Source: Phycisphaeraceae bacterium (GTDB lineage: Bacteria > Planctomycetota > Phycisphaerae > Phycisphaerales > SM1A02). From it: a stretch of 64,000 nucleotides of DNA. A program made the translations under genes and the position numbers. How positions within the stretch are numbered: the first letter of the stretch is position 1; each line of letters opens with the position of its first letter. Shown here piece by piece: positions 1-64,000 of this stretch. Under the pieces are notes generated by a model. The model was not told the DNA's origin and did no database searches. It saw only the letters and a program-made list of their open reading frames with translations. The stretch lies in assembly GCA_019636755.1 (NCBI GenBank), contig JAHBWZ010000001.1, positions 186,001 through 250,000 on the forward strand, given 5' to 3'.

Positions 1-112
1 GCCGGAGCCGGATCACGCCGGCCTCGATCAGCCGGGGCGCGGCGGGTATCGTGAGGTCCACACATCCGTAGCCGGTCCGTTCGAGACCGGGATCGACTCC
101 GAGGACGCGCAT
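1..112 (-). CDS. ruvC: RuvC Holliday-junction resolvase, N-terminal fragment cut by the window edge
   Basis: Reading the minus strand from ATG at 112 gives MRVLGVDPGLERTGYGCVD and then an Ile/Ala/Leu-rich strand up to the edge. The pattern MRxLGxDPGLxRTGYG is the RuvC N-terminus; Asp7 is the first of its four catalytic acidic residues. RuvC cuts four-way DNA junctions during recombination together with RuvAB. Only 37 codons are visible, so the other acidic residues cannot be checked. The start lies 25 bp after the stop of the lipoprotein gene on the same strand, so the two may be co-transcribed. The family call is firm despite the short fragment. Confidence 0.88.
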   Translation of the reverse strand, partial: MRVLGVDPGLERTGYGCVDLTIPAAPRLIEAGVIRLR

Positions 113-137
113 GCAGGCTCCATCGAGGGTTATCCGG

Positions 138-1127
138 TCACTCCGGACCCTCGGCTGTGGCTTCATCGACCGCGCCGCCCTCCGGGCGCCAGCGGCGCAG
201 CACCAGTCGCAGCGGTGTGCCCGGAGGCGGCAGGGCGCTGCGGCGAACCATCCACTGTGGCGGCTGGACGTCCGCCTGGTCGGCATAGACCTCGCTGAAC
301 CCGATGACTTCGTCGCCGAACGTCACCAGGCCGACGAGTGAGCCCGTGGCATCCGCGAGATACAGGGCATCGGGACTGCTTCCGGGCCGGACCACGCGGG
401 ATCCACCGAAGATCCATGGCCGGCGCGGAAACGGCCGGCCGGCGTCCGCGTCGGTGATCCACGCGGACGCCGGCACATCATGTCGATGTCCCGCGTCGTC
501 CAGCCATTGGAATCGAACGTCCAGCGGCGTCCCCTGCGGCGGATCGAAGACGAACCGCGGCGGAGCGCCGGCATCGTCCCGGCCAACCTCTTCCCACCGG
601 CCCGGGCGCCCGGGTTCGAAGCCTGCCAGCAGCAGGACGGCATGGACCTGGCTCGGCACGACATCGGCGACGACCAGCGACTCGTGCTCACGCGTCCCGG
701 GCGTACAGGCGATCTGCTCCAGCCAGTCTTCCGAGTGGCAGACGATCGCATCGACCTCGACCCAGCGCGCCACCGCCGGGCCCGCGTCCGGGGATCGTCG
801 GGCGCGCGGGTCATCCGGCGCTCCGTCGGGCCCGCTGGTCCCGTCGGGCCCCCCGAGCCCTCCAAGGTAGACCCCGGGATAGATCATGCGGACGGCGCCA
901 GCCGCCGCTGGCGGCCGCGCCGCACTCGCGCCAGGGTGCAGGGCCGGTCGGACATCGCGCGCGGGCGGCTCGACCGCGGGCCAGGGCGCCGGTGGCGGGC
1001 CCATCGCCCCATGCGGATCGGCCGGCGCGGCATGACCCCGGCACCCGGCTCCGGTCAGAAGCAGGATCGACGCCATCGCGGCGACGGCGCGGGCAGGATT
1101 TCGGCGGAATCGCGTCGAGGCGGGCAT
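138..1127 (-). CDS. Predicted lipoprotein of unknown function
   Basis: I do not recognise a named family. From ATG at 1127 the protein begins MPASTRFRRNPARAVAAM, then a hydrophobic stretch ending LLLTGAGC, a good lipobox, so it is probably a lipid-anchored exported protein of about 329 residues. A Pro/Ala-rich linker follows, then a folded part containing VYLGGLGG, VEVDAIVCH and EDWLEQIACTPGTREHESL. This resembles the YdjY-like proteins common in planctomycetes, but that is a weak match from memory. The frame stays open upstream to 1238, yet starting at 1127 places the signal at the N-terminus. It lies directly before ruvC. Confidence 0.6.
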   Translation of the reverse strand: MPASTRFRRNPARAVAAMASILLLTGAGCRGHAAPADPHGAMGPPPAPWPAVEPPARDVRPALHPGASAARPPAAAGAVRMIYPGVYLGGLGGPDGTSGPDGAPDDPRARRSPDAGPAVARWVEVDAIVCHSEDWLEQIACTPGTREHESLVVADVVPSQVHAVLLLAGFEPGRPGRWEEVGRDDAGAPPRFVFDPPQGTPLDVRFQWLDDAGHRHDVPASAWITDADAGRPFPRRPWIFGGSRVVRPGSSPDALYLADATGSLVGLVTFGDEVIGFSEVYADQADVQPPQWMVRRSALPPPGTPLRLVLRRWRPEGGAVDEATAEGPE

Positions 1128-1236
1128 GCCGGGGCCCACGATACCGGCGCGTACCGGTGCGCGTCGTGTCACCGGCGGATCCGAGGGCACCCGGCGCTGA
1201 CGCATCGCCGCCGCGGACCGCGCACGAAGACCGCGC

Positions 1237-1280
1237 AAGAAAAAGGCCCGGCAGAAACCGAAGTTTCATGCCGAGCCCTT
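1237..1280 (-). terminator. Rho-independent terminator with UUCG loop
   Basis: On the minus strand the left arm (1280-1263) and right arm (1258-1243) pair over about 17 bp with one bulged T, closed by a C(UUCG)G loop and followed by TTTTTCTT. The U-tract lies only on the minus-strand side, so it terminates a minus-strand transcript. Confidence 0.8.
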
Positions 1281-1338
1281 CCGGGGGTCAGATGGGAGAG
1301 TCGCTGGTGGCCGCGGTCAGACCGTGTCACCAAGAACT
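1237..1338 (-). ncRNA. Candidate small RNA or attenuated leader of about 100 nt
   Basis: The stretch begins at the start predicted from the TTGACT/TATCCT promoter and ends at a strong terminator. It contains CCCCCGGAAGGG just before the terminator stem. Nothing in it matches a tRNA, tmRNA or 4.5S consensus that I know. Because the lipoprotein ATG is about 110 nt beyond the terminator on the same strand, it could be a free small RNA or a 5' leader controlled by attenuation. No convincing antiterminator pairing was seen. Confidence 0.4.
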
Positions 1339-1344
1339 GTCCGA

Positions 1345-1372
1345 AGGATACCCGGAATCGCGCGGGAGTCAA
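1345..1372 (-). promoter_or_regulatory. Sigma70-like promoter, minus strand
   Basis: On the minus strand TTGACT (1372-1367) and TATCCT (1350-1345) are separated by 16 bp. The expected transcription start is near 1338. It faces a rho-independent terminator about 60 bp further on, so it would make a short RNA or the leader of the lipoprotein gene. Confidence 0.55.
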
Positions 1373-1548
1373 GCCGGGTGATTCATTCCACCGGGCATCC
1401 ACCTCCGGACAGGCCCCGTCCGCCGCCCCCCCCTGCCAGCATCGCGCCACACCGCCGCGCCGTCGCCGCCGCGGCTATCGTCGCGCGATCGCGTTGCACC
1501 ACACCGTCCGGCCCGTCGCCGTCGCCCGGTGACGCGTCTCGAAGTCCC

Positions 1549-2385
1549 ATGACGCCGTCCCCCGTCCCAAGCCTGTGCCTGACCCGTCGCGTGCGGTTCT
1601 CGGTCGCGCTCGGTGCCGATCGAGCGCCATTCGACCCCGCCCAGCCACGATCGAACGCCTATGCGGGCTGGCCGTCGACCGACCTGCTGGCGCTCCCGGT
1701 CGACCTCGAAGTGGCGTGCACCGGCCGGGCGGATCCCGAGAGCGGATACCTGGTGAGCATCGCGGAGATCGACCAGGCCGTGCGTGAGGTCGCGATTCCG
1801 CTCTTCGCGGACGCGTCGCGCGCCGCCGTGCCACCGCACCCTGCGATCCTGCTGCAGACGCTGATGCCGGACACGCAGCGCGCCCTGGCCGGACGACTCG
1901 ACCGGGTCACCCTGCACGTGACGCCGCACTTCTCACTCACCCTCGAAGCCTCCGACATGACGCACGTCCTGCTCTGCCAGCACTTCGATTTTGCCGCGGC
2001 GCATCGACTCTCGGTCGCCACCTGGAGCGACGCGGAGAATGCACGGATCTTCGGCCGATGCCGGGGAGACCATGGGCACAACTATCGCGTGGAGGTGGCC
2101 GTCTCCGTCCCGATCGACGCGATCGCCCGGGGTGATGGCCTGTCCCTCCCGAGGCTCGAGGCGATCGTGCAGGACAGGCTGCTCCGGGTGCTCGACCATC
2201 GGCATCTCAATCGGGATGTCGCGGCCTTCGAGACGGTCATCCCGTCGGTCGAGAACATCGCCCGGGTCTGTCATGACCTGCTCCGGGACGCGATCGGCGA
2301 TGCGGGCGGAACGCTGACGTTCGTCCGGGTCTGGGAGACGGAGAAGACCTCCGCCATGTATCCCGCGGCATCGTCGCGGCCGTGA
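1549..2385 (+). CDS. Tandem-domain 6-pyruvoyl-tetrahydropterin synthase / QueD-like protein
   Basis: The protein has 278 residues, about twice the usual 120-150 of QueD/PTPS. The C-terminal domain (from about residue 137) carries the zinc-binding and catalytic pattern: FDFAAAHRL, CRGDHGHNYRVEV and LDHRHLN. PTPS-family enzymes convert dihydroneopterin triphosphate to pyruvoyl-tetrahydropterin or, in QueD, to 6-carboxytetrahydropterin for queuosine and 7-deazaguanine synthesis. The N-terminal half keeps the fold pattern (RVRFSVAL, SNAYAGWPS, GYLVSIAEIDQAV) but lacks the metal histidines, so it looks like a degenerate second T-fold domain. The start at 1549 is chosen because upstream in-frame sequence is low-complexity. 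No queC or queE is nearby, so the exact substrate is not shown. Confidence 0.8.
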   Translation: MTPSPVPSLCLTRRVRFSVALGADRAPFDPAQPRSNAYAGWPSTDLLALPVDLEVACTGRADPESGYLVSIAEIDQAVREVAIPLFADASRAAVPPHPAILLQTLMPDTQRALAGRLDRVTLHVTPHFSLTLEASDMTHVLLCQHFDFAAAHRLSVATWSDAENARIFGRCRGDHGHNYRVEVAVSVPIDAIARGDGLSLPRLEAIVQDRLLRVLDHRHLNRDVAAFETVIPSVENIARVCHDLLRDAIGDAGGTLTFVRVWETEKTSAMYPAASSRP

Positions 2386-2490
2386 TGCGCCTCCGCGCCT
2401 CGCGTGGCCCCGCACGCGTGGCCCCGTCCCGGTCGCGCCCTCCACCGGCTCTGGTATCCTCCGGGACTCTCACCCGCTGCCGGAGACTCC

Positions 2491-3852
2491 ATGATGGTCC
2501 GCATCCGTCGCCGCCCTCCCGTCCCGTGCATCGCTCTTCCGCTCGGCGTCGCCGCCGTCGCGCTCGGCGGCGCCGGCAGCGCCGCACTCGCGACGGGTCC
2601 GCGCGCCGCGGCACCGACGCTGGCGATCCCGGCAGCACCCATCGGTGCCCTTCAGGAGGCGGACGAGGCGCGAGCCGTCGCGTGGGCCGCGCTGCACGAC
2701 CGGTTCGGTCGACTGGTCCGCTCATTGCGGCGGATGGGCGGCATGATGGAGGAAGACCGGGGCCCGGTCGAGCGGCTGCGGGCCGACATCTCGGCGTTCA
2801 ATCGCACCTGTCCGGACTTCGTTCCCGCGCTCGCAGCGGAACTTCAGCTCGCGCGCTGGCTCGGCGATCCGCCCGCGGCGCAGGCAGCCCTGCAGCAGCG
2901 GCTCGCGTCGCTCCGCCCCGACGACCTTGAACTGGCGCTCTCGGCCATCCGGGCCCAGGCCGATGACCCGGCGACCGATCGCGAGACGGTCATCCGTCAG
3001 TTGCGCCAGCTGCACGATCGATTCCCGGACGACACCTCGGTCCTCCGCGAACTGGCGCAGCGTCTCCGGGACGAGTGCCGGTTCGGCGATGTCGTCGAAC
3101 TGCTCGCCCCGCGGACCCTGGACGGTCAGGCCGACGGCGAACTGCGGCTCCGGCTTGCCGAAGCGCACTTCGCCGACCATCGCTTTCAGGAGGCGATGGA
3201 CACCGCGCGCGGGATCGATACGGGCACCAGCACGAACTTCCGGATCCGCTCGCAGGTGGAGCAGGTGATCACGGACGCGGAGAGCACCGCCCCGCTCTGG
3301 GAGGCAGAGACCGCCATCCGGGCCGCCGAGGCCGAGGCAGACGACCTGCCGCGCGCCCGCATCGAGACCTCGCGCGGGCCGATCATCGTGGAACTCTTCG
3401 AGAACGAGGCCCCGAATACGGTCGCCAACTTCGTCTCTCTCGCCGACGCCGGGTTCTACGACGGCCTGCGGTTCCACCGCTTCGTCCCATACTTCATGAT
3501 CCAGGGCGGCGACCCGGAATCGCGCGGCGGGCCGGGCATCGCGACGGGCAGCGGCGGCCCCGGCTTCCGGATCCCGGACGAGCACACGCGACCCGAGGCG
3601 CGGAAGCACTTCCGGGATTCACTCGCCATGGCGAAGACCGCGGACCCCGATACGGCCGGCAGCCAGTTCTACCTCAACCACCGTCCGACCGGCTGGCTCA
3701 ACGGCCGGCACACGGTCTTCGGTCGCGTGCTGGAGGGGCTGGATGTCGCTCGCGCCCTCCGGCCCGACGACGAGATCCGCGCCGTCACGATCCTGCGGCG
3801 GCGCGACCACCCGTATGACGTGGTCCGCCTGGAAGGCAACGAGGTCCGGTGA
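2491..3852 (+). CDS. Exported TPR-like protein with C-terminal cyclophilin peptidyl-prolyl isomerase domain
   Basis: The protein has 453 residues. It starts MMVRIRRRPPVPCIALPLG with a signal peptide ending near ALATG, so it probably acts in the periplasm. The middle (about 60-280) is helical and TPR-like. The cyclophilin domain spans about 288-445 and shows IETSRGPIIVELFENEAPN, FHRFVPYFMIQGGDP, GSQFYLNHRP and WLNGRHTVFG, matching the family FHR, QGGDP, GSQFF and WLDG..VFG blocks. Cyclophilins isomerise Xaa-Pro bonds during protein folding. TATCCT at 2455-2460 could be a -10 element, but no good -35 is present. ATG 2494 is an equally possible start. Confidence 0.82.
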   Translation: MMVRIRRRPPVPCIALPLGVAAVALGGAGSAALATGPRAAAPTLAIPAAPIGALQEADEARAVAWAALHDRFGRLVRSLRRMGGMMEEDRGPVERLRADISAFNRTCPDFVPALAAELQLARWLGDPPAAQAALQQRLASLRPDDLELALSAIRAQADDPATDRETVIRQLRQLHDRFPDDTSVLRELAQRLRDECRFGDVVELLAPRTLDGQADGELRLRLAEAHFADHRFQEAMDTARGIDTGTSTNFRIRSQVEQVITDAESTAPLWEAETAIRAAEAEADDLPRARIETSRGPIIVELFENEAPNTVANFVSLADAGFYDGLRFHRFVPYFMIQGGDPESRGGPGIATGSGGPGFRIPDEHTRPEARKHFRDSLAMAKTADPDTAGSQFYLNHRPTGWLNGRHTVFGRVLEGLDVARALRPDDEIRAVTILRRRDHPYDVVRLEGNEVR

Positions 3853-3856
3853 GCAG

Positions 3857-3892
3857 GCCCGGTGATCCGGGCACGATCGTGAGCGACCGTGC
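3857..3892 (+). terminator. Two adjacent hairpins after the cyclophilin gene
   Basis: GCCCGG-TGAT-CCGGGC (3857-3872) and a 9-bp stem with one mismatch around TGAG (3871-3892) begin 5 bp after the stop codon. There is no U-tract, so termination by these hairpins is uncertain. Confidence 0.3.
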
Positions 3893-4152
3893 CCCGCGGC
3901 CGTGCGCCGGCAGAGACTTCGACACCCGTCCCGGCACCGCGCGTCGGTGAATCCGTGCAGCCGGGTTGACCCCGAACCCGGATTTCACGCGCTTTTTTTC
4001 CGACCTCGAATCATGCAGCCCCGGCATCCGTCCGATGTGCCCTGCGGACCCGCCCGGTGAACTGTTCGTGCGGCGGGACCAGCACCGGCCTGCACCAGAT
4101 GTGACTCTGGAACGCAGCAGGCCTCACGACAGTCACCAGGAGCACATCAATC
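3893..4152 (+). other. Gene-free leader region before the small Cys/Trp-rich gene
   Basis: No coding sequence or RNA gene is recognised. TTGACC (3966-3971) is a possible -35, but no clear -10 follows; a T7 run is at 3993-3999. A Shine-Dalgarno AGGAG lies at 4138-4142, 10 bp before the ATG at 4153. The gene could therefore have a long untranslated leader. Confidence 0.4.
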
Positions 4153-4683
4153 ATGCCCAGCAACTACAACTCACCCTTTGCGACGCCCTTCAAGTCCGCC
4201 TGCAACCGTGGCGTGTCCTACAACGCCGCCGTGCTGAACATCGCGAACCGCTACGGCGTCACGGTGAACAAGGTCTGGGAGTCGCTGTACAAGAGCGGCT
4301 GCTGCCAGCGTCAGAAGTTCAACGGCCAGTGGATCTACTTCCCGACCACCTGGACGAAGAAGAACCTCACCACCTCGAAGAATGCGCAGTGCAGCACCTG
4401 GCAGAACTTCATCGAGTGGTGCCTCGCCACCGGCGTCTGCACGCCGCACACCCTGTACAACGCCTCCGGCACCCAGTCCGCGTTCATGAAGAGCTGCCGC
4501 AACTGGTGGAACCGCCAGTACACCGGCACCATCGCGACCACGCGGACCCGTTCCACCGTCGGCTCCGGCAAGTCCGTCCGGACGACCGTCAATGGCACGA
4601 AGAACCGCACGCGCACCGGAACCACCCGTCGGACGACCACGAGCCTCAAGTTCGCCGGCCGTCCCGTCCGCCGCGCTGCCTGA
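4153..4683 (+). CDS. Small basic Cys/Trp-rich protein with a possible helix-turn-helix; unknown function
   Basis: I do not recognise this 176-residue protein. Residues about 24-46 (NAAVLNIANRYGVTVNKVW) look like a helix-turn-helix. The central part is unusually rich in Cys (17, 50, 51, 80, 90, 96, 115) and Trp (42, 60, 67, 83, 89, 118, 119). From about residue 125 the tail is almost only Thr, Arg, Lys, Gly and Ser (for example TKNRTRTGTTRRTTT), as in nucleic-acid-binding tails. No signal peptide or membrane segment is seen. Every Lys codon is AAG and codon choice is very uniform, which suggests strong expression; a good AGGAG site and a terminator flank it. A nucleoid-associated or RNA-binding role is inference only. 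Confidence 0.75.
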   Translation: MPSNYNSPFATPFKSACNRGVSYNAAVLNIANRYGVTVNKVWESLYKSGCCQRQKFNGQWIYFPTTWTKKNLTTSKNAQCSTWQNFIEWCLATGVCTPHTLYNASGTQSAFMKSCRNWWNRQYTGTIATTRTRSTVGSGKSVRTTVNGTKNRTRTGTTRRTTTSLKFAGRPVRRAA

Positions 4684-4701
4684 GCCACCCCACAGACCAC
4701 G

Positions 4702-4770
4702 GCGCCGCTCCGTGCGGCGCACTCGACACGCGCGGGCATCGGCTCTTCGAGCCGATGCCCGTCTTCATCT
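4702..4770 (+). terminator. Double hairpin terminator
   Basis: A first hairpin GCGCCGC-TCCGT-GCGGCGC is at 4702-4720. A second has a perfect 11-bp stem (4734-4744 with 4750-4760), loop CTTCG, followed by the T-rich GTCTTCATCTGTCC. It lies about 50 bp after the stop of the gene at 4153-4683, which it most likely ends, and before the convergent ACT gene. Confidence 0.7.
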
Positions 4771-4816
4771 GTCCTGCCATCGTTCCCGCCGGCCGCAGCG
4801 CCGACCGCGCCGAGAC

Positions 4817-5290
4817 CTACTCCAGGTCCTTCTCGCCGAGAAGCCTGAAGTTCTTCCGTCGAAGGATCTGGCCGGCAAGCACGTGATCATCGACCGCGAG
4901 CGCGATGGTGGGGTTCTCGTCTCCCGAGGACCGGAGCAGCGGATAGGCGAACCGGATGTTCAGTTCCGCGCCCAGAAGGCTCAGGCACAGCCCGGTCAGC
5001 GTGTGGTCGGAACTCAGTTCCACGATGAGCAGGTCGGTGACCGAGAACGCGCAGCGGTGACCGCGGAGCAGTTCCTGTGCACGGGACGCGTCGCTCGGGA
5101 TGATGCGCACCACCGCGTGGTCCGAGGACTCGATCACGCTGAGGCTGCACAGATGCACAGCCGGATCCTCGTCGAAGAGACGCACCAGGTCGTGCAGCCG
5201 TCCGACCTTGTTCTCCAGGAAGACGCTGAACTGCCGGACGGTGGGCGGTGCGTGCCCCTGCATGGCGCTGGGTGGTGGGAGCTGGCTCAT
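4817..5290 (-). CDS. ACT-domain protein
   Basis: The protein has 157 residues. After a short Pro-rich start it reads QFSVFLENKVGRLHDLVRLF, the typical first strand and helix of an ACT domain (VxxxNxxGxLxxL), followed by CSLSVIESSDHAVVRIIPSD. A second ACT-like half follows (LLIVELSSDHTLTGLCLSLL). ACT domains bind small ligands, often amino acids, and regulate enzymes. With no catalytic domain this is probably a free-standing regulatory protein; its ligand cannot be told. The ATG at 5290 follows a poor Shine-Dalgarno. It lies downstream of mqnD on the same strand, 63 bp away. Confidence 0.75.
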   Translation of the reverse strand: MSQLPPPSAMQGHAPPTVRQFSVFLENKVGRLHDLVRLFDEDPAVHLCSLSVIESSDHAVVRIIPSDASRAQELLRGHRCAFSVTDLLIVELSSDHTLTGLCLSLLGAELNIRFAYPLLRSSGDENPTIALAVDDHVLAGQILRRKNFRLLGEKDLE

Positions 5291-5353
5291 AGGGGGAATC
5301 TGTGCTCGGACGATGCCGCGCGTACATGCCTCGGGACGCGCATTATGCCCGTA

Positions 5354-6273
5354 TCACGGCGCCGGCGCCTCGACGAATGCCGGGTCGGCACATGACGGCA
5401 CGAGGCCCGCGCCGGCAAGGGCGCCAAGGAAGCGCCTGATGGCCCGCCGTCCCGCGTCGCCGAAGTCGAGCGTCCAGCCGTTCACGTACATGTCGACGAA
5501 CGCGTCCGTGGTCTCCGGGCCGCCGGTGATCGCGAATCGACGGGCATGCCGCAGGCCCGTCTCCCGATGCGCCATTGCGTGCTGAACGCTGCGGTGCAGC
5601 AGTCCGGTGATCTCCCGGAGCGTTCCGCGGCCGTACCGGTGTTCCAGGTCCCGCCGGATCGCGTTGATGCCGAGCGGGAGCGGAAGCGCCGCAGACGGAC
5701 CCGCCGACGCGTTCTCCGCGCCCTCGTCACTCCACCATCGCCCCAGGTCGGCGACCTCGACGAGACCGAGGCCCGGGAAGGTGAGCTGCGCCTCGTGGAT
5801 CACGACGCCCGCCCCGAACTCGCCTGCAGCCACGCGATCGGGAATCCCGGCGAACGGACATTCGGCGAACCGGAACCGGCCGGCGCCGAGCAGGAGACTG
5901 AGCGCGCCGAAGGCACTGGTCCGCACGCCGGGAACCGCGATGACGCAGTCCGGCGCACGCAGTGCATCCGCCGACATCGGGCGCCTGGCCACGATGCGCG
6001 GACCGTACCCGCTGCCCATGGAGGCGCCGCACGCCGTGATCGCGTACGCGCCCGACACGTGCGGGTACTGGGCGCAGCTCATGGCCGTGATCTCGTAGGT
6101 TCCATCCTCGCTCCGGCGGTTGAGCGTCTCGATATCCGCCGTCACGGCGCGGAATCGCCATCGCCCTGTGTCGATGACCGGCGGTGCGTCATCGAGTCCG
6201 CAGATCGGCCACCACATGAAGGCGTCGTCGGGGTCGGGCGAGTGTGCAAGGTGGATGGGCATCCGGCCATCGG

Positions 6274-6277
<4 letters not shown>
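5354..6277 (-). CDS. mqnD: 1,4-dihydroxy-6-naphthoate synthase of the futalosine menaquinone pathway
   Basis: The protein has 307 residues, close to the family length. The start region IHLAHSPDPDDAFMWWPI matches the MqnD signature HSPDPDDAFMxxxL, and later blocks such as EITAMSCAQYPHV, GSGYGPRIVA and GVVIHEAQLTF also fit. MqnD converts cyclic dehypoxanthinyl futalosine to 1,4-dihydroxy-6-naphthoate, a menaquinone precursor made by the alternative route. The GTG at 6277 overlaps the TGA of the upstream acyl-CoA synthetase (GTGA), so translation is probably coupled; ATG 6262 is an alternative start. Other mqn genes are not in the window. Confidence 0.85.
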
Positions 6278-7728
<1,451 letters not shown>

Positions 7729-7806
7729 GCGTGCTTCCTCGGGAGGTGGAACGGCGATGCACCCGGTGAGCGCAGGGCGCGCGGGGAGTACCATACCAGC
7801 CCACCG

Positions 7807-8646
7807 ATGGCACCGACGACTCGCATCAGGATGCCCGCACGACGGCTTGCACTTCCGTTACGGCTCATGCTCGCGGCACTCGCGGCTCTTCCCCTGGCCG
7901 CGTGCGCAGGATCCGGTGGCGGCCCCGCCGGTCCCCGGCACTCCGAGGCGCTCCTCCGCGCCCAGGGCCTGTACGACGCCGGCCGCTACGAGGAGGCGCG
8001 CACTCTCGCCGATCGCATCGCATCGCAGGGACATGATGACGCACAGGCGGCTGCATACCTTGCCGGACTCGCCGCCTACCGGCAGGAGGATCTTGCCGCC
8101 GCCGAGTCGCGACTGACGCGCGCGTACGAGGGACCGGATCGCCGGATCTCCGCGATGGCCGGTGCGTCGCTCGGCCTCGTCCTGCTCCGCGACGGTCGGA
8201 CGGAACGCGCCGCCCGCCTGCTCGGCGATGCTGCGACGGTACTCCCGCCCCCGGATGACCGCGAAGCGGCGTGGCACGCGGCGATCGCGCATCGCCGACT
8301 CGGCGACATCGGCCGCGCCGAACGATGGGAGCACATTGCCGGGCGGACCGCGGCGGACGCGGCCGAGGTGACTGTTCCCCCGGCAATCTCGGCGGGCAGC
8401 GGCCGGTTCGTCCTGCAGGTGGGTGCCTGGGAGGGACGGGAGTCCGCGGAAGCGGCCATGCGGTCGATCGAGTCGGACCTCCGCAGCAGCGGGATGGGCC
8501 CCGCGCGCATCGTCCCGATCATCGGAGCGCGGGGACAGTCGCTGTACGCCGTGCGCTTCGGTGACTTCGCGACGGCCGCGCAGGCGGAACGGGTGCGACG
8601 GGAGCGTGGCTGGCTGTCCTACCTGGTCCGCGCGGCCGACCGATGA
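7807..8646 (+). CDS. SPOR-domain lipoprotein with TPR-like repeats
   Basis: From ATG 7807 the protein has 279 residues (ATG 7831 is an alternative). A signal peptide ending LAALPLAAC gives a lipobox. Residues about 45-190 are helical TPR-like repeats (GLYDAGRYEEARTLADRI, YLAGLAAYRQEDLAAAESRL). The C-terminal 80 residues are a SPOR domain: GRFVLQVGAWEGRESAEAAM and QSLYAVRFGDFATAAQAERV. SPOR domains bind denuded septal peptidoglycan, so a role at the cell envelope or division site is likely. It is divergent from the acyl-CoA synthetase, sharing a 78-bp start region. Confidence 0.8.
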   Translation: MAPTTRIRMPARRLALPLRLMLAALAALPLAACAGSGGGPAGPRHSEALLRAQGLYDAGRYEEARTLADRIASQGHDDAQAAAYLAGLAAYRQEDLAAAESRLTRAYEGPDRRISAMAGASLGLVLLRDGRTERAARLLGDAATVLPPPDDREAAWHAAIAHRRLGDIGRAERWEHIAGRTAADAAEVTVPPAISAGSGRFVLQVGAWEGRESAEAAMRSIESDLRSSGMGPARIVPIIGARGQSLYAVRFGDFATAAQAERVRRERGWLSYLVRAADR

Positions 8647-8720
8647 TGCTCGCGGCCGGGGGACATCGGTGACGCAGCGCCGGCCCGTCGGGAGACCTCG
8701 CCGGACGGGCCGACCGAAAG

Positions 8721-8809
<89 letters not shown>

Positions 8810-9004
8810 GGACGGCCGCATCTTCGCTCGCTGCGCCCATGGCGTCAACTCGCGTTCGCAGGGGCGGCGATGCCTGCCTCCCCACCACCGTCATCCGGCC
8901 GGCGTTCCGGCGCTGGACACGGGGTTTCGCCTGTCCGTCATGCGGAATTCCCGGGGCGAAGCAGAGAAAAGTTCAGAAATACCGTAAAAGGCAGGGCGAA
9001 TCGC

Positions 9005-9033
9005 TTGTGCAGTCGTTCCCGCCGGGCTAGATT
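9005..9033 (+). promoter_or_regulatory. Candidate promoter of the HU-like gene
   Basis: TTGTGC (9005-9010) and TAGATT (9028-9033) are spaced by 17 bp, 55 bp before the ATG at 9089. An A-rich patch at 8965-8992 just upstream could act as an UP-like element. Matches to consensus are partial (3/6 and 4/6). Confidence 0.4.
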
Positions 9034-9088
9034 CCGCGCCGAATGGAGGCCGGAGTGGCCTCGACATCACAGCGAAAGGATTCCAGAC

Positions 9089-9469
9089 ATGGCAAAGAAG
9101 AAGACGGCAAAGAAGAGTTCGAAGTCCGCCAGGACCACCACCCGGAAGTCCAGCGCCACGGCCGGCACGAAGCCCCGCAGCAAGGGACAGGTCTACGGAG
9201 AGATCGCCGAGTCCACCGGGCTCACCCGCCGCCAGGTGGCCGGCGTCTTCGAATCGATGAGTTCGATCCTCAAGAAGGATCTCAGCAAGCGCGGCCCCGG
9301 CATCTTCACCGTGCCCGGTCTCATGAAGGTGAAGGTCGTCAACAAGCCCGCGACGAAGGCTCGCAAGGGAATCAACCCCTTCACCGGCCAGGAGATGATG
9401 TTCAAGGCGAAGCCCGCGCGCCGCGTGGTGAAGGTGCAGGCGCTCAAGGGCCTCAAGGAGATGGTCTGA
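9089..9469 (+). CDS. HU/IHF-family DNA-binding protein with a basic N-terminal extension
   Basis: The protein has 126 residues against about 90 for plain HU. The first 33 residues are a Lys/Ser/Thr/Arg tail (MAKKKTAKKSSKSARTTTRK). The HU fold follows: VYGEIAESTGLTRRQVAGVF, SILKKDLSKRGPGIFTVPG and INPFTGQEMMFKAKPARRVV, with the conserved NPxTG and KPAxxV features of the DNA-binding arms. HU bends and compacts DNA. The basic tail recalls the histone-H1-like extensions of some HU proteins. ATG 9089 follows AGCGAAAGGA. A strong terminator lies downstream. Confidence 0.9.
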   Translation: MAKKKTAKKSSKSARTTTRKSSATAGTKPRSKGQVYGEIAESTGLTRRQVAGVFESMSSILKKDLSKRGPGIFTVPGLMKVKVVNKPATKARKGINPFTGQEMMFKAKPARRVVKVQALKGLKEMV

Positions 9470-9623
9470 TACCGAGGGCGCGTGCCGAGACGCCGCGACG
9501 ACTCCGACCGTCTCTGCACCTTCGCCCGACGTGACCGGGAGACCCGAACCTCAGGCGGTCCGCGCCGAGGCGTCCGTCGACGGATGGTCATCGCGACGCG
9601 CGAGACCGTGAACGCATCACAGG

Positions 9624-9665
9624 CAGTCACGCCGGGAGCCGCTCCCGGCGTGACTGTGCTTTCCC
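9624..9665 (+). terminator. Strong terminator between convergent HU-like gene and metH
   Basis: CAGTCACGCCGGGAGC (9624-9639) and GCTCCCGGCGTGACTG (9641-9656) are perfect complements, giving a stem of 14 bp or more, followed by TGCTTTCCCC. It follows the HU-like gene and lies 33 bp from the metH stop on the other strand, so it may serve both. Confidence 0.8.
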
Positions 9666-9697
9666 CGCATGACACGGCGGCGCACCTGCCGCCATGG

Positions 9698-12600
9698 TCA
9701 GACGCTGAAGTACCTGGCGTCCGGGTGGTGCACCACGATCGCGCTCGTTGACTGTTCCGGATCGATCTGCCAGTTCTCCGTCAGCGAGCAGCCGATCCGA
9801 TCGGGCGCGAGCAGCCTGAAGAGTTTCTCCTGATCCTGCATGTCCGGGCACGCGGGATAGCCGAACGAATACCGGCTGCCCTGATACTGCTGCGTGAAGA
9901 GCCGGCGGATGTCCGGCGCGTCCGCGTTGCCGATGCCGAGTTCGGCGCGCATGCGCTTGTGCCAGAGTTCCGCAAGGGCTTCCGCAGTCTCCACGGCAAG
10001 GCCATGCAGGAAGAGGTACTCCGTGAAGTCACCGGACTCGAAGAGCGACCGCGCGACCTCGGTGGCGCGCGGCCCCACCGTGACGCACTGCATCCCCAGG
10101 ACATCGCGGATCGGCCCGTCGGGCCCGGGCTCATCCCCGCGGAAGAAGTCGCTGATGCAGAGGTGACGCCCGCCCTTCTGCCTGGGGAAGGTGAATCGCT
10201 CGACCGGCTGCGCCGGGTCCGCCGGATCGCAGACCACCAGGTCATCGCCCTCCGAGTAGCACGGAAACCAGCCGTAGACGACCTGCGGCTGCAGGATCCG
10301 CTGGTCACGGCAGGAGTCGCAGAGCCGGGCGAAGACCGGGTCCGCCTTCTCCTCCAGGAGCCGCGCGTAGGCATCGTCGTCGAGGCTTCCCTTGCGGAAC
10401 TGCCACTGTCCCCGATACAGCGCGATGCGATTGATGAATGGGTAGACCTGCGCGAGGTCGATCGCCGACACCAGCCGCGTCCCGAGGAAGGGTGGCCTCG
10501 GCGGCGCGTCCACGGGACGGATCTCCGATCGCACCCGGCTGGCCGTGGCCGTCGCCCGCCCGGCCGCGACCCGTTCCCGCACCGCGCGCGTCCGTTCCAG
10601 CGCCGCCGACCTCGACTCGATCCGCGCCTCGATCTCCGTCTCCAGGCGTTCCCTGCCGCCGCTCGAGATGGCCTCCATCAGTCGCAGGCCTTCGAAGGCG
10701 TCGCCGCCGAAATACACACCAGGCGCATAGAGCGGCCGGAGCGCCGAGTCGCAGTAGTGCCGTGAGAGCGCCGCGCCTCCCAGCAGCACCGGGACGGCAA
10801 GCCCTTCACTGGCGAACTCGCGCAGGTTCTCCTCCATCACGTTGACGGACTTGACGAGCAGGCCGGACAGTCCGATGGCATCGGCCCCGGTCTCCCGCAG
10901 GGCTGCGATGATCGCGGATGACGGCTGCTTGATCCCGAGGTTATGAACACGGAATCCGTTGTTCGAAAGGATGATGTCCACCAGGTTCTTCCCGATGTCG
11001 TGTACATCGCCCTTCACGGTGGCCAGCACGATCGAGCCACGGGTCGAGCCTTCGCGCCGCTCCATGTGCGGCTCCAGGTGACCCACGGCCATCTTCATGA
11101 CCTCGGCACTCTGCAGCACGAACGGGAGCTGCATGCGGCCCGCGCCGAAGAGTTCACCCACGGTCCGCATGCCGTCGAGCAGGTGATCATTGATGATCTC
11201 CAGGGCCGGCCAGCGATCCAGTGCCTCATCCAGCGTCGCGGTGAGATCGCGCTTCTCTCCGTCGATGATGTGCCGGCGCAGCCGCTCCGGAAGCGGCAGC
11301 GACGCGGAGAGCGTCGGACGTCCGGACGCGGACTCGGACTCCGCGCCGGCGAACAGGTCAATGAAGACCTGCAGGGGGTCGGTTACGACGGACCCGTCGC
11401 GCAGCACGACCGGTTCCGCGGGGGCACGGTCGTACAGCAGGTCGAGCGCCCGCGCCCATCGCTCCGGGTCGATCCGCGACGCGGGCAGGATCTTCGAGAC
11501 ATGCAGGATCGCGCTGGTCAGACCGGCCGCGACGAGTTCATTCAGGAACGCGCTGTTGAGCACGACCCGTGCCGCCGGACTCAGTCCGAAGCTGACGTTC
11601 GAGAGCCCGCAGGTGACCTGGCACTCCGGGAACCGCGCCGCGATGAGACGCGTTCCCTCGATCGTCTCCAGGGCGCTTCGACGGTCCTTCTCCATGCCGG
11701 TCGAGACCGGGAGGACCAGCGGATCGAAGAACAGGTCCTCCGGCCGCAGGCCGTGCCGGTGAACCGCCAGGTCGTGCATGCGCACCGCGATCTCCAGCTT
11801 GCGCGCCGCGGTCCGCGCCATCGCTTCCTCCGGATCCTCGTCGATGCAGCCGAGAACGAGCGCGGCACCGTAGCGCCGCGCGAGTCCGCACATCACCGCG
11901 AATCGCTCCTCGCCTTCCTCCAGGTTCGCCGAGTTGATGATGCAGCGACCGCCGGCCCGGACGAGACCGGCCTCGATCGTCGCCGGCTGTGTCGAGTCCA
12001 GCATGATCGGCACGTTGACCTGCCGGACGATCCTCGCGACGATGTCCCCCATGTCGCGCGGATTGTCGCGCCCCGCGTAGTCGACGTTGATGTCGATGAC
12101 ATGCGACCCCTCGCGGGTCATGTCCCGCGCGAGCGTGACGATCTCGTCCCACTTCTCCTCCTCGAGGAGCCGCTTGAAGAGCCGGGACCCGGATGCATTC
12201 GTGCGCTCACCGATGTTGAGAGTCGAGGCATCCTGCCGGAACTCCACCGGCGCGTAGAGCGACGTACAGGCCGGCGGCTGCGGCGCCCGATCGATGCGCA
12301 CCGTCGGGCGATCGCCCACGCACTCGACCAGGGCGGCGATGTGCGCCGGGGTCGTTCCGCAGCAGCCTCCGACGACGGTGACGCCGCAGGTGTCGACGAA
12401 CTCGCGCATCTTCGACGCGAACGGTGCAGGCGCGAGCGGATACTCGGTCCGTCCGTCGACCAGGGCGGGCAGGCCCGCGTTCGGCACGACGGAGACCGGC
12501 CGATCCCAGTGGCGACCGAGCCATCGGACATGCCCGGCCATTTCCGCCGGCCCGGTGGCGCAGTTGAGTCCGAGCGACGCGATCGGAAACGGCCGGAGCG

Positions 12601-13240
12601 CGGCCGCGGCGGCCGCGATCTCCGTGCCGAGCAGCATGGTCCCGGTCGTCTCGATCGTGACCTGGACCATGATCGGAACGTCCGCCGGGTCCAGGTTCCG
12701 CTCGCGCAGGACATCGAGGCATGCGCACACGGCGCACTTCACCTGCAGCAGGTCCTGGCTTGTCTCGATCAGAAACGCATCGGCCCCGCCGTCCAGGAGT
12801 CCGCGCGCCTGCTCGGCGTAGCTCGCCAGCATGGACGCGAAGTCCGTCTGTCCCAGCGTGATCAGGCGCGTGCCCGGCCCCATGGAGCCGAGCACGAACC
12901 GCGGCCGATCGCGCGTGGCCTGCCGGTCGCATGCGGCGCGGGCGAGTTCGGCGGCCAGCCGGTTGATCTCGCGGGTGCGGGCTTCCAGGCCGAACTCGGC
13001 CAGGACCAGCTGGTTGGCCCCGAAGGTGTTCGTCTCGACGGCGTCAGCGCCGGCCGCGAGATAGGCATCGTGGATCGACGTGACCACGTCCGGGCGGCTG
13101 AGGACCAGGATCTCCGTGCAGTTCTCGCAGCCCAGGTAGTCCCGATCGACCTCGAGAGGGAACGCGTGGACCATCGTGCCCATGGCGCCGTCAAGCACGA
13201 GGACCCGCTGGCCGAGAATCCGGGGGAGAAGACTCCGCAT
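9698..13240 (-). CDS. metH: Cobalamin-dependent methionine synthase
   Basis: The protein has 1180 residues, close to the usual 1200-1250, and all four modules are present. The homocysteine domain shows LDGAMGTM and the zinc cysteines in LNCATGP and GGCCGTTP. The folate domain follows (LNIGERTNASGS, VPIMLDST). The cobalamin module carries DVHDIGKN near residue 745, whose His is the lower cobalt ligand, and GLSGLLVKS. The C-terminal activation domain has FPRQKGGRHLCISDFF and GSRYSFGYPACPD, the S-adenosylmethionine-binding region. It moves a methyl group from methyltetrahydrofolate to homocysteine. A -10-like TAGACT sits 6 bp before the ATG and a 30-bp inverted repeat just beyond it. The 159-bp gap to the divergent gene has no room for a full cobalamin riboswitch. 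Confidence 0.95.
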   Translation of the reverse strand: MRSLLPRILGQRVLVLDGAMGTMVHAFPLEVDRDYLGCENCTEILVLSRPDVVTSIHDAYLAAGADAVETNTFGANQLVLAEFGLEARTREINRLAAELARAACDRQATRDRPRFVLGSMGPGTRLITLGQTDFASMLASYAEQARGLLDGGADAFLIETSQDLLQVKCAVCACLDVLRERNLDPADVPIMVQVTIETTGTMLLGTEIAAAAAALRPFPIASLGLNCATGPAEMAGHVRWLGRHWDRPVSVVPNAGLPALVDGRTEYPLAPAPFASKMREFVDTCGVTVVGGCCGTTPAHIAALVECVGDRPTVRIDRAPQPPACTSLYAPVEFRQDASTLNIGERTNASGSRLFKRLLEEEKWDEIVTLARDMTREGSHVIDINVDYAGRDNPRDMGDIVARIVRQVNVPIMLDSTQPATIEAGLVRAGGRCIINSANLEEGEERFAVMCGLARRYGAALVLGCIDEDPEEAMARTAARKLEIAVRMHDLAVHRHGLRPEDLFFDPLVLPVSTGMEKDRRSALETIEGTRLIAARFPECQVTCGLSNVSFGLSPAARVVLNSAFLNELVAAGLTSAILHVSKILPASRIDPERWARALDLLYDRAPAEPVVLRDGSVVTDPLQVFIDLFAGAESESASGRPTLSASLPLPERLRRHIIDGEKRDLTATLDEALDRWPALEIINDHLLDGMRTVGELFGAGRMQLPFVLQSAEVMKMAVGHLEPHMERREGSTRGSIVLATVKGDVHDIGKNLVDIILSNNGFRVHNLGIKQPSSAIIAALRETGADAIGLSGLLVKSVNVMEENLREFASEGLAVPVLLGGAALSRHYCDSALRPLYAPGVYFGGDAFEGLRLMEAISSGGRERLETEIEARIESRSAALERTRAVRERVAAGRATATASRVRSEIRPVDAPPRPPFLGTRLVSAIDLAQVYPFINRIALYRGQWQFRKGSLDDDAYARLLEEKADPVFARLCDSCRDQRILQPQVVYGWFPCYSEGDDLVVCDPADPAQPVERFTFPRQKGGRHLCISDFFRGDEPGPDGPIRDVLGMQCVTVGPRATEVARSLFESGDFTEYLFLHGLAVETAEALAELWHKRMRAELGIGNADAPDIRRLFTQQYQGSRYSFGYPACPDMQDQEKLFRLLAPDRIGCSLTENWQIDPEQSTSAIVVHHPDARYFSV

Positions 13241-13246
13241 GGCTGG

Positions 13247-13252
13247 AGTCTA
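13247..13252 (-). promoter_or_regulatory. -10-like TAGACT, 6 nt before the metH ATG
   Basis: On the minus strand TAGACT (13252-13247) is followed by six bases and then the ATG at 13240. Transcription would begin at or beside the A of ATG, giving a leaderless message. The same spacing is seen before mgtE, imuA and the sigma gene at 57112. Confidence 0.5.
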
Positions 13253-13270
13253 CCGCGCCTCGGCTGGACT

Positions 13271-13300
13271 TTCACCCGTTCATCCGGATGAACGGATGAA
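13271..13300. promoter_or_regulatory. 30-bp inverted repeat, probable operator of metH
   Basis: The left arm TTCACCCGTTCATCC and right arm GGATGAACGGATGAA are complementary with a single mismatch in 15 pairs; the central 20 bp (13276-13295) is a perfect palindrome. It can also be read as four 8-bp half-sites of the type TTCATCCG. It overlaps the position where the -35 of the metH promoter would lie. A dimeric or tetrameric regulator of methionine metabolism is the likely ligand, but which one is not shown. Confidence 0.6.
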
Positions 13301-13399
13301 GCAGTCCTTCGCCCCCGCCGGTCTCCGGAGGCAATCCGGCCGGCACCCGGGCCGTATGATCCGGGCTTCCCGACCGCCAGACGCCCTGAGAACGACGCC

Positions 13400-14275
13400 A
13401 TGCCACAGAGACCTGCCGCCGCTGTCCTCGCCCTCGCCCTCGTGTCCGGTCCCGCCGCCCTGTGCGTCGCTCAGGACAGTCCGCCGGCCCCGCCGTCGCC
13501 CCCCGCGATCACGGCACCCGTCGTGCTTCCGCCCGCGGGGGCGATCCTGGCACGGGCCGTCGAGGCCATGGGCGGTCGCGATAAGGTCAGTCGCGTCAAG
13601 GACATGCACCTGCTCGTCACCGTCGCCATGGGGCAGCGCGACCTGGAGATGGAGATGTGGGCCTCGGGCTCGGACAAGCTCCTGATCCGCCAGCCCATTC
13701 CGCAGATGGCGGGCTCGGAGATCCGGATCGGCCGCAATGGTGCGGTCTGCTGGATCGAGGCACCGGTCGCCGGGGTCCGCGCGGCGGAGCCGTCGTCGAT
13801 CGAGCAGTTCGCCCAGTTCGCCGTGGCGCACCGGACCCTTCTGCGGCTCTCAGAGGACTATCGCAGCGCCGAGACGACGGGCGAGGAGACGTTCGACGAC
13901 CGCGCCTGCTTCGTGGTGCGATTCACGGACCCGACACCCGACTCGCCCGCGGTCGAGACCCCTGACATCTCCGTGCTCTTCGTGGCGCGGACCGGGCTCC
14001 CGATCGTCCTGCGCCGCCCGGTCGAGGACCGCGGCATGGTGACGCTGCAGGAGGTCATCTTCTCGGGCTGGGATTCATTCGGCGACCTCCGGCTCTTTCG
14101 AGAGATGGAGGTCCGGTCGCGGAACCGGAACCAGCGCCTCACGTTCGAGAAGATCACGTTCGATCCGGTCGACCAGTCGCTCTTCGACATCCCGCCGCAA
14201 CTCGTCGTTCCGTCCGAAGGCAGTGCGCCGGCACCGCCCGGCGCAGTCCGGGAGACGCCCCCGGCCAGGGAATAA
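13400..14275 (+). CDS. Exported LolA-like protein, paralogue 1
   Basis: The protein has 291 residues. A signal peptide (AAVLALALVSGPAALCVAQ) is followed by a short Pro-rich linker and then ARAVEAMGGRDKVSRVKDM, a helix-strand start often seen in LolA/LolB-fold outer-membrane lipoprotein-carrier relatives. Strands follow, for example MEMWASGSDKLLIRQPIP and DISVLFVARTGLPIVLRR, ending FDIPPQLVVP. The fold call rests on overall pattern, not catalytic residues. The next gene has a related layout and an ABC exporter follows, so lipid or lipoprotein transport is a reasonable guess. TATGAT at 13355-13360 may be its -10. Confidence 0.55.
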   Translation: MPQRPAAAVLALALVSGPAALCVAQDSPPAPPSPPAITAPVVLPPAGAILARAVEAMGGRDKVSRVKDMHLLVTVAMGQRDLEMEMWASGSDKLLIRQPIPQMAGSEIRIGRNGAVCWIEAPVAGVRAAEPSSIEQFAQFAVAHRTLLRLSEDYRSAETTGEETFDDRACFVVRFTDPTPDSPAVETPDISVLFVARTGLPIVLRRPVEDRGMVTLQEVIFSGWDSFGDLRLFREMEVRSRNRNQRLTFEKITFDPVDQSLFDIPPQLVVPSEGSAPAPPGAVRETPPARE

Positions 14276-14357
14276 TCCGGAGAGCCCGGCCGTTCGCCCG
14301 GCCGCTGTCGCCGTGTCCATCGCCCTCACGCCCCCATCAACGGAAGCAGGCAGAGTC

Positions 14358-15296
14358 ATGCGAGCCCGCCCTCTCACCACGTTCACCACGCGTCTCGCGG
14401 CTCTGGCGACGGCGCCGCTTCTGGGCCTGACGTCGCTCCCCGCCGCGGCGCAGGAGGCCGGCAGGCAGTCGACGGAATCCAGCCCCGAACCGGTGTCGGT
14501 CTTCTCCGTCCTTTCCCGCAGTCGCAGCGCGTTCGGGAGCCCCGCGGCGATCGAATCTCTGCATGCCGGGGAGATTCAGTACACCGTCGCCACGTCGGTT
14601 TCCGGCGGCGAACCCAGGGTCTGGAGCGCGACGGCCTGGTTTGCGGGCCTCGACCGTCTCCGGCATGTCGAGACCCGGGGCGAACGTGAGTTCATCATCG
14701 CCCGGAACGGCGAGTTCGCCTGGACCGTGCTCAACGCGGACCTGTCGCGGCGCGTCGGCGTCGATCGCGCGGAGGCGTACGGCGCCTTCGCCCGGATGCA
14801 CCGTGGCCTGGCCGAACTCGACAGTCGATTCCAGTCGTTCGAGTTCGCCGGGTTCGTGGATGTCGACGGCGAAGCCTGTGCCCGACTCCGGCTCCGCGGC
14901 GCCACGGAGGGACCGCCCGAGGATCGTGCGGGAACCTTCCATGCCCTCTTCAGTTCGAAGTCCGGCCGGATCGTCGGCATCGAAACGCCGCCGGATCGGA
15001 CGACCGGAGAACCGGGCATCATCCGCTTCGAAGCATGGACGCAGTTCGGAGACCTGATGCTGCCGGCGAAGATCCGGACCCGGCGCGGCACGACCGAGAC
15101 GGTGCAGACGATTACCGCCTTCACACCGGGCGAGCCCGATGCCTCCCGCTTCGAGGTGCCCGAGTCCGTCCGCAGCCAGCCGGCCCCGTTGTCGCGCGGC
15201 GGCCGCCCGGGAGACCTGGGGGCCGGAGGCACCGGAGGCGGCGCCGGCACCGGTGCACCGCCCGCAGGCGGCGGGACGGGAACCGGCGGCGGATGA
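14358..15296 (+). CDS. Exported LolA-like protein, paralogue 2, with Gly-rich tail
   Basis: From ATG 14358 the protein has 312 residues. A signal peptide ends near LTSLPAAAQEA. The body parallels the preceding gene: SRSAFGSPAAIESLHAGEIQ, ATAWFAGLDRLRHVETRG, FHALFSSKSGRIVGIETPP, FEVPESVRSQP. The last 35 or so residues are Gly/Ala/Pro-rich (GAGGTGGGAGTGAPPAGGG), like the tail of the pseudopilin at 23712-24803. The exact role is unknown. It lies 82 bp after its paralogue and 81 bp before the ABC ATPase, so the four genes may form one unit. Confidence 0.6.
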   Translation: MRARPLTTFTTRLAALATAPLLGLTSLPAAAQEAGRQSTESSPEPVSVFSVLSRSRSAFGSPAAIESLHAGEIQYTVATSVSGGEPRVWSATAWFAGLDRLRHVETRGEREFIIARNGEFAWTVLNADLSRRVGVDRAEAYGAFARMHRGLAELDSRFQSFEFAGFVDVDGEACARLRLRGATEGPPEDRAGTFHALFSSKSGRIVGIETPPDRTTGEPGIIRFEAWTQFGDLMLPAKIRTRRGTTETVQTITAFTPGEPDASRFEVPESVRSQPAPLSRGGRPGDLGAGGTGGGAGTGAPPAGGGTGTGGG

Positions 15297-15377
15297 GCAA
15301 CCCGGAACACGGCCACCGGCGCGCCCGAAGTCCGGGATGATCCGACCGGTCCCACGCTGCACACGGCCCGCACACAC

Positions 15378-16331
15378 ATGGTGACAACCGCGGTCGAGAT
15401 CTCCGGGGTCAGCAAGTCATTCCGCAGCACGCACGCGGTTCATGAACTCGACCTGGCCGTTCCCGAGGGAGCCCTCTGCGGCTTCCTCGGGCCGAACGGC
15501 GCCGGGAAGAGCACGACGATCCGCATGATCATGTCGATCATCCTCCCGGACCGCGGCGCGATCCGCGTTCTGGGAGGCGCGGCACTTGCGCGCAAGGACC
15601 GCATCGGCTACCTGCCCGAGGAACGCGGGGTCTACCGCAAGATGCGCGTCGGTGAGTTCCTCGCCTACATCGCGCGGCTCAAGGGCGTTTCCGGGGCGGG
15701 ACTGAGGACACGGGTCCGGGCGTGGCTCGATCGCATCGAGCTCCCCGGCGTGGAACGCAAACGGTGCGAGGAACTCTCGAAGGGCATGCAGCAGAAGGTG
15801 CAGTTTCTTGCCGCCGTGATCCACGATCCGGACCTGCTGATCCTGGATGAGCCGTTCTCGGGCCTGGACCCCGTCAACGGCGAAGTGGTCAGCAGGCTGA
15901 TCCATGACCTGCATGAGGCCGGGAAGACCATCATCTTCTCGACCCACCTGCTCGATCAGGCCGAGACGATGTGCGACCGGATCTTCCTCATACACCGCGG
16001 TGTCAAGCTGCTGGACGACTCCATGGCGGAGATCCGCGCCCGGTTCGACCCGCGGGTGATCGTGGTAGAACCCGTCCGCGGGGCATCACTCCCGCCCGAC
16101 CTTGCCGTCCGCTGTCTGCCCCTCCATGGACGGGCCGGCGCCGGATGTGAATTGCGACTGCGTGACGAGGAGGATCCCCAGGCGGTACTCCGCGACATCG
16201 CCGGCCGTGTCCCGTTCCGCCGACTGGAGCTTCGACAGGTGAGCCTGCGCGACGTCTTCGTCCGCCTGGTGCGCCGGCACGAGGGCGAGGCCGCCGCCGC
16301 GGCCGCCGATCGGGAACTGATCGATGCGTAG
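15378..16331 (+). CDS. ABC transporter ATP-binding subunit (NatA-like)
   Basis: The protein has 317 residues. Walker A GPNGAGKST (near residue 43), the ABC signature ELSKGMQQKVQ and Walker B LLILDEPFSGLDP are intact, followed by the switch histidine in IFSTHLLDQAE. A C-terminal extension of about 100 residues resembles the DUF4162 region of NatA-type ATPases. It would power the membrane protein encoded next, whose ATG lies inside its last codons (8-bp overlap). NatAB-type exporters expel sodium or other small substrates; the substrate here is unknown. Confidence 0.88.
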   Translation: MVTTAVEISGVSKSFRSTHAVHELDLAVPEGALCGFLGPNGAGKSTTIRMIMSIILPDRGAIRVLGGAALARKDRIGYLPEERGVYRKMRVGEFLAYIARLKGVSGAGLRTRVRAWLDRIELPGVERKRCEELSKGMQQKVQFLAAVIHDPDLLILDEPFSGLDPVNGEVVSRLIHDLHEAGKTIIFSTHLLDQAETMCDRIFLIHRGVKLLDDSMAEIRARFDPRVIVVEPVRGASLPPDLAVRCLPLHGRAGAGCELRLRDEEDPQAVLRDIAGRVPFRRLELRQVSLRDVFVRLVRRHEGEAAAAAADRELIDA

Positions 16332-17697
16332 AGTCCTGGCGGTCGCCCGTCGCGAGTTCGTTCGAACCGTCCTGACGAAGGGCTTCATCATCGGCATCGT
16401 GGTCGTCCCGTTCCTGCTTCTCGGCGTGGGCGCGATCGCGGGCGTTCTGGCCGCGACCCAGCGCAAGGCGCCCCTGACCGGAACGGTCGCGCTTTCGACG
16501 ACGGATGACGCGCTCGCAGAGACCCTGGCCACCCTGCTGACCCCGGATTCGGTCCGGAGGAACGCGGAGGAGCGCGCTCGTGCGGCCCTGGATACCGCGA
16601 CCGGCGGAACCCTGACCGTCCCGGAGAACGGCGCGGCGCCCGGCGCGCCGGCGGCGCTGGCGGGCCCCTCCATCGGCACGATCACGATCGAGCGGATCGG
16701 TGACCCCGAGGCCGTGCCGCTCCGCGAGCGACTGCTCTACGGCGGACTGCTCGCGATCGTCTCGGTTCCCGATGCGTGTCTCGACCCCGACGCCTCCGAA
16801 CGCACTCGATTCCGACTTCTCGCGAATGCGTCGCTGGAGTCGGAGTACATCGGGATCGTCGAGCGCGCTGTGGCGGACGCGTGCGTGCGCGTGCGCCTTC
16901 GCCGGGCAGGCACGGATCATGCCACGGTCACGCGGCTCATCGCGCGTCCCGGCGCTGACACGGAGCGGCTGCTTGCCTCGGGCCGTGTCCGCACCGAGGA
17001 CTCCGCCTCCCGGATGCTCCGGCAGGTCGGCATCCCGCTCGGATTCGCCATCCTGCTCTGGATCGCGGCGATGGGGACGGGACAGAACCTGCTCATGGCC
17101 ACGATCGAGGAGAAGTCCAACCGCGTGATGGAGGTGCTGCTCTCCGCCGTCAGTCCGCTCCAGCTGCTGGCCGGCAAGATCGCGGGACAGTGCGGCGTGG
17201 GATTCATCATCGTCCTGGTCTACGGCGCGGCGGGCGTCGCGCTGCTCGTTCTCGCGGCCGCGGCGGATCTCCTTCGGCCGCTCGAACTGGCGGCCGTCCC
17301 GGTCTACTTCCTGCTCGCGTACCTGATGGTGGCCTCCCTCATGGTCGCCGTCGGGTCGGCGGTCTCCGACCTGCAGGAGGCCAACACGCTTCTCACGCCG
17401 GTCATGCTCGTGCTGATGGTCCCGCTCATGCTCCTCATCCCGCTGACGAGGGCGCCGAACGGCGTGCTCGCCACGATCCTCTCGTTCGTCCCGCCCGCAG
17501 GGCCGCTGGTGATGGTCCTCCGGATCACCGCCGAGGAGCCGGTCCCGCTGTGGCAGGTCCCGGCATCGATCGCATGGGCCGCGGTCTGCGTCGCCGCCCT
17601 GCTGTGGATGGCCGCACGCATCTTCCGCATCGGCGTCCTGATGACCGGCAAGCCGCCCTCCCCGATTGAACTGCTGCGGTGGATCCGTGCGTCCTGA
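16324..17697 (+). CDS. ABC-2 type transporter permease (NatB-like)
   Basis: The protein has 457 residues. An N-terminal helix (FIIGIVVVPFLLLGVGAIAG) is followed by a large extracytoplasmic domain (about 55-235), then a bundle of about five membrane helices from IPLGFAILLWIAAMGTGQN onward, including VMEVLLSAVSPLQLLAGKI, typical of ABC-2/NatB permeases. It pairs with the ATPase just upstream. The sequence EEKSNRVMEVLLSAVSP is the best family signature seen. Confidence 0.85.
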   Translation: MRRVLAVARREFVRTVLTKGFIIGIVVVPFLLLGVGAIAGVLAATQRKAPLTGTVALSTTDDALAETLATLLTPDSVRRNAEERARAALDTATGGTLTVPENGAAPGAPAALAGPSIGTITIERIGDPEAVPLRERLLYGGLLAIVSVPDACLDPDASERTRFRLLANASLESEYIGIVERAVADACVRVRLRRAGTDHATVTRLIARPGADTERLLASGRVRTEDSASRMLRQVGIPLGFAILLWIAAMGTGQNLLMATIEEKSNRVMEVLLSAVSPLQLLAGKIAGQCGVGFIIVLVYGAAGVALLVLAAAADLLRPLELAAVPVYFLLAYLMVASLMVAVGSAVSDLQEANTLLTPVMLVLMVPLMLLIPLTRAPNGVLATILSFVPPAGPLVMVLRITAEEPVPLWQVPASIAWAAVCVAALLWMAARIFRIGVLMTGKPPSPIELLRWIRAS

Positions 17698-17868
17698 CCC
17701 CCCGGCCGTCCCCGCGACTGCCGATCTCGTGGAAGGCGTCCGGAAACGTTCCACCTGCGGCACGGGATTTCCGATCTAGGAGCAGCATCGGCTGCCATAA
17801 GCACCACCCTCCCCGCGTTGGGAAGGATCTCCGGATCTCACTCCGGCCGAACCGCGGAGAACCCCGAC

Positions 17869-19203
17869 ATGCTTCACGCCTCCCGTTCATGTCTCCGAGC
17901 CCTCGTACTCACCGCCACCGCCATGGTGGCCCTGCCCGTGACCAGCCTGCCGGGCGGGCGGGAGGCGTGCGCGCAGTACGGCGGTGCAGCCGGGTTCGCC
18001 GAAGTGATGGCGCCGTACTACCTGCGCCGGGATCTCCGGATCTTCGAGGACGGGCTCGCGCTTGATGCGGCCCAGGCCTCGGTCATCGAGACACTGTTCT
18101 TCAACTACGAACAGGCACAGAGCACGGCGCGGGATGAGATGATGCAGGCGATCGAGGGGCTGCGGGACCGACTCGCTTCGCTGGAGCGGGAAGAGCAGGT
18201 CCGCATCATCTTCGAACCGTTCATCGCCATGGCGCGGAAGTGGGACGAAGGCCGCGAGCGGTTCCTCCAGGACGTCCGCGTCGTGCTGAACGAGGAGCAG
18301 AACCGTCAGTGGCCGGAGTTCCTCAAGCGACTCCGCCGCGAGAAGGAACTGCCCAAGGGGGAACTCTCCGGGGAGAGCGTCGACCTGATCCTCATCCTCA
18401 AGCAGCTCGGCATCAGTCCCGCGGTCGAGCGCCAGCTCCGTCCTGCGATCGCGGCGTATGCCGATGCCCTCGATGAAGCGCTGGCCCGCCGGGAGCGGCA
18501 GGCCAGGGACTCCCGCATCGCGCTGATGTCCTCGATGCGGGACGCGGATCACTCCACGTCGCTGCGGATCTACCGCGAACAGCTGGACCTCCGGACCAGG
18601 GTCCGCAATGTCAACGACGACTTCATCGAAGTCTTCGCCCTGGCGCTGCCCGAGGAACTCTCGGAGAAGTACCGCACCATGGCGCTGGAGCAGGCGTACT
18701 CCAAGGTTTTCAGGCCCAGCGCCGGATACCGCGTGCTGGAGGCGGCCACCCGACTGGAACTCGAGGAGGAACGCGCCGCCCGGGTCGCCGAACTCTTCGC
18801 GAGCTTCCTCGCCGAGTACAACTCGATCAACGGGCGATACCTGGAAGTGCTCCGCCGCTGGGAGCCGCGCGAGGCCGCGTTCAGGGCCGAACAGGCCGCG
18901 CTCCCCAGGGAGACGCATCGCGCCCCGATGGCGGACGACGCCCGCGCGGTCTTCACGGAGCGGGAGGAGATGACGCGCAGGTACATCAACATGCTGCAGG
19001 ACATGCTGACGCGTGAAGAGTTCCTCGACCTGCCGGGCGCCAGCCGATACTACCGCAGCCTCGAGAACACACCGCGCGCGTTCGGGACCGACCCTGCCGG
19101 AGCGGACGAAGCCGCCAAGCGGAAGGAGAAGGACCGGATGAACACGCCCGCCAGCCGACTCGGTTCCTCGCCGCCGGTCCCCCGTCCGTCCACGCCCCGC
19201 TGA
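17869..19203 (+). CDS. Exported coiled-coil protein of unknown function
   Basis: From ATG 17869 the protein has 444 residues. A signal peptide (LVLTATAMVALPVTSLPGG, then EACAQ) leads into a long, charged, almost wholly helical protein rich in Glu and Arg, for example YEQAQSTARDEMMQAIEGL and LELEEERAARVAELFASFL. No catalytic motif is visible. It lies 66 bp before gspE on the same strand, so it could be a periplasmic helper of the secretion system, but this rests on position only. The start was chosen at the signal peptide. Confidence 0.6.
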   Translation: MLHASRSCLRALVLTATAMVALPVTSLPGGREACAQYGGAAGFAEVMAPYYLRRDLRIFEDGLALDAAQASVIETLFFNYEQAQSTARDEMMQAIEGLRDRLASLEREEQVRIIFEPFIAMARKWDEGRERFLQDVRVVLNEEQNRQWPEFLKRLRREKELPKGELSGESVDLILILKQLGISPAVERQLRPAIAAYADALDEALARRERQARDSRIALMSSMRDADHSTSLRIYREQLDLRTRVRNVNDDFIEVFALALPEELSEKYRTMALEQAYSKVFRPSAGYRVLEAATRLELEEERAARVAELFASFLAEYNSINGRYLEVLRRWEPREAAFRAEQAALPRETHRAPMADDARAVFTEREEMTRRYINMLQDMLTREEFLDLPGASRYYRSLENTPRAFGTDPAGADEAAKRKEKDRMNTPASRLGSSPPVPRPSTPR

Positions 19204-19269
19204 GGCGCTTCCACGGTCGACTCCCCCGGTCCATTCGCGGCCATCGCAGCCGCTGAACCCGAATCCGCC

Positions 19270-20889
19270 ATGAACGAGGCCACTGTTCCATCGTCCGTCC
19301 CCACGCTCAACGGCGCCGCCACCGACGCCGACCGGAAGGCGATCTGTGAATCGCTCGGTCTGGGCTGGCTCGAGGACCCGCCGGCCAGCGACCCGGCCGC
19401 GACCGCCGTTCTCGACTCGGAGGTCGCGGTCCGGCTGCGCGCCGTTCCGTTCCGGATCGACGACGGCCGGCTCCAGGTGGCGATGGCCGATCCGTCTGAT
19501 GTGATCGCGGCCGACGAAGTGGGCGCCATCGCGGGCTACGCCGTCGACCGGTACGGCATTCCGGACGGCCCCTTCGCGGAACTCCTTCGCGCGGCCTACG
19601 GCACCACCGCAGCCCGGATGGCCGAGAGTCTCGGCGGACAGGCGGAACGTCGCTCCGATGTCGACCACAACCTCGATGCGATCGAGGCGGACGACATCAC
19701 GCGCATGGCCGAGCAGCCGACGCTGATCAACCTCGTCAACCTGCTCCTGCTCGAAGCCATCCAGTCCCGAACGAGCGACGTGCACATCGAGCCCTTCGAG
19801 AGTGAGCTGCGCGTGAAGTACCGCGTCGACGGCGAACTCATCACGCAGACGCCGCCGCCGAAGCACCTCCAGCCGGCACTGATCGGCCGCATCAAGATCA
19901 TGAGCGGCATGAACATCGCGGAGCGCTACGTACCCCAGGACGGGCACATCACGCTCCGCTTCGAGGGCCGGAAGGTCGACATCCGTGTCTCGACGATTCC
20001 GACGCTCTACGGCGAGTCGGTCGTCATGCGAATCCTCGACAAGAGCGCGCTGCCCCTGGATCTCGTCTCGCTGGGCATGAGCGAGCCGATGCGTGCGAAG
20101 ATCGACCGCCTGATCGCGAAGCCGCACGGCATGGTGCTCGTCACCGGGCCGACCGGTTCCGGCAAGACGACCACGCTCTACGCCGCGCTCTCCAAGCTCT
20201 ACGATCCGCGCAAGAAGATCATCACGATCGAAGACCCGGTCGAGTATGAACTGGCGGGCATCAACCAGATCCCGGTCAACCCCAAGCGCGGGCTCTCCTT
20301 CGCCACGGGCCTGCGATCCATTCTCCGGCAGGATCCGGACATCATCTTCGTCGGCGAAGTCCGCGACAGCGAAACCGCGGAGATCGCGATCCGATCGGCG
20401 CTCACGGGCCACCTGATCTTCTCCACCCTCCACACGAATGATGCCATCAGTTCCGTGGGACGACTGATCGACATGGGCGTGGAGCCCTATCTCGTCGCCT
20501 CGGTGCTCGAAGGCGTCCTTGCCCAGCGGCTCGGCCGCCGGATCTGCGCGGAGTGCCGCGAACAGCGACCGATGCCGGCCGACGCGGATCACCGGCTCAC
20601 GGCGGAGGAACTGACCCGCTTCGACGGGCGGCTCTGGCGCGGCCGAGGGTGCAAGGCATGCAACAGCACCGGATTCAGGGGCCGGATCGGGTACTTCGAA
20701 CTCATCACGATCACGCCCGGACTCCGGAGGGCGATCTCCGAGAACGGCGGGATCACGGAGCTCCGTGCGGCGCTCGGATCGAACTACCGGACGATGCGCG
20801 ATGACGGCATCGACAAGGCGATCGACGGCCTCACGACGATCGAGGAAGTCCTCCGGGCGACCCAGGACACCGAGGACATGGCGGCCTGA
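19270..20889 (+). CDS. gspE: Type II secretion ATPase GspE (PilB-like)
   Basis: The protein has 539 residues. After an N-terminal MshEN-like domain it shows the secretion ATPase core: SDVHIEPFE, Walker A GPTGSGKTTTLY (near 293), the Asp box TIEDPVEYEL, Walker B RSILRQDPDIIFVGEVRD and the His box GHLIFSTLHTNDA. A zinc tetracysteine (CAECRE and CKACNS) is present, as in GspE and PilB. It hydrolyses ATP in the cytoplasm to drive pseudopilus assembly. It is the first gene of a compact operon with gspF 3 bp behind. Confidence 0.93.
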   Translation: MNEATVPSSVPTLNGAATDADRKAICESLGLGWLEDPPASDPAATAVLDSEVAVRLRAVPFRIDDGRLQVAMADPSDVIAADEVGAIAGYAVDRYGIPDGPFAELLRAAYGTTAARMAESLGGQAERRSDVDHNLDAIEADDITRMAEQPTLINLVNLLLLEAIQSRTSDVHIEPFESELRVKYRVDGELITQTPPPKHLQPALIGRIKIMSGMNIAERYVPQDGHITLRFEGRKVDIRVSTIPTLYGESVVMRILDKSALPLDLVSLGMSEPMRAKIDRLIAKPHGMVLVTGPTGSGKTTTLYAALSKLYDPRKKIITIEDPVEYELAGINQIPVNPKRGLSFATGLRSILRQDPDIIFVGEVRDSETAEIAIRSALTGHLIFSTLHTNDAISSVGRLIDMGVEPYLVASVLEGVLAQRLGRRICAECREQRPMPADADHRLTAEELTRFDGRLWRGRGCKACNSTGFRGRIGYFELITITPGLRRAISENGGITELRAALGSNYRTMRDDGIDKAIDGLTTIEEVLRATQDTEDMAA

Positions 20890-20892
20890 CCT

Positions 20893-22191
20893 ATGCCGAG
20901 TTTCCGGTATGACAGCCTGGGCGCGGATGGTCAGAAGCGCAGCGGCCTGCTCGACGCGATGGATCGCGCCGATGTCGTCCGGCAGCTCCTCGACCGGGGC
21001 GAGACCGCGACGCGTGTCGTCTCGATCGACGCCTCTGCATCGGGGACGACGCGGAACGGAAGCGCCGGCCGGCACGGGAGCACGGCGGCCAGCGCCGATG
21101 TCGGCGCCCTGGTGCGGGCGCGCCTGCGGAGTTTCGTCCAGTCTCCCTCGGTCCGGGTCTCGCCGACCACGATGGCGACGCTGGTACGGGAACTGGCCAC
21201 GGCGCTGGAGGCCGGCCTCCCGCTGATGCAGGCGCTGCGGACCATCCGGCGCCAGGCCACGGGCAAGGGACTCCTGCTCATGCTCGACCACCTCATCGCG
21301 CGGGTGGAGGCGGGCGATCCCCTCTGGACCGCGGCGCGCGATTTCGGACCACCCTTCGATGACATGATCATCGGCATGCTGCGTGCGGCCGATGCGTCCG
21401 GCGACATGAGCGTGGTGCTCCACCAGCTCGCCGATCTGCTCGACCGTTCGATCGAACTCCGCCGGGACGTGATGGGCGCCACCTTCTATCCGCTCATCGT
21501 CTTCGGCCTGCTGATCGCCAGCATCGTCGTGCTCGTCACCGTGGTCGTCCCACGCGTCATCACGCCGATGGCAGCAGACTTCAATGCAAGCCTGCCGGCG
21601 CCGACGGCGATCCTCCTGTCCATCGCGGACTTCCTGCAGGCGTGGTGGCCGCTGATGGTCGCCCTGGCCGGCCTGTGCTTCATCGGGTGGATCGTCTGGA
21701 GTTCGATCCCGGCGAATCGCGTCCGGTTCGACCGGTTCCTTCTTCGCGTGCCGGCACTCGGGCGGCTGCTCAGGGACGTCGCGGTCGCCCGGTTCACGCG
21801 GACGCTCGGCACCCTCGCGGCATCGGGACTCCCGATCCTCGATGCGCTGCGGATCACGAGGAACACGCTCGGCAACCGGGCGCTGGAGCAGGCGATCGAC
21901 GACGTCGTGGAGCAGGTCACGGGCGGCCGGCCGCTCGCCGAACCGCTGGAGAAGTCCGGGCTCTTTCCCCCGCTGCTCGTGCAGGTGGTCGGACTCGGCG
22001 AACGGTCCGGACGTCTCGATTCGATGCTCCTGCACGCGGCCGGCGCCTTCGACCGGCAGGTCCGGATCTCGCTCGGGCTGCTCACGAAGGCGCTCCCGCC
22101 GTTCCTCCTCGTCATCATGTCGCTTCTGGGTGGATTCGTGCTGCTCGCAATCCTTCTCCCGCTGATCGAAATCCAGTCGATGGTGAACTGA
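20893..22191 (+). CDS. gspF: Type II secretion inner-membrane platform protein GspF
   Basis: The protein has 432 residues. It begins MPSFRYDSLGADGQKRSGLL, the usual GspF start. Two repeated cytoplasmic domains (LVRELATALEAGLPLMQAL and FTRTLGTLAASGLPILDAL) are each followed by membrane helices, ending LGGFVLLAILLPLIEIQSM. GspF is the platform on which GspE acts. The N-terminal domain contains an extra Ser/Gly-rich loop near residue 55. gspG follows after two bases. Confidence 0.92.
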   Translation: MPSFRYDSLGADGQKRSGLLDAMDRADVVRQLLDRGETATRVVSIDASASGTTRNGSAGRHGSTAASADVGALVRARLRSFVQSPSVRVSPTTMATLVRELATALEAGLPLMQALRTIRRQATGKGLLLMLDHLIARVEAGDPLWTAARDFGPPFDDMIIGMLRAADASGDMSVVLHQLADLLDRSIELRRDVMGATFYPLIVFGLLIASIVVLVTVVVPRVITPMAADFNASLPAPTAILLSIADFLQAWWPLMVALAGLCFIGWIVWSSIPANRVRFDRFLLRVPALGRLLRDVAVARFTRTLGTLAASGLPILDALRITRNTLGNRALEQAIDDVVEQVTGGRPLAEPLEKSGLFPPLLVQVVGLGERSGRLDSMLLHAAGAFDRQVRISLGLLTKALPPFLLVIMSLLGGFVLLAILLPLIEIQSMVN

Positions 22192-22193
22192 TC

Positions 22194-22625
22194 ATGACCG
22201 CCAAGGCCCGCTTCCAGTCGCCGCCCCGCTGCCGGACCTCCCGCCGCCGCGGGTTCACCCTCCTCGAGATCGTCGTCGTCGTCACGATCGTCGCCCTTCT
22301 GGCCGCGTTCATCGCGCCCCGCCTCCTCGGGCGCGTCGGACAGAGCCGCCAGAGCGTGGCGCAGTCGGAAGTGCGCAGCATCGCGCAGCAGGTCCATCTC
22401 TGGATGCTCGACAACGGCCACGGCATGCTCCCGGATGACTTCCGCCTCGAGGTTCTCTCGACCGGCCCGAATGCGCCGTTCCGTCCGGGCGACCTCAAGG
22501 ATCCGTGGGGCCGGGACTACGTCCTCATTGCACCGGGGCGCGTGAACTCCGATTTCGACATCGTCTCCTACGGCCGCGACGGCGAGCCGGGCGGCGAGGG
22601 CGAGGACATGGACGTCGTGAACTGA
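22194..22625 (+). CDS. gspG: Major pseudopilin GspG
   Basis: The protein has 143 residues. A basic leader ends RRRGFTLLEIVVVVTIVALL, an intact prepilin peptidase site with Gly-1, Phe+1 and Glu+5. The C-terminal part has the GspG pattern LKDPWGRDYVL and FDIVSYGRDGEPGGEGED, which includes the Asp residues that bind calcium in GspG. The start at 22194 is 3 bp after the gspF stop codon. A prepilin peptidase gene is not in the window. Confidence 0.92.
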   Translation: MTAKARFQSPPRCRTSRRRGFTLLEIVVVVTIVALLAAFIAPRLLGRVGQSRQSVAQSEVRSIAQQVHLWMLDNGHGMLPDDFRLEVLSTGPNAPFRPGDLKDPWGRDYVLIAPGRVNSDFDIVSYGRDGEPGGEGEDMDVVN

Positions 22626-23264
22626 GTGCCTGCCGACCTCATCCGCGTGACCGGACGCCGTCCCATCCTCCGCCGCGCTCGACCCGCCAGCACCAGGCGG
22701 GTGCGTCGCGCCTTCACGCTGATCGAGATCATCGTCGTCGTGACGATTCTCGGGATCCTCTCCGCGATCCTGGTGCCCCGGATCACGGGCGGCTCCCGGC
22801 GCGAGTTCGAACTCGCGACCGACCGGGTCGCGGACCTGCTGCTCGCGTTCGCGCAGCGCGATGTCATGGGACGGGAACCGCTTGCCATTCAGCTCGAGCA
22901 CCATCGGGGCGACTCGACCTGGCGCATCTCGCTCTTCCGGCAGATCCGGGATGACCGGGGCGCGGCGGAGTTCATCGTCGACCGTACGACACAGCCGGTG
23001 AAGCTGCCCTCGCTCGTCGATGCCGAACGCATGATCCTGATCGTCGATGGCGAACCGCTTGACTTCCGGGGACGCCCGTTCGTCCACGTACCGGGCCAGG
23101 ATCGACCCACGATCGAGATCCTCATGGAATCGATCGACGGGGCGCACCGCGCACACCTTCGCCTTCCCCCGTATGCCCTGGGACCGCAGAGACTCGGCGG
23201 CGCCGTCCCGGTCAGGACCTCGGTGAGTCTCGATGCGATGGGCAGGAGTCGTGAGCCATGGTGA
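22626..23264 (+). CDS. Minor pseudopilin, GspH-like
   Basis: The protein has 212 residues. The GTG start abuts the gspG stop with no gap. The leader ends VRRAFTLIEIIVVVTILGIL: Glu+5 is kept, but the residue before Phe is Ala rather than Gly, which prepilin peptidases tolerate poorly but sometimes accept. The rest (TDRVADLLLAFAQRDVMGRE) looks like a GspH-type minor pseudopilin by position and size. It overlaps the next gene by 7 bp. Confidence 0.75.
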   Translation: MPADLIRVTGRRPILRRARPASTRRVRRAFTLIEIIVVVTILGILSAILVPRITGGSRREFELATDRVADLLLAFAQRDVMGREPLAIQLEHHRGDSTWRISLFRQIRDDRGAAEFIVDRTTQPVKLPSLVDAERMILIVDGEPLDFRGRPFVHVPGQDRPTIEILMESIDGAHRAHLRLPPYALGPQRLGGAVPVRTSVSLDAMGRSREPW

Positions 23265-23728
23265 TGTCCGGCATTCGACGCGGGCGCCGGCGGCGCGGCG
23301 CCGTGCTGATCGACGCCATTGTCGGAGGCGTGATCCTCGGCGCAGGGCTGTCGGTTCTCCTTTCGCTCATGAGCCGTTCGACGTCCGCTCAGGTCACGGG
23401 TGAGAAGCGCCTCACCGCCGCATGGCTGGCGGACGAGATGCTGAGCCTGGTCCTCATCGACGGGCCGGACCGGTTCTCGCGCGAAAACGACATGACCGGT
23501 CGCTTCCCGCCGCCCTTCGACGAGTACATCTACGAGGTCCAGATCGAGTACCTGGGCCGGAGCAATCCGTCCCGTGTGAACGCGTGGGTGCGATGGAGCG
23601 GACGTCCGACGGACGTGGTGCGGGTGGAGACACTCGTATCGCCACGGCGCGGAGATCCGGACCAGCCACGGCGGCCGGAGGAGCGTCTCGACCGGGAAGA
23701 GAGGTACACACGTGGCCAGTCGATGTGA
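23258..23728 (+). CDS. Minor pseudopilin, GspI-like, with altered signal
   Basis: The protein has 156 residues. The prepilin site reads RRRRGAVLIDAIVGGVILGA: Gly-1 is present, but the usual Phe-Thr-Leu-(I/L)-Glu is replaced by Ala-Val-Leu-Ile-Asp, so Glu+5 is Asp. This is conservative and still hydrophobic. The gene order after gspH and a later block EYIYEVQIEYLGRSNPSRV support a GspI role. It overlaps both neighbours (7 bp and 17 bp). Confidence 0.7.
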   Translation: MVMSGIRRGRRRRGAVLIDAIVGGVILGAGLSVLLSLMSRSTSAQVTGEKRLTAAWLADEMLSLVLIDGPDRFSRENDMTGRFPPPFDEYIYEVQIEYLGRSNPSRVNAWVRWSGRPTDVVRVETLVSPRRGDPDQPRRPEERLDREERYTRGQSM

Positions 23729-24803
23729 TCGATCGACCCGCGGCAGAGCGCCATCGCATGCCTGCGCCAGGCGAAGGGGGTTCACGCTCGTCGAGGTGGT
23801 GGTGGCCGGTGCCATCGCCGCCCTCGTGATCGGGAGCATCTCGATCACCCTGGCACGCACCGGGCGGACCAGGAACATCTCGAAGACGCGCGTCGACGCG
23901 TTCCTGCGCGCCGATGCGGGGCTCAATCTCATCCGCCGGGAACTCGCATCGGTCATCCGGGCCGACGACCTGTTCTACACGCGCGTCCTGCTCCGCGACG
24001 GCCGCGACGGCGACCTCGATCGCGACGAGATCCTGGTGTTCAACACGAGGCTCCGACCGGTGCGGTCGCTCGACAGCTTCACCGGCGAAGGCGTGGAGTA
24101 CGAATCCGCGCTCCGCATCTCCGAGGACGCCGCCGGCCCCGTGCTCTGGCACCGGCGTGACGTCTTTCCGGATGAGTGGCCGGAGGCCGGCGGGACGCTC
24201 CAGCCTGCGGTCGAACAGATCCTCTCGCTCTCCGTCGAGGCGCTGGACCCGGAGAGCAGGCGCTGGCACCAGGAGTGGGACTCGGACATCCTCGGGCTTC
24301 CGCTCGGTCTCCGGGTGACCGTGACCGCCTCCGGAGCGCGTCCAGGCGACGACGTTCTCACGGGGCCGATCGCGACCCTGCGCACGGTGGTGGCCATCGA
24401 CCGGACCGCGCCGCCGCGCGATATCTACGACGCCATCGAGGAACGTCTCGACGAGGAGGAACAGGCCGCGGCGGAGGCGTCCGGTGAGGGTGGCGCGGAT
24501 CTCGGTGGCGCGGGTGCGCCGGGCGCCGGCGGGGGTCCGGGCGGCGTCGGAACGCCGCGCCCCGGCGGTGGCCCCGGCATGGGTGGCGGCGGCGGTCGAC
24601 CCGGTGGCGGTGGCGGCGCCGGCCCGGGAGGCGGCGGTGGCGGACGACCGGGCGGCGGCCGACCAGGCGGCGGTTCCGGAGGCGGAACGGGTGGAGGCCG
24701 GCCGCCGGGCGGTGGGCCGGGCACCGGAACCGGAGGCTCGGGCGGCGGTCAGCCAGCCCGTCCACCCGGCCCGGCGCCAGGGACAGGCGGAGGTACCTCA
24801 TGA
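23712..24803 (+). CDS. Minor pseudopilin, GspJ-like, with a long Gly/Pro-rich tail
   Basis: The protein has 363 residues and starts with GTG at 23712. The prepilin site RRRGFTLVEVVVAGAIAALV is intact with Glu+5. The body (about 25-250) fits GspJ: INLIRREL-type helix LNLIRRELASVIRADDLFY and LSVEALDPES. From about residue 257 to the end there are roughly 105 residues of Gly, Pro and Arg (GGGPGMGGGGGRPGGGGG), encoded by low-complexity GC repeats at 24484-24800. Ordinary GspJ proteins are about 200 residues and lack this tail. It ends in an ATGA overlap with gspK. Confidence 0.78.
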   Translation: MASRCDRSTRGRAPSHACARRRGFTLVEVVVAGAIAALVIGSISITLARTGRTRNISKTRVDAFLRADAGLNLIRRELASVIRADDLFYTRVLLRDGRDGDLDRDEILVFNTRLRPVRSLDSFTGEGVEYESALRISEDAAGPVLWHRRDVFPDEWPEAGGTLQPAVEQILSLSVEALDPESRRWHQEWDSDILGLPLGLRVTVTASGARPGDDVLTGPIATLRTVVAIDRTAPPRDIYDAIEERLDEEEQAAAEASGEGGADLGGAGAPGAGGGPGGVGTPRPGGGPGMGGGGGRPGGGGGAGPGGGGGGRPGGGRPGGGSGGGTGGGRPPGGGPGTGTGGSGGGQPARPPGPAPGTGGGTS

Positions 24804-26140
24804 GACGACCGTCCCCCGAAAGGCGTCGCCGGCGCGGCGCGGTCGTGATCATCGTGGTCTGGTCGCTGGGAATCGCGGCGATGCTGACCGCGTCGGTGCA
24901 GCTCTTCGCAACGCGCCAGGCGATGCTCGGTCACGACTCGGTCCACCGCATCCAGGCTCGCTGGGCGGCCCGCGGCGGCATCGAGAACACGATCGCCATC
25001 CTCGGCTGGCACACGGAGGATCCCGTTCCGGATGACGCCTTCGCGCTGTATCGCGACCTTGCGTTCGTCAGCCGAGCACCGCTTCACGATGCCTCCTATG
25101 AGATCTCGCATCACGTCCGTGGCCGGAACTTTCCGGGGCCGATGGATGAACACTCGAAGATCAACATCAATCTCGGCAACGTGCCGCTGCTCGAACTGCT
25201 GGATGACATGACGCCGGATCAGGCGGCCGCAATCATGGACTGGGTGGACGAGGACGAAGATCCGAACATGTTCGGCGCAGAGCGGGATCACTACCTCGCC
25301 AACTACAGCTACCTTCCGCGAAACGGTCCGATGCGCCATATCTCGGAACTGGAACTGGTCGCCGGCATCTGGCCGGACTTCGTGCGCGGCGAGGACTTCA
25401 ATCTCAACAACCGTCTGGACCCGAACGAGAATGACGGCCCGAGATCGTTCCCGGATGACAACGCCGACGGAATCCTCGACGCCGGCTGGGCGCAGTCGCT
25501 GACCACGGCCACGGTCGACCACGGATCGACGCGGACGGGGCTGCCCCGCATTCACCTTCGCCGGGCGGAGCCGCGCGAGGTCATGGAGCGGCTCGGCGTC
25601 ACCGAGCCGCAGGCGCGGCGGCTGATCGCGTTCGGCCGGGTCCCGGAGAACCGGCTCGAACAGCTCCTCGTCGTCCCGCTCAACCAGATCTCGCCGACCG
25701 GGCAGACGACCGGCCAGCAGACCCCCGATCCGGCGCTCGAGCCCCTGACCAGGGAGCAGCTCGAGGCGGCGCTGGATGAGCTGCGGATGCTTCCCCTGCA
25801 TGATCGCCAGCCCGGGCGCATCAACCTGAACACCGTCGACGAGGACCTCCTCCGCCGGATCATGGAAGCGCGGAATCTGCCGACCTATGTGGCCGATGAA
25901 CTGATCTACCTGCGCAACTCCCGCCCGGAGGGAATCACGAGCATGGCGGCGCTTCTCGAATTGACCGACACGTCGTCTCAGCTGCTCCAGGCCCTGACCG
26001 AGCTCTTCACCACCAGGAGCGACGTGTTCGCCATCAGTTCCGTCGGTCGCTCGGAAGTCTCCGGCCTCGAAGTGGAAATCGTCGTGACGGTGGATCGTTC
26101 AACGGTCCCGGTCCGGATCCTGGAGTACCGAGAACAGTGA
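24800..26140 (+). CDS. gspK: Minor pseudopilin GspK
   Basis: The protein has 446 residues. The leader RRRRRGAVVIIVVWSLGIAA lacks Glu+5, which is normal for GspK, the tip pseudopilin. Family blocks are WAARGGIENTIAIL, DEHSKININLGNVPLL, DQAAAIMDWVDEDEDPN and RINLNTVDEDLLRRIMEA, the last being a helix-hairpin-helix-like segment. GspK caps the pseudopilus with GspI and GspJ. An acidic DxNxDG-like stretch (FPDDNADGILDAGW) may bind calcium. The stop overlaps the GTG of the next gene. Confidence 0.88.
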   Translation: MRRPSPERRRRRGAVVIIVVWSLGIAAMLTASVQLFATRQAMLGHDSVHRIQARWAARGGIENTIAILGWHTEDPVPDDAFALYRDLAFVSRAPLHDASYEISHHVRGRNFPGPMDEHSKININLGNVPLLELLDDMTPDQAAAIMDWVDEDEDPNMFGAERDHYLANYSYLPRNGPMRHISELELVAGIWPDFVRGEDFNLNNRLDPNENDGPRSFPDDNADGILDAGWAQSLTTATVDHGSTRTGLPRIHLRRAEPREVMERLGVTEPQARRLIAFGRVPENRLEQLLVVPLNQISPTGQTTGQQTPDPALEPLTREQLEAALDELRMLPLHDRQPGRINLNTVDEDLLRRIMEARNLPTYVADELIYLRNSRPEGITSMAALLELTDTSSQLLQALTELFTTRSDVFAISSVGRSEVSGLEVEIVVTVDRSTVPVRILEYREQ

Positions 26141-28047
26141 GGAAGCCCATCCAGCCATCCCTTGATTCGACGGTCCGCGCCGCGATCCACAGATCCGGCG
26201 GGGTTCTCCGGATCGTCGTTGCCGCTGTCCGGGGCCGCGGGCCCTCCATCGTGGAGGCGATCGACGTCCCGGAGGGCGACCTCGCCCGTGCGGCCGGGAT
26301 CCTGAGCCGGCATCGCGTTTCGCGCGTCATCGAGGTCGTACCCGCTGCCCGCGCCATCTGCCGGACGTTCACGTTGCCGAATGCCGACCAGGAGCAGCTC
26401 GCCGCGGCGCTTGCCCTCCAGCTGGAGACCCTTCCACTCGGGGATGTCCCGGCGCACCGGATCGCGAGTGCGATACTGCCGGCAGCGCCGGGCGAGACGA
26501 GCCGGGTCGGCGTCGTGGTCGCCTGGCCGGGAGAGCCCGCACCGCCGATCCAGCATGCCGGCGAGACACGGTATGTACCGGAGCAGGCCGCGCTCTGCGC
26601 CCTGCTCGACGACCAGAGACCGGCATCGCCGCTCGTCGGAATCGATCCCGTCCGGGGTGAGGTCTCGCTCGCGCTCGTTCATGCCGGCGGCGTCATGCTC
26701 CGAGGGACTCGTGCCGGCCGCGCCGGGGAGCGGGTCCCGGAGACGATCGTCGCCGCGGTCATCGCCGAGTCCGCGGTCGCGGCCGGGCACACGCGAGCCT
26801 TCGCCGATTCGCTCGCGGAACGAGTGCGCGCCGGCGTGGCATCGATCCGCACCACCGACGGCCTCACGCTGCTGCTCCCGGATGAACTTATCCCGATCGT
26901 CCGGAGCCGCTTCGACCAGCGTGTCGATGAGACATGGATCCGGCGATACGGAGTTGCCGCGGGCGCCCTGCTTGCCGATGCGGGCACGCTTGCACCGCTC
27001 TCCGGACTGCGCGACCACGTCGCGGCCGTGCGCCCGTCCCGGCTCGCGACGATCGTCGCGGCGCTCGGACGTCCATCGGTCGCCGCGCGCGCCGTGGCGG
27101 CGGCCATCCTGATCCTGGCGCTGCTTCCCCTCTTCAGCGCCGGGCTCCGACTGTCCGTGCTCCACCTTCGATTCGCCGGGATCGAGGAGCGATCACGGGC
27201 GACGGAGGAAGTCCGGACCCGTCTCGCGATCTACGACGCCATGCAGTCATCCGGGTCCCTTCCGATCACGAAGGTCCTCGGCGACCTCATGACGAATGCG
27301 CCGCGCGGCGTTGAACTGGACATCGTCCGCGTCACCACCGGCGCCGGCGAGTTCCGTCTCCAGGGCAGTGCGGCCGGTGCCGACGGCGAGTCGCCGCAGC
27401 AGCTGCTGTCCCGCCTCAGCGAGAACCTGACGCGGACCGGCATCTTCAGCGACGTGAACCTGCGGTGGGGCGAGGCGAACAAGCTCGGTGGATACGGCTT
27501 CGAACTGAACGGCCGGGTGGTCCAGCCCTTCCGCGAGTTCGCCTATCCCGTGACCGACGACTTCGGACGATGGACGCTCTCCGCCCGCCTGAGCGGCGAT
27601 CCCCCGCCGGGCGACTCCGTGCCCTCGGCGGGCACCGGCTCCCCGGCCGCAGGGACACCGGCTCCGGCGCTGACTCAGGCGCCCGACACCCCGGACCGCG
27701 CACCGTCGGCGGCTCGCGCGTCCGACACCGCGGCCGCGCCGGCTCCCGACGACGGCCGATCCGACCGGCCGCACCGGACGATCGGCCCGGGCATCGGCGA
27801 CCGCGAGCGCACCGGCGCCCCGCTGCCCGGAACCGGCGGTGACGCCGTCGACCCCAACCTGATCCCGGAGCTTCTCACCGAGGCACAGATCCTGGCGATG
27901 TCCGAGTCGGAACTCCGAAGCGCCCTGACGACCTATTCCAATGCGGTCGCGCGGCTCAGCCGGCCCGAGGACGCGGAACTCAGGACGTCCATCCGCGCGA
28001 CCTTCACCCGGATCATGGCCCGGCTCGGAGAGATCTCACCTCCATGA
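26137..28047 (+). CDS. GspL-like inner-membrane assembly protein
   Basis: The protein has 636 residues and starts with GTG in a GTGA overlap. The cytoplasmic N-terminal part (1-310) has GspL/PilM-like features such as CRTFTLPNADQEQLAAALAL. One membrane helix is at about 320-338 (VAAAILILALLPLFSAGLRL). The periplasmic part has a ferredoxin-like segment (PRGVELDIVRVTTGAGEFRL, LSRLSENLTRTGIFSDV), then a Pro/Ala-rich linker and a short helical end. Sequence likeness to standard GspL is weak; the call rests on layout and position before a GspM-like gene. Confidence 0.65.
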   Translation: MRKPIQPSLDSTVRAAIHRSGGVLRIVVAAVRGRGPSIVEAIDVPEGDLARAAGILSRHRVSRVIEVVPAARAICRTFTLPNADQEQLAAALALQLETLPLGDVPAHRIASAILPAAPGETSRVGVVVAWPGEPAPPIQHAGETRYVPEQAALCALLDDQRPASPLVGIDPVRGEVSLALVHAGGVMLRGTRAGRAGERVPETIVAAVIAESAVAAGHTRAFADSLAERVRAGVASIRTTDGLTLLLPDELIPIVRSRFDQRVDETWIRRYGVAAGALLADAGTLAPLSGLRDHVAAVRPSRLATIVAALGRPSVAARAVAAAILILALLPLFSAGLRLSVLHLRFAGIEERSRATEEVRTRLAIYDAMQSSGSLPITKVLGDLMTNAPRGVELDIVRVTTGAGEFRLQGSAAGADGESPQQLLSRLSENLTRTGIFSDVNLRWGEANKLGGYGFELNGRVVQPFREFAYPVTDDFGRWTLSARLSGDPPPGDSVPSAGTGSPAAGTPAPALTQAPDTPDRAPSAARASDTAAAPAPDDGRSDRPHRTIGPGIGDRERTGAPLPGTGGDAVDPNLIPELLTEAQILAMSESELRSALTTYSNAVARLSRPEDAELRTSIRATFTRIMARLGEISPP

Positions 28048-28688
28048 CACCCTCTGCTGCAGATACATCCGCGAGCGCTGCGCCGCACCCGATCGTGGCG
28101 CGCTTTCTCGCCCTGCCCCGTGTCGCGCGGTGGCTCGTGGTCTTCGTCGCGTTCTTTCTCGCCTTCGAGGCGTGGGATCGGGGCATCATGCCGATCGCGG
28201 ACGCATGGAACCGGCGCGCCGACCGCATCGCGGACCACGTGCAGACGACGGCAAGCGCGCCCTCGCTCCAGGCCGAGGTCCTGAGGAACCGCCAGGCGAT
28301 CGGCTTCCTCGGCGCCGTCGCCGTTCCGGGTTCTGACCGGGAGGCGCGGTCGATGATGAATGCCGCGGTCATCGAACTGCTCGCCCGGCACCAGATCTCC
28401 AACGACCGTTACCAGTTCAACAGTACCGGCGGGCGCATCGCGCGGGATGTCTCGACGCGGATCGTCGGGTCCGGAGCGCGGATCGTGCGTGCCACCGGTG
28501 ACCTGCGCTTCGACGCGACGCCGGAAGTCGCCATACGGATCATCCGTGACCTCGAGTCCACGGACCGCATCGACGTGATCACGCAGGCGGTCATGCAGAA
28601 GTCCGGGAGCGGCCGCGTCGCGGTGACGCTCTCGCTGGAGAAGTGGTATACGGAGGAAGAGAGCACGCGATCGGGGTCGGGCGCATGA
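28044..28688 (+). CDS. GspM-like inner-membrane protein
   Basis: The protein has 214 residues with one membrane helix at about 29-47 (VARWLVVFVAFFLAFEAWD), a short coiled coil and a periplasmic ferredoxin-like domain (ARIVRATGDLRFDATPEVAI, IIRDLESTDRIDVITQAV, VTLSLEKWY). That is the layout of GspM. The ATG overlaps the stop of the GspL-like gene. In type II systems L and M form the membrane platform that links the ATPase to the pseudopilus. Confidence 0.65.
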   Translation: MTPSAADTSASAAPHPIVARFLALPRVARWLVVFVAFFLAFEAWDRGIMPIADAWNRRADRIADHVQTTASAPSLQAEVLRNRQAIGFLGAVAVPGSDREARSMMNAAVIELLARHQISNDRYQFNSTGGRIARDVSTRIVGSGARIVRATGDLRFDATPEVAIRIIRDLESTDRIDVITQAVMQKSGSGRVAVTLSLEKWYTEEESTRSGSGA

Positions 28689-28719
28689 CGCGGACACCAC
28701 CGCGGAGTACGGAAGACGC

Positions 28720-29433
28720 ATGATGCGAGGCGTGACCATCAACAGTTCAGTCATCGTCAGCCTGGCGGCGATCACGGTGGCCGCGATCGGCGTGGTCGCC
28801 GCATTCGGGCCGGCCATGGGATCACTCCGGCTGCGTGAAGGCGACACGGGCGAGGTCCGGACTTCGCTCGAGAAGGCCGTGGCGCTGCACGACGCTCAGC
28901 AGGAACGCTACGCGGACCGCTTCGCCGGTCGTTCGATCTTCTACCGTCCGCCGGTCCGGCGACCGACGCCCCCACCCACCCGCGAGGTGGAACCGCCGGT
29001 GCTTCCGCCGCCGACGGTCGAGCCCCCTCCGGCGGTCGTCGTCCGTCCGGCAACCTACACCGGGCCCGGCATCCGCGCATTCGACGGTGACCGGGTCTGG
29101 TTCGCCAACGGTCTTCTGCTCGGCGAGGGTGAAGAAGCGGAGGGACTGCGCGTCCTCTCCGTCCAGGCACCGTGGTCCGCGGAAGTCTCGTACGCCGGAT
29201 GGACCGGGCCGGTCACCATCTTCCCCAGGTTCGATGAAGCCACTCACTTCCAGAGCGGCGTGCTCGCGGCGCGACGGACGCCGGGGATCATCGACGCCGA
29301 CGCCTCGGCGGCCTCCCGGGTCCCGGGGCGCCGGACGACGTCCACCCCGCCGAGAACGCCGACCGGACGAGCCACCGCCGCACCATCGCGAGGAAGTGCA
29401 CAGGAGGGGCAGGATCGCCCGCCCGATGAATAG
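28720..29433 (+). CDS. GspC-like protein
   Basis: The protein has 237 residues. An N-terminal membrane helix (VIVSLAAITVAAIGVVAAF) is followed by a Pro-rich linker (PPTREVEPPVLPPPTVEPPP) and a small domain at about 113-180 (RAFDGDRVWFANGLLLGEGE, GLRVLSVQAPWSAEVSYAG). This matches the helix-linker-HR layout of GspC, which joins the inner-membrane platform to the secretin, though no PDZ domain is present. The Ser/Thr/Arg-rich end looks disordered. It lies just before the secretin gene. Confidence 0.5.
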   Translation: MMRGVTINSSVIVSLAAITVAAIGVVAAFGPAMGSLRLREGDTGEVRTSLEKAVALHDAQQERYADRFAGRSIFYRPPVRRPTPPPTREVEPPVLPPPTVEPPPAVVVRPATYTGPGIRAFDGDRVWFANGLLLGEGEEAEGLRVLSVQAPWSAEVSYAGWTGPVTIFPRFDEATHFQSGVLAARRTPGIIDADASAASRVPGRRTTSTPPRTPTGRATAAPSRGSAQEGQDRPPDE

Positions 29434-29579
29434 TCCGGTGACCGATCGACGATCGGCCCGGCGCCTCCTGCTGCCGCCGCGCCCCGACACCCGGAACGGA
29501 ATCCACCCCTGACCATTGAGACACCCCGCTTTCGGGGAGAGGCGCCGCGGCGCCCGGCCACGGAACGAGACGAACGACG
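29434..29579 (+). other. Short gap before gspD with two hairpins
   Basis: CCCCG-CTTT-CGGGG (29524-29537) and GGCGCC-GC-GGCGCC (29541-29554) lie within 60 bp of the gspD start. They may affect translation or RNA stability. No clear promoter or Shine-Dalgarno was seen. Confidence 0.3.
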
Positions 29580-32249
29580 ATGAAGCTCGCCCCAACCACC
29601 CTCGCCATGTCCCTGACCGTCGCCGGTGCGGCGTTCTCCGTGTTCCTGCCGTCGGCTGCCGCGCAGGAGAACCGGCCCGATCCCGTCGTCCCGACGCGCT
29701 CCGATGCGCCGCTGGCGGCGCCGGTGTCCGCGCCGAACGGCGACGGCGCCGGGCAGTCGACGGGGCCGCGGAACCGACCGACCGCCGATGACCGGCCCGT
29801 CCAGCTCGGCTTCAACGATGTCGGTGTCGAGGAGACCTTCGGGTTCATCGCCACCGGGACCGGCAAGGTGGTGATGCCGGTCAACCTGACCTCGGTGCGC
29901 AACAAGCGCGTGACCCTGCTCACCGAGGCGCCCGTCTCGAGGGCGCGGGCCCTGGACCTGCTCTTCCAGGCCTTCCGCATCAACGGCGTCGGCGTCATCG
30001 AACTGCCCGAGATCATCATCGTCGGCCTGATCGATGACCTGGCGCAGATCAAGCAGGCCGAGGTGATCGATGCCGACGGAGACATCATGGCCCGCCTCGA
30101 CAAGGGCAACTTCGTCGTCAAGATGTACCGCATCCGCAACGTTCCCGCAGACGCGATCGCGCAGCACCTCCAGGAGGGCCTCCCCCCGTACGCGACCGTC
30201 ACGGTCGATCTCAACTCGAACCAGATCATCGTGTTCGGCGACATCGCGCTGTGCCAGCACTTCAACACGATCATCACGAACCTCGATGCGAGTTACCTGA
30301 AGCCGGAGACCAGGACCTTCCGGCTCCGGTACGCCGACGCGCAGGAGATCGCGAACCAGGTGCTGGATCTCTATGAGTCCAGCGGAACCGGAACCCGCCC
30401 TGCCGCGGCGCAGCGACCGGCACAGGCACGCGCGCCGGCCCGCCCCGGACAGGCCGCCCAGCCGCAGCAGCCCCGCGTGCCCGGACAGACGATCGGTCCG
30501 GAGATGGAACTGCGCGTCACGGTCAGCCCGCACATCAACAGCCTGACAGTCGTCGGCGAGCCGGCGGTCGTGCGCGAGGTCGGGCGCCTGATCCAGTATG
30601 AGTGGGACCTCCCGCGCGCGCCGGGCACGTCGCGGATCTTCACCCTGAAGTACACCGATCCGGTCAAGGTCGCGGACAAGCTGAACAGTCTCCTGGGGCA
30701 GTCCAGCGGCACGATCGGCGGGCGCACCGCCGGTGCCGGGGCACGGGCCGGCGGTGGCGGCACGACCGTCGACCAGGTGCTTTCCGGCATCTACCGTCTC
30801 GAGTCCTATCCGGACACCAACCAGATCCTCGTGTTCGCGAAGACCGAGGAGAGCCTCGACTTCCTCGCCTCCGTCATCCAGTCGCTCGACCGGCCGACGA
30901 CGATCGGCCTGCCGTTCGTCGTAGAGCTGAAGCATGCCAACGCCGTCGAGCTCGCTGAGCAGCTCAACGCGCTCCTGGCCGAGGCCGGCGCGGGCATGTC
31001 GATCCGCGCCCCCGACGAAGGACTCAGCGGTCCCTCGATCGACGGCGGCGCCGCCGCCGCCGGCGGCGCTTCCGGCCAGTCGAGCTCGCAGCAGCTCCAG
31101 TTTCCCTGGCAGCGCGGCGGTCAGCGCGCGAACGAACAGTCTCCGGAGTCGCCGCTGATCGGTCGTGTCCGCATCGTCCCGATCATCCGGCAGAACGCGC
31201 TGGCGATCCTGTGTCCCCGCCCGCAGGAGGAGTCCGTCCGCGAACTCATCGAGTTCTTCGACCGGCCCGGACGGCAGGTCATGATCTCCGTGATCCTCGC
31301 CGAACTGGTGCTCCAGGACAACTTCGCGCTCGGACTGCGCCTCAGCAGCAACAACTCCATCGCGTCATCCGCCACGCCCGACAACCTGTTCAGTTCGTCG
31401 GTCGGCATCCAGGGAAGCCAGACGGATTCCAGCACCCTCTCCCGCCTGTTTGACACCTCGGTCATCGATACCAACATCAGCCTGACCGCGGTCATCCAGG
31501 CGCTCAAGCAGGAGAACAACGCCCGGATCATCCAGCAGCCGGTCGTCTTCACGGCGGACAACCGCGAGGCGTACTTCTTCGACGGCCAGGACATCCCGTT
31601 CATCTCCCAGACGACGATCAACAGCCAGGGACAGCCCACGGACTCGTTCGAGTACCGCGAGGTCGGCGTGCTCCTCAACGCGCGGCCCCGGATCACGCGC
31701 ACCCGGGACATCGACCTCGAACTGAAGCTGGAGCTTTCCGCGACCGTCCCGGGCCAGACGCTCTTCGGGGGTGCCATCATCGACAAGCGCGTGACGACGA
31801 CCCGGGTCATCATCAAGAACGGCCAGACCATCGTGCTCTCCGGCATCCTGAAGGAGTCCGAGACCAAGGTCCGGCGGAAGGTCCCGTTCCTCGGGGACAT
31901 TCCGATCATCGGCGAACTCTTCACGTCGCGCGAAGACCAGCTGCGCACCAGCGAACTCATCGCGTTCATCACGCCGATCGTGGTCGACAACCCGGAAGAG
32001 AACGACGTGAACTTCCAGGAGTCCTGGCGCAACCGGCTCGACGACCTGATCCGCCCGCTGGACGAACAGTTCCGGGAGTACCGCCGTGATCCCGCGCGGT
32101 ACCGGCGGCAGATGGAGCGTGACTCGGAGCTGCGCGAGCAGCTGCAGCGGCTGGAGGCGATGGAAGAGCAGAGCCGCCGCGGCATGGCGGCGCCGGCGCC
32201 GGCCGACACGATCTTCGAGGAGATCATCGATGCGCCACCGCCGCGGTGA
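29580..32249 (+). CDS. gspD: Type II secretion secretin GspD
   Basis: The protein has 889 residues with a signal peptide ending LPSAAAQE. N0/N1-type domains follow (VQLGFNDVGVEETFGFIATG, VTLLTEAPVSRARALDLLFQ, KMYRIRNVPADAIAQHLQEG, IFTLKYTDPVKVADKLNSLL, VELKHANAVELAEQLNALLA), with Gly/Ala-rich linkers between. The C-terminal secretin domain is clear: QVMISVILAELVLQDNFALG, REVGVLLNARPRITRTRDID, VTTTRVIIKNGQTIVLSG and RRKVPFLGDIPIIGELF. The last 80 residues are an Arg/Glu-rich coil. It forms the outer-membrane channel of the system. Confidence 0.93.
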   Translation: MKLAPTTLAMSLTVAGAAFSVFLPSAAAQENRPDPVVPTRSDAPLAAPVSAPNGDGAGQSTGPRNRPTADDRPVQLGFNDVGVEETFGFIATGTGKVVMPVNLTSVRNKRVTLLTEAPVSRARALDLLFQAFRINGVGVIELPEIIIVGLIDDLAQIKQAEVIDADGDIMARLDKGNFVVKMYRIRNVPADAIAQHLQEGLPPYATVTVDLNSNQIIVFGDIALCQHFNTIITNLDASYLKPETRTFRLRYADAQEIANQVLDLYESSGTGTRPAAAQRPAQARAPARPGQAAQPQQPRVPGQTIGPEMELRVTVSPHINSLTVVGEPAVVREVGRLIQYEWDLPRAPGTSRIFTLKYTDPVKVADKLNSLLGQSSGTIGGRTAGAGARAGGGGTTVDQVLSGIYRLESYPDTNQILVFAKTEESLDFLASVIQSLDRPTTIGLPFVVELKHANAVELAEQLNALLAEAGAGMSIRAPDEGLSGPSIDGGAAAAGGASGQSSSQQLQFPWQRGGQRANEQSPESPLIGRVRIVPIIRQNALAILCPRPQEESVRELIEFFDRPGRQVMISVILAELVLQDNFALGLRLSSNNSIASSATPDNLFSSSVGIQGSQTDSSTLSRLFDTSVIDTNISLTAVIQALKQENNARIIQQPVVFTADNREAYFFDGQDIPFISQTTINSQGQPTDSFEYREVGVLLNARPRITRTRDIDLELKLELSATVPGQTLFGGAIIDKRVTTTRVIIKNGQTIVLSGILKESETKVRRKVPFLGDIPIIGELFTSREDQLRTSELIAFITPIVVDNPEENDVNFQESWRNRLDDLIRPLDEQFREYRRDPARYRRQMERDSELREQLQRLEAMEEQSRRGMAAPAPADTIFEEIIDAPPPR

Positions 32250-33582
32250 CCGCGGTTGCGGGCCGCGGTCGTTCCGCCGGATCCCGGTACGCCGCCCGCG
32301 CACCGTCGCCCTCACACGCGCTGCGACGCGGGTCGGCCTCCTCGCTGTCCTCGGCGCGGCTTCGCTGCTGAGCACCGGGTGCGTCACCGAAGCAGACCCG
32401 AGGTTTGCATCCGGGCCCGGGGCCGGGCGATCCTCCGGACGGGCGCCCGTGTCGTCCACCGGGGCGGGAACCACGGAGGTTCCCCGGCTGCCCGACGGGC
32501 CGATCGGGGCGCGAGTCGACGACGTCCGCTCGCTCGAGGTCCGGCTCGCGCTCCAGCCGCTCGGTGCCATTCCGCATGACGGCTTTACGCTCCCGCTGGT
32601 GCGCCCCGATGGTCGCCGCATCGCGGCCGCGACCGGGTTCGCGCCGGAGTGGTCCACGGTGCTGGCGGAGCGTGGCGCGTCGCTCCCGGCCGGATCACAG
32701 ATCGAGGTGCTCCACGTCCCGGCGCCGCAGCCCGCCGGCCCGGCGCGGTCCGGCCCGCCGCCGGAGGTGACCCCTGCGTTCGCGATCCGTGAACCCCTGC
32801 TGCTCGGCCGGTTCTGCAACGATCAGGGCTTCCTCGTCGAGTCTCCCAGGCCCAGCGGCGCCCGGTGGATCGGTCTGGCCGACTGGGACACGGGCGCCGT
32901 CACCTGGCTGGTCGCCGACGACTCGCGCGTCAGCGCGTTCGCCGCGCTCGGCCCCGGTGGCCTGCTTGCGTGGTCGAGTCGCGCGATCGACAGCGAGAAC
33001 TTCGAATTGCACGTCCGCGCCGGGACCGAGCAGTGGCGACTCGCCACCGGCCAGCGTTCCTGGCTGCTGCCTGTCTGGTCCGGTCGCGGCGCCGGACTGT
33101 TCGCACTCGTGGTGGACAACGGCCGGATCGAGGCGGTTCACATGGACGCGGGCAGCGAGTCGGCCGCGCTCCGCTCCGTCCGCCGGCTGCCGCTCGCGGC
33201 GAGCGGTGCGACCGTGGAGACGGCGTACCAGGCGGTCGTCGGCGCCATCGGCCACCTCGACGACCGCGGCATCGAGCAGCTCTTCTTCGTGCACCCCGGC
33301 AGCGGACGACCGTCGATCTGGAGACCGAACGAGAACCTTCTCGCGCTGGATGCGACGGCGATCACCGCGGCACCCGACCCGCGCAGCCCGGACATCGCGC
33401 TGGTGACGACACGGACGCAGCTCCAGCGGCAGAGCCTGACCCGCGCGCGCGATCGCGAGGACCTGCTTCGAGGCCTGCACGTGGTCCGGTCCGCCGATCC
33501 GCGGACCGGAGAGTGCATTCTGCTGGAGCCGGGCGAAGGCCGCATGGGCGTGGTGCGGCTCATCCTTCTCCCGGTGGACTGA
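32230..33582 (+). CDS. Predicted lipoprotein at the end of the secretion operon
   Basis: From ATG 32230 (20-bp overlap with gspD) the protein has 450 residues. A long basic start is followed by GLLAVLGAASLLSTGC, a lipobox. The body is strand-rich and propeller-like (GFLVESPRPSGARWIGLADW, FELHVRAGTEQWRLATGQRS, VVRLILLPVD). I do not recognise the family. A lipoprotein translated with the secretin could act as a pilotin or assembly factor; this is inferred from position only. Confidence 0.6.
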   Translation: MRHRRGDRGCGPRSFRRIPVRRPRTVALTRAATRVGLLAVLGAASLLSTGCVTEADPRFASGPGAGRSSGRAPVSSTGAGTTEVPRLPDGPIGARVDDVRSLEVRLALQPLGAIPHDGFTLPLVRPDGRRIAAATGFAPEWSTVLAERGASLPAGSQIEVLHVPAPQPAGPARSGPPPEVTPAFAIREPLLLGRFCNDQGFLVESPRPSGARWIGLADWDTGAVTWLVADDSRVSAFAALGPGGLLAWSSRAIDSENFELHVRAGTEQWRLATGQRSWLLPVWSGRGAGLFALVVDNGRIEAVHMDAGSESAALRSVRRLPLAASGATVETAYQAVVGAIGHLDDRGIEQLFFVHPGSGRPSIWRPNENLLALDATAITAAPDPRSPDIALVTTRTQLQRQSLTRARDREDLLRGLHVVRSADPRTGECILLEPGEGRMGVVRLILLPVD

Positions 33583-33599
33583 TCGCATCGCGCGGGACG

Positions 33600-33914
33600 C
33601 TCAGCGCGCCGTCCCGTGCCGGTGGCGGTGTTCCGCGGCATCGCCGCCGCGCAGGAGGCCGGCGGCCTCAACGCGGAGGATCACGCCGAGCGCAAAGACG
33701 TCCGCACGCACGTCAGCCACGCCGCCCGACCGCTGTTCCGGGCTCATGTACCGGCGCGTACCGAAGCAGGCGGACGCGCTCCGGGATCGGCAGAGCGTGC
33801 CTCCGGCTCCAGGTGGGCCGATCAGCGCCGTCGATCAGGTCCATCACGAGGTACGGACGCCCGTCCGGCACCGATACCGATGCGCCGGACCAGCGTGTAG
33901 CGATCGATCGTCGA
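33600..33914 (-). pseudogene. Relic of a Ser/Thr protein kinase
   Basis: Three fragments of one kinase lie in order but in different frames on the minus strand. IDRYTLVRRIGIGAG (near 33911) matches the glycine-rich loop start. DGRPYLVMDLIDG with ALPIPERVRLL (about 33870-33770) matches the hinge region. RRYMSPEQRSGGVADVRAD and VFALGVIL (about 33765-33680) match the activation segment and helix F. The catalytic HRDLK and DFG blocks and most of the N-lobe are missing. It directly follows a sigma-factor relic, the same order as the intact modules at 36410 and 57112. Confidence 0.75.
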
Positions 33915-34545
33915 ACCGCTCTGATCCGACGGGTCATCGATGTGCCCGTCGTCGGCGGCCGCGGCCATCCGGAAGATTTCCGCGAGGTCCGCCAGCGGAT
34001 CATCCGGGCCACCGCCGGAGGACTCGGCCAGGAGCGCGCGTATCGCCTCGCGCAGATCCTGCTCCACCGTCACGGATCCGATCCCCAGGATCTCCGCGAC
34101 CTCGACGGTCGTCCGGTCCATGAACACGCGCAGCGTCAGCACCTGCGCCTGCCGGGGATTCGCCTCCGCGAACCGCGTCAGTGCCTCGTCGATCCCATCA
34201 CGCAGGGGCCGGCGTTCCGCGATGTCCGGCGGACCCTCGCCGTCCGCCGCCACGTCGGGCGCGAGCACGCCGCCGCGGCACCCGCCCCCCCCGCTTCACC
34301 CGCGCCCGCGTGCGGAGACAGTCGACCACGATCTGCATGCACCGGATCGATGCCACCGCCATCATGTGCCCGGCATCGCGGAACGGCTGCCGCTGACGGA
34401 GCAGTTCCATGCACAGGTCATCGGCGTGGACCGTCGGTGATCCGGTGAACGTGTCCGGGTTCCGACCGGTCAGGCGGGCCATCCGCGCCACCGATCCCCG
34501 GACAGTCTGCCCGTGCACGGCCCGCCGGACCTCACCGGGCCTCAC
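33915..34545 (-). pseudogene. ECF sigma factor broken by a homopolymer frameshift
   Basis: The GTG at 34545 overlaps the mgtE stop (GTGA). The first frame gives VHADDLCMELLRQRQ, GHMMAVASIRCMQIVVDCLR and RVKRGG, matching regions 2 of the kinase-linked ECF sigma factors. The second frame, entered at a run of eight C (34285-34292), gives GIDEALTRFAEANPRQAQVL and TTVEVAEILGIGSVTVEQDL, which is region 4. Removing one base from the run restores one reading frame. Beyond region 4 the frame runs on into the kinase relic without a stop. The single-base break could be real, slippage-prone, or a sequencing error; the decayed kinase behind it favours true decay. Confidence 0.75.
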
Positions 34546-35852
34546 GCGCCGAGCGCGCCCCTGAACATCAGCGCAAGCGAGAGGAACGCGAGGAAGCCGA
34601 TGATGTCCGTCACCGTGGTGAGAATGATGCTCGAACACTGCGCCGGATCCAGTCGCAATGACTTCATGATCAGTGGAATCGATGCACCGGCAAGTCCCGC
34701 GAAGAGCAGGTTCACCACCATGCCCAGTGCCACGACGATGCCCAGCATCGGGCTTCCGTACCAGAGCCATGCGATCAGCCCGGTCACCGCGCCGGTGACG
34801 ATGCCGTTGATCAGCCCGAGCAGCGCCTCCTTCCCCACGAGCCGCATGCGCCGCCTCTTCGGGATTTCGCGCATCACCAGGCCGCGCATGACGATCGCCA
34901 GCGACTGGGCGCCGGCATTCCCGCCCTGTCCGGCGATGACCGGAAGAAACACCGCCAGCACCGTCAGCTGCGCGATCAGTCCCTCGAACGCCGCCACGAC
35001 CGCCGCTGCCATGAACGCGGTGAGCAGGTTGACATGCAGCCATGGCAGTCGCTTGCGCAGCGAGAACCCGATCGGCGAGAATACCCGCTCATCACCGCCC
35101 GCACCGACCATCCGGAGCAGGTCCTCCGTCGCCTCCCTCTGGACCTCCGCAAGCAGGTCCTCGGCCTTGACGATGCCCAGCATGTGCCCCTCCGCATCCA
35201 CGACCGGGGCGGCGAAGTAGCGTCGCCTGGCGAGCTGTCGTGCGGCATCCTCCCTGCCGGTGAACGACGGCAGACTGAAGACATCACGGATCATGATCCT
35301 GCTGAGCAATGACTCCTCCGGTGCCAGCATCAGGCTGTGCATGTTCAGCACACCGCGGAGTACGCCATCGTCGTCGATCACGTACACGTAGGAGGACGGC
35401 ATTCCGGTCCGTGACATCGCCCGGATCTTGCGGACCGCCTCCTCGGCCGTCATGGTGTCATGGAAGGCCAGGAAGTGCGTCGACATCATCCGGCCCACGC
35501 TGTCTGCCGGGTAGGTCAGCTGGTCCTGCACATCACGGCGGAGCGACTCGGACAGGTGCGGCAGCAGCCGCTCGCGCACGTCGGCCGGGAGCTGCATGAG
35601 GATGGCGGCGGCCTGCCGTGGATCGAGTCGATTGGTCACGGACGCCACGATCTCCGCATCGACCACGCCGAGCAGTGCGGCGGCATAGCGCGCCTGCAGG
35701 TGCGGAAGCAGCGCGGCAGCCAGCGGCGCCGGCAGTGCGCGGATGGCTCCCATCGCATCATCTTCACTCATCGCTTCCAGCTGGTGGGCGGCGAGGCGGG
35801 GATTCGCCCGGATGAGGGGTGCCAGCAGGCGCAGCAGCGGCTCATCGCTCAT
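34542..35852 (-). CDS. mgtE: Magnesium transporter MgtE
   Basis: The protein has 436 residues. The MgtE N domain (LPADVRERLLPHLSESLRRD), two CBS domains (DSVGRMMSTHFLAFHDTMTA, ESLLSRIMIRDVFSLPSFTG) and five membrane helices are present. The pore motif PVIAGQGGNAGAQS and the late helix LDPAQCSSIILTTVTDIIGF are typical. MgtE is a Mg2+-selective channel gated by its CBS/N domains. A -10-like TAGACT is 6 bp before the ATG, so a leaderless message is likely. Its stop overlaps the GTG of the sigma relic. Confidence 0.93.
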   Translation of the reverse strand: MSDEPLLRLLAPLIRANPRLAAHQLEAMSEDDAMGAIRALPAPLAAALLPHLQARYAAALLGVVDAEIVASVTNRLDPRQAAAILMQLPADVRERLLPHLSESLRRDVQDQLTYPADSVGRMMSTHFLAFHDTMTAEEAVRKIRAMSRTGMPSSYVYVIDDDGVLRGVLNMHSLMLAPEESLLSRIMIRDVFSLPSFTGREDAARQLARRRYFAAPVVDAEGHMLGIVKAEDLLAEVQREATEDLLRMVGAGGDERVFSPIGFSLRKRLPWLHVNLLTAFMAAAVVAAFEGLIAQLTVLAVFLPVIAGQGGNAGAQSLAIVMRGLVMREIPKRRRMRLVGKEALLGLINGIVTGAVTGLIAWLWYGSPMLGIVVALGMVVNLLFAGLAGASIPLIMKSLRLDPAQCSSIILTTVTDIIGFLAFLSLALMFRGALGA

Positions 35853-35858
35853 GCGCGC

Positions 35859-35864
35859 AGTCTA
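35859..35864 (-). promoter_or_regulatory. -10-like TAGACT, 6 nt before the mgtE ATG
   Basis: On the minus strand TAGACT (35864-35859) is followed by six bases and the ATG at 35852. No -35 match was found. Confidence 0.45.
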
Positions 35865-36409
35865 CCCGGCGGTCGAGCGCCCCCCGCCGGACCGCGCGCA
35901 GCGCGGATACGCCGTGACGGCGCCTGCCCTGCGCGGCGGTTCTCCGCGGGCGCGCCGTCCGACCCGGACCTCGCCCCGGCGGAACCGACCGGGCCCCGTC
36001 TTCGCGGCGCGGGCCCTTTGAACGCCGGCCATCGCGGGGTGTGCGCGACATGCACGGACGCTGCATCGCGAGCCGCGCGGTCACCCGCGGCGCCGATCCC
36101 GTCGACCACCCCGGATCGTCCGCACCGCGCCCAGGTGCGACGCCCGGGTGCGCCGGTCCGGCCGTCGCGGAGACCCGCGGCGCATCGTTATCGGAGCCGG
36201 AGCACCGCGGTCGGCCACGGACCCCGTCCGCCCCTGCGCCGCGTGCACTGCGCCGCCGGCCGGCCGCGGACACCACGCGCTTCGAATGCACGCATCGGGC
36301 GGGATGATGGATCGCCGCGGAACTGCCGGTACGATGGCGTCCGCCACAGGCTCGGCAGAACGAAACGAAGGGACTCGGATCCGCAGACGCGACGGCCGGA
36401 ACGGACGGG
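35865..36409. other. Gene-free region between divergent mgtE and the sigma factor gene
   Basis: About 545 bp of very GC-rich DNA. Open frames in it have no recognisable protein features. TACGAT (36330-36335) might be a -10 for the sigma gene but lacks a -35. No RNA gene, repeat or terminator was recognised. Confidence 0.4.
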
Positions 36410-37084
36410 ATGGAAGGGACCGACGACGAAGACGTGCAGCCGGCGGATCGGGAGCCCCACGACGCCGATCCGCTCAAGGCACGAGTCACCCGGCTCCTCG
36501 AAGCCGCCGCCGGCCACGGCGGTGCCGGTGGCGGAGACGATGCCACGGCGCAGGCCGCCGTCACTGAACTCCTGCCGCTGGTCTATCAGCAGCTTCGGGC
36601 GATGGCGCAGCAGCGCATGCAGGATCAGCGGAGAGATCACACGCTCCAGGCGACCGCGCTCGTGCACGAGGCGTACGCCCGGCTGGTGGGAAGGCAGGAT
36701 GTCCGATGGGAAAGCCGCGCGCACTTCTTCTTTGCCGCCGCGCGGGCGATGCAGGACATCCTGGTCGAACATGCGCGCGCCCGGGGACGCCTCAAGCGGG
36801 GAGGCGACGGCCATGGCTCGCCGGCCCGCCGTGTACCGCTCAACGTGGCGGACCTGGCTGCAGACGTGGACGGCGATGACATCCTGTCGCTCTCCGACGC
36901 GGTGCGCGTCCTGGAGGCGGAGCAGCCGGACGTGGCAGACGTAGTCCGGCTCCGCTTCTATGCCGGGCTGACCACGGAACAGGTCGCCGCCGCACTCGAC
37001 ATCTCGGACCGGCAGGTACGCCGCACCTGGGCGTATGGCCGGGCCTGGCTTTTCCGGCGCGTCCGGATGCAGCAGGACGCATGA
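36410..37084 (+). CDS. ECF sigma factor of the planctomycete kinase-linked type
   Basis: The protein has 224 residues. Region 2 shows LVYQQLRAMAQQRMQ, LQATALVHEAYARLV and HFFFAAARAMQDILVEHARA with RLKRGGDG; region 4 shows VADVVRLRFYAGLTTEQVAA and ISDRQVRRTWAYGRAWL. This is the TIGR02999-like group common in planctomycetes. It directs RNA polymerase to a target set not shown here. Its stop overlaps the ATG of the kinase gene (ATGA), so the kinase is probably its partner, perhaps controlling it by phosphorylation as reported for some kinase-linked ECF groups. Confidence 0.88.
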   Translation: MEGTDDEDVQPADREPHDADPLKARVTRLLEAAAGHGGAGGGDDATAQAAVTELLPLVYQQLRAMAQQRMQDQRRDHTLQATALVHEAYARLVGRQDVRWESRAHFFFAAARAMQDILVEHARARGRLKRGGDGHGSPARRVPLNVADLAADVDGDDILSLSDAVRVLEAEQPDVADVVRLRFYAGLTTEQVAAALDISDRQVRRTWAYGRAWLFRRVRMQQDA

Positions 37085-40000
37085 ACGTGCCCGGCGACCA
37101 CCAGCGCGTGCAGCAGGTCTTCGGCGACGCCATCGAGCAGCCCGTCGCCGCGCGCGGGGCGTTCCTGGACCGCGCGTGCGCAGGTCCCGACGGGGCGGCC
37201 CTGCGCGCCGAGGTCGAATCGCTGCTCGCTGCCTACGACGACGCCGCGGACTACCTGGCGGAGCCGACGATCGACGGGCATCCGTCGCCCCTGCACGACC
37301 CGCCGGCGGATCACCCGTCGGCGCTTCGCGACGGGACCGGCGTCTCGCCTCACCCCGCGCCCGGCGGTTCCTCCCCGCGCGACCCGCTGATCGGCGCCAT
37401 GGTGGGCCCGTATCGTCTCGGCGCGGTGCTGGGCGAAGGCGGATTCGGCGTCGTGTACCTCGCCACGCAGCAGGCCCCGATCCGGCGAGAGGTCGCCCTC
37501 AAGATCATCCGTGCGGAGATGGACTCCCGGCAGGTCGTCGCGCGCTTTCAGCAGGAGCGACAGGCGCTGGCGGTCATGGATCATCCGGGCATCGCCCGCG
37601 TGCTTGACGCCGGCGAGACCGCCTCCGGGCGACCGTACTTCGTCATGGAACTCGTGCGCGGCGACTCGATCACCGCGTTCTGCGATCGCCATCGCCTCTC
37701 CATCACGCAGCGGCTGCACCTCTTCTGCGACGTCTGCGCCGCGGTGCAGCATGCGCACCAGAAGGGCGTCATCCACCGCGATCTCAAGTCATCCAACGTC
37801 CTGGTGTCGATGATCGACGGTCGCGCGGTGGCCAAAGTGATCGACTTCGGCATCGCGAAGGCGGTCGGCGGCACGGACGCCCCTGCTCCGGCCGGCGGCG
37901 ACGTGACGGCCGTGCGCACGATCGCCGGGCAGTTTCTGGGCACGCCGGAGTACATGAGCCCGGAGCAGGCCGGCGGCTCCGGGCTCGGCGAGCAGGACAT
38001 CGACACGCGCACCGACATCTATTCGCTGGGCGTCCTCCTCTACCAGGTCCTCACCGGCGCCCTGCCGTTCGATCCCGGCACGCTCCGCAGCCATGGCATG
38101 CTGGAGATCCGCCGGCGCATCCGCGAGGTGAATCCGCCCCGCCCCAGCACGCGCCTGCGGCAGATGTCCGACGCCGACTCCACCGCCGCCGCGCAGGCAC
38201 GCATGAACGATCGGCGCGACGACGGCAGGTCGGGGCGATCGCTCGTCCGGCGCCTCCGCGGGGACCTGGACTGGATCGTCATGAAGGCGATGGAGAAGGC
38301 GCGTGATCGCCGCTACCCGACCGCCAGTGAACTCGCCGCGGACGTGCGCCGGCACCTGGACGGAGAGCCGGTGCAGGCACGTCCGCCCAGCCGCGCGTAC
38401 CGGATGCGCCGGTTCATCGCACGGAACCGGGCGGCCGTGTCAGCGGCCGCGGCGATCGCGGCGTCCCTTGTCCTCGGCATCGTCGGAACGACGCTCGGCC
38501 TGCTCGAAGCGCGCGCCCAGCGTGACAGCGCGGTGGCCAGCGGCGCCGCCGCGGAGCGGCTGGCCTATTCGGCATCGATCGCGGCGGCGGACGCGTCGCT
38601 TCGGGCCGGCGATGCCCGTGCGGCGCTTCGCCACCTGGACGCGGCCCCCGAGCCACATCGCGGATGGGAGTGGCGACTCCTGCGACGCCACGCCGATCCC
38701 AGCGATCGCTCGATCGATACCGGGCATGGGCGCGTCCTGAGCGCCGCGCTGAGCCACGATGACTCGGTGCTGTTCACCATCGGCGCCGATCGGCACCTGC
38801 GCGCGTGGGACACCGACCGCCTGACGACGCTCGCCGGGTACGACATCGGGTTCGCGCCGATGGTGGTCATCCCCGCGCCCACCGGTCCGATGGTGCTCCT
38901 GATCGAGAACACCGACCAGGGCCGCCGCGTGGTCATGGACAACTGGCGGACGGGGGAGCGGCTCTGGGAGTGCGACGCGGATCCTCCCTCGCGCAGCGGC
39001 TTCTCGCCCGATGGGCGTCGGCTGGTGCTGACCGGCATCATCCCCGGCGGTGCCCACCTGGTGGACGCCGCCACCGGCGCAGTGATCCAGGTCCTCCCGG
39101 TCGCGCAGGAGAGGATCCACGCCTGCGGATTCCGCGCGGACGGGAATGCGATCCGCTGCATGCTCCCCGCGGCCGGCGAGCTGGTGGAGGTCGAACTCGC
39201 AGGCCACGCCGTCACCCGGTGGCCGATCGCGGCGGCCGCGCGCGAACCGCACCTGGATCCCGGCGACGGGCGCCTGGTCCTGCGCGATCCGGCCACCGGT
39301 GATCTCGCCCTGGTGGATCCGGATGCACGACGGGCCGTCACGACTCTCGCCGGCGGCGCCGCCGGCGACCGGATGTGCCGGGGTGTCTCCCCGGACGGGG
39401 AGCTGTTCGCGATCGTGACCGATGATCACACGGGCCTGGAGTTGTGGGACGCGGTCTCCGGGCAGCGCGTCGTCGCGACGCACACGTTCGGCCGGTACCC
39501 GGCTTCATTCAGCGCCAGTGTCCTCTTCACGCGCGACGGTACCCGGATGTACTCGGCGCATCACTCCGGTCTCCTGTACGAGTGGTCACTGCCCGCGCAG
39601 GACGTTCCATCGGTCATCCACCCTCCCGCCCGCACCATCTTCCTCGGCGTGGCCGTCAGTCCCGACGGCGCCCTGGCCGCATGCGGCTCGTGGGGCAACG
39701 TGCAGCTGTGGGATCTGGCCAGCGGCGGGCTGCGCTGGTTCGTCAACCACGGATCGCAGTACTTCCAGCATCTGGCGTTCAGCCCCGACGGTGAGCGCAT
39801 TGCCGCAGCGGAGTCGCGCGGCCGGCTGCTCGTGCTGTCGGCCGCGGACGGCTCCACGCTGCACGCCTGGGACGGCGCCGCCGACGGAAGCACCGCGGTG
39901 GCGTGGACACCGGACGGCGCCTCGGTGCTGCTGGCCGGTGCGGACGGGACCGTCACCTGGATCGACGCGCGCACCGGCGACATCGCGGAGCGTCTCCCCG

Positions 40001-41169
40001 TGCACGACGGACCGATCACCGCGATGGCGCTCTCGCGCAACGGCCGGCGCCTTCTCACCACGGCCGGCAGTCCGCGCCCGGCATGGGACCACATGCAGCC
40101 GATCTCGCGGCCGCCGGCGACCCCCGCCCGCGCGATGATCGATGTCGGAACGCGGCGCATCCTCATGCATGACCGGACGACCCGCGACCTGCTCGCCGCC
40201 GCGCTCGGACCCGGCGGGCCGGGCGGCCCGGCATGGGCGACCGGTGATGTCGCGGGCATGGTGGAGATCGTGCAGGGAGACACCCGCAGATCGGTCCGGA
40301 TCGGCGCCCGTCCCGTGTACGACCTGGCCTTCGACGACACCGGGACCCGCCTCTTCGCGCTCGCCGTCGACGGCCTCGTCAGTGTCATCGACGTCGCGAC
40401 CGCGACGCCGCTGCTCTCGATCCAGGCGGACACGACCGGGGGACTGGCGTTCATTCCGCAGGATGAGGTGCTGCTGATCTGCGCCCCCAGGGGCCTGCGC
40501 CGTCTCGAGGTACGCGATCCCGGCACCGCGACGCGCGAAGCCAGGTCCCGTGTGAATCGCGCCCGCGACATCGCGGATCCGCTTTTCGCCCGCGGCCTTC
40601 TCAGCGAGGAGGTGCATGATGCGATCAACCGGCGGGATGACCTGCCCGGGACGCTCCGACTGGACGCCGCGGCCTTCGCGCGGACCCATGGCGACTCCCT
40701 GGCGCGCCTGACCAGCGACGTCCTCTGGCACGCCCGACAGTGCGAGAACAGCCGCGCGAACTACCAGGAAGTCGCGCGCATCCTGGCCTTCCTGGAACGG
40801 AAGCAGCCCGAGCGCGTCGAGGCGTGGGCGTGGATCGGCGCCATGGTGCAGCTGCGCCTGGGAGACGCGGAGGAGGCGCACCGGCGCCTGCGGCCCGTCA
40901 TCGGCACCGATCCCGCGCGCTCCACCGCGCCCGGCCGGTTCCTCGTGCTCGCCACGATCGTTGCCCACGCGCGCGGCGACCTCGCCTTCGCCCGCGCCTG
41001 CTGGTCCGCGGTCGAGGCGATCACGCGGCGCGACGGCCGGCCGACCGACCAGACGCAGCGCATGCTCTACGAGGAGGCATGGCTCCTGATGGGCGTCCGC
41101 GGCATGGCCGACGACGCAGACGGGGACCCGGGCTCCGGCGCGGGCGACCCGACACTCGACACGCCCTGA
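37081..41169 (+). CDS. Membrane Ser/Thr protein kinase with C-terminal beta-propeller
   Basis: The protein has 1362 residues. A helical start of about 105 residues is followed by a complete kinase domain: YRLGAVLGEGGFGVVYLAT, VALKIIRAEM, VIHRDLKSSNVL (near 231), IDFGIAKA and GTPEYMSPEQAG, then DIYSLGVLLYQVLTG. One membrane helix at about 456-478 (IAASLVLGIVGTTLGLLEA) separates it from an external part with WD40-like blades (FSPDGRRLVLTG, WGNVQLWDLASG, FSPDGERIAAAES) and a TPR-like end. The propeller is probably the sensor. It is translationally coupled to the ECF sigma factor before it. Confidence 0.93.
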   Translation: MNVPGDHQRVQQVFGDAIEQPVAARGAFLDRACAGPDGAALRAEVESLLAAYDDAADYLAEPTIDGHPSPLHDPPADHPSALRDGTGVSPHPAPGGSSPRDPLIGAMVGPYRLGAVLGEGGFGVVYLATQQAPIRREVALKIIRAEMDSRQVVARFQQERQALAVMDHPGIARVLDAGETASGRPYFVMELVRGDSITAFCDRHRLSITQRLHLFCDVCAAVQHAHQKGVIHRDLKSSNVLVSMIDGRAVAKVIDFGIAKAVGGTDAPAPAGGDVTAVRTIAGQFLGTPEYMSPEQAGGSGLGEQDIDTRTDIYSLGVLLYQVLTGALPFDPGTLRSHGMLEIRRRIREVNPPRPSTRLRQMSDADSTAAAQARMNDRRDDGRSGRSLVRRLRGDLDWIVMKAMEKARDRRYPTASELAADVRRHLDGEPVQARPPSRAYRMRRFIARNRAAVSAAAAIAASLVLGIVGTTLGLLEARAQRDSAVASGAAAERLAYSASIAAADASLRAGDARAALRHLDAAPEPHRGWEWRLLRRHADPSDRSIDTGHGRVLSAALSHDDSVLFTIGADRHLRAWDTDRLTTLAGYDIGFAPMVVIPAPTGPMVLLIENTDQGRRVVMDNWRTGERLWECDADPPSRSGFSPDGRRLVLTGIIPGGAHLVDAATGAVIQVLPVAQERIHACGFRADGNAIRCMLPAAGELVEVELAGHAVTRWPIAAAAREPHLDPGDGRLVLRDPATGDLALVDPDARRAVTTLAGGAAGDRMCRGVSPDGELFAIVTDDHTGLELWDAVSGQRVVATHTFGRYPASFSASVLFTRDGTRMYSAHHSGLLYEWSLPAQDVPSVIHPPARTIFLGVAVSPDGALAACGSWGNVQLWDLASGGLRWFVNHGSQYFQHLAFSPDGERIAAAESRGRLLVLSAADGSTLHAWDGAADGSTAVAWTPDGASVLLAGADGTVTWIDARTGDIAERLPVHDGPITAMALSRNGRRLLTTAGSPRPAWDHMQPISRPPATPARAMIDVGTRRILMHDRTTRDLLAAALGPGGPGGPAWATGDVAGMVEIVQGDTRRSVRIGARPVYDLAFDDTGTRLFALAVDGLVSVIDVATATPLLSIQADTTGGLAFIPQDEVLLICAPRGLRRLEVRDPGTATREARSRVNRARDIADPLFARGLLSEEVHDAINRRDDLPGTLRLDAAAFARTHGDSLARLTSDVLWHARQCENSRANYQEVARILAFLERKQPERVEAWAWIGAMVQLRLGDAEEAHRRLRPVIGTDPARSTAPGRFLVLATIVAHARGDLAFARACWSAVEAITRRDGRPTDQTQRMLYEEAWLLMGVRGMADDADGDPGSGAGDPTLDTP

Positions 41170-41291
41170 CGGAACGCCGCTCGACCTCGACCCGGCTCTG
41201 CACGCGCGCGTTCGATACCATGCCGGCCCGACCCGCATCCGACGCGCACGATCGCCGTCCCGCAACATCCGATCCCCGCCGGAGACGCACC

Positions 41292-43112
41292 ATGCCCACA
41301 CCCGCGATACCTGGGAGGATCCGCATGCGTTCCGTGGCAGGGATGCTGCGGGCCGCGCTCACGGCGGCAACGCTGATCGTCGCGTGTCCGGCGACCGCGA
41401 CGTCGTCCGGGCCCGGGCGACTCGAGGTCGTACGAGGTGCGCCCGTGACTGCGGCGGCGGACCTGATCGTCCACAACGGCCGCATCGTCACCATGGACGA
41501 CGCGCGTCCTGAAGCACAGGCCCTCGCGGCGAAGGCCGGTCGCATCGTGGCGCTCGGCACGGATGCAGAGATCCTCGCCAACCATGCCGCGGATACGACG
41601 ACGATCGTCGACCTGCGCGGGCGACTGGCGATCCCGGGCTTCATCGAGGGACACGGTCACTTCGCCGGCCTGGGGGAATCGAAGATGAACCTGGACCTGG
41701 CGGGCGTGCCGTCGTGGGAGGCGGTGATCGCCATGGTGGCGGACGCCGTCCGCCGCGCGAAGCCGGGCGAGTGGATCGTCGGTCGCGGCTGGCACCAGGA
41801 GAAATGGACGTCGACACCGCCGGGCGCCGTGGAGGGATTCCCGATCCACGATGCGCTCAGCGCGGCGTCGCCGGACAACCCCGTCTGGCTGACGCACGCG
41901 TCCGGTCACGCAGGCTTCGCGAACGCCCGGGCCATGGCGGACTCCGGCATCAGCGCGGACACGCCCGATCCCGACGGCGGTGAGATCCTGCGTGACCGCA
42001 GCGGACTGCCCACCGGCCTCTTCCGGCAGAACGCGCAGCGCCTCATCCAGGTCCGGGACCCCGCCGGTGCGCTCTCGCCCCGCGCGCAATTCGAGCGGAT
42101 GGATCGCGCCATCGATCTGGCCGTGCAGGCGTGCCTGGAGCACGGGGTCACCACCTTCCAGGATGCCGGCTCGACCTTCCCGGTGATCGATCGTCTCGCG
42201 GAGCGCGCCCGGGCGGGCACGCTGGGCGTGCGTCTCTGGGTGATGATCAGGACGGACATCGAACTCATCGAGGAACACGCGGAGCGCTACCGGTCGATGC
42301 GCCGGATCGGCGACGACCGCCTGACCGTCGGCGGCATCAAGTTCGCCATCGACGGCGCGCTCGGCTCGCGCGGCGCGTGGCTGCTGGAGCCGTACAGCGA
42401 CAGCCCGGACCGCACCGGGTTCATCACCACGCCGATGGCGACGCTGGAGCGTGCGGCCGCGGTGGCGATGCGGACCGGACTCCAGCTCTGCATTCACGCG
42501 ATCGGCGACCGCGGCAACCGCGAGGCGCTCGATCTCTTCGAGCGGGCCTTCCGCCGCGCATCGCCGGACGCACGATCGGGCACCGGGCGGCGATGGCGCA
42601 TCGAGCATGCCCAGCACCTCGATCCCGATGACATTCCGCGATTCGCCCGGCTGGGTGTGGTCGCATCCATGCAGGCCGTCCACTGCACGTCCGACGGGCC
42701 GTGGGTCGCGTCGCGCCTCGGCACCGAGCGTGCGGGACGGGGTGCCTACATGTGGCGTGCGCTCCTGGACAGCGGCGCGGTGGTCAGCAACGGCAGCGAC
42801 GTCCCGGTCGAGTCGATCGACCCCATCGCCGGCCTGGCCGCCGCCGTCACGCGCCGACTGCCGGACGGCACGCAGTTCTTCCCGGCGCAGCGGATGACCC
42901 GGATGGAGGCCTTGCGCTCATACACGCGAAGTGCGGCGCATGCCGCGTTCGAGGAGGACATCAAGGGCACGCTCATGCCGGGCATGCTCGCCGACATCGC
43001 GGTCCTCTCCGAAGACTTCTTCGACGTCCCGGACGAGGCGATCGATCGCCTGCGCGTCGACCTCACGATCGTCGGCGGCCGCATCGCCTGGCAGCGGCCG
43101 CTCGACTCCTGA
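41292..43112 (+). CDS. Exported amidohydrolase (YtcJ-like, amidohydrolase 3 family)
   Basis: From ATG 41292 the protein has 606 residues; ATG 41325 would remove 11 of them. A signal peptide (AALTAATLIVACPATATSS) is followed by ADLIVHNGRIVTMDDARPEA, the usual metal-hydrolase start. The metal ligands are visible in IPGFIEGHGHFAGLG (HxH), LQLCIHAIGDRGN and SNGSDVPVESIDP. Other blocks are GGIKFAIDGALGSRGAWLLE and WRIEHAQHLDPDDI. The family hydrolyses C-N bonds in formamides and other amides; the substrate is not known. It lies 122 bp after the kinase. Confidence 0.85.
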   Translation: MPTPAIPGRIRMRSVAGMLRAALTAATLIVACPATATSSGPGRLEVVRGAPVTAAADLIVHNGRIVTMDDARPEAQALAAKAGRIVALGTDAEILANHAADTTTIVDLRGRLAIPGFIEGHGHFAGLGESKMNLDLAGVPSWEAVIAMVADAVRRAKPGEWIVGRGWHQEKWTSTPPGAVEGFPIHDALSAASPDNPVWLTHASGHAGFANARAMADSGISADTPDPDGGEILRDRSGLPTGLFRQNAQRLIQVRDPAGALSPRAQFERMDRAIDLAVQACLEHGVTTFQDAGSTFPVIDRLAERARAGTLGVRLWVMIRTDIELIEEHAERYRSMRRIGDDRLTVGGIKFAIDGALGSRGAWLLEPYSDSPDRTGFITTPMATLERAAAVAMRTGLQLCIHAIGDRGNREALDLFERAFRRASPDARSGTGRRWRIEHAQHLDPDDIPRFARLGVVASMQAVHCTSDGPWVASRLGTERAGRGAYMWRALLDSGAVVSNGSDVPVESIDPIAGLAAAVTRRLPDGTQFFPAQRMTRMEALRSYTRSAAHAAFEEDIKGTLMPGMLADIAVLSEDFFDVPDEAIDRLRVDLTIVGGRIAWQRPLDS

Positions 43113-43123
43113 CCCGGCCCCTG

Positions 43124-43129
43124 TACCCT
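43124..43129 (+). promoter_or_regulatory. -10-like TACCCT before the truncated kinase
   Basis: TACCCT (43124-43129) is followed by eight bases and the ATG at 43138. It fits the leaderless pattern seen elsewhere, though the gap is two bases longer. It lies 12 bp after the stop of the amidohydrolase gene. Confidence 0.3.
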
Positions 43130-43137
43130 GTGGCGCC

Positions 43138-45302
43138 ATGACCAGCGGCCCCGATCGCATCGCGCACTTCCGCATCATCCGGGAGATCGGCCGCGGCGGC
43201 ATGGGCGTCGTCTGGCTGGCACGCGACACCCGGCTCGACCGCGACGTCGCCATCAAGGCGCTGCCTGATCACTTCTCGCAGAATCCGGATCGGCTCGCCC
43301 GGTTCGAGCGGGAGGCACGCACGGCTGCGTGCTGTACGAACTTCTCACGTCGCAGCCGGCCTTCCGCGGCGAGTCGATCGCGGAGTCGATCGGGGCGACA
43401 CTGCATGCGGAGCCGCCGCTCTCGGCGCTCCCGGCGGCGACACCGCCACTGGTGCGGCTCGTCCTCCGTCAGTGCCTGGAGAAGAACCGTGCACGCCGGC
43501 TCAGGGACGCGGGCGATGCGCGCCTTGCGCTGGAGTCCGCCCTTGCTGATCCGACCGCCGGTGGTGTGCCTTCCGAGGCGGATGGCCACGCGTCGTCTCG
43601 TGCTCGCCGCGTGCGTATCCGCTCCGCGATCGCGCTCGCGGCCATCGGCCTGATCGCGACGGCCGTGCTGTTCGCCCTCTGGATGCGCCGTCCGGTGACC
43701 GGACACAGGACGCCCGTGATCGCATTCGACATCGCGGAGTCGCCCGGGCTCACGCTTGCATCATTCTCTGAGCAGTTTCCGCCGCTCGGCATCGATGCCG
43801 CAGGCGAGCGCATCGTCCTGGCATACCGTGCCGACGGGGTCACCCGGCTCTATCTCCGCCATCTCTCAGAGACAGGTCTGCGGCCGCTCGCTGGCACGGA
43901 AGGCGCCACCGCGCCGTTCTTCTCGCCCGACGGCCGCTGGATCGGGTTCTTCGCATCCGGTCGCCTCCAGAAGATTCCCGTCGGTGGCGGGCCGGCGCTC
44001 ACGATCTGCGAGACGGCGCACGGCTGCGCCACATGGATGGAGGACGGCACGATCGTGATTGCCGCGGGGCCTGCGGGCCTCTGGCGTGTGGACGCCAACG
44101 GTGGAACCGCCCGGCGCATCGTGGACGTCGAGCCCGACGGACCCGCGGAGGACGGGCGACGACGCGTGCTGGGGTTCAACCGCGTGGAGCGCGTCCCGGG
44201 CGCCCGCCGCGTGCTTGCGAGCATCTGGGACGGCGACACGCTGGAGCACTACGCGATCGTCTCCGTCTCCATGGATGACGGCTCGATCCGGCCCGTCCTC
44301 TCCAATGCCACGGACGGCAGGTTCATCGTGCCCTCCTGGCTGCTCTTCCAGCGGGATGACTCGCTGTTCGCGGCGCCGTTCGATCCGGACGGCGCGCGCG
44401 TCACCGGCGAGGCGGTGCGCGTGATCGAAGGGATGTCGATCTCGCGCTGGGCCGATGCGGCGTACCTCGCCACGTCTCCCGCCGGAACGATCGCCTTCGT
44501 GCCGGGCGGGCGCCCGGGTCCGGGGCGCCGCCTCCTGCGCGTCGCGCCCGACGGGACGGTCACCCCGCTCATGGACCAGCCGCAGCCGATCGTCGGCGGC
44601 GTCGTTGCCTCGCCGGACGGACGTTACGCGGCGCTGCTGCTGATGCGCCGGCGGCTCGAACTCTGGCTGTTCGATCTCGAACGACGCTCGCTCTCGGTCA
44701 TCAGCCGGGAGGGCGAGGCCTGGTCGCCGGTATGGACGCCGGACGGCACGGCGCTTCTCTTCCTTCGCAGGACGACGGGCCGTGCACCGGAGATCGTGCG
44801 CCAGTCGATCGTCGCAGACACGCCCGCGGAGGTCCTGCCGGTCGCCGCGACACCCATGACCTTTCCCGACGGGCTCAACACCGACGGCGAGTTCCTGATC
44901 TTCTCGCAGCATGCGCTCGACCAGACCGCGAACGCGGACATCCTCCGTGTCCGGCTGCAGCCCGGGGCGACCCCTGAACCGCTCATCGCGACGGCCGCGG
45001 ATGAATTCCATGGTCGTCTCTCGCCGGACGGTCGCACGCTCTTCTTCCTCGGCCCCGAGGGCGTTCTCTTCGCGGCGGCCATCGACGTCGATGCCGGATC
45101 GACCGGCGTGACCGCCCGCGCGGTCCGTGAGACGCGCGAGATCGCCACGACCGACACCTGGGGCGCCTTCGATGTCCTGCCGGACGGTTCATTCCTGCTC
45201 GTCCAGCCGGCGCCGTGGGAGCGGGAGCCGAGGGTCCTCCGCGTCATGGCGCACTGGGGCTCCGATCTTGCCCGCATGATTCCGGCGCACGCCGGTCGCT
45301 GA
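43138..45302 (+). pseudogene. Ser/Thr kinase gene with its catalytic core deleted; propeller part intact
   Basis: From ATG 43138 the first 62 or so codons give a good N-lobe: HFRIIREIGRGGMGVVWLAR, RDVAIKALPDHFSQ and FEREART. Near 43322 the reading moves by one frame straight into GCVLYELLTSQPAFRGESIA, a segment from helix F of the C-lobe, then LRQCLEKNRARRLRDAGDAR. The roughly 160 residues between, with HRDLK, DFG and the APE/SPEQ loop, are absent. The rest is intact: a membrane helix (IALAAIGLIATAVLFALWM) and a TolB-like propeller (FFSPDGRWIGFFASGRLQ, LSPDGRTLFFLGPEG). As it stands no active kinase can be made. An assembly collapse is possible. Confidence 0.85.
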
Positions 45303-45342
45303 GCGTGGTCGACGCGGGCTTCGATCGTGCGCTGAAGTTCCG

Positions 45343-45540
45343 GTGGTCACGCGATGTCATTCACGGCCTGCGGATGTTCTCGGGTCTCCTGGATCATGCT
45401 GGTCTTCCGTACGGCTGCGCGAACGCAGGGGGGGCTGAGGCCCCCCTGCCCTCGCGCGTCCAGAAAGCGCCGACGTGCACGGCGGAGCGCCCTGGTGCAT
45501 CGTGAAGATCACTGACTCGTCGCATGCAAGCGCGCGCTGT
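45343..45540 (-). repeat. Single diverged copy of the repeat that forms the 61-62 kb array
   Basis: Read on the minus strand this stretch parallels the array unit: head (GCGCTTTCTGGACGCGCG), GC hairpin and tail with GATCC at the place of GATCGAAG. The hairpin GCAGGGGGG-loop-CCCCCCTGC is at 45425-45449. The spacer of about 190 bp that separates two hairpins in each array unit is missing here, so only one hairpin remains. It sits between the convergent kinase relic and dnaE2. No gene was recognised in the rest of 45303-45804. Confidence 0.65.
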
Positions 45541-45804
45541 CCTGCCGATTCTTGCCATCCTTCCTTCAAGCACGCCCCGGCTGTGTCGGCCCGACCCGGG
45601 GGCAGGCCCCCCGGACGCCCGCGCCGGGATCAGCCCGCGCCGGATCGCACATGCACACTCGTCCAAGTACGAGAGTGCCCACGACCCGACCCGGGCCGGA
45701 CCGACACAGACGAGAAGCGCCTGGCGGCCGCAAGTCGCAGTCCGACACGGAGACACGGGCGTGCGAGACAGGAGTGACAACAGACCCGGCCTCACCGCCC
45801 CGTC

Positions 45805-48800
45805 TCAATGGAAGTCACGCGATCGGCTCCGGACGTGCGCCCATGCCCGGCCCAGGTCCTCCAGACGCCGGACGATCAGGTGCACCACGTCACCGTCCCG
45901 CTCCACGTGCCCTTCCGCCCGCAGCACCGTGGCCCGGCGTGCCGCCGCGCGGAAGCGCCGGTAGACCGCGGGCCGGATGAGCAGGTTGGCCGTTCCCGTC
46001 TCATCCTCCAGCGTCATGAACACGATGCCCTTCGCCGTGGACGGGCGCTGCCGGACCAGGACCATGCCCGCCACGCGCAGGAGCCGACCCGTCGGCGCCC
46101 GCTCGGGACTGCGCAGCAGGGCGGCCTCGCTCGTCGACCGTCGCTCCAGCATCGGTCTGAGGAAGGACATGGGGTGGGCCCGCAGGGTCAGCGCGATCGC
46201 GTCGTAGTCATGCACCACCTCCTCCCACGCCGTCGGGCGCGGAAGCGCGGCGCCATCGCCCGCCTGCGCGCACGACGATCGCCCCCCCGCCCCGCTCTCC
46301 GGCGCTGCAAAGAGGGGCAGCGGCTCGTCGCGCCATGACTGGACCATCCAGAGCGCCCGGCGCCGATCCAGCCCCAGTGATCGCAATGCATCGGCCGCGG
46401 CAAGCCGCCGCAGCGCCCCGACCGGCACACCGCTCGCGTGTCGAAGCGGCTCCAGCGCCGTGAACGGTCCGTGCCGCCGGACGGCGTCGACGATCCGCTC
46501 CGCATGCGCACGCTCCAGTCCGCGAACCAGCCGGAGGCCAAGACGAAGCGCCGGAAAGGTGGCAGACCCGTCGAAGGTGCGGGGTGTCGTCGGTGCCGGC
46601 GGAGCGTGGACCGGCTCGCACGCCCACGCGCTGGCGTTGACATCGATCGGGAGCACGCTGACGCCGTGCGACTGCGCATCGCGGATGATCTGCGCCGGCG
46701 CATAGAACCCCATGGGCTGACTGTTGATGAGCGCCGCCGCGAAGACGGCCGGATGGTGCCGCTTCAGCCACGCCGAGACGTACACCAGCAGCGCGAAACT
46801 GGCGGCGTGCGACTCCGGAAAGCCGTATTCACTGAAGCCCTCGATCTGGCGGAAGCACCGCTCGGCGAACCCGGCGCCCAGGCCGCGGTCGATCATGCCC
46901 TGCCGGAACTTCTCGCGGAAGCGCTCGATCGCGTTGCCCCGACGCTTCCACGCCGCCATCGCCCGCCGCAGCGCATCGGACTCGCCCGGCGTGAACCCGG
47001 CACCGACCACCGCCAGCGACATCGCCTGCTCCTGGAAGAGCGGCACGCCCAGCGTCCTGCCGAGCACGCGTTCGATCTCCGGCGACGGGAACATGACCGC
47101 CTCCTCGCCCCGCCGCCGGCGCAGGTACGGATGCACCATGTCGCCCTGGATCGGGCCCGGGCGGACGATCGCCACCTCGATCACCAGGTCATAGAAGGAC
47201 CGCGGACGGAGGCGCGGCAGCATGGACATCTGGGCGCGGCTTTCAATCTGGAAGACTCCCACGGTATCTGCCGCACAGATCATGTCGTACACCAGGGGAT
47301 CCTCCGGAGGCACGCCCGCCATGTCCAGCGGCGCCCCGTCTGCTGCGGGACGGAATCCCGGCGGCCCGGCATTGAGCGTGTCCAGTGAGCGCCGGATGCA
47401 CGAGAGCATGCCGAGCCCCAGCAGGTCCACCTTGAGCATGCCCATCGCCTCGAGGTCATCCTTGTCCCACTCGATGACCGTCCGGTCCGCCATCGCGGCG
47501 CGCTCGATGGGCACCAGTTCATCCAGCCGGCGCCGCGCGATGACGAAGCCGCCGACGTGCTGCGAAAGATGCCGTGGAAAGCCGATGATCTCCGCCACCA
47601 GCGATGCGAAGCACCGGCACGCCGGCGCCTCCGGGTCCAGTCCGAGTTCCCGGAAGCGGGCGGGATCCACCTCCCGGCTGCGCCACCAGTCCAGGTTCCG
47701 CGCGATCCGGTCCACGAGATCCCGCGAGAATCCGAGGACGCGACCCACCTCCCGCACCGCGCTGCGCTCGCGCCAGGTGATCACCTCCGCCGTCAGCGCC
47801 GCGCGATCCCGGCCGTAGGTCCGGTAGACGTACTGGATCACCTCCTCGCGCCGTTCATGTTCGAAGTCGATGTCGATGTCCGGCGGCTCATCGCGTTCCC
47901 GGCTGACGAACCGCTCGAAGAGCAGGTCGATGCGCTCCGGGTCGACCGCCGTGATGCCCAGGCAGAAGCAGACCGCCGAGTTCGCCGCGGCGCCGCGGCC
48001 CTGGCAGAGGATGCCGCGTGAGCGCGCGAACCGCACGATGTCATGCACGGTCAGGAAGTAGGGCGCATAGCCGAGTTCCCCGATGAGCGTGAGTTCATGC
48101 GCCAGCAGCGTCCGGGTGCGATCCGGGATGCCGGCCGGGAAGCGCCCGGCGGCTCCGGCCCACGTCAGCGCCGCAAGGTGGGCATCGGGCGTCACGCCGG
48201 GCGGGCACACCTCGTCCGGATACTCGTAGCGGATCGACGCCAGCGAGAAGCCCGCCGCCATCTCCGCCAGGTCCAGCGTCCGGTCGATCGCGCGGCGGCC
48301 CGCCGCACCGCGCGCGCCGAAGCACCGCTGCACATCCTCCGGATCGCGCAGGAACCGCTGCGCATTCGGAGACAGGCGGAAGCCCGCCTCGTCCAGCGTG
48401 CAGCCGCGGCGGATGCACGTCAGGACATCGAGCATCCGCCGCCGCGCTGGATGGTGATATCGCACGTCGCCCAGCGCAGCCGGCGGCACACCGACCGAGC
48501 AGGCGAACGCCACATGGCGCTGCCATCGCCCGTCATCACGGCCGTCGAACCGCGGCGACGAGCCGATCGAAAGCGCCGCCCCGCCCCCGCGGAGGCGTTC
48601 GACCGCGTCCGCGAGCCCGGCCCCCGGCGCATCGTCCGGCAGCAGCGTGATGAGCAGGCCTTCGCGATGCGCCGCAAGATCATCGACGGCGAGCCGGTAC
48701 GTCCCCTTGGCCGCGCGCTGCCTGCCGATGCTCAGCATCCGGCAGAGCCGCCCGTAGGACGGGAGATCGCTCGCATGCACCACCACCCGGATCGGATCAC

Positions 48801-49221
48801 GGCAGACCGCGCCGTTCTCCACGGTCGATGGGCGCGACGGCCCCTCCGCCAGACTGCCCGGTGCGAGCGTGATCTGCGCACCGACCAGGAGCGGAATGCC
48901 CGCCTGCCGCGCCGCCACGTGCGCGCGCACGACGCCCGCCAGCGAACCGTGATCGGTGACGGCGACGGCGTCGTGGCCCAGCGCCGCGGCGGTCTCGACC
49001 AGTTCATCGGGATGACTGGCCCCCCTCAGGAAACTGAAGTTGGTGGTGACCTGCAGGTCCACCCAGCGCGGCGGCCGTGGTCGGCCCGTGGTCGCCGCCG
49101 CATCGCGCACCGCGGCGCGGGACCCGGGCGCACCGGCCACGTGGTGCACGTCCGCGGCGCCGGTGCGGCGCAGCGGGTGGGGATGAGAGGCGGGTTCCTG
49201 CGGATGCGGCATCGTGCGCAC
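45805..49221 (-). CDS. dnaE2: Error-prone DNA polymerase III alpha, DnaE2 (ImuC)
   Basis: The protein has 1138 residues, normal for DnaE2. A PHP domain starts LQVTTNFSFLRGASHPDELV with AVTDHGSLAGVVRAHVAA. The polymerase core shows GRGAAANSAVCFCLGIT and DEPPDIDIDFEHERREEV, which carries the catalytic aspartates, and HVGGFVIARRRLDELVP. The C-terminal OB fold is present. DnaE2 carries out mutagenic bypass of DNA damage with ImuA and ImuB. The GTG at 49221 is 12 bp past the imuB stop; ATG 49212 is an alternative start. It is the last gene of the operon. Confidence 0.93.
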   Translation of the reverse strand: MRTMPHPQEPASHPHPLRRTGAADVHHVAGAPGSRAAVRDAAATTGRPRPPRWVDLQVTTNFSFLRGASHPDELVETAAALGHDAVAVTDHGSLAGVVRAHVAARQAGIPLLVGAQITLAPGSLAEGPSRPSTVENGAVCRDPIRVVVHASDLPSYGRLCRMLSIGRQRAAKGTYRLAVDDLAAHREGLLITLLPDDAPGAGLADAVERLRGGGAALSIGSSPRFDGRDDGRWQRHVAFACSVGVPPAALGDVRYHHPARRRMLDVLTCIRRGCTLDEAGFRLSPNAQRFLRDPEDVQRCFGARGAAGRRAIDRTLDLAEMAAGFSLASIRYEYPDEVCPPGVTPDAHLAALTWAGAAGRFPAGIPDRTRTLLAHELTLIGELGYAPYFLTVHDIVRFARSRGILCQGRGAAANSAVCFCLGITAVDPERIDLLFERFVSRERDEPPDIDIDFEHERREEVIQYVYRTYGRDRAALTAEVITWRERSAVREVGRVLGFSRDLVDRIARNLDWWRSREVDPARFRELGLDPEAPACRCFASLVAEIIGFPRHLSQHVGGFVIARRRLDELVPIERAAMADRTVIEWDKDDLEAMGMLKVDLLGLGMLSCIRRSLDTLNAGPPGFRPAADGAPLDMAGVPPEDPLVYDMICAADTVGVFQIESRAQMSMLPRLRPRSFYDLVIEVAIVRPGPIQGDMVHPYLRRRRGEEAVMFPSPEIERVLGRTLGVPLFQEQAMSLAVVGAGFTPGESDALRRAMAAWKRRGNAIERFREKFRQGMIDRGLGAGFAERCFRQIEGFSEYGFPESHAASFALLVYVSAWLKRHHPAVFAAALINSQPMGFYAPAQIIRDAQSHGVSVLPIDVNASAWACEPVHAPPAPTTPRTFDGSATFPALRLGLRLVRGLERAHAERIVDAVRRHGPFTALEPLRHASGVPVGALRRLAAADALRSLGLDRRRALWMVQSWRDEPLPLFAAPESGAGGRSSCAQAGDGAALPRPTAWEEVVHDYDAIALTLRAHPMSFLRPMLERRSTSEAALLRSPERAPTGRLLRVAGMVLVRQRPSTAKGIVFMTLEDETGTANLLIRPAVYRRFRAAARRATVLRAEGHVERDGDVVHLIVRRLEDLGRAWAHVRSRSRDFH

Positions 49222-49233
49222 TCGGTGCGAAGG

Positions 49234-50958
49234 TCACGCCCATTCGCCGTGCAGGAACCACGCGTCGCCTGACCCGTCCCGCCCATGCACCGGCGCCGGA
49301 TGCGGTGCCGGCGGCGCGTCCGATCCGGGCGCGCCGCCCGGCCCGATCCCCGGCCACGCGGCGCGGAAGATCCACAGCGATCGCCCCCCCTCCTCGCGGA
49401 TGCGCCGGTACTCGCGCTCCGTGGGCAGCGTCTCCGGGACCCGCCACCACGGCAGCGAGAGATACTCCGGCGCATCGATCGCGACCACCGATCGCGCGTG
49501 CGCACTCAGGCAGATGCGGCGCGGCACGCCATCGCCATCACGTTCAAGAACCGGCAGCGGCTGCGGCCGATCGAGGAGACGTGACGGCCGGGCAGTCCGC
49601 GGCGTCGCATCCGCACACGTTTCGCGCATCGGCGCGGTGGCACGCGGCCACGCCCAGGCATATCCGGGCGCGCGGCCCGCGGATACATGCACCGTGCGCA
49701 CCGCGTCATCCCCGCAGCATGCGACGAACCGATCGATGAGTTCTCCGCGCCGGCGGTCGTCCGTCGTCATGCCGGGATCGGCATCCACCTGCGGCGCGGA
49801 GGCCAGCAGTCCGGGCAGCGCGTCCTGGGCGGCCACCCGTGGTGCCGCGGCTCGGACGCGGACCCGGATGCCTTCCACACCGAAGCCGAGGTTGGCCCGC
49901 TCCATCACCGGACGTGCGATGATCGCCATGTGCCTGGCGCAGACGACCGGCCGCGCGAATCGGACAGGCAGTTCGAGCGGCGATGCATCGGCACGCCGCA
50001 GCACAACCACCAGCGCCCGCACGGCGACGCCGCGCCGGGCGATCCGGTCGGCAAGGTCGGCAAGCAGTCCGTGCAGCGCCGTTTCGATCGCCACGGGGTC
50101 CCGGACCGGTCCGCTGAAGCATCGCTCCACCACGATCGCCTCGACCGCCGGCACCGGCTCCAGCGGATCGTCGCGCACCCCCAGCGCGCGATCGAGTCGC
50201 GCAAGCGCCCGCCCGCCGATCCGGGAGACGAGTTCCGCACGCGGCAGGCGGCGCAGATCCGCCATCGACCGCACACCGACTTCCTCCAGCACCCGGGCTG
50301 CCGCGTCGATCTCGACCGCATCGCGCCGGCGCATCTCCGCCGTGACCATGCCATCGGAGGATCCGAACGGTGCCAGAACGGCCCGGACCGGCAGCGGATC
50401 GAGCGAGGCCGCCTCATCACCCGGCGGCACGATCGGCACCGCCGCGCGATCCGCCGCGCCGTGATACCGCGCCAGTGCGGATGCGCAGAGCGGCGTGGAG
50501 GCAATCGCACCCGCACCGGTCAGGCCCAGGCGGCGCACACGATCGAGGACGCGCGCCGCCAGCGCCGCCTCGCTCACGACCAGCCGGTGCATCCCGGTGA
50601 TGTCCAGAAGCACGCCGTCGGGCGGATCGACCGCGACCCGTGGCGTGAATCGATGGCACCACCGTGCAAGGCGCCGCAGCGCGCGGAGATCGGCGGCGGG
50701 ATCATCATCGGCCACCTGCGGTTCCTCCGGCAGCAGCGCCCGTGCTTCCACCAGCGTCATCCCCGGCGTGACGCCGGATGCCATCGAGCGCGGACAGGCA
50801 TGCGCGATGCGCCGCACGCCTGCGTGCATCTCGACGACCAGCCGGGCCGATGCGGCCCGGGAGCCGGATCGTGCGCGCCGCGCGGACGCCTCTCGGGCAT
50901 GGCTGAACCGGCGCTCAATCGGCCACAGCGGCAGCCAGAGCGACAGAATTCGATGCAT
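49234..50958 (-). CDS. imuB: ImuB, Y-family polymerase-like mutasome hub
   Basis: From ATG 50958 the protein has 574 residues. It begins MHRILSLWLPLWPIERRF, the usual ImuB start (LWLPxxxxER), and continues RIAHACPRSMASGVTPGMTL, DITGMHRLV and GAGAIASTPLCASALARYHG, a Y-family fold that, as in other ImuB proteins, lacks the full set of catalytic acidic residues (position 7-like Asp is absent). ImuB binds the sliding clamp and brings DnaE2 to lesions. The C-terminal part holds a GDAWFLHGEWA end typical for the family. It overlaps imuA by 44 bp. Confidence 0.88.
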   Translation of the reverse strand: MHRILSLWLPLWPIERRFSHAREASARRARSGSRAASARLVVEMHAGVRRIAHACPRSMASGVTPGMTLVEARALLPEEPQVADDDPAADLRALRRLARWCHRFTPRVAVDPPDGVLLDITGMHRLVVSEAALAARVLDRVRRLGLTGAGAIASTPLCASALARYHGAADRAAVPIVPPGDEAASLDPLPVRAVLAPFGSSDGMVTAEMRRRDAVEIDAAARVLEEVGVRSMADLRRLPRAELVSRIGGRALARLDRALGVRDDPLEPVPAVEAIVVERCFSGPVRDPVAIETALHGLLADLADRIARRGVAVRALVVVLRRADASPLELPVRFARPVVCARHMAIIARPVMERANLGFGVEGIRVRVRAAAPRVAAQDALPGLLASAPQVDADPGMTTDDRRRGELIDRFVACCGDDAVRTVHVSAGRAPGYAWAWPRATAPMRETCADATPRTARPSRLLDRPQPLPVLERDGDGVPRRICLSAHARSVVAIDAPEYLSLPWWRVPETLPTEREYRRIREEGGRSLWIFRAAWPGIGPGGAPGSDAPPAPHPAPVHGRDGSGDAWFLHGEWA

Positions 50959-51778
50959 CGTCCCACTCCAGAGTCCATCGGTGCGCGCCGCTGTCATCGA
51001 CCCCGCCGCCCTGCGGTGCCCGCCGGCGCACCAGCGAGAGGCACCATGCCGGCGCGGCCGACCCGGCACCGTGCGCGGGCGCTCGGCGCACGACCCACTG
51101 CGTTGCGCAGGAAAGCGGGCGCATCGCATCCCGCTCCGGGCGCGCCAGCAGGATCAGCGGTGCACGGCCGGCCAGCGCGCAGCGCTCGCCCGCCAGCTGC
51201 AGGCGCCTGGATGCGGTCAGATCAACACCCTCGCCATCCATCACGATCACCGCGCATCCGCCCGTCTCCAGCGCGGTTTCCGCGGCACGGCTTCTGCCGG
51301 CGGCATCCGGCGCGTCCACCATCACACTCGACCGCACCAGCGACAGATCGACCGGGCGACATCCCTCGGCGGACTCATCATCGATCCCCATCCACCCGCC
51401 GCCGTCATCACCACGGCGCCCCGCACACGCCGGATCGGTCCGGTCTGCACCACCGGGCCGCGGCATGAGCACCCATGGCGCCGGCCGGACGCGGGCACCG
51501 ATCCAGATCACCGCGCCACCGCAGTCCGCGGCCCGCGCAGCAAGGTGCGCCAGCACACAGAGCGGCGCCGCCCATGGCTCGCCATCCAGCCCGATGAACA
51601 CATGCACCGCGCCGCGGACCAGGCCGCCGTCCAGCACCGCGTCCACGGCGGGCCAGCCCGTCGATGCAGAGCGCCACGGGCCGCACGTGCGCACCGCCGG
51701 GGACAGCCCGCCTGCCAGCGGACTCTCGATCGGCCGGATCCTGGCCCGGAGCATGTCGATCACCGCCGGCCGCGCCAT
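50915..51778 (-). CDS. imuA: ImuA-like RecA-related mutasome protein
   Basis: From ATG 51778 the protein has 287 residues. The core reads WPAVDAVLDGGLVRGAVHVF, CGGAVIWIGARVRP and APLILLARPERD, a RecA-like layout with a degenerate Walker A, as in ImuA/SulA-like proteins of imuA-imuB-dnaE2 cassettes. The end (RWTLEWDDASNSVALAAAV) matches the family's final strands. It is the first gene of the operon and its promoter carries a GAAC-N7-GAAC element. Sequence conservation is low in this family, so context adds much to the call. Confidence 0.78.
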   Translation of the reverse strand: MARPAVIDMLRARIRPIESPLAGGLSPAVRTCGPWRSASTGWPAVDAVLDGGLVRGAVHVFIGLDGEPWAAPLCVLAHLAARAADCGGAVIWIGARVRPAPWVLMPRPGGADRTDPACAGRRGDDGGGWMGIDDESAEGCRPVDLSLVRSSVMVDAPDAAGRSRAAETALETGGCAVIVMDGEGVDLTASRRLQLAGERCALAGRAPLILLARPERDAMRPLSCATQWVVRRAPAHGAGSAAPAWCLSLVRRRAPQGGGVDDSGAHRWTLEWDDASNSVALAAAVAD

Positions 51779-51784
51779 GGCCGG

Positions 51785-51813
51785 ATGATAGGGTTCTGTT
51801 CGGGTTCCCGCAA
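51785..51813 (-). promoter_or_regulatory. imuA promoter containing a LexA-like direct repeat
   Basis: On the minus strand TTGCGG (51813-51808) and TATCAT (51790-51785) are 17 bp apart, and the ATG follows six bases later. Inside the spacer lies GAAC-N7-GAAC (51807-51804 and 51796-51793), the layout of the LexA box known from Alphaproteobacteria (GTTC-N7-GTTC on the other strand). A third GTTC copy (51798-51801) lies between. A repressor bound here would block the promoter, fitting SOS control of the mutasome. Confidence 0.6.
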
Positions 51814-52039
51814 GGCCGCAGCGCCCGTCGATCTGCCAGGCGTCCGCCCTTCCGACAGCTTCCTGCGGGGGTTTCGCCCCCATCGGCATGCGTCCGCGGA
51901 CCGCGTGGGCGAGGCGGATGATCGACGGCTCCCGATCGTGGAGATGCACCCGGACGTGCCCGACGGTCACCGCCCGGCACCCATCCACCGAAGGCCCATG
52001 CGGAGAAGCCGGACCGCGTCCCCCCGCACGGTGATCGCG

Positions 52040-52635
52040 TCATCCACCTGACGCCGACCCGCGCCGCCGACGACGAACGGTCGCCGCGCTCCACCCGGCC
52101 AGGAGCGCCATCGCGGCGCCGCCGGGTCCGGGTCCCAGCGCCTGGTGCGTGAACATGATGTCGTCGATGTAGAGCACCGCGTCCGACGGGTCCCGGAGGA
52201 CCACGCGGTCGAACGGGATGGTCGAGAGGATCCCGCCGAAGCGGGGGTCGAGGCCCCAGTACGGATACTCGCCGATCATCTCGGCCCCGATGAACAATCG
52301 TACATAGACCGCCCCGAAGCAGTTGTCGAACGCGAACGCCGTGATCGGCGTGTCGAAGCGCAGATCGACCACATCGGTGAACGTCACGAGGCCGTGGTTG
52401 TCGTGGACGCTCGTGTCGTGCGTAATGAACTCCGTCGGTCCGGCAAGATGAGCCTGTGCGAGTCGTGGGAGTGGTCGTCCAGCCACGTGCCGACCGGGTG
52501 CTCCGTGAAGGTGATCACCTCCACCCCCGTCGTCTGGCTCAGCCAGAAGTCCCTGTTGTTCGTGCAGATGATTGTGCCAGCCGCGCACTGCGAAGGAGCC
52601 GCGAAGAGCACCGGCAGCGCGGGAAGCCGGTGCAT
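52040..52635 (-). pseudogene. PEP-CTERM-like exported protein split by a frameshift
   Basis: From ATG 52635 (after GGAAAGGGAG) the first frame gives a signal peptide (MHRLPALPVLFAAPSQCAAG) and TTGVEVITFTEHPVGTWLDD. Near 52440 the sense continues in another frame: TEFITHDTSVHDNHGLVTF, DLRFDTPITAFAFDNCFGAV and FDRVVLRDPSDAVLYIDDI. The C-terminus PGPGGAAMALLAG followed by RRRRR is a PEP-CTERM-type sorting signal: motif, hydrophobic segment, basic end. The two halves together make a normal 195-residue exported protein. A one- or two-base indel, real or technical, separates them. The first half also lies in frame with the gene upstream. Confidence 0.7.
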
Positions 52636-54303
52636 GGGTCTCCCTTTCCTCTCGTCGACTCGTTGCCGGCCACCAGTTCGAGGCAGGCGATCAGCGCATG
52701 AAAGTCCGGGGCAGGTGCCCGTGCCAGCGCGCGACCACGCGCCATGGCGCTCGACGGCTCGCCTTCGGACGACGCGCATTCCTTCGCCAGCATGATCGCG
52801 CACACACCCTGGCCGAATCACGCAACCAGAACTCTCCTGCGGCTCCAGGTCGACGGCCGCATCTTCCGCCGCTTCGATCGCCCTGCGTCGCTCCTCCGCC
52901 TCCTGCCGGGCAACGAGGACTTCGGCGGTCACCGATTGCTCCATGGGCACGTCGGGCGTGGCGTAGCAGGACGGCCAGTGCGTGCCCTCCAGCCGCTCCA
53001 GGAACGCCGCGCGACGCTCGATGGCCAGCGACCAGCGCGAGATCGCGCGGCGCCCTTCCGGTGCGCCGTGGACCGCAAGCGCCTCGCGCAGCCAGGCGAC
53101 CGCGTCACGGCACTGCCGGATCCGCTCCCGCTCCAGCGCGTGAACGTCCTGCTGGTACGGCTCCCACTCGCTCTGCGCGAAACCGCGAAGTTCCACGCAC
53201 CGCTCCATCCAGGTGCGTGCGCGGGCCCGCATCGACGCATCCACCGCGCTGAGCGCCTCCAGTCGTGCCAGGAGCGCTTCCCGGACACCCGGACCATCCA
53301 TCGCCTCTTCGTTGCCGGCATCGATCACCTGCTGCACGACCTCCCGGAACCGGCGCGCCTCGATGTCCGACGGGCAGAGTTCCGGCCACGCGTGCGCCTG
53401 GAAGCGCGCCCGAAGCCGATCACCCAGGCCACCCGGCAGGCGCCCCGGCTCCGCCAGGGTTGCCACCAGCGTGCAGAGGTCCGTCATGCGGCGCCGCGCC
53501 AGCGCCAGCGCCGGCGCCGTGCTCGTCCGCAGGCCGCGGTCGTATTCCGCCAGGATGGCGTCGTGGTTGTCCGTCAGGAAGACGCGGGCCACGGAGTCCA
53601 TCCGGACCGAGTGGATCGACGCGTCCGCGCCGGCCCGCACATCGCGGGCGGCCTGCGCGGACCAGGCGGCGATGTCGGGATCACCGGGGAGGATGTCCGC
53701 CAGTTCGGCCGGCGATGCGATCTCGATCAGGGTCTCCACCAGGTCGAACGAGATTGCCGGCATCTGCGTCGCAGAGAGACTCTCATACGGTGCATGGCAG
53801 CGACGGCTCCACCACGCCCGCGCCAACCGGACCAGCGACTCGTCGATGGACGGGAGGTACTCGCCGAACGACACCAGCCATCGATCGCCGATACCGAGGA
53901 GGTCCCGGCCGAACGCAACACTGTCCTCCCGGAACCGCACCCGAAGATGCTCCAGCTCCGTCCCGAGCGAGAACGTCTCGGTGAGCACGGGATAGATGAC
54001 ATCGCCATCGGCGCGCAGCCGGTCCAGGCGCGCCGCCCGCAGTGCCCGGTCCTCCTCCTGCCACCTTGGCCAGAAGAACTCGTCGAAGAACCGGGTGTGC
54101 AGGTCGGAGAGCCGCAGGATCGCGCCCAGGATCACGCGATCGTGCGCTCCGGGCGGCGACGGACAGGTGACGACAACGCCCCGATCGCGCGCGGGCGGCG
54201 CGGCGCCGACCTGTCCGGGCACGGCCGCACTCACCGTGACGGCGACGGCGAATGCACTCGACCATGCGCGGACACGCGCCGCTACTCCGGACCGCCGCCG
54301 CAT
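52384..54303 (-). CDS. Exported protein of unknown function that has lost its stop codon
   Basis: From ATG 54303 a signal peptide (SAFAVAVTVSAAVPGQVGAA) leads a largely helical, Glu/Arg-rich protein: RFFDEFFWPRWQEEDRALRA, WLVSFGEYLPSIDESLVRLA, FDLVETLIEIASPAELADIL, RARTWMERCVELRGFAQSEW. I do not recognise it. A second copy at 62501-64000 ends VDLEP-stop; here the same place (52839-52837) reads CAG, and the frame runs on for 151 codons, through the start and signal peptide of the PEP-CTERM-like gene, to 52384. Without read-through it would have 488 residues; with it 639. The start overlaps the Cys-rich gene by 22 bp. Confidence 0.7.
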   Translation of the reverse strand: MRRRSGVAARVRAWSSAFAVAVTVSAAVPGQVGAAPPARDRGVVVTCPSPPGAHDRVILGAILRLSDLHTRFFDEFFWPRWQEEDRALRAARLDRLRADGDVIYPVLTETFSLGTELEHLRVRFREDSVAFGRDLLGIGDRWLVSFGEYLPSIDESLVRLARAWWSRRCHAPYESLSATQMPAISFDLVETLIEIASPAELADILPGDPDIAAWSAQAARDVRAGADASIHSVRMDSVARVFLTDNHDAILAEYDRGLRTSTAPALALARRRMTDLCTLVATLAEPGRLPGGLGDRLRARFQAHAWPELCPSDIEARRFREVVQQVIDAGNEEAMDGPGVREALLARLEALSAVDASMRARARTWMERCVELRGFAQSEWEPYQQDVHALERERIRQCRDAVAWLREALAVHGAPEGRRAISRWSLAIERRAAFLERLEGTHWPSCYATPDVPMEQSVTAEVLVARQEAEERRRAIEAAEDAAVDLEPQESSGCVIRPGCVRDHAGEGMRVVRRRAVERHGAWSRAGTGTCPGLSCADRLPRTGGRQRVDERKGRPMHRLPALPVLFAAPSQCAAGTIICTNNRDFWLSQTTGVEVITFTEHPVGTWLDDHSHDSHRLILPDRRSSLRTTRASTTTTAS

Positions 54304-54692
54304 GGCTCTGCCTCCGGGTCGATCATCGGGTTCGACTCGCAGTCGGCCCAGACCGTGTCCGCTTCGTGATCGCACGGCTTCGGATCGAAGATCGTGAGAC
54401 ACTTCCCGGGCCGGTACCCGCACTGGCTGCCGAATCCTTCCACGACATCGCGCGCGTGCCAGCCGTCGTCCTGATACAGCGCGACATGCGTCGCCGGACC
54501 CCACTCGATCGGCAGCGGCGGACACGCCTGCGCGGGCGATCCCGGCGGGCATACCGTCCAGATCAGGTGGCCGAGCTTCTGACAGCAGCCGCCCTGGAAC
54601 GGCGCGATCTTCACGCAATCACCGCCCGCGACCGGCGCCGTCACGGAGGCCGGTATCGCCATCGCCGCGATGAGCACGGCGCCGACACGCAC
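54282..54692 (-). CDS. Small exported Cys-rich protein
   Basis: The protein has 136 residues and starts with GTG at 54692. A signal peptide (MRVGAVLIAAMAIPASVTAP) precedes a mature part of about 113 residues with ten cysteines, including GGCCQKLG, TVCPPG and SQCGYRPGKCL, which suggests disulfide bonds. The end is acidic. No family is recognised. Its stop lies inside the next gene (22-bp overlap), so both are likely made together. The bases at the window end (63990-64000) match those just after the start of that next gene, so a second copy may lie outside the window. Confidence 0.65.
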   Translation of the reverse strand: MRVGAVLIAAMAIPASVTAPVAGGDCVKIAPFQGGCCQKLGHLIWTVCPPGSPAQACPPLPIEWGPATHVALYQDDGWHARDVVEGFGSQCGYRPGKCLTIFDPKPCDHEADTVWADCESNPMIDPEAEPCGGGPE

Positions 54693-55138
54693 CAGGACAG
54701 GATCGCTCGACAGCCCCAGGCTCCCGTAGCGTCACAGGAGAGGCCCCGTCCGCATCGAACGCCGCGCGAGCGGGGCTCTCCCAGACGCGGGCGGAGCGTA
54801 CCCCCCCCCCGACGACGCAAGCCCCGTCCATCGCCAGCCGTGCGAGGCACGTTCCGGGCAATCCCTCGGCGCCCGGATGCGTCATGGGCGGCGTGGACGC
54901 ATGACGGCGGGTGCTGGTCACGCAGAGCGGGTCATGGACACACCCTGCGCATCCTGCCCGGTCGCGTGGGCGCATCGCGATCAGCGCCGATCGCCTTGGA
55001 CGCATGGGGGCTGGGGCGCCCCCCTGCAACCACACCCGGCACGCGATGCTGACGGAACGCGCACAGGCAACGGACCCCTCCACCGTGGCCGCGGGCAGCC
55101 GCGGGACCATCGAACAGGACGGCAGGACTCCGCGACAC
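54693..55138. other. Gene-free region with a C10 run and a hairpin akin to the repeat family
   Basis: A run of ten C is at 54801-54810, about 110 bp upstream of the Cys-rich gene. GGGGGCTGGGGCGCCCCCCTGCAACC (in two parts, 55005-55030) resembles the array hairpin A and its flank. CCGCGG-GCAG-CCGCGG (55089-55104) is another small hairpin, downstream of the dockerin gene. No open frame here looks like a protein. Confidence 0.4.
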
Positions 55139-57016
55139 CTACGGACACGGTCCGAACCGGCTCAGGATGAGCAGCAGGTCGCTGAAGCCCACGTGTTCGT
55201 CATGATCCAGGTCGGCGATGCAGTCCGCGTCCTCCGGGCAGGGACCGAACGCCGCGAGCAGGATGAGCAGATCGCCGAAGTCCACCGCGCCGTTGCCGTC
55301 CAGGTCCTCGTCGCAGTCCAGCTGGAGATTGCCCCAGTCTTCCTCCACCGTCTCGACGTTGTGCCACCCGTCGCTGTGCAGTGCCGGATCGAAGTTCGTC
55401 CGGTTCTTCGTGATCACCACCCGTGCACCGGCCTGCATCCCGGCGAGCGGCCCGGCGACCGGCTCCAGCACGCCCGGTGCGATCGGCCTGTATTCGCGGA
55501 GCACCCCCGCGTCGGCGACGAAGAGGTGGCCCTGGTCGTCGACATCGATCGAGGTCACGGTCACGGCACCGGACAGTTCGTGGTCCTGCACCGCGCCACC
55601 ATCGAGGAGCGGTATCCGCCACGCCACGGGCTCGCTGTTGAACACCGCCCAGAGCACCGGTTGTGTCGGATCGAGTGCCATCACCGCCGTCTCCACGGTA
55701 CCGACGGCACCGGGGAGCGGTCTGTACGCGAGCTCGTGCTGCAGCAGTCGATCGTATGTCACGATGGCTCCGGCCTCCGGAAGGAACAGGTGCACCCAGC
55801 CACTGGCATCATCCACCGCGAGAGCCGCGACCGGACCGCTCACGGTGAGCCAGGCGACCGGGTCCGGCGGATATGCCGACAGATCGACCGCCTGCACGGA
55901 CCAGTCCTGCGCGATGTACGCGATGTTCCGGCTGCTGATGGCGATGTCCCGCGGCATCCACGACCAGACGTCGAGCTCCATCGGATCGGTGCCGTCCATG
56001 CCGATGCTGTACAGCACCTGCTCGCCGAAACCCTGATCGACGAGACCGTAGATCCGGTTCATTTCCGGATCGAGCGTCCAGACACCCATCGAGCCCGGCG
56101 GGCTCGCCGGTGTCGAGCCCGCGCCTGCCCCCCACGGCGTCGCCGCCACGGCGGTGATGAAGATGTGCGCGGTCTCGTCCCAGGTCACGCCCGCCTTCGG
56201 CCGGATCTGGAGATACCCGTCAAGCACCCGCCGCAGCGGATCGCCCGGCGTGTTGGCCAGGTTGTCCATCGCGCGCAGGATGCCGTCCTCGAAGGCGAGC
56301 CTGGATTCCGTATAGAACGTCCGGTTGACGAAGGTGGACTGCGTGGTGTTCGCCATGTCGTCCGCGGGATCGCGCACGGTGATGAAGGGGTTCGGCGTGC
56401 TGCCGCTGAGCATGCCGGTCAGCGTCACGCAGTGCCCGCCGTTCCGCGCGATGACGGGAATGCCGTTCATCGTTCCGATCGTGTCATAGAAGCCGTAGCA
56501 CAGGGCGACGAGACTGCCGTTGTACGTCGACTGCGCCATGTCCCAGCGCCTGGGCCACCAGGTCGGCGTGCGGTAGAACGCCTGCACCGTGAACAGGTCG
56601 AGAGGCACCCACGCCTCGGCACCGGCCAGCCACCCGCCGCCGCCCGTCCCCTGCATCGAGTCGGTGCCCGAGAGCAGGCCGAGGATGAACAGCGAGCCGG
56701 TGGCGATGTCGTACGTGTGGCGGTTCTGCCAGATCTGGTACCCGGGCGGTACCTCCGGGAAGCCATGCGCCGCGATGTACGCGCAGATGTTCATCACCGA
56801 CGCCGGCGCGCAGTACATGTTCCCGCTGTTCGGAAGGCCCGGAACGGACTCCGTCTGGAGCCGCCGCTGATCGAAGTCCGGCATGTGCTTCACGTTGAAG
56901 CCATACGAGGTGGTGCTCGCGTAGTGCCGGTACGTGATGTGCCCCATGGCCGCGCTGGCGGTCACGAGCGCCAGGACCGCGCCTCCGGCGGTCGGTCTGC
57001 TGATGATGGTGCCCAT
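55139..57016 (-). CDS. Exported C39-like cysteine-peptidase/propeller protein with C-terminal dockerin-like repeats
   Basis: The protein has 625 residues. After a signal peptide (AVLALVTASAAMG) an N-terminal domain shows NSGNMYCAPASVMN (Cys69), RNGGHCVTLTG (His195) and FITVRDPADD (Asp216), the order and spacing of a papain-like C39 peptidase. Residues about 310-560 are repeated strands like an NHL or quinoprotein propeller (VDDASGWVHLFLPEAGAIV, DDQGHLFVADAGVLREYRP). The end carries two dockerin-type calcium loops, DLDGNGAVDFGDLLILL and DLDHDEHVGFSDLLLIL, each ending FGPCP. Activity is inferred from three residues only. AGGAG precedes the ATG. Confidence 0.7.
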   Translation of the reverse strand: MGTIISRPTAGGAVLALVTASAAMGHITYRHYASTTSYGFNVKHMPDFDQRRLQTESVPGLPNSGNMYCAPASVMNICAYIAAHGFPEVPPGYQIWQNRHTYDIATGSLFILGLLSGTDSMQGTGGGGWLAGAEAWVPLDLFTVQAFYRTPTWWPRRWDMAQSTYNGSLVALCYGFYDTIGTMNGIPVIARNGGHCVTLTGMLSGSTPNPFITVRDPADDMANTTQSTFVNRTFYTESRLAFEDGILRAMDNLANTPGDPLRRVLDGYLQIRPKAGVTWDETAHIFITAVAATPWGAGAGSTPASPPGSMGVWTLDPEMNRIYGLVDQGFGEQVLYSIGMDGTDPMELDVWSWMPRDIAISSRNIAYIAQDWSVQAVDLSAYPPDPVAWLTVSGPVAALAVDDASGWVHLFLPEAGAIVTYDRLLQHELAYRPLPGAVGTVETAVMALDPTQPVLWAVFNSEPVAWRIPLLDGGAVQDHELSGAVTVTSIDVDDQGHLFVADAGVLREYRPIAPGVLEPVAGPLAGMQAGARVVITKNRTNFDPALHSDGWHNVETVEEDWGNLQLDCDEDLDGNGAVDFGDLLILLAAFGPCPEDADCIADLDHDEHVGFSDLLLILSRFGPCP

Positions 57017-57099
57017 GGCGATACTCCTCTGGATCGGTCCCGCGCCCCACCCCGGAAACGCAATCGGGATCGGCCCGGCGCAGAGAATCCGGCGGGATG

Positions 57100-57105
57100 T
57101 ACACT
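57100..57105 (+). promoter_or_regulatory. -10-like TACACT, 6 nt before the sigma gene ATG
   Basis: TACACT (57100-57105) is followed by six bases and ATG at 57112. This spacing supports 57112 rather than ATG 57097 as the start. No -35 was found. Confidence 0.4.
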
Positions 57106-57111
57106 GGCACC

Positions 57112-57624
57112 ATGGCCTCGACTCCCGCCGACGCCGGCGACGCCGGGTTCTCCGCGACGGTCTATGGCGAGTTGCGGGCGATCGCCGGGGCGTGTCTGCG
57201 CGACCAGCCCGCGGGGCACACGCTGCAGCCGACCGCGCTGGTCAACGAGGCCTGGCTCCGCCTGGCGGACCGTCCATTCAGCGATCGCAGGCACTTCGTC
57301 GCCGTGGCGGCACGCGCGATGCGCCAGATCCTGGTCGATCACGCCCGGCGCCGGGGGGCGATGAAGCGACGCGGCGACCGTGAGCGCCTGACCGTCTGCG
57401 ACCCGGCGGCGCCCGACGGACCGGCGCCGCTCGATGTCGTGGCCCTGGACGCCGCGCTGCACGCACTCGCGGCGATCGACGACCGGCAGGCCCGCGTCGT
57501 CGAGTTGCGCTTCTTCGGCGGGCTGAACGTCGAGGAGACGGCGGACGCGATCGGCGTCTCGCCCCGGACGGTCGAGATGGACTGGCGCCTCGCCAGGGCC
57601 TGGCTCTCGCGGGAACTGTCATGA
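57112..57624 (+). CDS. ECF sigma factor of the planctomycete kinase-linked type
   Basis: From ATG 57112 the protein has 170 residues. Region 2: VYGELRAIAGACLRDQPAGH, LQPTALVNEAWLRLA and HFVAVAARAMRQILVDHARR with AMKRRGDR; region 4: QARVVELRFFGGLNVEETAD and GVSPRTVEMDWRLARAWLSR. This is a compact member of the same group as the gene at 36410. Its stop overlaps the kinase ATG (ATGA). Start at 57112 was chosen because of the -10-like element before it. Confidence 0.88.
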   Translation: MASTPADAGDAGFSATVYGELRAIAGACLRDQPAGHTLQPTALVNEAWLRLADRPFSDRRHFVAVAARAMRQILVDHARRRGAMKRRGDRERLTVCDPAAPDGPAPLDVVALDAALHALAAIDDRQARVVELRFFGGLNVEETADAIGVSPRTVEMDWRLARAWLSRELS

Positions 57625-60600
57625 TCGACCGGGCGCGGGTCCGCGCCATCTTCACGGCGGCGTGCGCGGAACCGGACGCCGCGCGCCGGGCGGACCTGGT
57701 CGCCCTCTGCTGCGGCGACGACCTCGAACTGCGGACCGAGGTCCTGTCGCTGCTTGAGCACGATGCCCGCCCGGCGATCGATCTCGAACGGGGCATCCAG
57801 CAGGCCCACGCGGGTGTGCCGGACCGGATCGGGCCGTATCGAGTCATTGAACTCCTCGGCGAAGGCGGCATGGGCGTCGTGTACCTGGCGGAGGAAGCGA
57901 CGCCGCATCGGATCGTCGCCATCAAGGTCATGCACCGCTCGCGCCTGACCCCGGCGCGCCGTGCCCGGTTCGAGCGGGAGATCGCGGCCCTCGGGCGACT
58001 GCGCCATCCGGGCATCGTCCCGATCTACGCCGCGGGAACGGATGCCGACGGCCAGCCCTACTTCGCCATGGAGTTCGTCCGCGGCCGCCCCCTGCTCACG
58101 TGGGCGCGGGAGACGACCGCCTCCATCCGGGCCCGCGTCGAACGCCTCGTCCTCATCGCCGACGCCGTGCAGCACGCGCATGAACACGGCGTCCTGCACC
58201 GCGATCTCAAGCCGGCGAACATCATGGTCGACGAGCACGGGCATCCGCGCGTGCTCGACTTCGGGGTCGCCCGCGTACACGAGCCCGGCAGTGTCGATCA
58301 GGTCACGATGACCGGCGCGATGCTCGGCACGCTGGCGTACATGAGCCCGGAGCAGGTGGCGGGCCGTGGCGACCGGCAGGATCCGCGGACGGACGTGTAT
58401 GCGCTCGGCGTCGTGGCATTCGAACTGCTCGCCGGGCGCCTGCCGTACGACGTCGGCAGCGCCAGCCTACCGGAGGCGGCACGCATCATCCGCGAGCGCG
58501 AGCCGGATGCCCTCTCCTCGCTCGTGCCGCGGAGCGGCACGGACCTCGATGTCATCATCGGCAAGGCGCTGGCGAAGGAGCCCGCCCGCCGCTATCACAC
58601 CGCCGCCGCGCTCGCCGACGACCTGCGGCGCTGGCTCGACGGACGACCGATCCTCGCGCGCCCGCCGAGCGCGGCGTACCAGTTGCGAAGATTCGCCGCG
58701 CGGCACCGGGCCGTGGCCGTCGCGGCGGGGCTCGCGCTGGTGACGCTGCTTGCCGCGGCCGTCGTCAGTTCGATCTTCGGCATCCGTGCCACCCGCGCGC
58801 AGGCGGCGGAGGCACGTCACGCCGCCGCCGCGCGCTGGCAGGCGTACGTCGCGGGCGTCGCCGCGATCGAGTCTGCGCTGCTGGTGCCGGACGTCGTCAC
58901 GGCGCGGCGCCGACTGGAGGCGCTGCCCGATGCCGCGGATCGCCCGTTCGAGGCCGCGCACTACGCCGGGCAGATGGATGGCAGCACGCACGTCCTGTCC
59001 GTCGCGTCACCAGAACCCGGCCGTCCCCACCAGCCCGGGCGACCCGGGCACGACGTGGTCTATTCGGTCGCGTGGAGTCCGGACGGACGTTCGTTCGCAG
59101 CCGGAACGGCCGACGGTCGCGTGATCCTCCGGGCGACGGCGGCAGGTCCCGGTGACGAACCCGCGATCGAGCATCGCCTCGACTCGAGCACAGGCGCCGC
59201 CGTCCTGACCCTTCAGTACACACCCGACGGCCGCGCGCTCGCCGCGGGCACGAGCGGTGGAACGCTTCTCGTGTGGGACGTCGACAGCGGACGCGAGCGG
59301 TGGCGCATGGAGGAGACGTCGTGGGACGCGGTGTGCGCCGCGCGGCCGCATGGAGAGACCGGCATCGGCGGACTCACCTGGTATGCCGACGGCACCCTGC
59401 TGGCGGCCGGCGGCGGATCCGGACGCATCGGGATCCTGGACGGCGCGACGGGTGCCGTGCGCACCTGCATCCCGATCGGGCCGGCGGTCATCTGGGACAT
59501 CGTCGTGGAGGATGACGTGACCCTGCTCGCCAGCACCGGGGCGGGAGAGGTCGCCGTCGCCTCCGTCCCGGAGTCGCGCGTGGTCACGTCGTTCACGGCG
59601 CACGCACCGGGCACCACGGTCCTGGCGCGCTCGCCGGACGGGCGGTTGATCGCCACCGGCGGTCGTGACGGCGTCGTGCGTCTGTGGGACCGGGCCACCT
59701 GGTCGCTCGCGCGCGTGCTCAGCGGACACCGCGATCGCGCTGCGTCCGTCGCGTTCACACCCGACGGGAGGGCGCTCCTCTCGACATCCAGCGACATGAC
59801 GGCCCGGCTGTGGGACGTGACGCACGGGAGCACCATCGCGATCCTGACCGGTCACACCGCGGCGACCGACTGCGGTGCGATCTCCCCGGACGGACGGCGC
59901 ATCGCGACGGGCTCGAACGACGGATCAGTCCGCCTCTGGGATGTCGACGCGCTGCGCGCGGGGGCCACGGTGGTCACGCATGCGGCCGCCGTGACGGCAC
60001 TCGCGGAGTCCGGGACCGGGCTGCTTCTCTCCGCCGATGCGACGGGACGCGTGCACCTGAGTGACGGCATCGACGGCGCCACGATCGCGACACTCGACCT
60101 GGCGCCGCCGATCCGCGCCGCCGCATTCAGCGCCGACGCCACGCGGCTCGCCATCGGCGCCGGCGCCGCGTCGGGACGTCTCTGCCTCATCGATCTTCGG
60201 ACAGGCGTCCGCCGGGACCTGCCCGCCGGAACGGACGCCTCCCTCTCGCGCCTCTGCTGGCAGGGCGAGCATCTCTTCGGCATCGACGGTGACGGCATGC
60301 TCCACGCGTGGCGCGCCGACGGTACACCGCGATGGAGCGTCCCCGCGCATACGGGGCGCGGCGTCGCTCTGGCGGCCAGCCCGGACGGGCGCACACTCGT
60401 CACCGGCGGATTCGACCACCTGGCGCGGCTGTGGTCGGCCGCCGACGGCACGGCCCTGGCCACGCTCTCCGGGCACGAGTGGGTGGTCTCTGCCGCGGCC
60501 TTCCTGGCGAGCGATGTCGTCGTGACCGCGGGCTACGACGGCACGGTCCGCCGGTGGTCCGTGGGCGGCCGACCCCTCCTGCCGCCGACGACCCATGACC

Positions 60601-61022
60601 ATCCCGTGATCGACATGGCACTCGACCGATCACGGACGCGCCTGGCCATCGCGTTCAACCAGCCGCACCTGGCGATCGTGGACGTCGCCAGCGGCGACCT
60701 CGTCGCGACGCTCCGTTCGCTGCGCACGGCGCCGCCGCGCATCACGTGGAGCGACGCCGGCGGGCGCCTGCTCGCCGTCCAGGGATCCGAGGTGGCGGTG
60801 TGGGACGATCGCGGTCCCGGACGGCGGGCCGCGGACCGGCCGGCCCTCGCCCGGGCCCGCGCCGTGGGCGCGGAGGTCGCAGCCGCCGCGATCAGGGCCA
60901 CGGGCGGCGATCATGCGCGGGCGCACGCAATCGTCGCCGCGCGCGCTGATCCTGATCCGCAGACGCGTCGAGCCGCGCTGCACCACCTGCTCGGGCGCGC
61001 CCTTGCGGCCGATGCACCGTGA
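57621..61022 (+). CDS. Membrane Ser/Thr protein kinase with WD40 propeller
   Basis: The protein has 1133 residues. The kinase domain is complete: YRVIELLGEGGMGVVYLAEE (near 72), VAIKVMHRS, VLHRDLKPANIMVD (near 193), LDFGVARV, GTLAYMSPEQVAG and DVYALGVVAFELLAG. A membrane helix is at about 366-388 (VAAGLALVTLLAAAVVSSIF). The outer part has clear WD40 blades: VAWSPDGRSFAAGTADGRV, RSPDGRLIATGGRDGVVRLW, AFTPDGRALLSTSSDMTARL, DGRTLVTGGFDHLARLW. It is coupled to the ECF sigma gene before it. The 407-bp array begins within about 10 bp of its stop. Confidence 0.93.
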   Translation: MIDRARVRAIFTAACAEPDAARRADLVALCCGDDLELRTEVLSLLEHDARPAIDLERGIQQAHAGVPDRIGPYRVIELLGEGGMGVVYLAEEATPHRIVAIKVMHRSRLTPARRARFEREIAALGRLRHPGIVPIYAAGTDADGQPYFAMEFVRGRPLLTWARETTASIRARVERLVLIADAVQHAHEHGVLHRDLKPANIMVDEHGHPRVLDFGVARVHEPGSVDQVTMTGAMLGTLAYMSPEQVAGRGDRQDPRTDVYALGVVAFELLAGRLPYDVGSASLPEAARIIREREPDALSSLVPRSGTDLDVIIGKALAKEPARRYHTAAALADDLRRWLDGRPILARPPSAAYQLRRFAARHRAVAVAAGLALVTLLAAAVVSSIFGIRATRAQAAEARHAAAARWQAYVAGVAAIESALLVPDVVTARRRLEALPDAADRPFEAAHYAGQMDGSTHVLSVASPEPGRPHQPGRPGHDVVYSVAWSPDGRSFAAGTADGRVILRATAAGPGDEPAIEHRLDSSTGAAVLTLQYTPDGRALAAGTSGGTLLVWDVDSGRERWRMEETSWDAVCAARPHGETGIGGLTWYADGTLLAAGGGSGRIGILDGATGAVRTCIPIGPAVIWDIVVEDDVTLLASTGAGEVAVASVPESRVVTSFTAHAPGTTVLARSPDGRLIATGGRDGVVRLWDRATWSLARVLSGHRDRAASVAFTPDGRALLSTSSDMTARLWDVTHGSTIAILTGHTAATDCGAISPDGRRIATGSNDGSVRLWDVDALRAGATVVTHAAAVTALAESGTGLLLSADATGRVHLSDGIDGATIATLDLAPPIRAAAFSADATRLAIGAGAASGRLCLIDLRTGVRRDLPAGTDASLSRLCWQGEHLFGIDGDGMLHAWRADGTPRWSVPAHTGRGVALAASPDGRTLVTGGFDHLARLWSAADGTALATLSGHEWVVSAAAFLASDVVVTAGYDGTVRRWSVGGRPLLPPTTHDHPVIDMALDRSRTRLAIAFNQPHLAIVDVASGDLVATLRSLRTAPPRITWSDAGGRLLAVQGSEVAVWDDRGPGRRAADRPALARARAVGAEVAAAAIRATGGDHARAHAIVAARADPDPQTRRAALHHLLGRALAADAP

Positions 61023-61028
61023 CCAGGC

Positions 61029-62450
61029 GCGCGCACGCACGCACGCGTGGACGAGCCAGCGATCTGACGACGCGCTCGGGCACGCCGCCGTGCATGCCAG
61101 CGCTTTCTGAACGCGCGTGCGCAGGGGGGCTGAAGCGCCTCCCTGCAACCCCCCTCGCGGATGAACGGTTCAGGGACTGCCCTGGCGCGCGAATCAGCGA
61201 TCGCGGACGCGCCGCGCCGGACACGCCGTCGTCGCCGGACGTCCCAACCGCGCGACCCTGCGCCCCATGCGCGCCCATCCGACCACTCGCGCGCCGGCTG
61301 ACCCCCAACCACCGTCATGCGCGCAAGGGGGTTGCAGGGGGGGCCTCAGCCCCCCTGCGCTCGCGCACCCGGACGGAGATCCGCGTGATCGAAGACGACC
61401 GGACGTCAACCGCGGTCCTTGAACGACATCGAGCAATCGAGCGCGCGCACGCACGCGGAACGAGTCAGTGATCTGACGACGCGCTCAAGCACGCCGCCGT
61501 GCATGCCATCGCTTTCTGAACCGCGCGTGCGCAGGGGGGCTGAAGCGCCCCCCTGCAACCCCCCGCGCGGATGGATGATTCAGGGACCGCCCTGGCGCGC
61601 GAATCAGCGATCGCGGACGCGCCGCGCCGGACACGCCGTCGTCGCCGGACATCCCCACCGCGCGACCCTGCGCCCCATGCGCGCCCATCCGACCACTCGC
61701 GCGCCGGCTGATCGCAACCACCCCCATGCGCCCAAGGGGGTTGCAGGGGGGGCCTCAGCCCCCCCTGCAATCGCGCACCCGTACGGAAATCCGCGCGATC
61801 AACAGGACCAGACGTCAACCGCGGTCCTTGAACAACATCGAGCGAGTGAGGTCGCGCGCATGGACGACTCGGCGATCTGACGACGCGCTCGGGCACGCCG
61901 CCGTGCATGCCAGCGCTTTCTGAACGCGCGTGCGCAGGGGGGCTGAAGCGCCTCCCTGCAACCCCCCTCGCGGATGGACGGTCCCGGGACCGCCTTGGCG
62001 CGCGAATCAGCGATCGCGGACGCGCCGCGCCGGACACGCCGTCGTCGCCAGACGTCCCCGGCGCGCGACCCTGCGCCCCATGCGCGCCCATCCGACCACC
62101 CGCGCGCCGGCTGACCCCCAACCACCGTCATGCGCGCAAGGGGGTTGCAGGGGGGGCCTCAGCCCCCCCTGCGCTCGCGCACCCGGACGGAAATCCGCGT
62201 GATCGAAGAAGACCGGACGTCAACCGCGATCCTTGAACAACATCGAGCGAGTGAGATCGCGCGCGCATGGACGACTCTGCGACCTGACGACGCGCTCAGG
62301 CACGCCGCCGTGCACGCCATCGATTTCAGGACGCGCGTGCGCAGGGGGGCTGAAGCGCCCCCCTGCAACCCCCCGCGCGGATGGACGATCCCGGACGCGC
62401 CTTCGCGCGCAACGCATCGGTCGCGGACGCGACGCGCCGGACGCGCGATC
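61029..62450. repeat. Tandem array of three and a half 407-bp units with paired GC hairpins
   Basis: The marker GATCTGACGACGCGCTC recurs at 61061, 61468, 61874 and (GACCTG) 62281, giving periods of 407, 406 and 407 bp. Each full unit holds hairpin A (61121-61146 in unit 1, loop TGAA) and, about 190 bp later, hairpin B (61334-61358, GCAGGGGGG-loop-CCCCCCTGC). A and B are reverse complements of each other with their flanks, so each unit also has a long inverted repeat. The fourth unit stops after A. Open frames across the array repeat with it, are Arg/Ala/Pro-rich on both strands, and are not convincing proteins. It lies between convergent genes. Confidence 0.9.
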
Positions 62451-62500
62451 GCCCCAGAGATCCATCGAGCACTCCGGCGGAGTATTTCAACAGTCTGCGA
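62451..62500. other. Junction between the repeat array and the broken gene copy
   Basis: Fifty bases matching neither the array nor the first gene copy. Homology between the two gene copies ends at the TAG (62503-62501), so this is one boundary of the duplicated segment. Confidence 0.4.
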
Positions 62501-64000
62501 CTACGGCTCCAGGTCCACGGCGGCGTCCTCGGCCGCTTCGATCGCCCGGCGGCGCGCTGCCTCCTCCTGCCGGGCGAGGATCACTTCGACGGGCACCGGT
62601 TCCTCCATGGGTATACCCGGCGTGGCGAAATACGACGGCCAGTGCGTCCCTTCCAGGCGCTCCAGGAACGCCGCACGGCGCTCGATGGCCAGCGACCAGC
62701 GCGAGATCGCGCGACGTCCCTCCGGGGCACCATGCTCCGCCAGCGTCTCGCGCAGCCATGCGACCGCGTCACGGCACTGCCGGATCCGCTCCCGCTCCAG
62801 CGCGTGGATCTCCTGCTGATAGGGCGCCCACTCGCTGTGCGCGAAGCCGCGGAGTTCCACGCATCGCTCCATCCACGTCCGCGCGCGGGCACGCATCGCG
62901 TCATCCACCGCGCGGAGTGCCGCCAGTCGCGCCCGCAGCGCTTCGGGGACACCCGGATCAGCCATCGCCTCTTCGTTGCCCGCGGCGATCACCCGCTGCA
63001 CGACCTCCCGGAACCGGCGCGCCTCGACATCCGACGGCGCGTACTCCGGCCACGCGTGCGGCTCGAGTCGCCTCAGACCGGTCGCCCAGTCACTGGGAGA
63101 GCGCCCCGCGCTCGCGTGGCTACCAGCGCGAGAGGTCGTCCATGCGGCCGCGCCATGCGGCGCGGGGCGCCGTGCGGGACTCCATCATGCGCCCGTACTG
63201 CGCGATCAGGGTCTCCGGTGGCGCCGTGCTGGTCCGCAGTCCACGGTCGTACTCCGCCATGAGGGCGTCGTGGTTGTCCGTCAGGAAGACGCGGGCCACC
63301 GAGTCCATCCGGACCGAGTGGATCGACGCGTCTGCGCCGGCCCGCGCATCGCGCGCGGCCTGCGCGGACCAGGCGGCGATGTCGGGATCACCGGGGAGGA
63401 TGTCCGCCAGTTCGGCCGGCGATGCGATCTCGATCAGGGTCTCCACCAGGTCGAACGAGATCGCCGGCATGCTGCTCGCGACACCGTTCTCATAGCGAGC
63501 ATAGCAGCGACGGCTCCACCACGCCCGCGCCATTCGGACCAGCGCCTGGTCGATGGACGGGAGGTACTCGCCGAATGCCAGGAGCCACCGGTCACCGATG
63601 CCGTGAAGGTCCCGGCCGAACGCCACGAGATTCTCCCGGAACTGCACCCGCAGTGACTCCAGCTCCTGCCCGAGCGAGAACGTCGCCCTGAGCACGGGAT
63701 GAATGACATCGCCATCGGCGCTCAGCCGGTCCGTGCGGGCCGCCCGCAGAATCCGGTCCTCGTCCTGCCATCTCGGCCAGAAGAACTCGTCGAAGAACCG
63801 GGCGTGCAGGTCGGGCAGCCGGAGGATCGCACCCAGGATCGCACGATCCCGCGCTCCGGGCTCTGGCGGACTTGCGACGACGACGAGCCCGCGATCGCGC
63901 GCGGGCGGTGCGGCGCCGACCGGTCTGCCCGCAGCCGCGATCGCCAGGACGGCGACGGCGAGCGTGCTCGACCGCGCGTGGGCGGGCGACGCTACTCCGG
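62501..64000 (-). pseudogene. Second, frameshifted copy of the unknown exported protein, cut by the window edge
   Basis: On the minus strand from the edge one frame gives VGAAPPARDRG, LHARFFDEFFWPRWQDEDRI, WLLAFGEYLPSIDQALVRMA, DLVETLIEIASPAELADILP and SVRMDSVARVFLTDNHDALM, then stops at TAG near 63120. The meaning goes on in other frames: LVATRARGALP (about 63115-63085), then RRLEPHAWPEYAPSDVEARR and VVQRVIAAGNEEAMADPGVP, ending AVDLEP at TAG 62503. It follows the copy at 52384-54303 closely along its length. At least two indels lie between about 63060 and 63125. The start is outside the window. Confidence 0.8.

Follow-up and report, generated by a model that had tools for sequence, protein, structure and literature searches.

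The imuA promoter of this planctomycete most probably carries the native LexA operator of its order, through which LexA would repress the mutasome genes imuA-imuB-dnaE2. One motif is common to the lexA, recA and imuA promoters of the genome and is conserved in its relatives, and the genome encodes an intact LexA. We infer LexA as the binding protein, the direct-repeat geometry of its site, repression, and induction. LexA-type control of the mutasome had been proposed in an initial annotation of the same DNA. The regulator and the direct-repeat layout of that proposal stand, the box being common to lexA, recA and most relatives, while its register does not: the operator predicted here (51803-51786) is shifted from it by six bases.

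Mutasome genes and the imuA promoter

The genes follow each other in the order imuA, imuB and dnaE2 (Table 1). ImuA matches are found in 30 of the 61 genomes compared, this one included. The true start of imuB is probably located further in than that of the listed ORF, and imuA itself is probably leaderless.

Table 1. Mutasome genes and elements of the imuA promoter in the window (the whole analysed stretch of 64,000 nucleotides)
Feature	Position	Strand	Basis or remark
imuA	50915..51778	minus	NF033429 ImuA, 22.6 bits, E 8e-5, under the cut-off of 150
imuB (Y-family)	49234..51129	minus	PF00817 38.3 bits, PF11799 31.2 bits, both over cut-off
dnaE2 / imuC, error-prone polymerase	45805..49221	minus	NF004225 1333 bits, cut-off 939
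Putative -35, TTGCGG	51813-51808	minus	Sequence; weak, 3/6 vs TTGACA
Spacer, GAACCCGAACAGAACCC	51807-51791	minus	17 nt
-10, TATCAT	51790-51785	minus	5/6 vs TATAAT
imuA ATG	51778-51776	minus	6 nt past the -10
Predicted operator half-site 1, CCGAACA	51797..51803	minus	Matches conserved half-site of relatives' recA, lexA-operon and imuA promoters
Predicted operator half-site 2, CCTATCA	51786..51792	minus	11 bp from half-site 1; overlaps the -10
Outer-GAAC register, GAAC-N7-GAAC	51807-51793	minus	GAACs at 51807-51804 and 51796-51793; likely incidental register

The promoter anatomy given in the initial annotation was accurate to the base when counted on the minus strand; a consensus promoter scanner called no promoter at this site. 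The annotation had placed a GAAC-N7-GAAC repeat between the two hexamers. The spacer contains three GAACs, and the middle one, which had been overlooked, sits in CCGAACA (51803-51797), the half-site conserved at other SOS promoters of the order.

The GAAC-N7-GAAC pattern was found four times in the window, where 1.05 matches would be expected, and one of 100 shuffles reached four. It occurs 166 times in the 4.11-Mb genome and 15 times when read backwards, an excess of about elevenfold that we guess to be due to codon phase. The annotation had named the same repeat at lexA and recA as a check, and here the literal reading fails, as the pattern is absent from the upstream regions of the genome's own recA (600 nt) and lexA (1100 nt). 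Across the sampled genomes it was present in 1 of 56 recA and 5 of 59 lexA upstream regions (both counts with the own genome) and in 5 of 28 imuA regions (own genome excluded). With 166 genome matches and none at the own lexA or recA, the pattern was dropped as a predictor of the box.

Derivation of the box

The recA, lexA and imuA upstream regions were collected from the genome under study (G000; 4.11 Mb, 20 contigs, completeness 99.4%) and from at most 60 relatives, of which 36 belong to its family and 24 more to its order. From the 61 genomes 56 recA and 59 lexA regions were used, fragments and misses being omitted; 27 of the 29 imuA loci of the relatives entered the joint motif, the remaining two (L036 and L049) having no usable upstream DNA. 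The dyad ACCG-AACA was present in 35 of the 56 recA regions (1.0 expected) and the dyad TAAC-N8-AACA in 24 of the 59 lexA regions (0.6 expected). Seeds for EM models were set by hand after inspection of the dyads and promoters, and the models resulted in TT.GG.TAACATA..CCGAACA.AA for lexA and G..ATCCTA.CA.A.ACCGAACAT for recA.

The joint motif common to recA, the lexA operon and imuA is CC[T/G]A[A/T]CR-N4-CC[G/T]A[A/T]CA. Its half-sites are repeated directly at a period of 11 bp, and at most lexA sites GG, not CC, precedes TAAC. It was trained on 140 promoters with the own genome excluded, and its window and seed were picked after the imuA sites of the relatives had been viewed. In these training data at least 12 bits were reached by 50 of 55 recA, 56 of 58 lexA and 26 of 27 imuA promoters, compared with 8 of 420 shuffles of relatives' promoters (highest 17.0 bits). 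The box is degenerate, since its strict form CCKAWCR-N4-CCKAWCR is matched exactly in only 14 of 56 recA, 3 of 59 lexA and 9 of 28 imuA regions. Taken alone the strict form was also too loose and was rejected for this purpose: the genome has 10 exact matches, 144 in total with at most one mismatch, and 10 when the form is read backwards. The joint PWM was applied to the retrieved loci and to the window, and the whole own genome was scanned with R1, a sequence-only model from 94 sites, none of them from the own genome, chosen by hand with no fixed rule from 130 sites of at least 15 bits.

The predicted operator at imuA

The operator predicted at imuA reads CCGAACA-GAAC-CCTATCA. Its 16.8 bits with the joint motif are the best score in the 64-kb window, 7.8 bits ahead of the next one (9.0), and neither strand of 3 Mb of DNA generated by a third-order model of the window contained a place of at least 16 bits. 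A motif from recA only, with no imuA in its training, likewise gives this register the top score in the window, 15.7 bits, followed by 9.5. The register TGCGGGAACCCGAACA had been preferred by a first 16-bp core PWM (6.7 bits) and was given up, the wider joint motif scoring it at 1.8 bits versus 16.8 for CCGAACA-N4-CCTATCA.

Of the own core sites at recA, the lexA operon and imuA, the last is the weakest. A motif from lexA only scores it at 0.8 bits, and the best R1 match in the window, at 51805-51785 (8.4 bits, E 0.32), lies below the genome-wide list at E<=10. These values, along with the 17.0 bits of the top shuffle, would suit a chance match at imuA, the box of the order being real and imuA outside its control. 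We consider this very improbable, given the lead of the site within the window, the absence of an equal in the simulated DNA and the position of the box in the expected promoter, whose half-sites and spacing to the ATG are shared by imuA promoters of relatives.

The most similar promoters are those of imuA in G059, G014 (CCGAACA-TCGA-CCTATCA) and G010. The half-site CCTATCA is present in all three as well as in G036 and in the held-out loci L361 and L363. By hand count, 33 of 40 positions are identical between the G059 promoter (CTTGCCGGAACCCTAACAAATACCTATCATCCTGGCATGG) and the own one (CTTGCGGGAACCCGAACAGAACCCTATCATCCGGCCATGG), and counterparts of the -35 stand at the same 17-nt spacing in G059 (TTGCCG) and G010 (TTGCCA). 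The arrangement TATCAT-6nt-ATG is kept in G059, G014 and G010, whose ImuA proteins match the own one at 35%, 44% and, over a short stretch, 57%, respectively. In many other relatives it is the first half-site, not the second, that overlaps a -10-like element (TACCCT); different half-sites over the -10 in different relatives suggest two placements of the operator relative to the promoter.

The outer GAACs could be taken instead for an operator of alphaproteobacterial type, perhaps one that arrived with the cassette. Two perfect GAAC cores 11 bp apart are indeed found at imuA (51807-51793), in the layout of the GTTC-N7-GTTC box described in PMC3323433, and the GGAACCC around the first of them is also present in G059. 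Nevertheless, this register scores -7.4 bits with the joint motif (-13.0 with the earlier core PWM), against the 16.8 bits of the predicted operator. Its second GAAC is lost in G059 and G010, the exact repeat is as rare at relatives' recA, lexA and imuA, and as consistently missing at the own lexA and recA, as described above, and the native LexA would be required to recognise a different box at imuA. We therefore hold an operator in the outer register to be very improbable. Whether the box had been transferred with the cassette or was native had been left open in the initial annotation; the evidence favours the native box, because lexA and recA use the same one.

The box in the genome and its relatives

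With the joint motif, trained without the own genome, the own recA, lexA-operon and imuA sites score 26.6, 23.6 and 16.8 bits, respectively. The R1 scan of the own 4.1-Mb genome gave two matches at E<=10, one ahead of recA (C16:9167) and one ahead of the gene preceding lexA (C1:352853). No box was found at the own uvrA (best score -1.7 in 600 nt upstream). At least 12 bits were reached by 63 of 69 held-out lexA loci (80 minus 11 duplicates of training DNA; some near-copies, e.g. L265, L267 and L269, remain); shuffles did so in 5 of 345 cases and downstream regions in 1 of 68. The same level was reached by 18 of 19 held-out imuA loci and by 6 of 190 shuffles; these 19 are the new ones among 30 loci retrieved, 116 of 301 genomes having a match.

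A part of this conservation may come from the promoters themselves. One half-site overlaps the -10 at the recA and imuA promoters, and a sigma-70-type -10 alone yields part of the motif, so that conserved -10 elements (TACCCT, TATCCT, TATCAT) with no repressor might be all that is seen. Against this stands the half-site CCGAACA, which is located outside the -10 and is strongly conserved at a fixed 11-bp spacing. Moreover, the whole-genome R1 scan finds recA and the lexA operon only, not promoters at large, and the downstream control regions carry the box in the single case given above. Core-promoter conservation alone thus appears extremely improbable, and a LexA operator is the reading we follow below.

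Second, weaker copies of the box are present on the opposite strand at the own lexA (18.3 bits) and recA (15.4 bits); at lexA the copy results in an overlapping TGTTCGG-N10-CCGAACA. With these copies, the bound unit may be the direct repeat alone or a larger array.

Seven of the 30 R1 matches given as loci in relatives sit outside the trained promoters, and all seven were inspected. They lie before umuD-umuC (L210), between umuC (379 nt away) and an ORF resembling peptidyl-prolyl isomerases (L228), beside a dCTP deaminase gene (L226) and at the start of an integron integrase gene (L230, G057:C21; TIGR02249, 382 bits); at L208, L220 and L227 no evident SOS gene adjoins the match. The box at L230 makes it possible that integrons in this order are under SOS control. 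In the own genome there are nine further exact matches to the strict form, and one of them, beside genes of no proven SOS role, scores above imuA. This best one (L178, G000:C1:60360-60377, GTACCCGAACGGATCCCGATCATCGC, 19.9 bits) is flanked by an aspartate/ornithine carbamoyltransferase gene and a divergent ORF that is MmcB-like by eye and gave no Pfam or NCBIfam matches.

Among recA upstream regions from other classes of the phylum, 7 of 28 reached at least 12 bits, compared with 18 of 280 shuffles; this is only suggestive of the box in those classes. The recA upstream region of G084 (L326), from outside the order, contains CCGAACA-N4-CCGAACA-N4-CCTAACC with an 11-bp period on the strand opposite to recA. 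Judging from this locus, the box may predate the order.

LexA and the gene preceding it

The whole genome has one LexA_DNA_bind match, and the same protein has a Peptidase_S24 domain. Residues A90-G91, S128 and K166 are invariant among 15 aligned sequences; following textbook knowledge, we take A90-G91 to be the cleavage site and S128 and K166 the catalytic pair of LexA. With these domains and residues present, the predicted protein appears to be a cleavable LexA. Its recognition-helix region (SKVT.FEH) is nearly invariant in the same 15 sequences, and such a near-constant recognition helix fits a constant operator. Compared with LexA sequences of solved structure, the own LexA has a one-residue gap just before this helix.

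The box at the lexA operon stands ahead of a small ORF that precedes lexA (L001:831-1496, G000:C1) and is also present in relatives. In 22 of 24 printed loci it runs into the start of lexA. Its N-terminus contains GPG (as in PLVMLGPGGDY) in 16 of the 24 and GPS in two more; on inspection of the ORFs a looser motif was thus seen in 18 of the 24, and a strict text motif found 2 of 59. Pfam searches with the own ORF and that of L077, and an NCBIfam search with the own one, gave no matches. The small gene is a candidate for an unknown SOS gene and is perhaps a division inhibitor.

Proposed mechanism

The following scheme is drawn from the established SOS pathway and from the promoter anatomy. The predicted operator overlaps the putative -10 of an SOS gene, imuA. 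A single LexA would sit in the spacer between -35 and -10 and over the -10, where it would exclude RNA polymerase and shut off imuA-imuB-dnaE2. Upon DNA damage RecA would become activated and LexA would cleave itself, setting the promoter free. Derepression would then give a mutasome message that is leaderless or nearly so, because the -10 stands six bases before the ATG.

In a wider view, which we favour somewhat, Phycisphaerales use an undescribed direct-repeat LexA operator CCTAACR-N4-CCGAACA (11-bp period), independent of that of Alphaproteobacteria and in places (at recA and lexA of this genome) doubled to form inverted arrays. It would repress the leaderless imuA-imuB-dnaE2, umuDC, integron integrases and the small gene before lexA. 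With a box defined for an entire planctomycete order, the SOS regulon of the group would become predictable, and mutagenic repair, plus an integron integrase in at least one relative, would fall under SOS control.

Comparison with known LexA operators

According to PMC3108266, the E. coli motif is not recognised by LexA of Planctomycetes, and in the open-access literature, as far as its texts were accessible, no published LexA box for Planctomycetota was found. The alphaproteobacterial LexA box, e.g. in Caulobacter, is a GTTC-N7-GTTC direct repeat according to PMC3323433, PMC8565304 and PMC9578287. It shares with the present box the direct repeat, the 11-bp period and the GAAC-like core. In contrast, the half-site here is longer, the second core being preceded by CC and followed by A; the first core mostly reads TAAC or TATC, and lexA and recA rarely have an exact GAAC-N7-GAAC. 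LexA is a standard case of a regulator that changes its binding site in evolution, and the layout of the distant Alphaproteobacteria in this order would allow convergence to be tested against common descent.

The CGAACA half-site resembles the Gram-positive box CGAAC-N4-GTTCG, and a palindrome CCGAACA-N2-TGTTCGG in the recA promoters of two relatives (L094 and L095) suggested a box of that type. It was ruled out: GAAC-N4-GTTC occurs in only 2 of 56 recA, 2 of 59 lexA and 0 of 28 imuA upstream regions and is absent from 51785-51813. In Verrucomicrobia, which belong to the same PVC group, the LexA motif of Erill et al. 2016 is reportedly a GAAC-based palindrome, TGTTC-N4-GAACA, whereas here a direct repeat is found. 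Outside Proteobacteria a direct-repeat LexA operator, TTACACATATTTTWTACATA, is described for Balneolaeota, and several independent origins are ascribed to such operators, in PMC7739468. The Balneolaeota operator is alike in layout and differs in its half-site and phylum. In our judgement, the native LexA operator of this order is new in its sequence and of a known kind.
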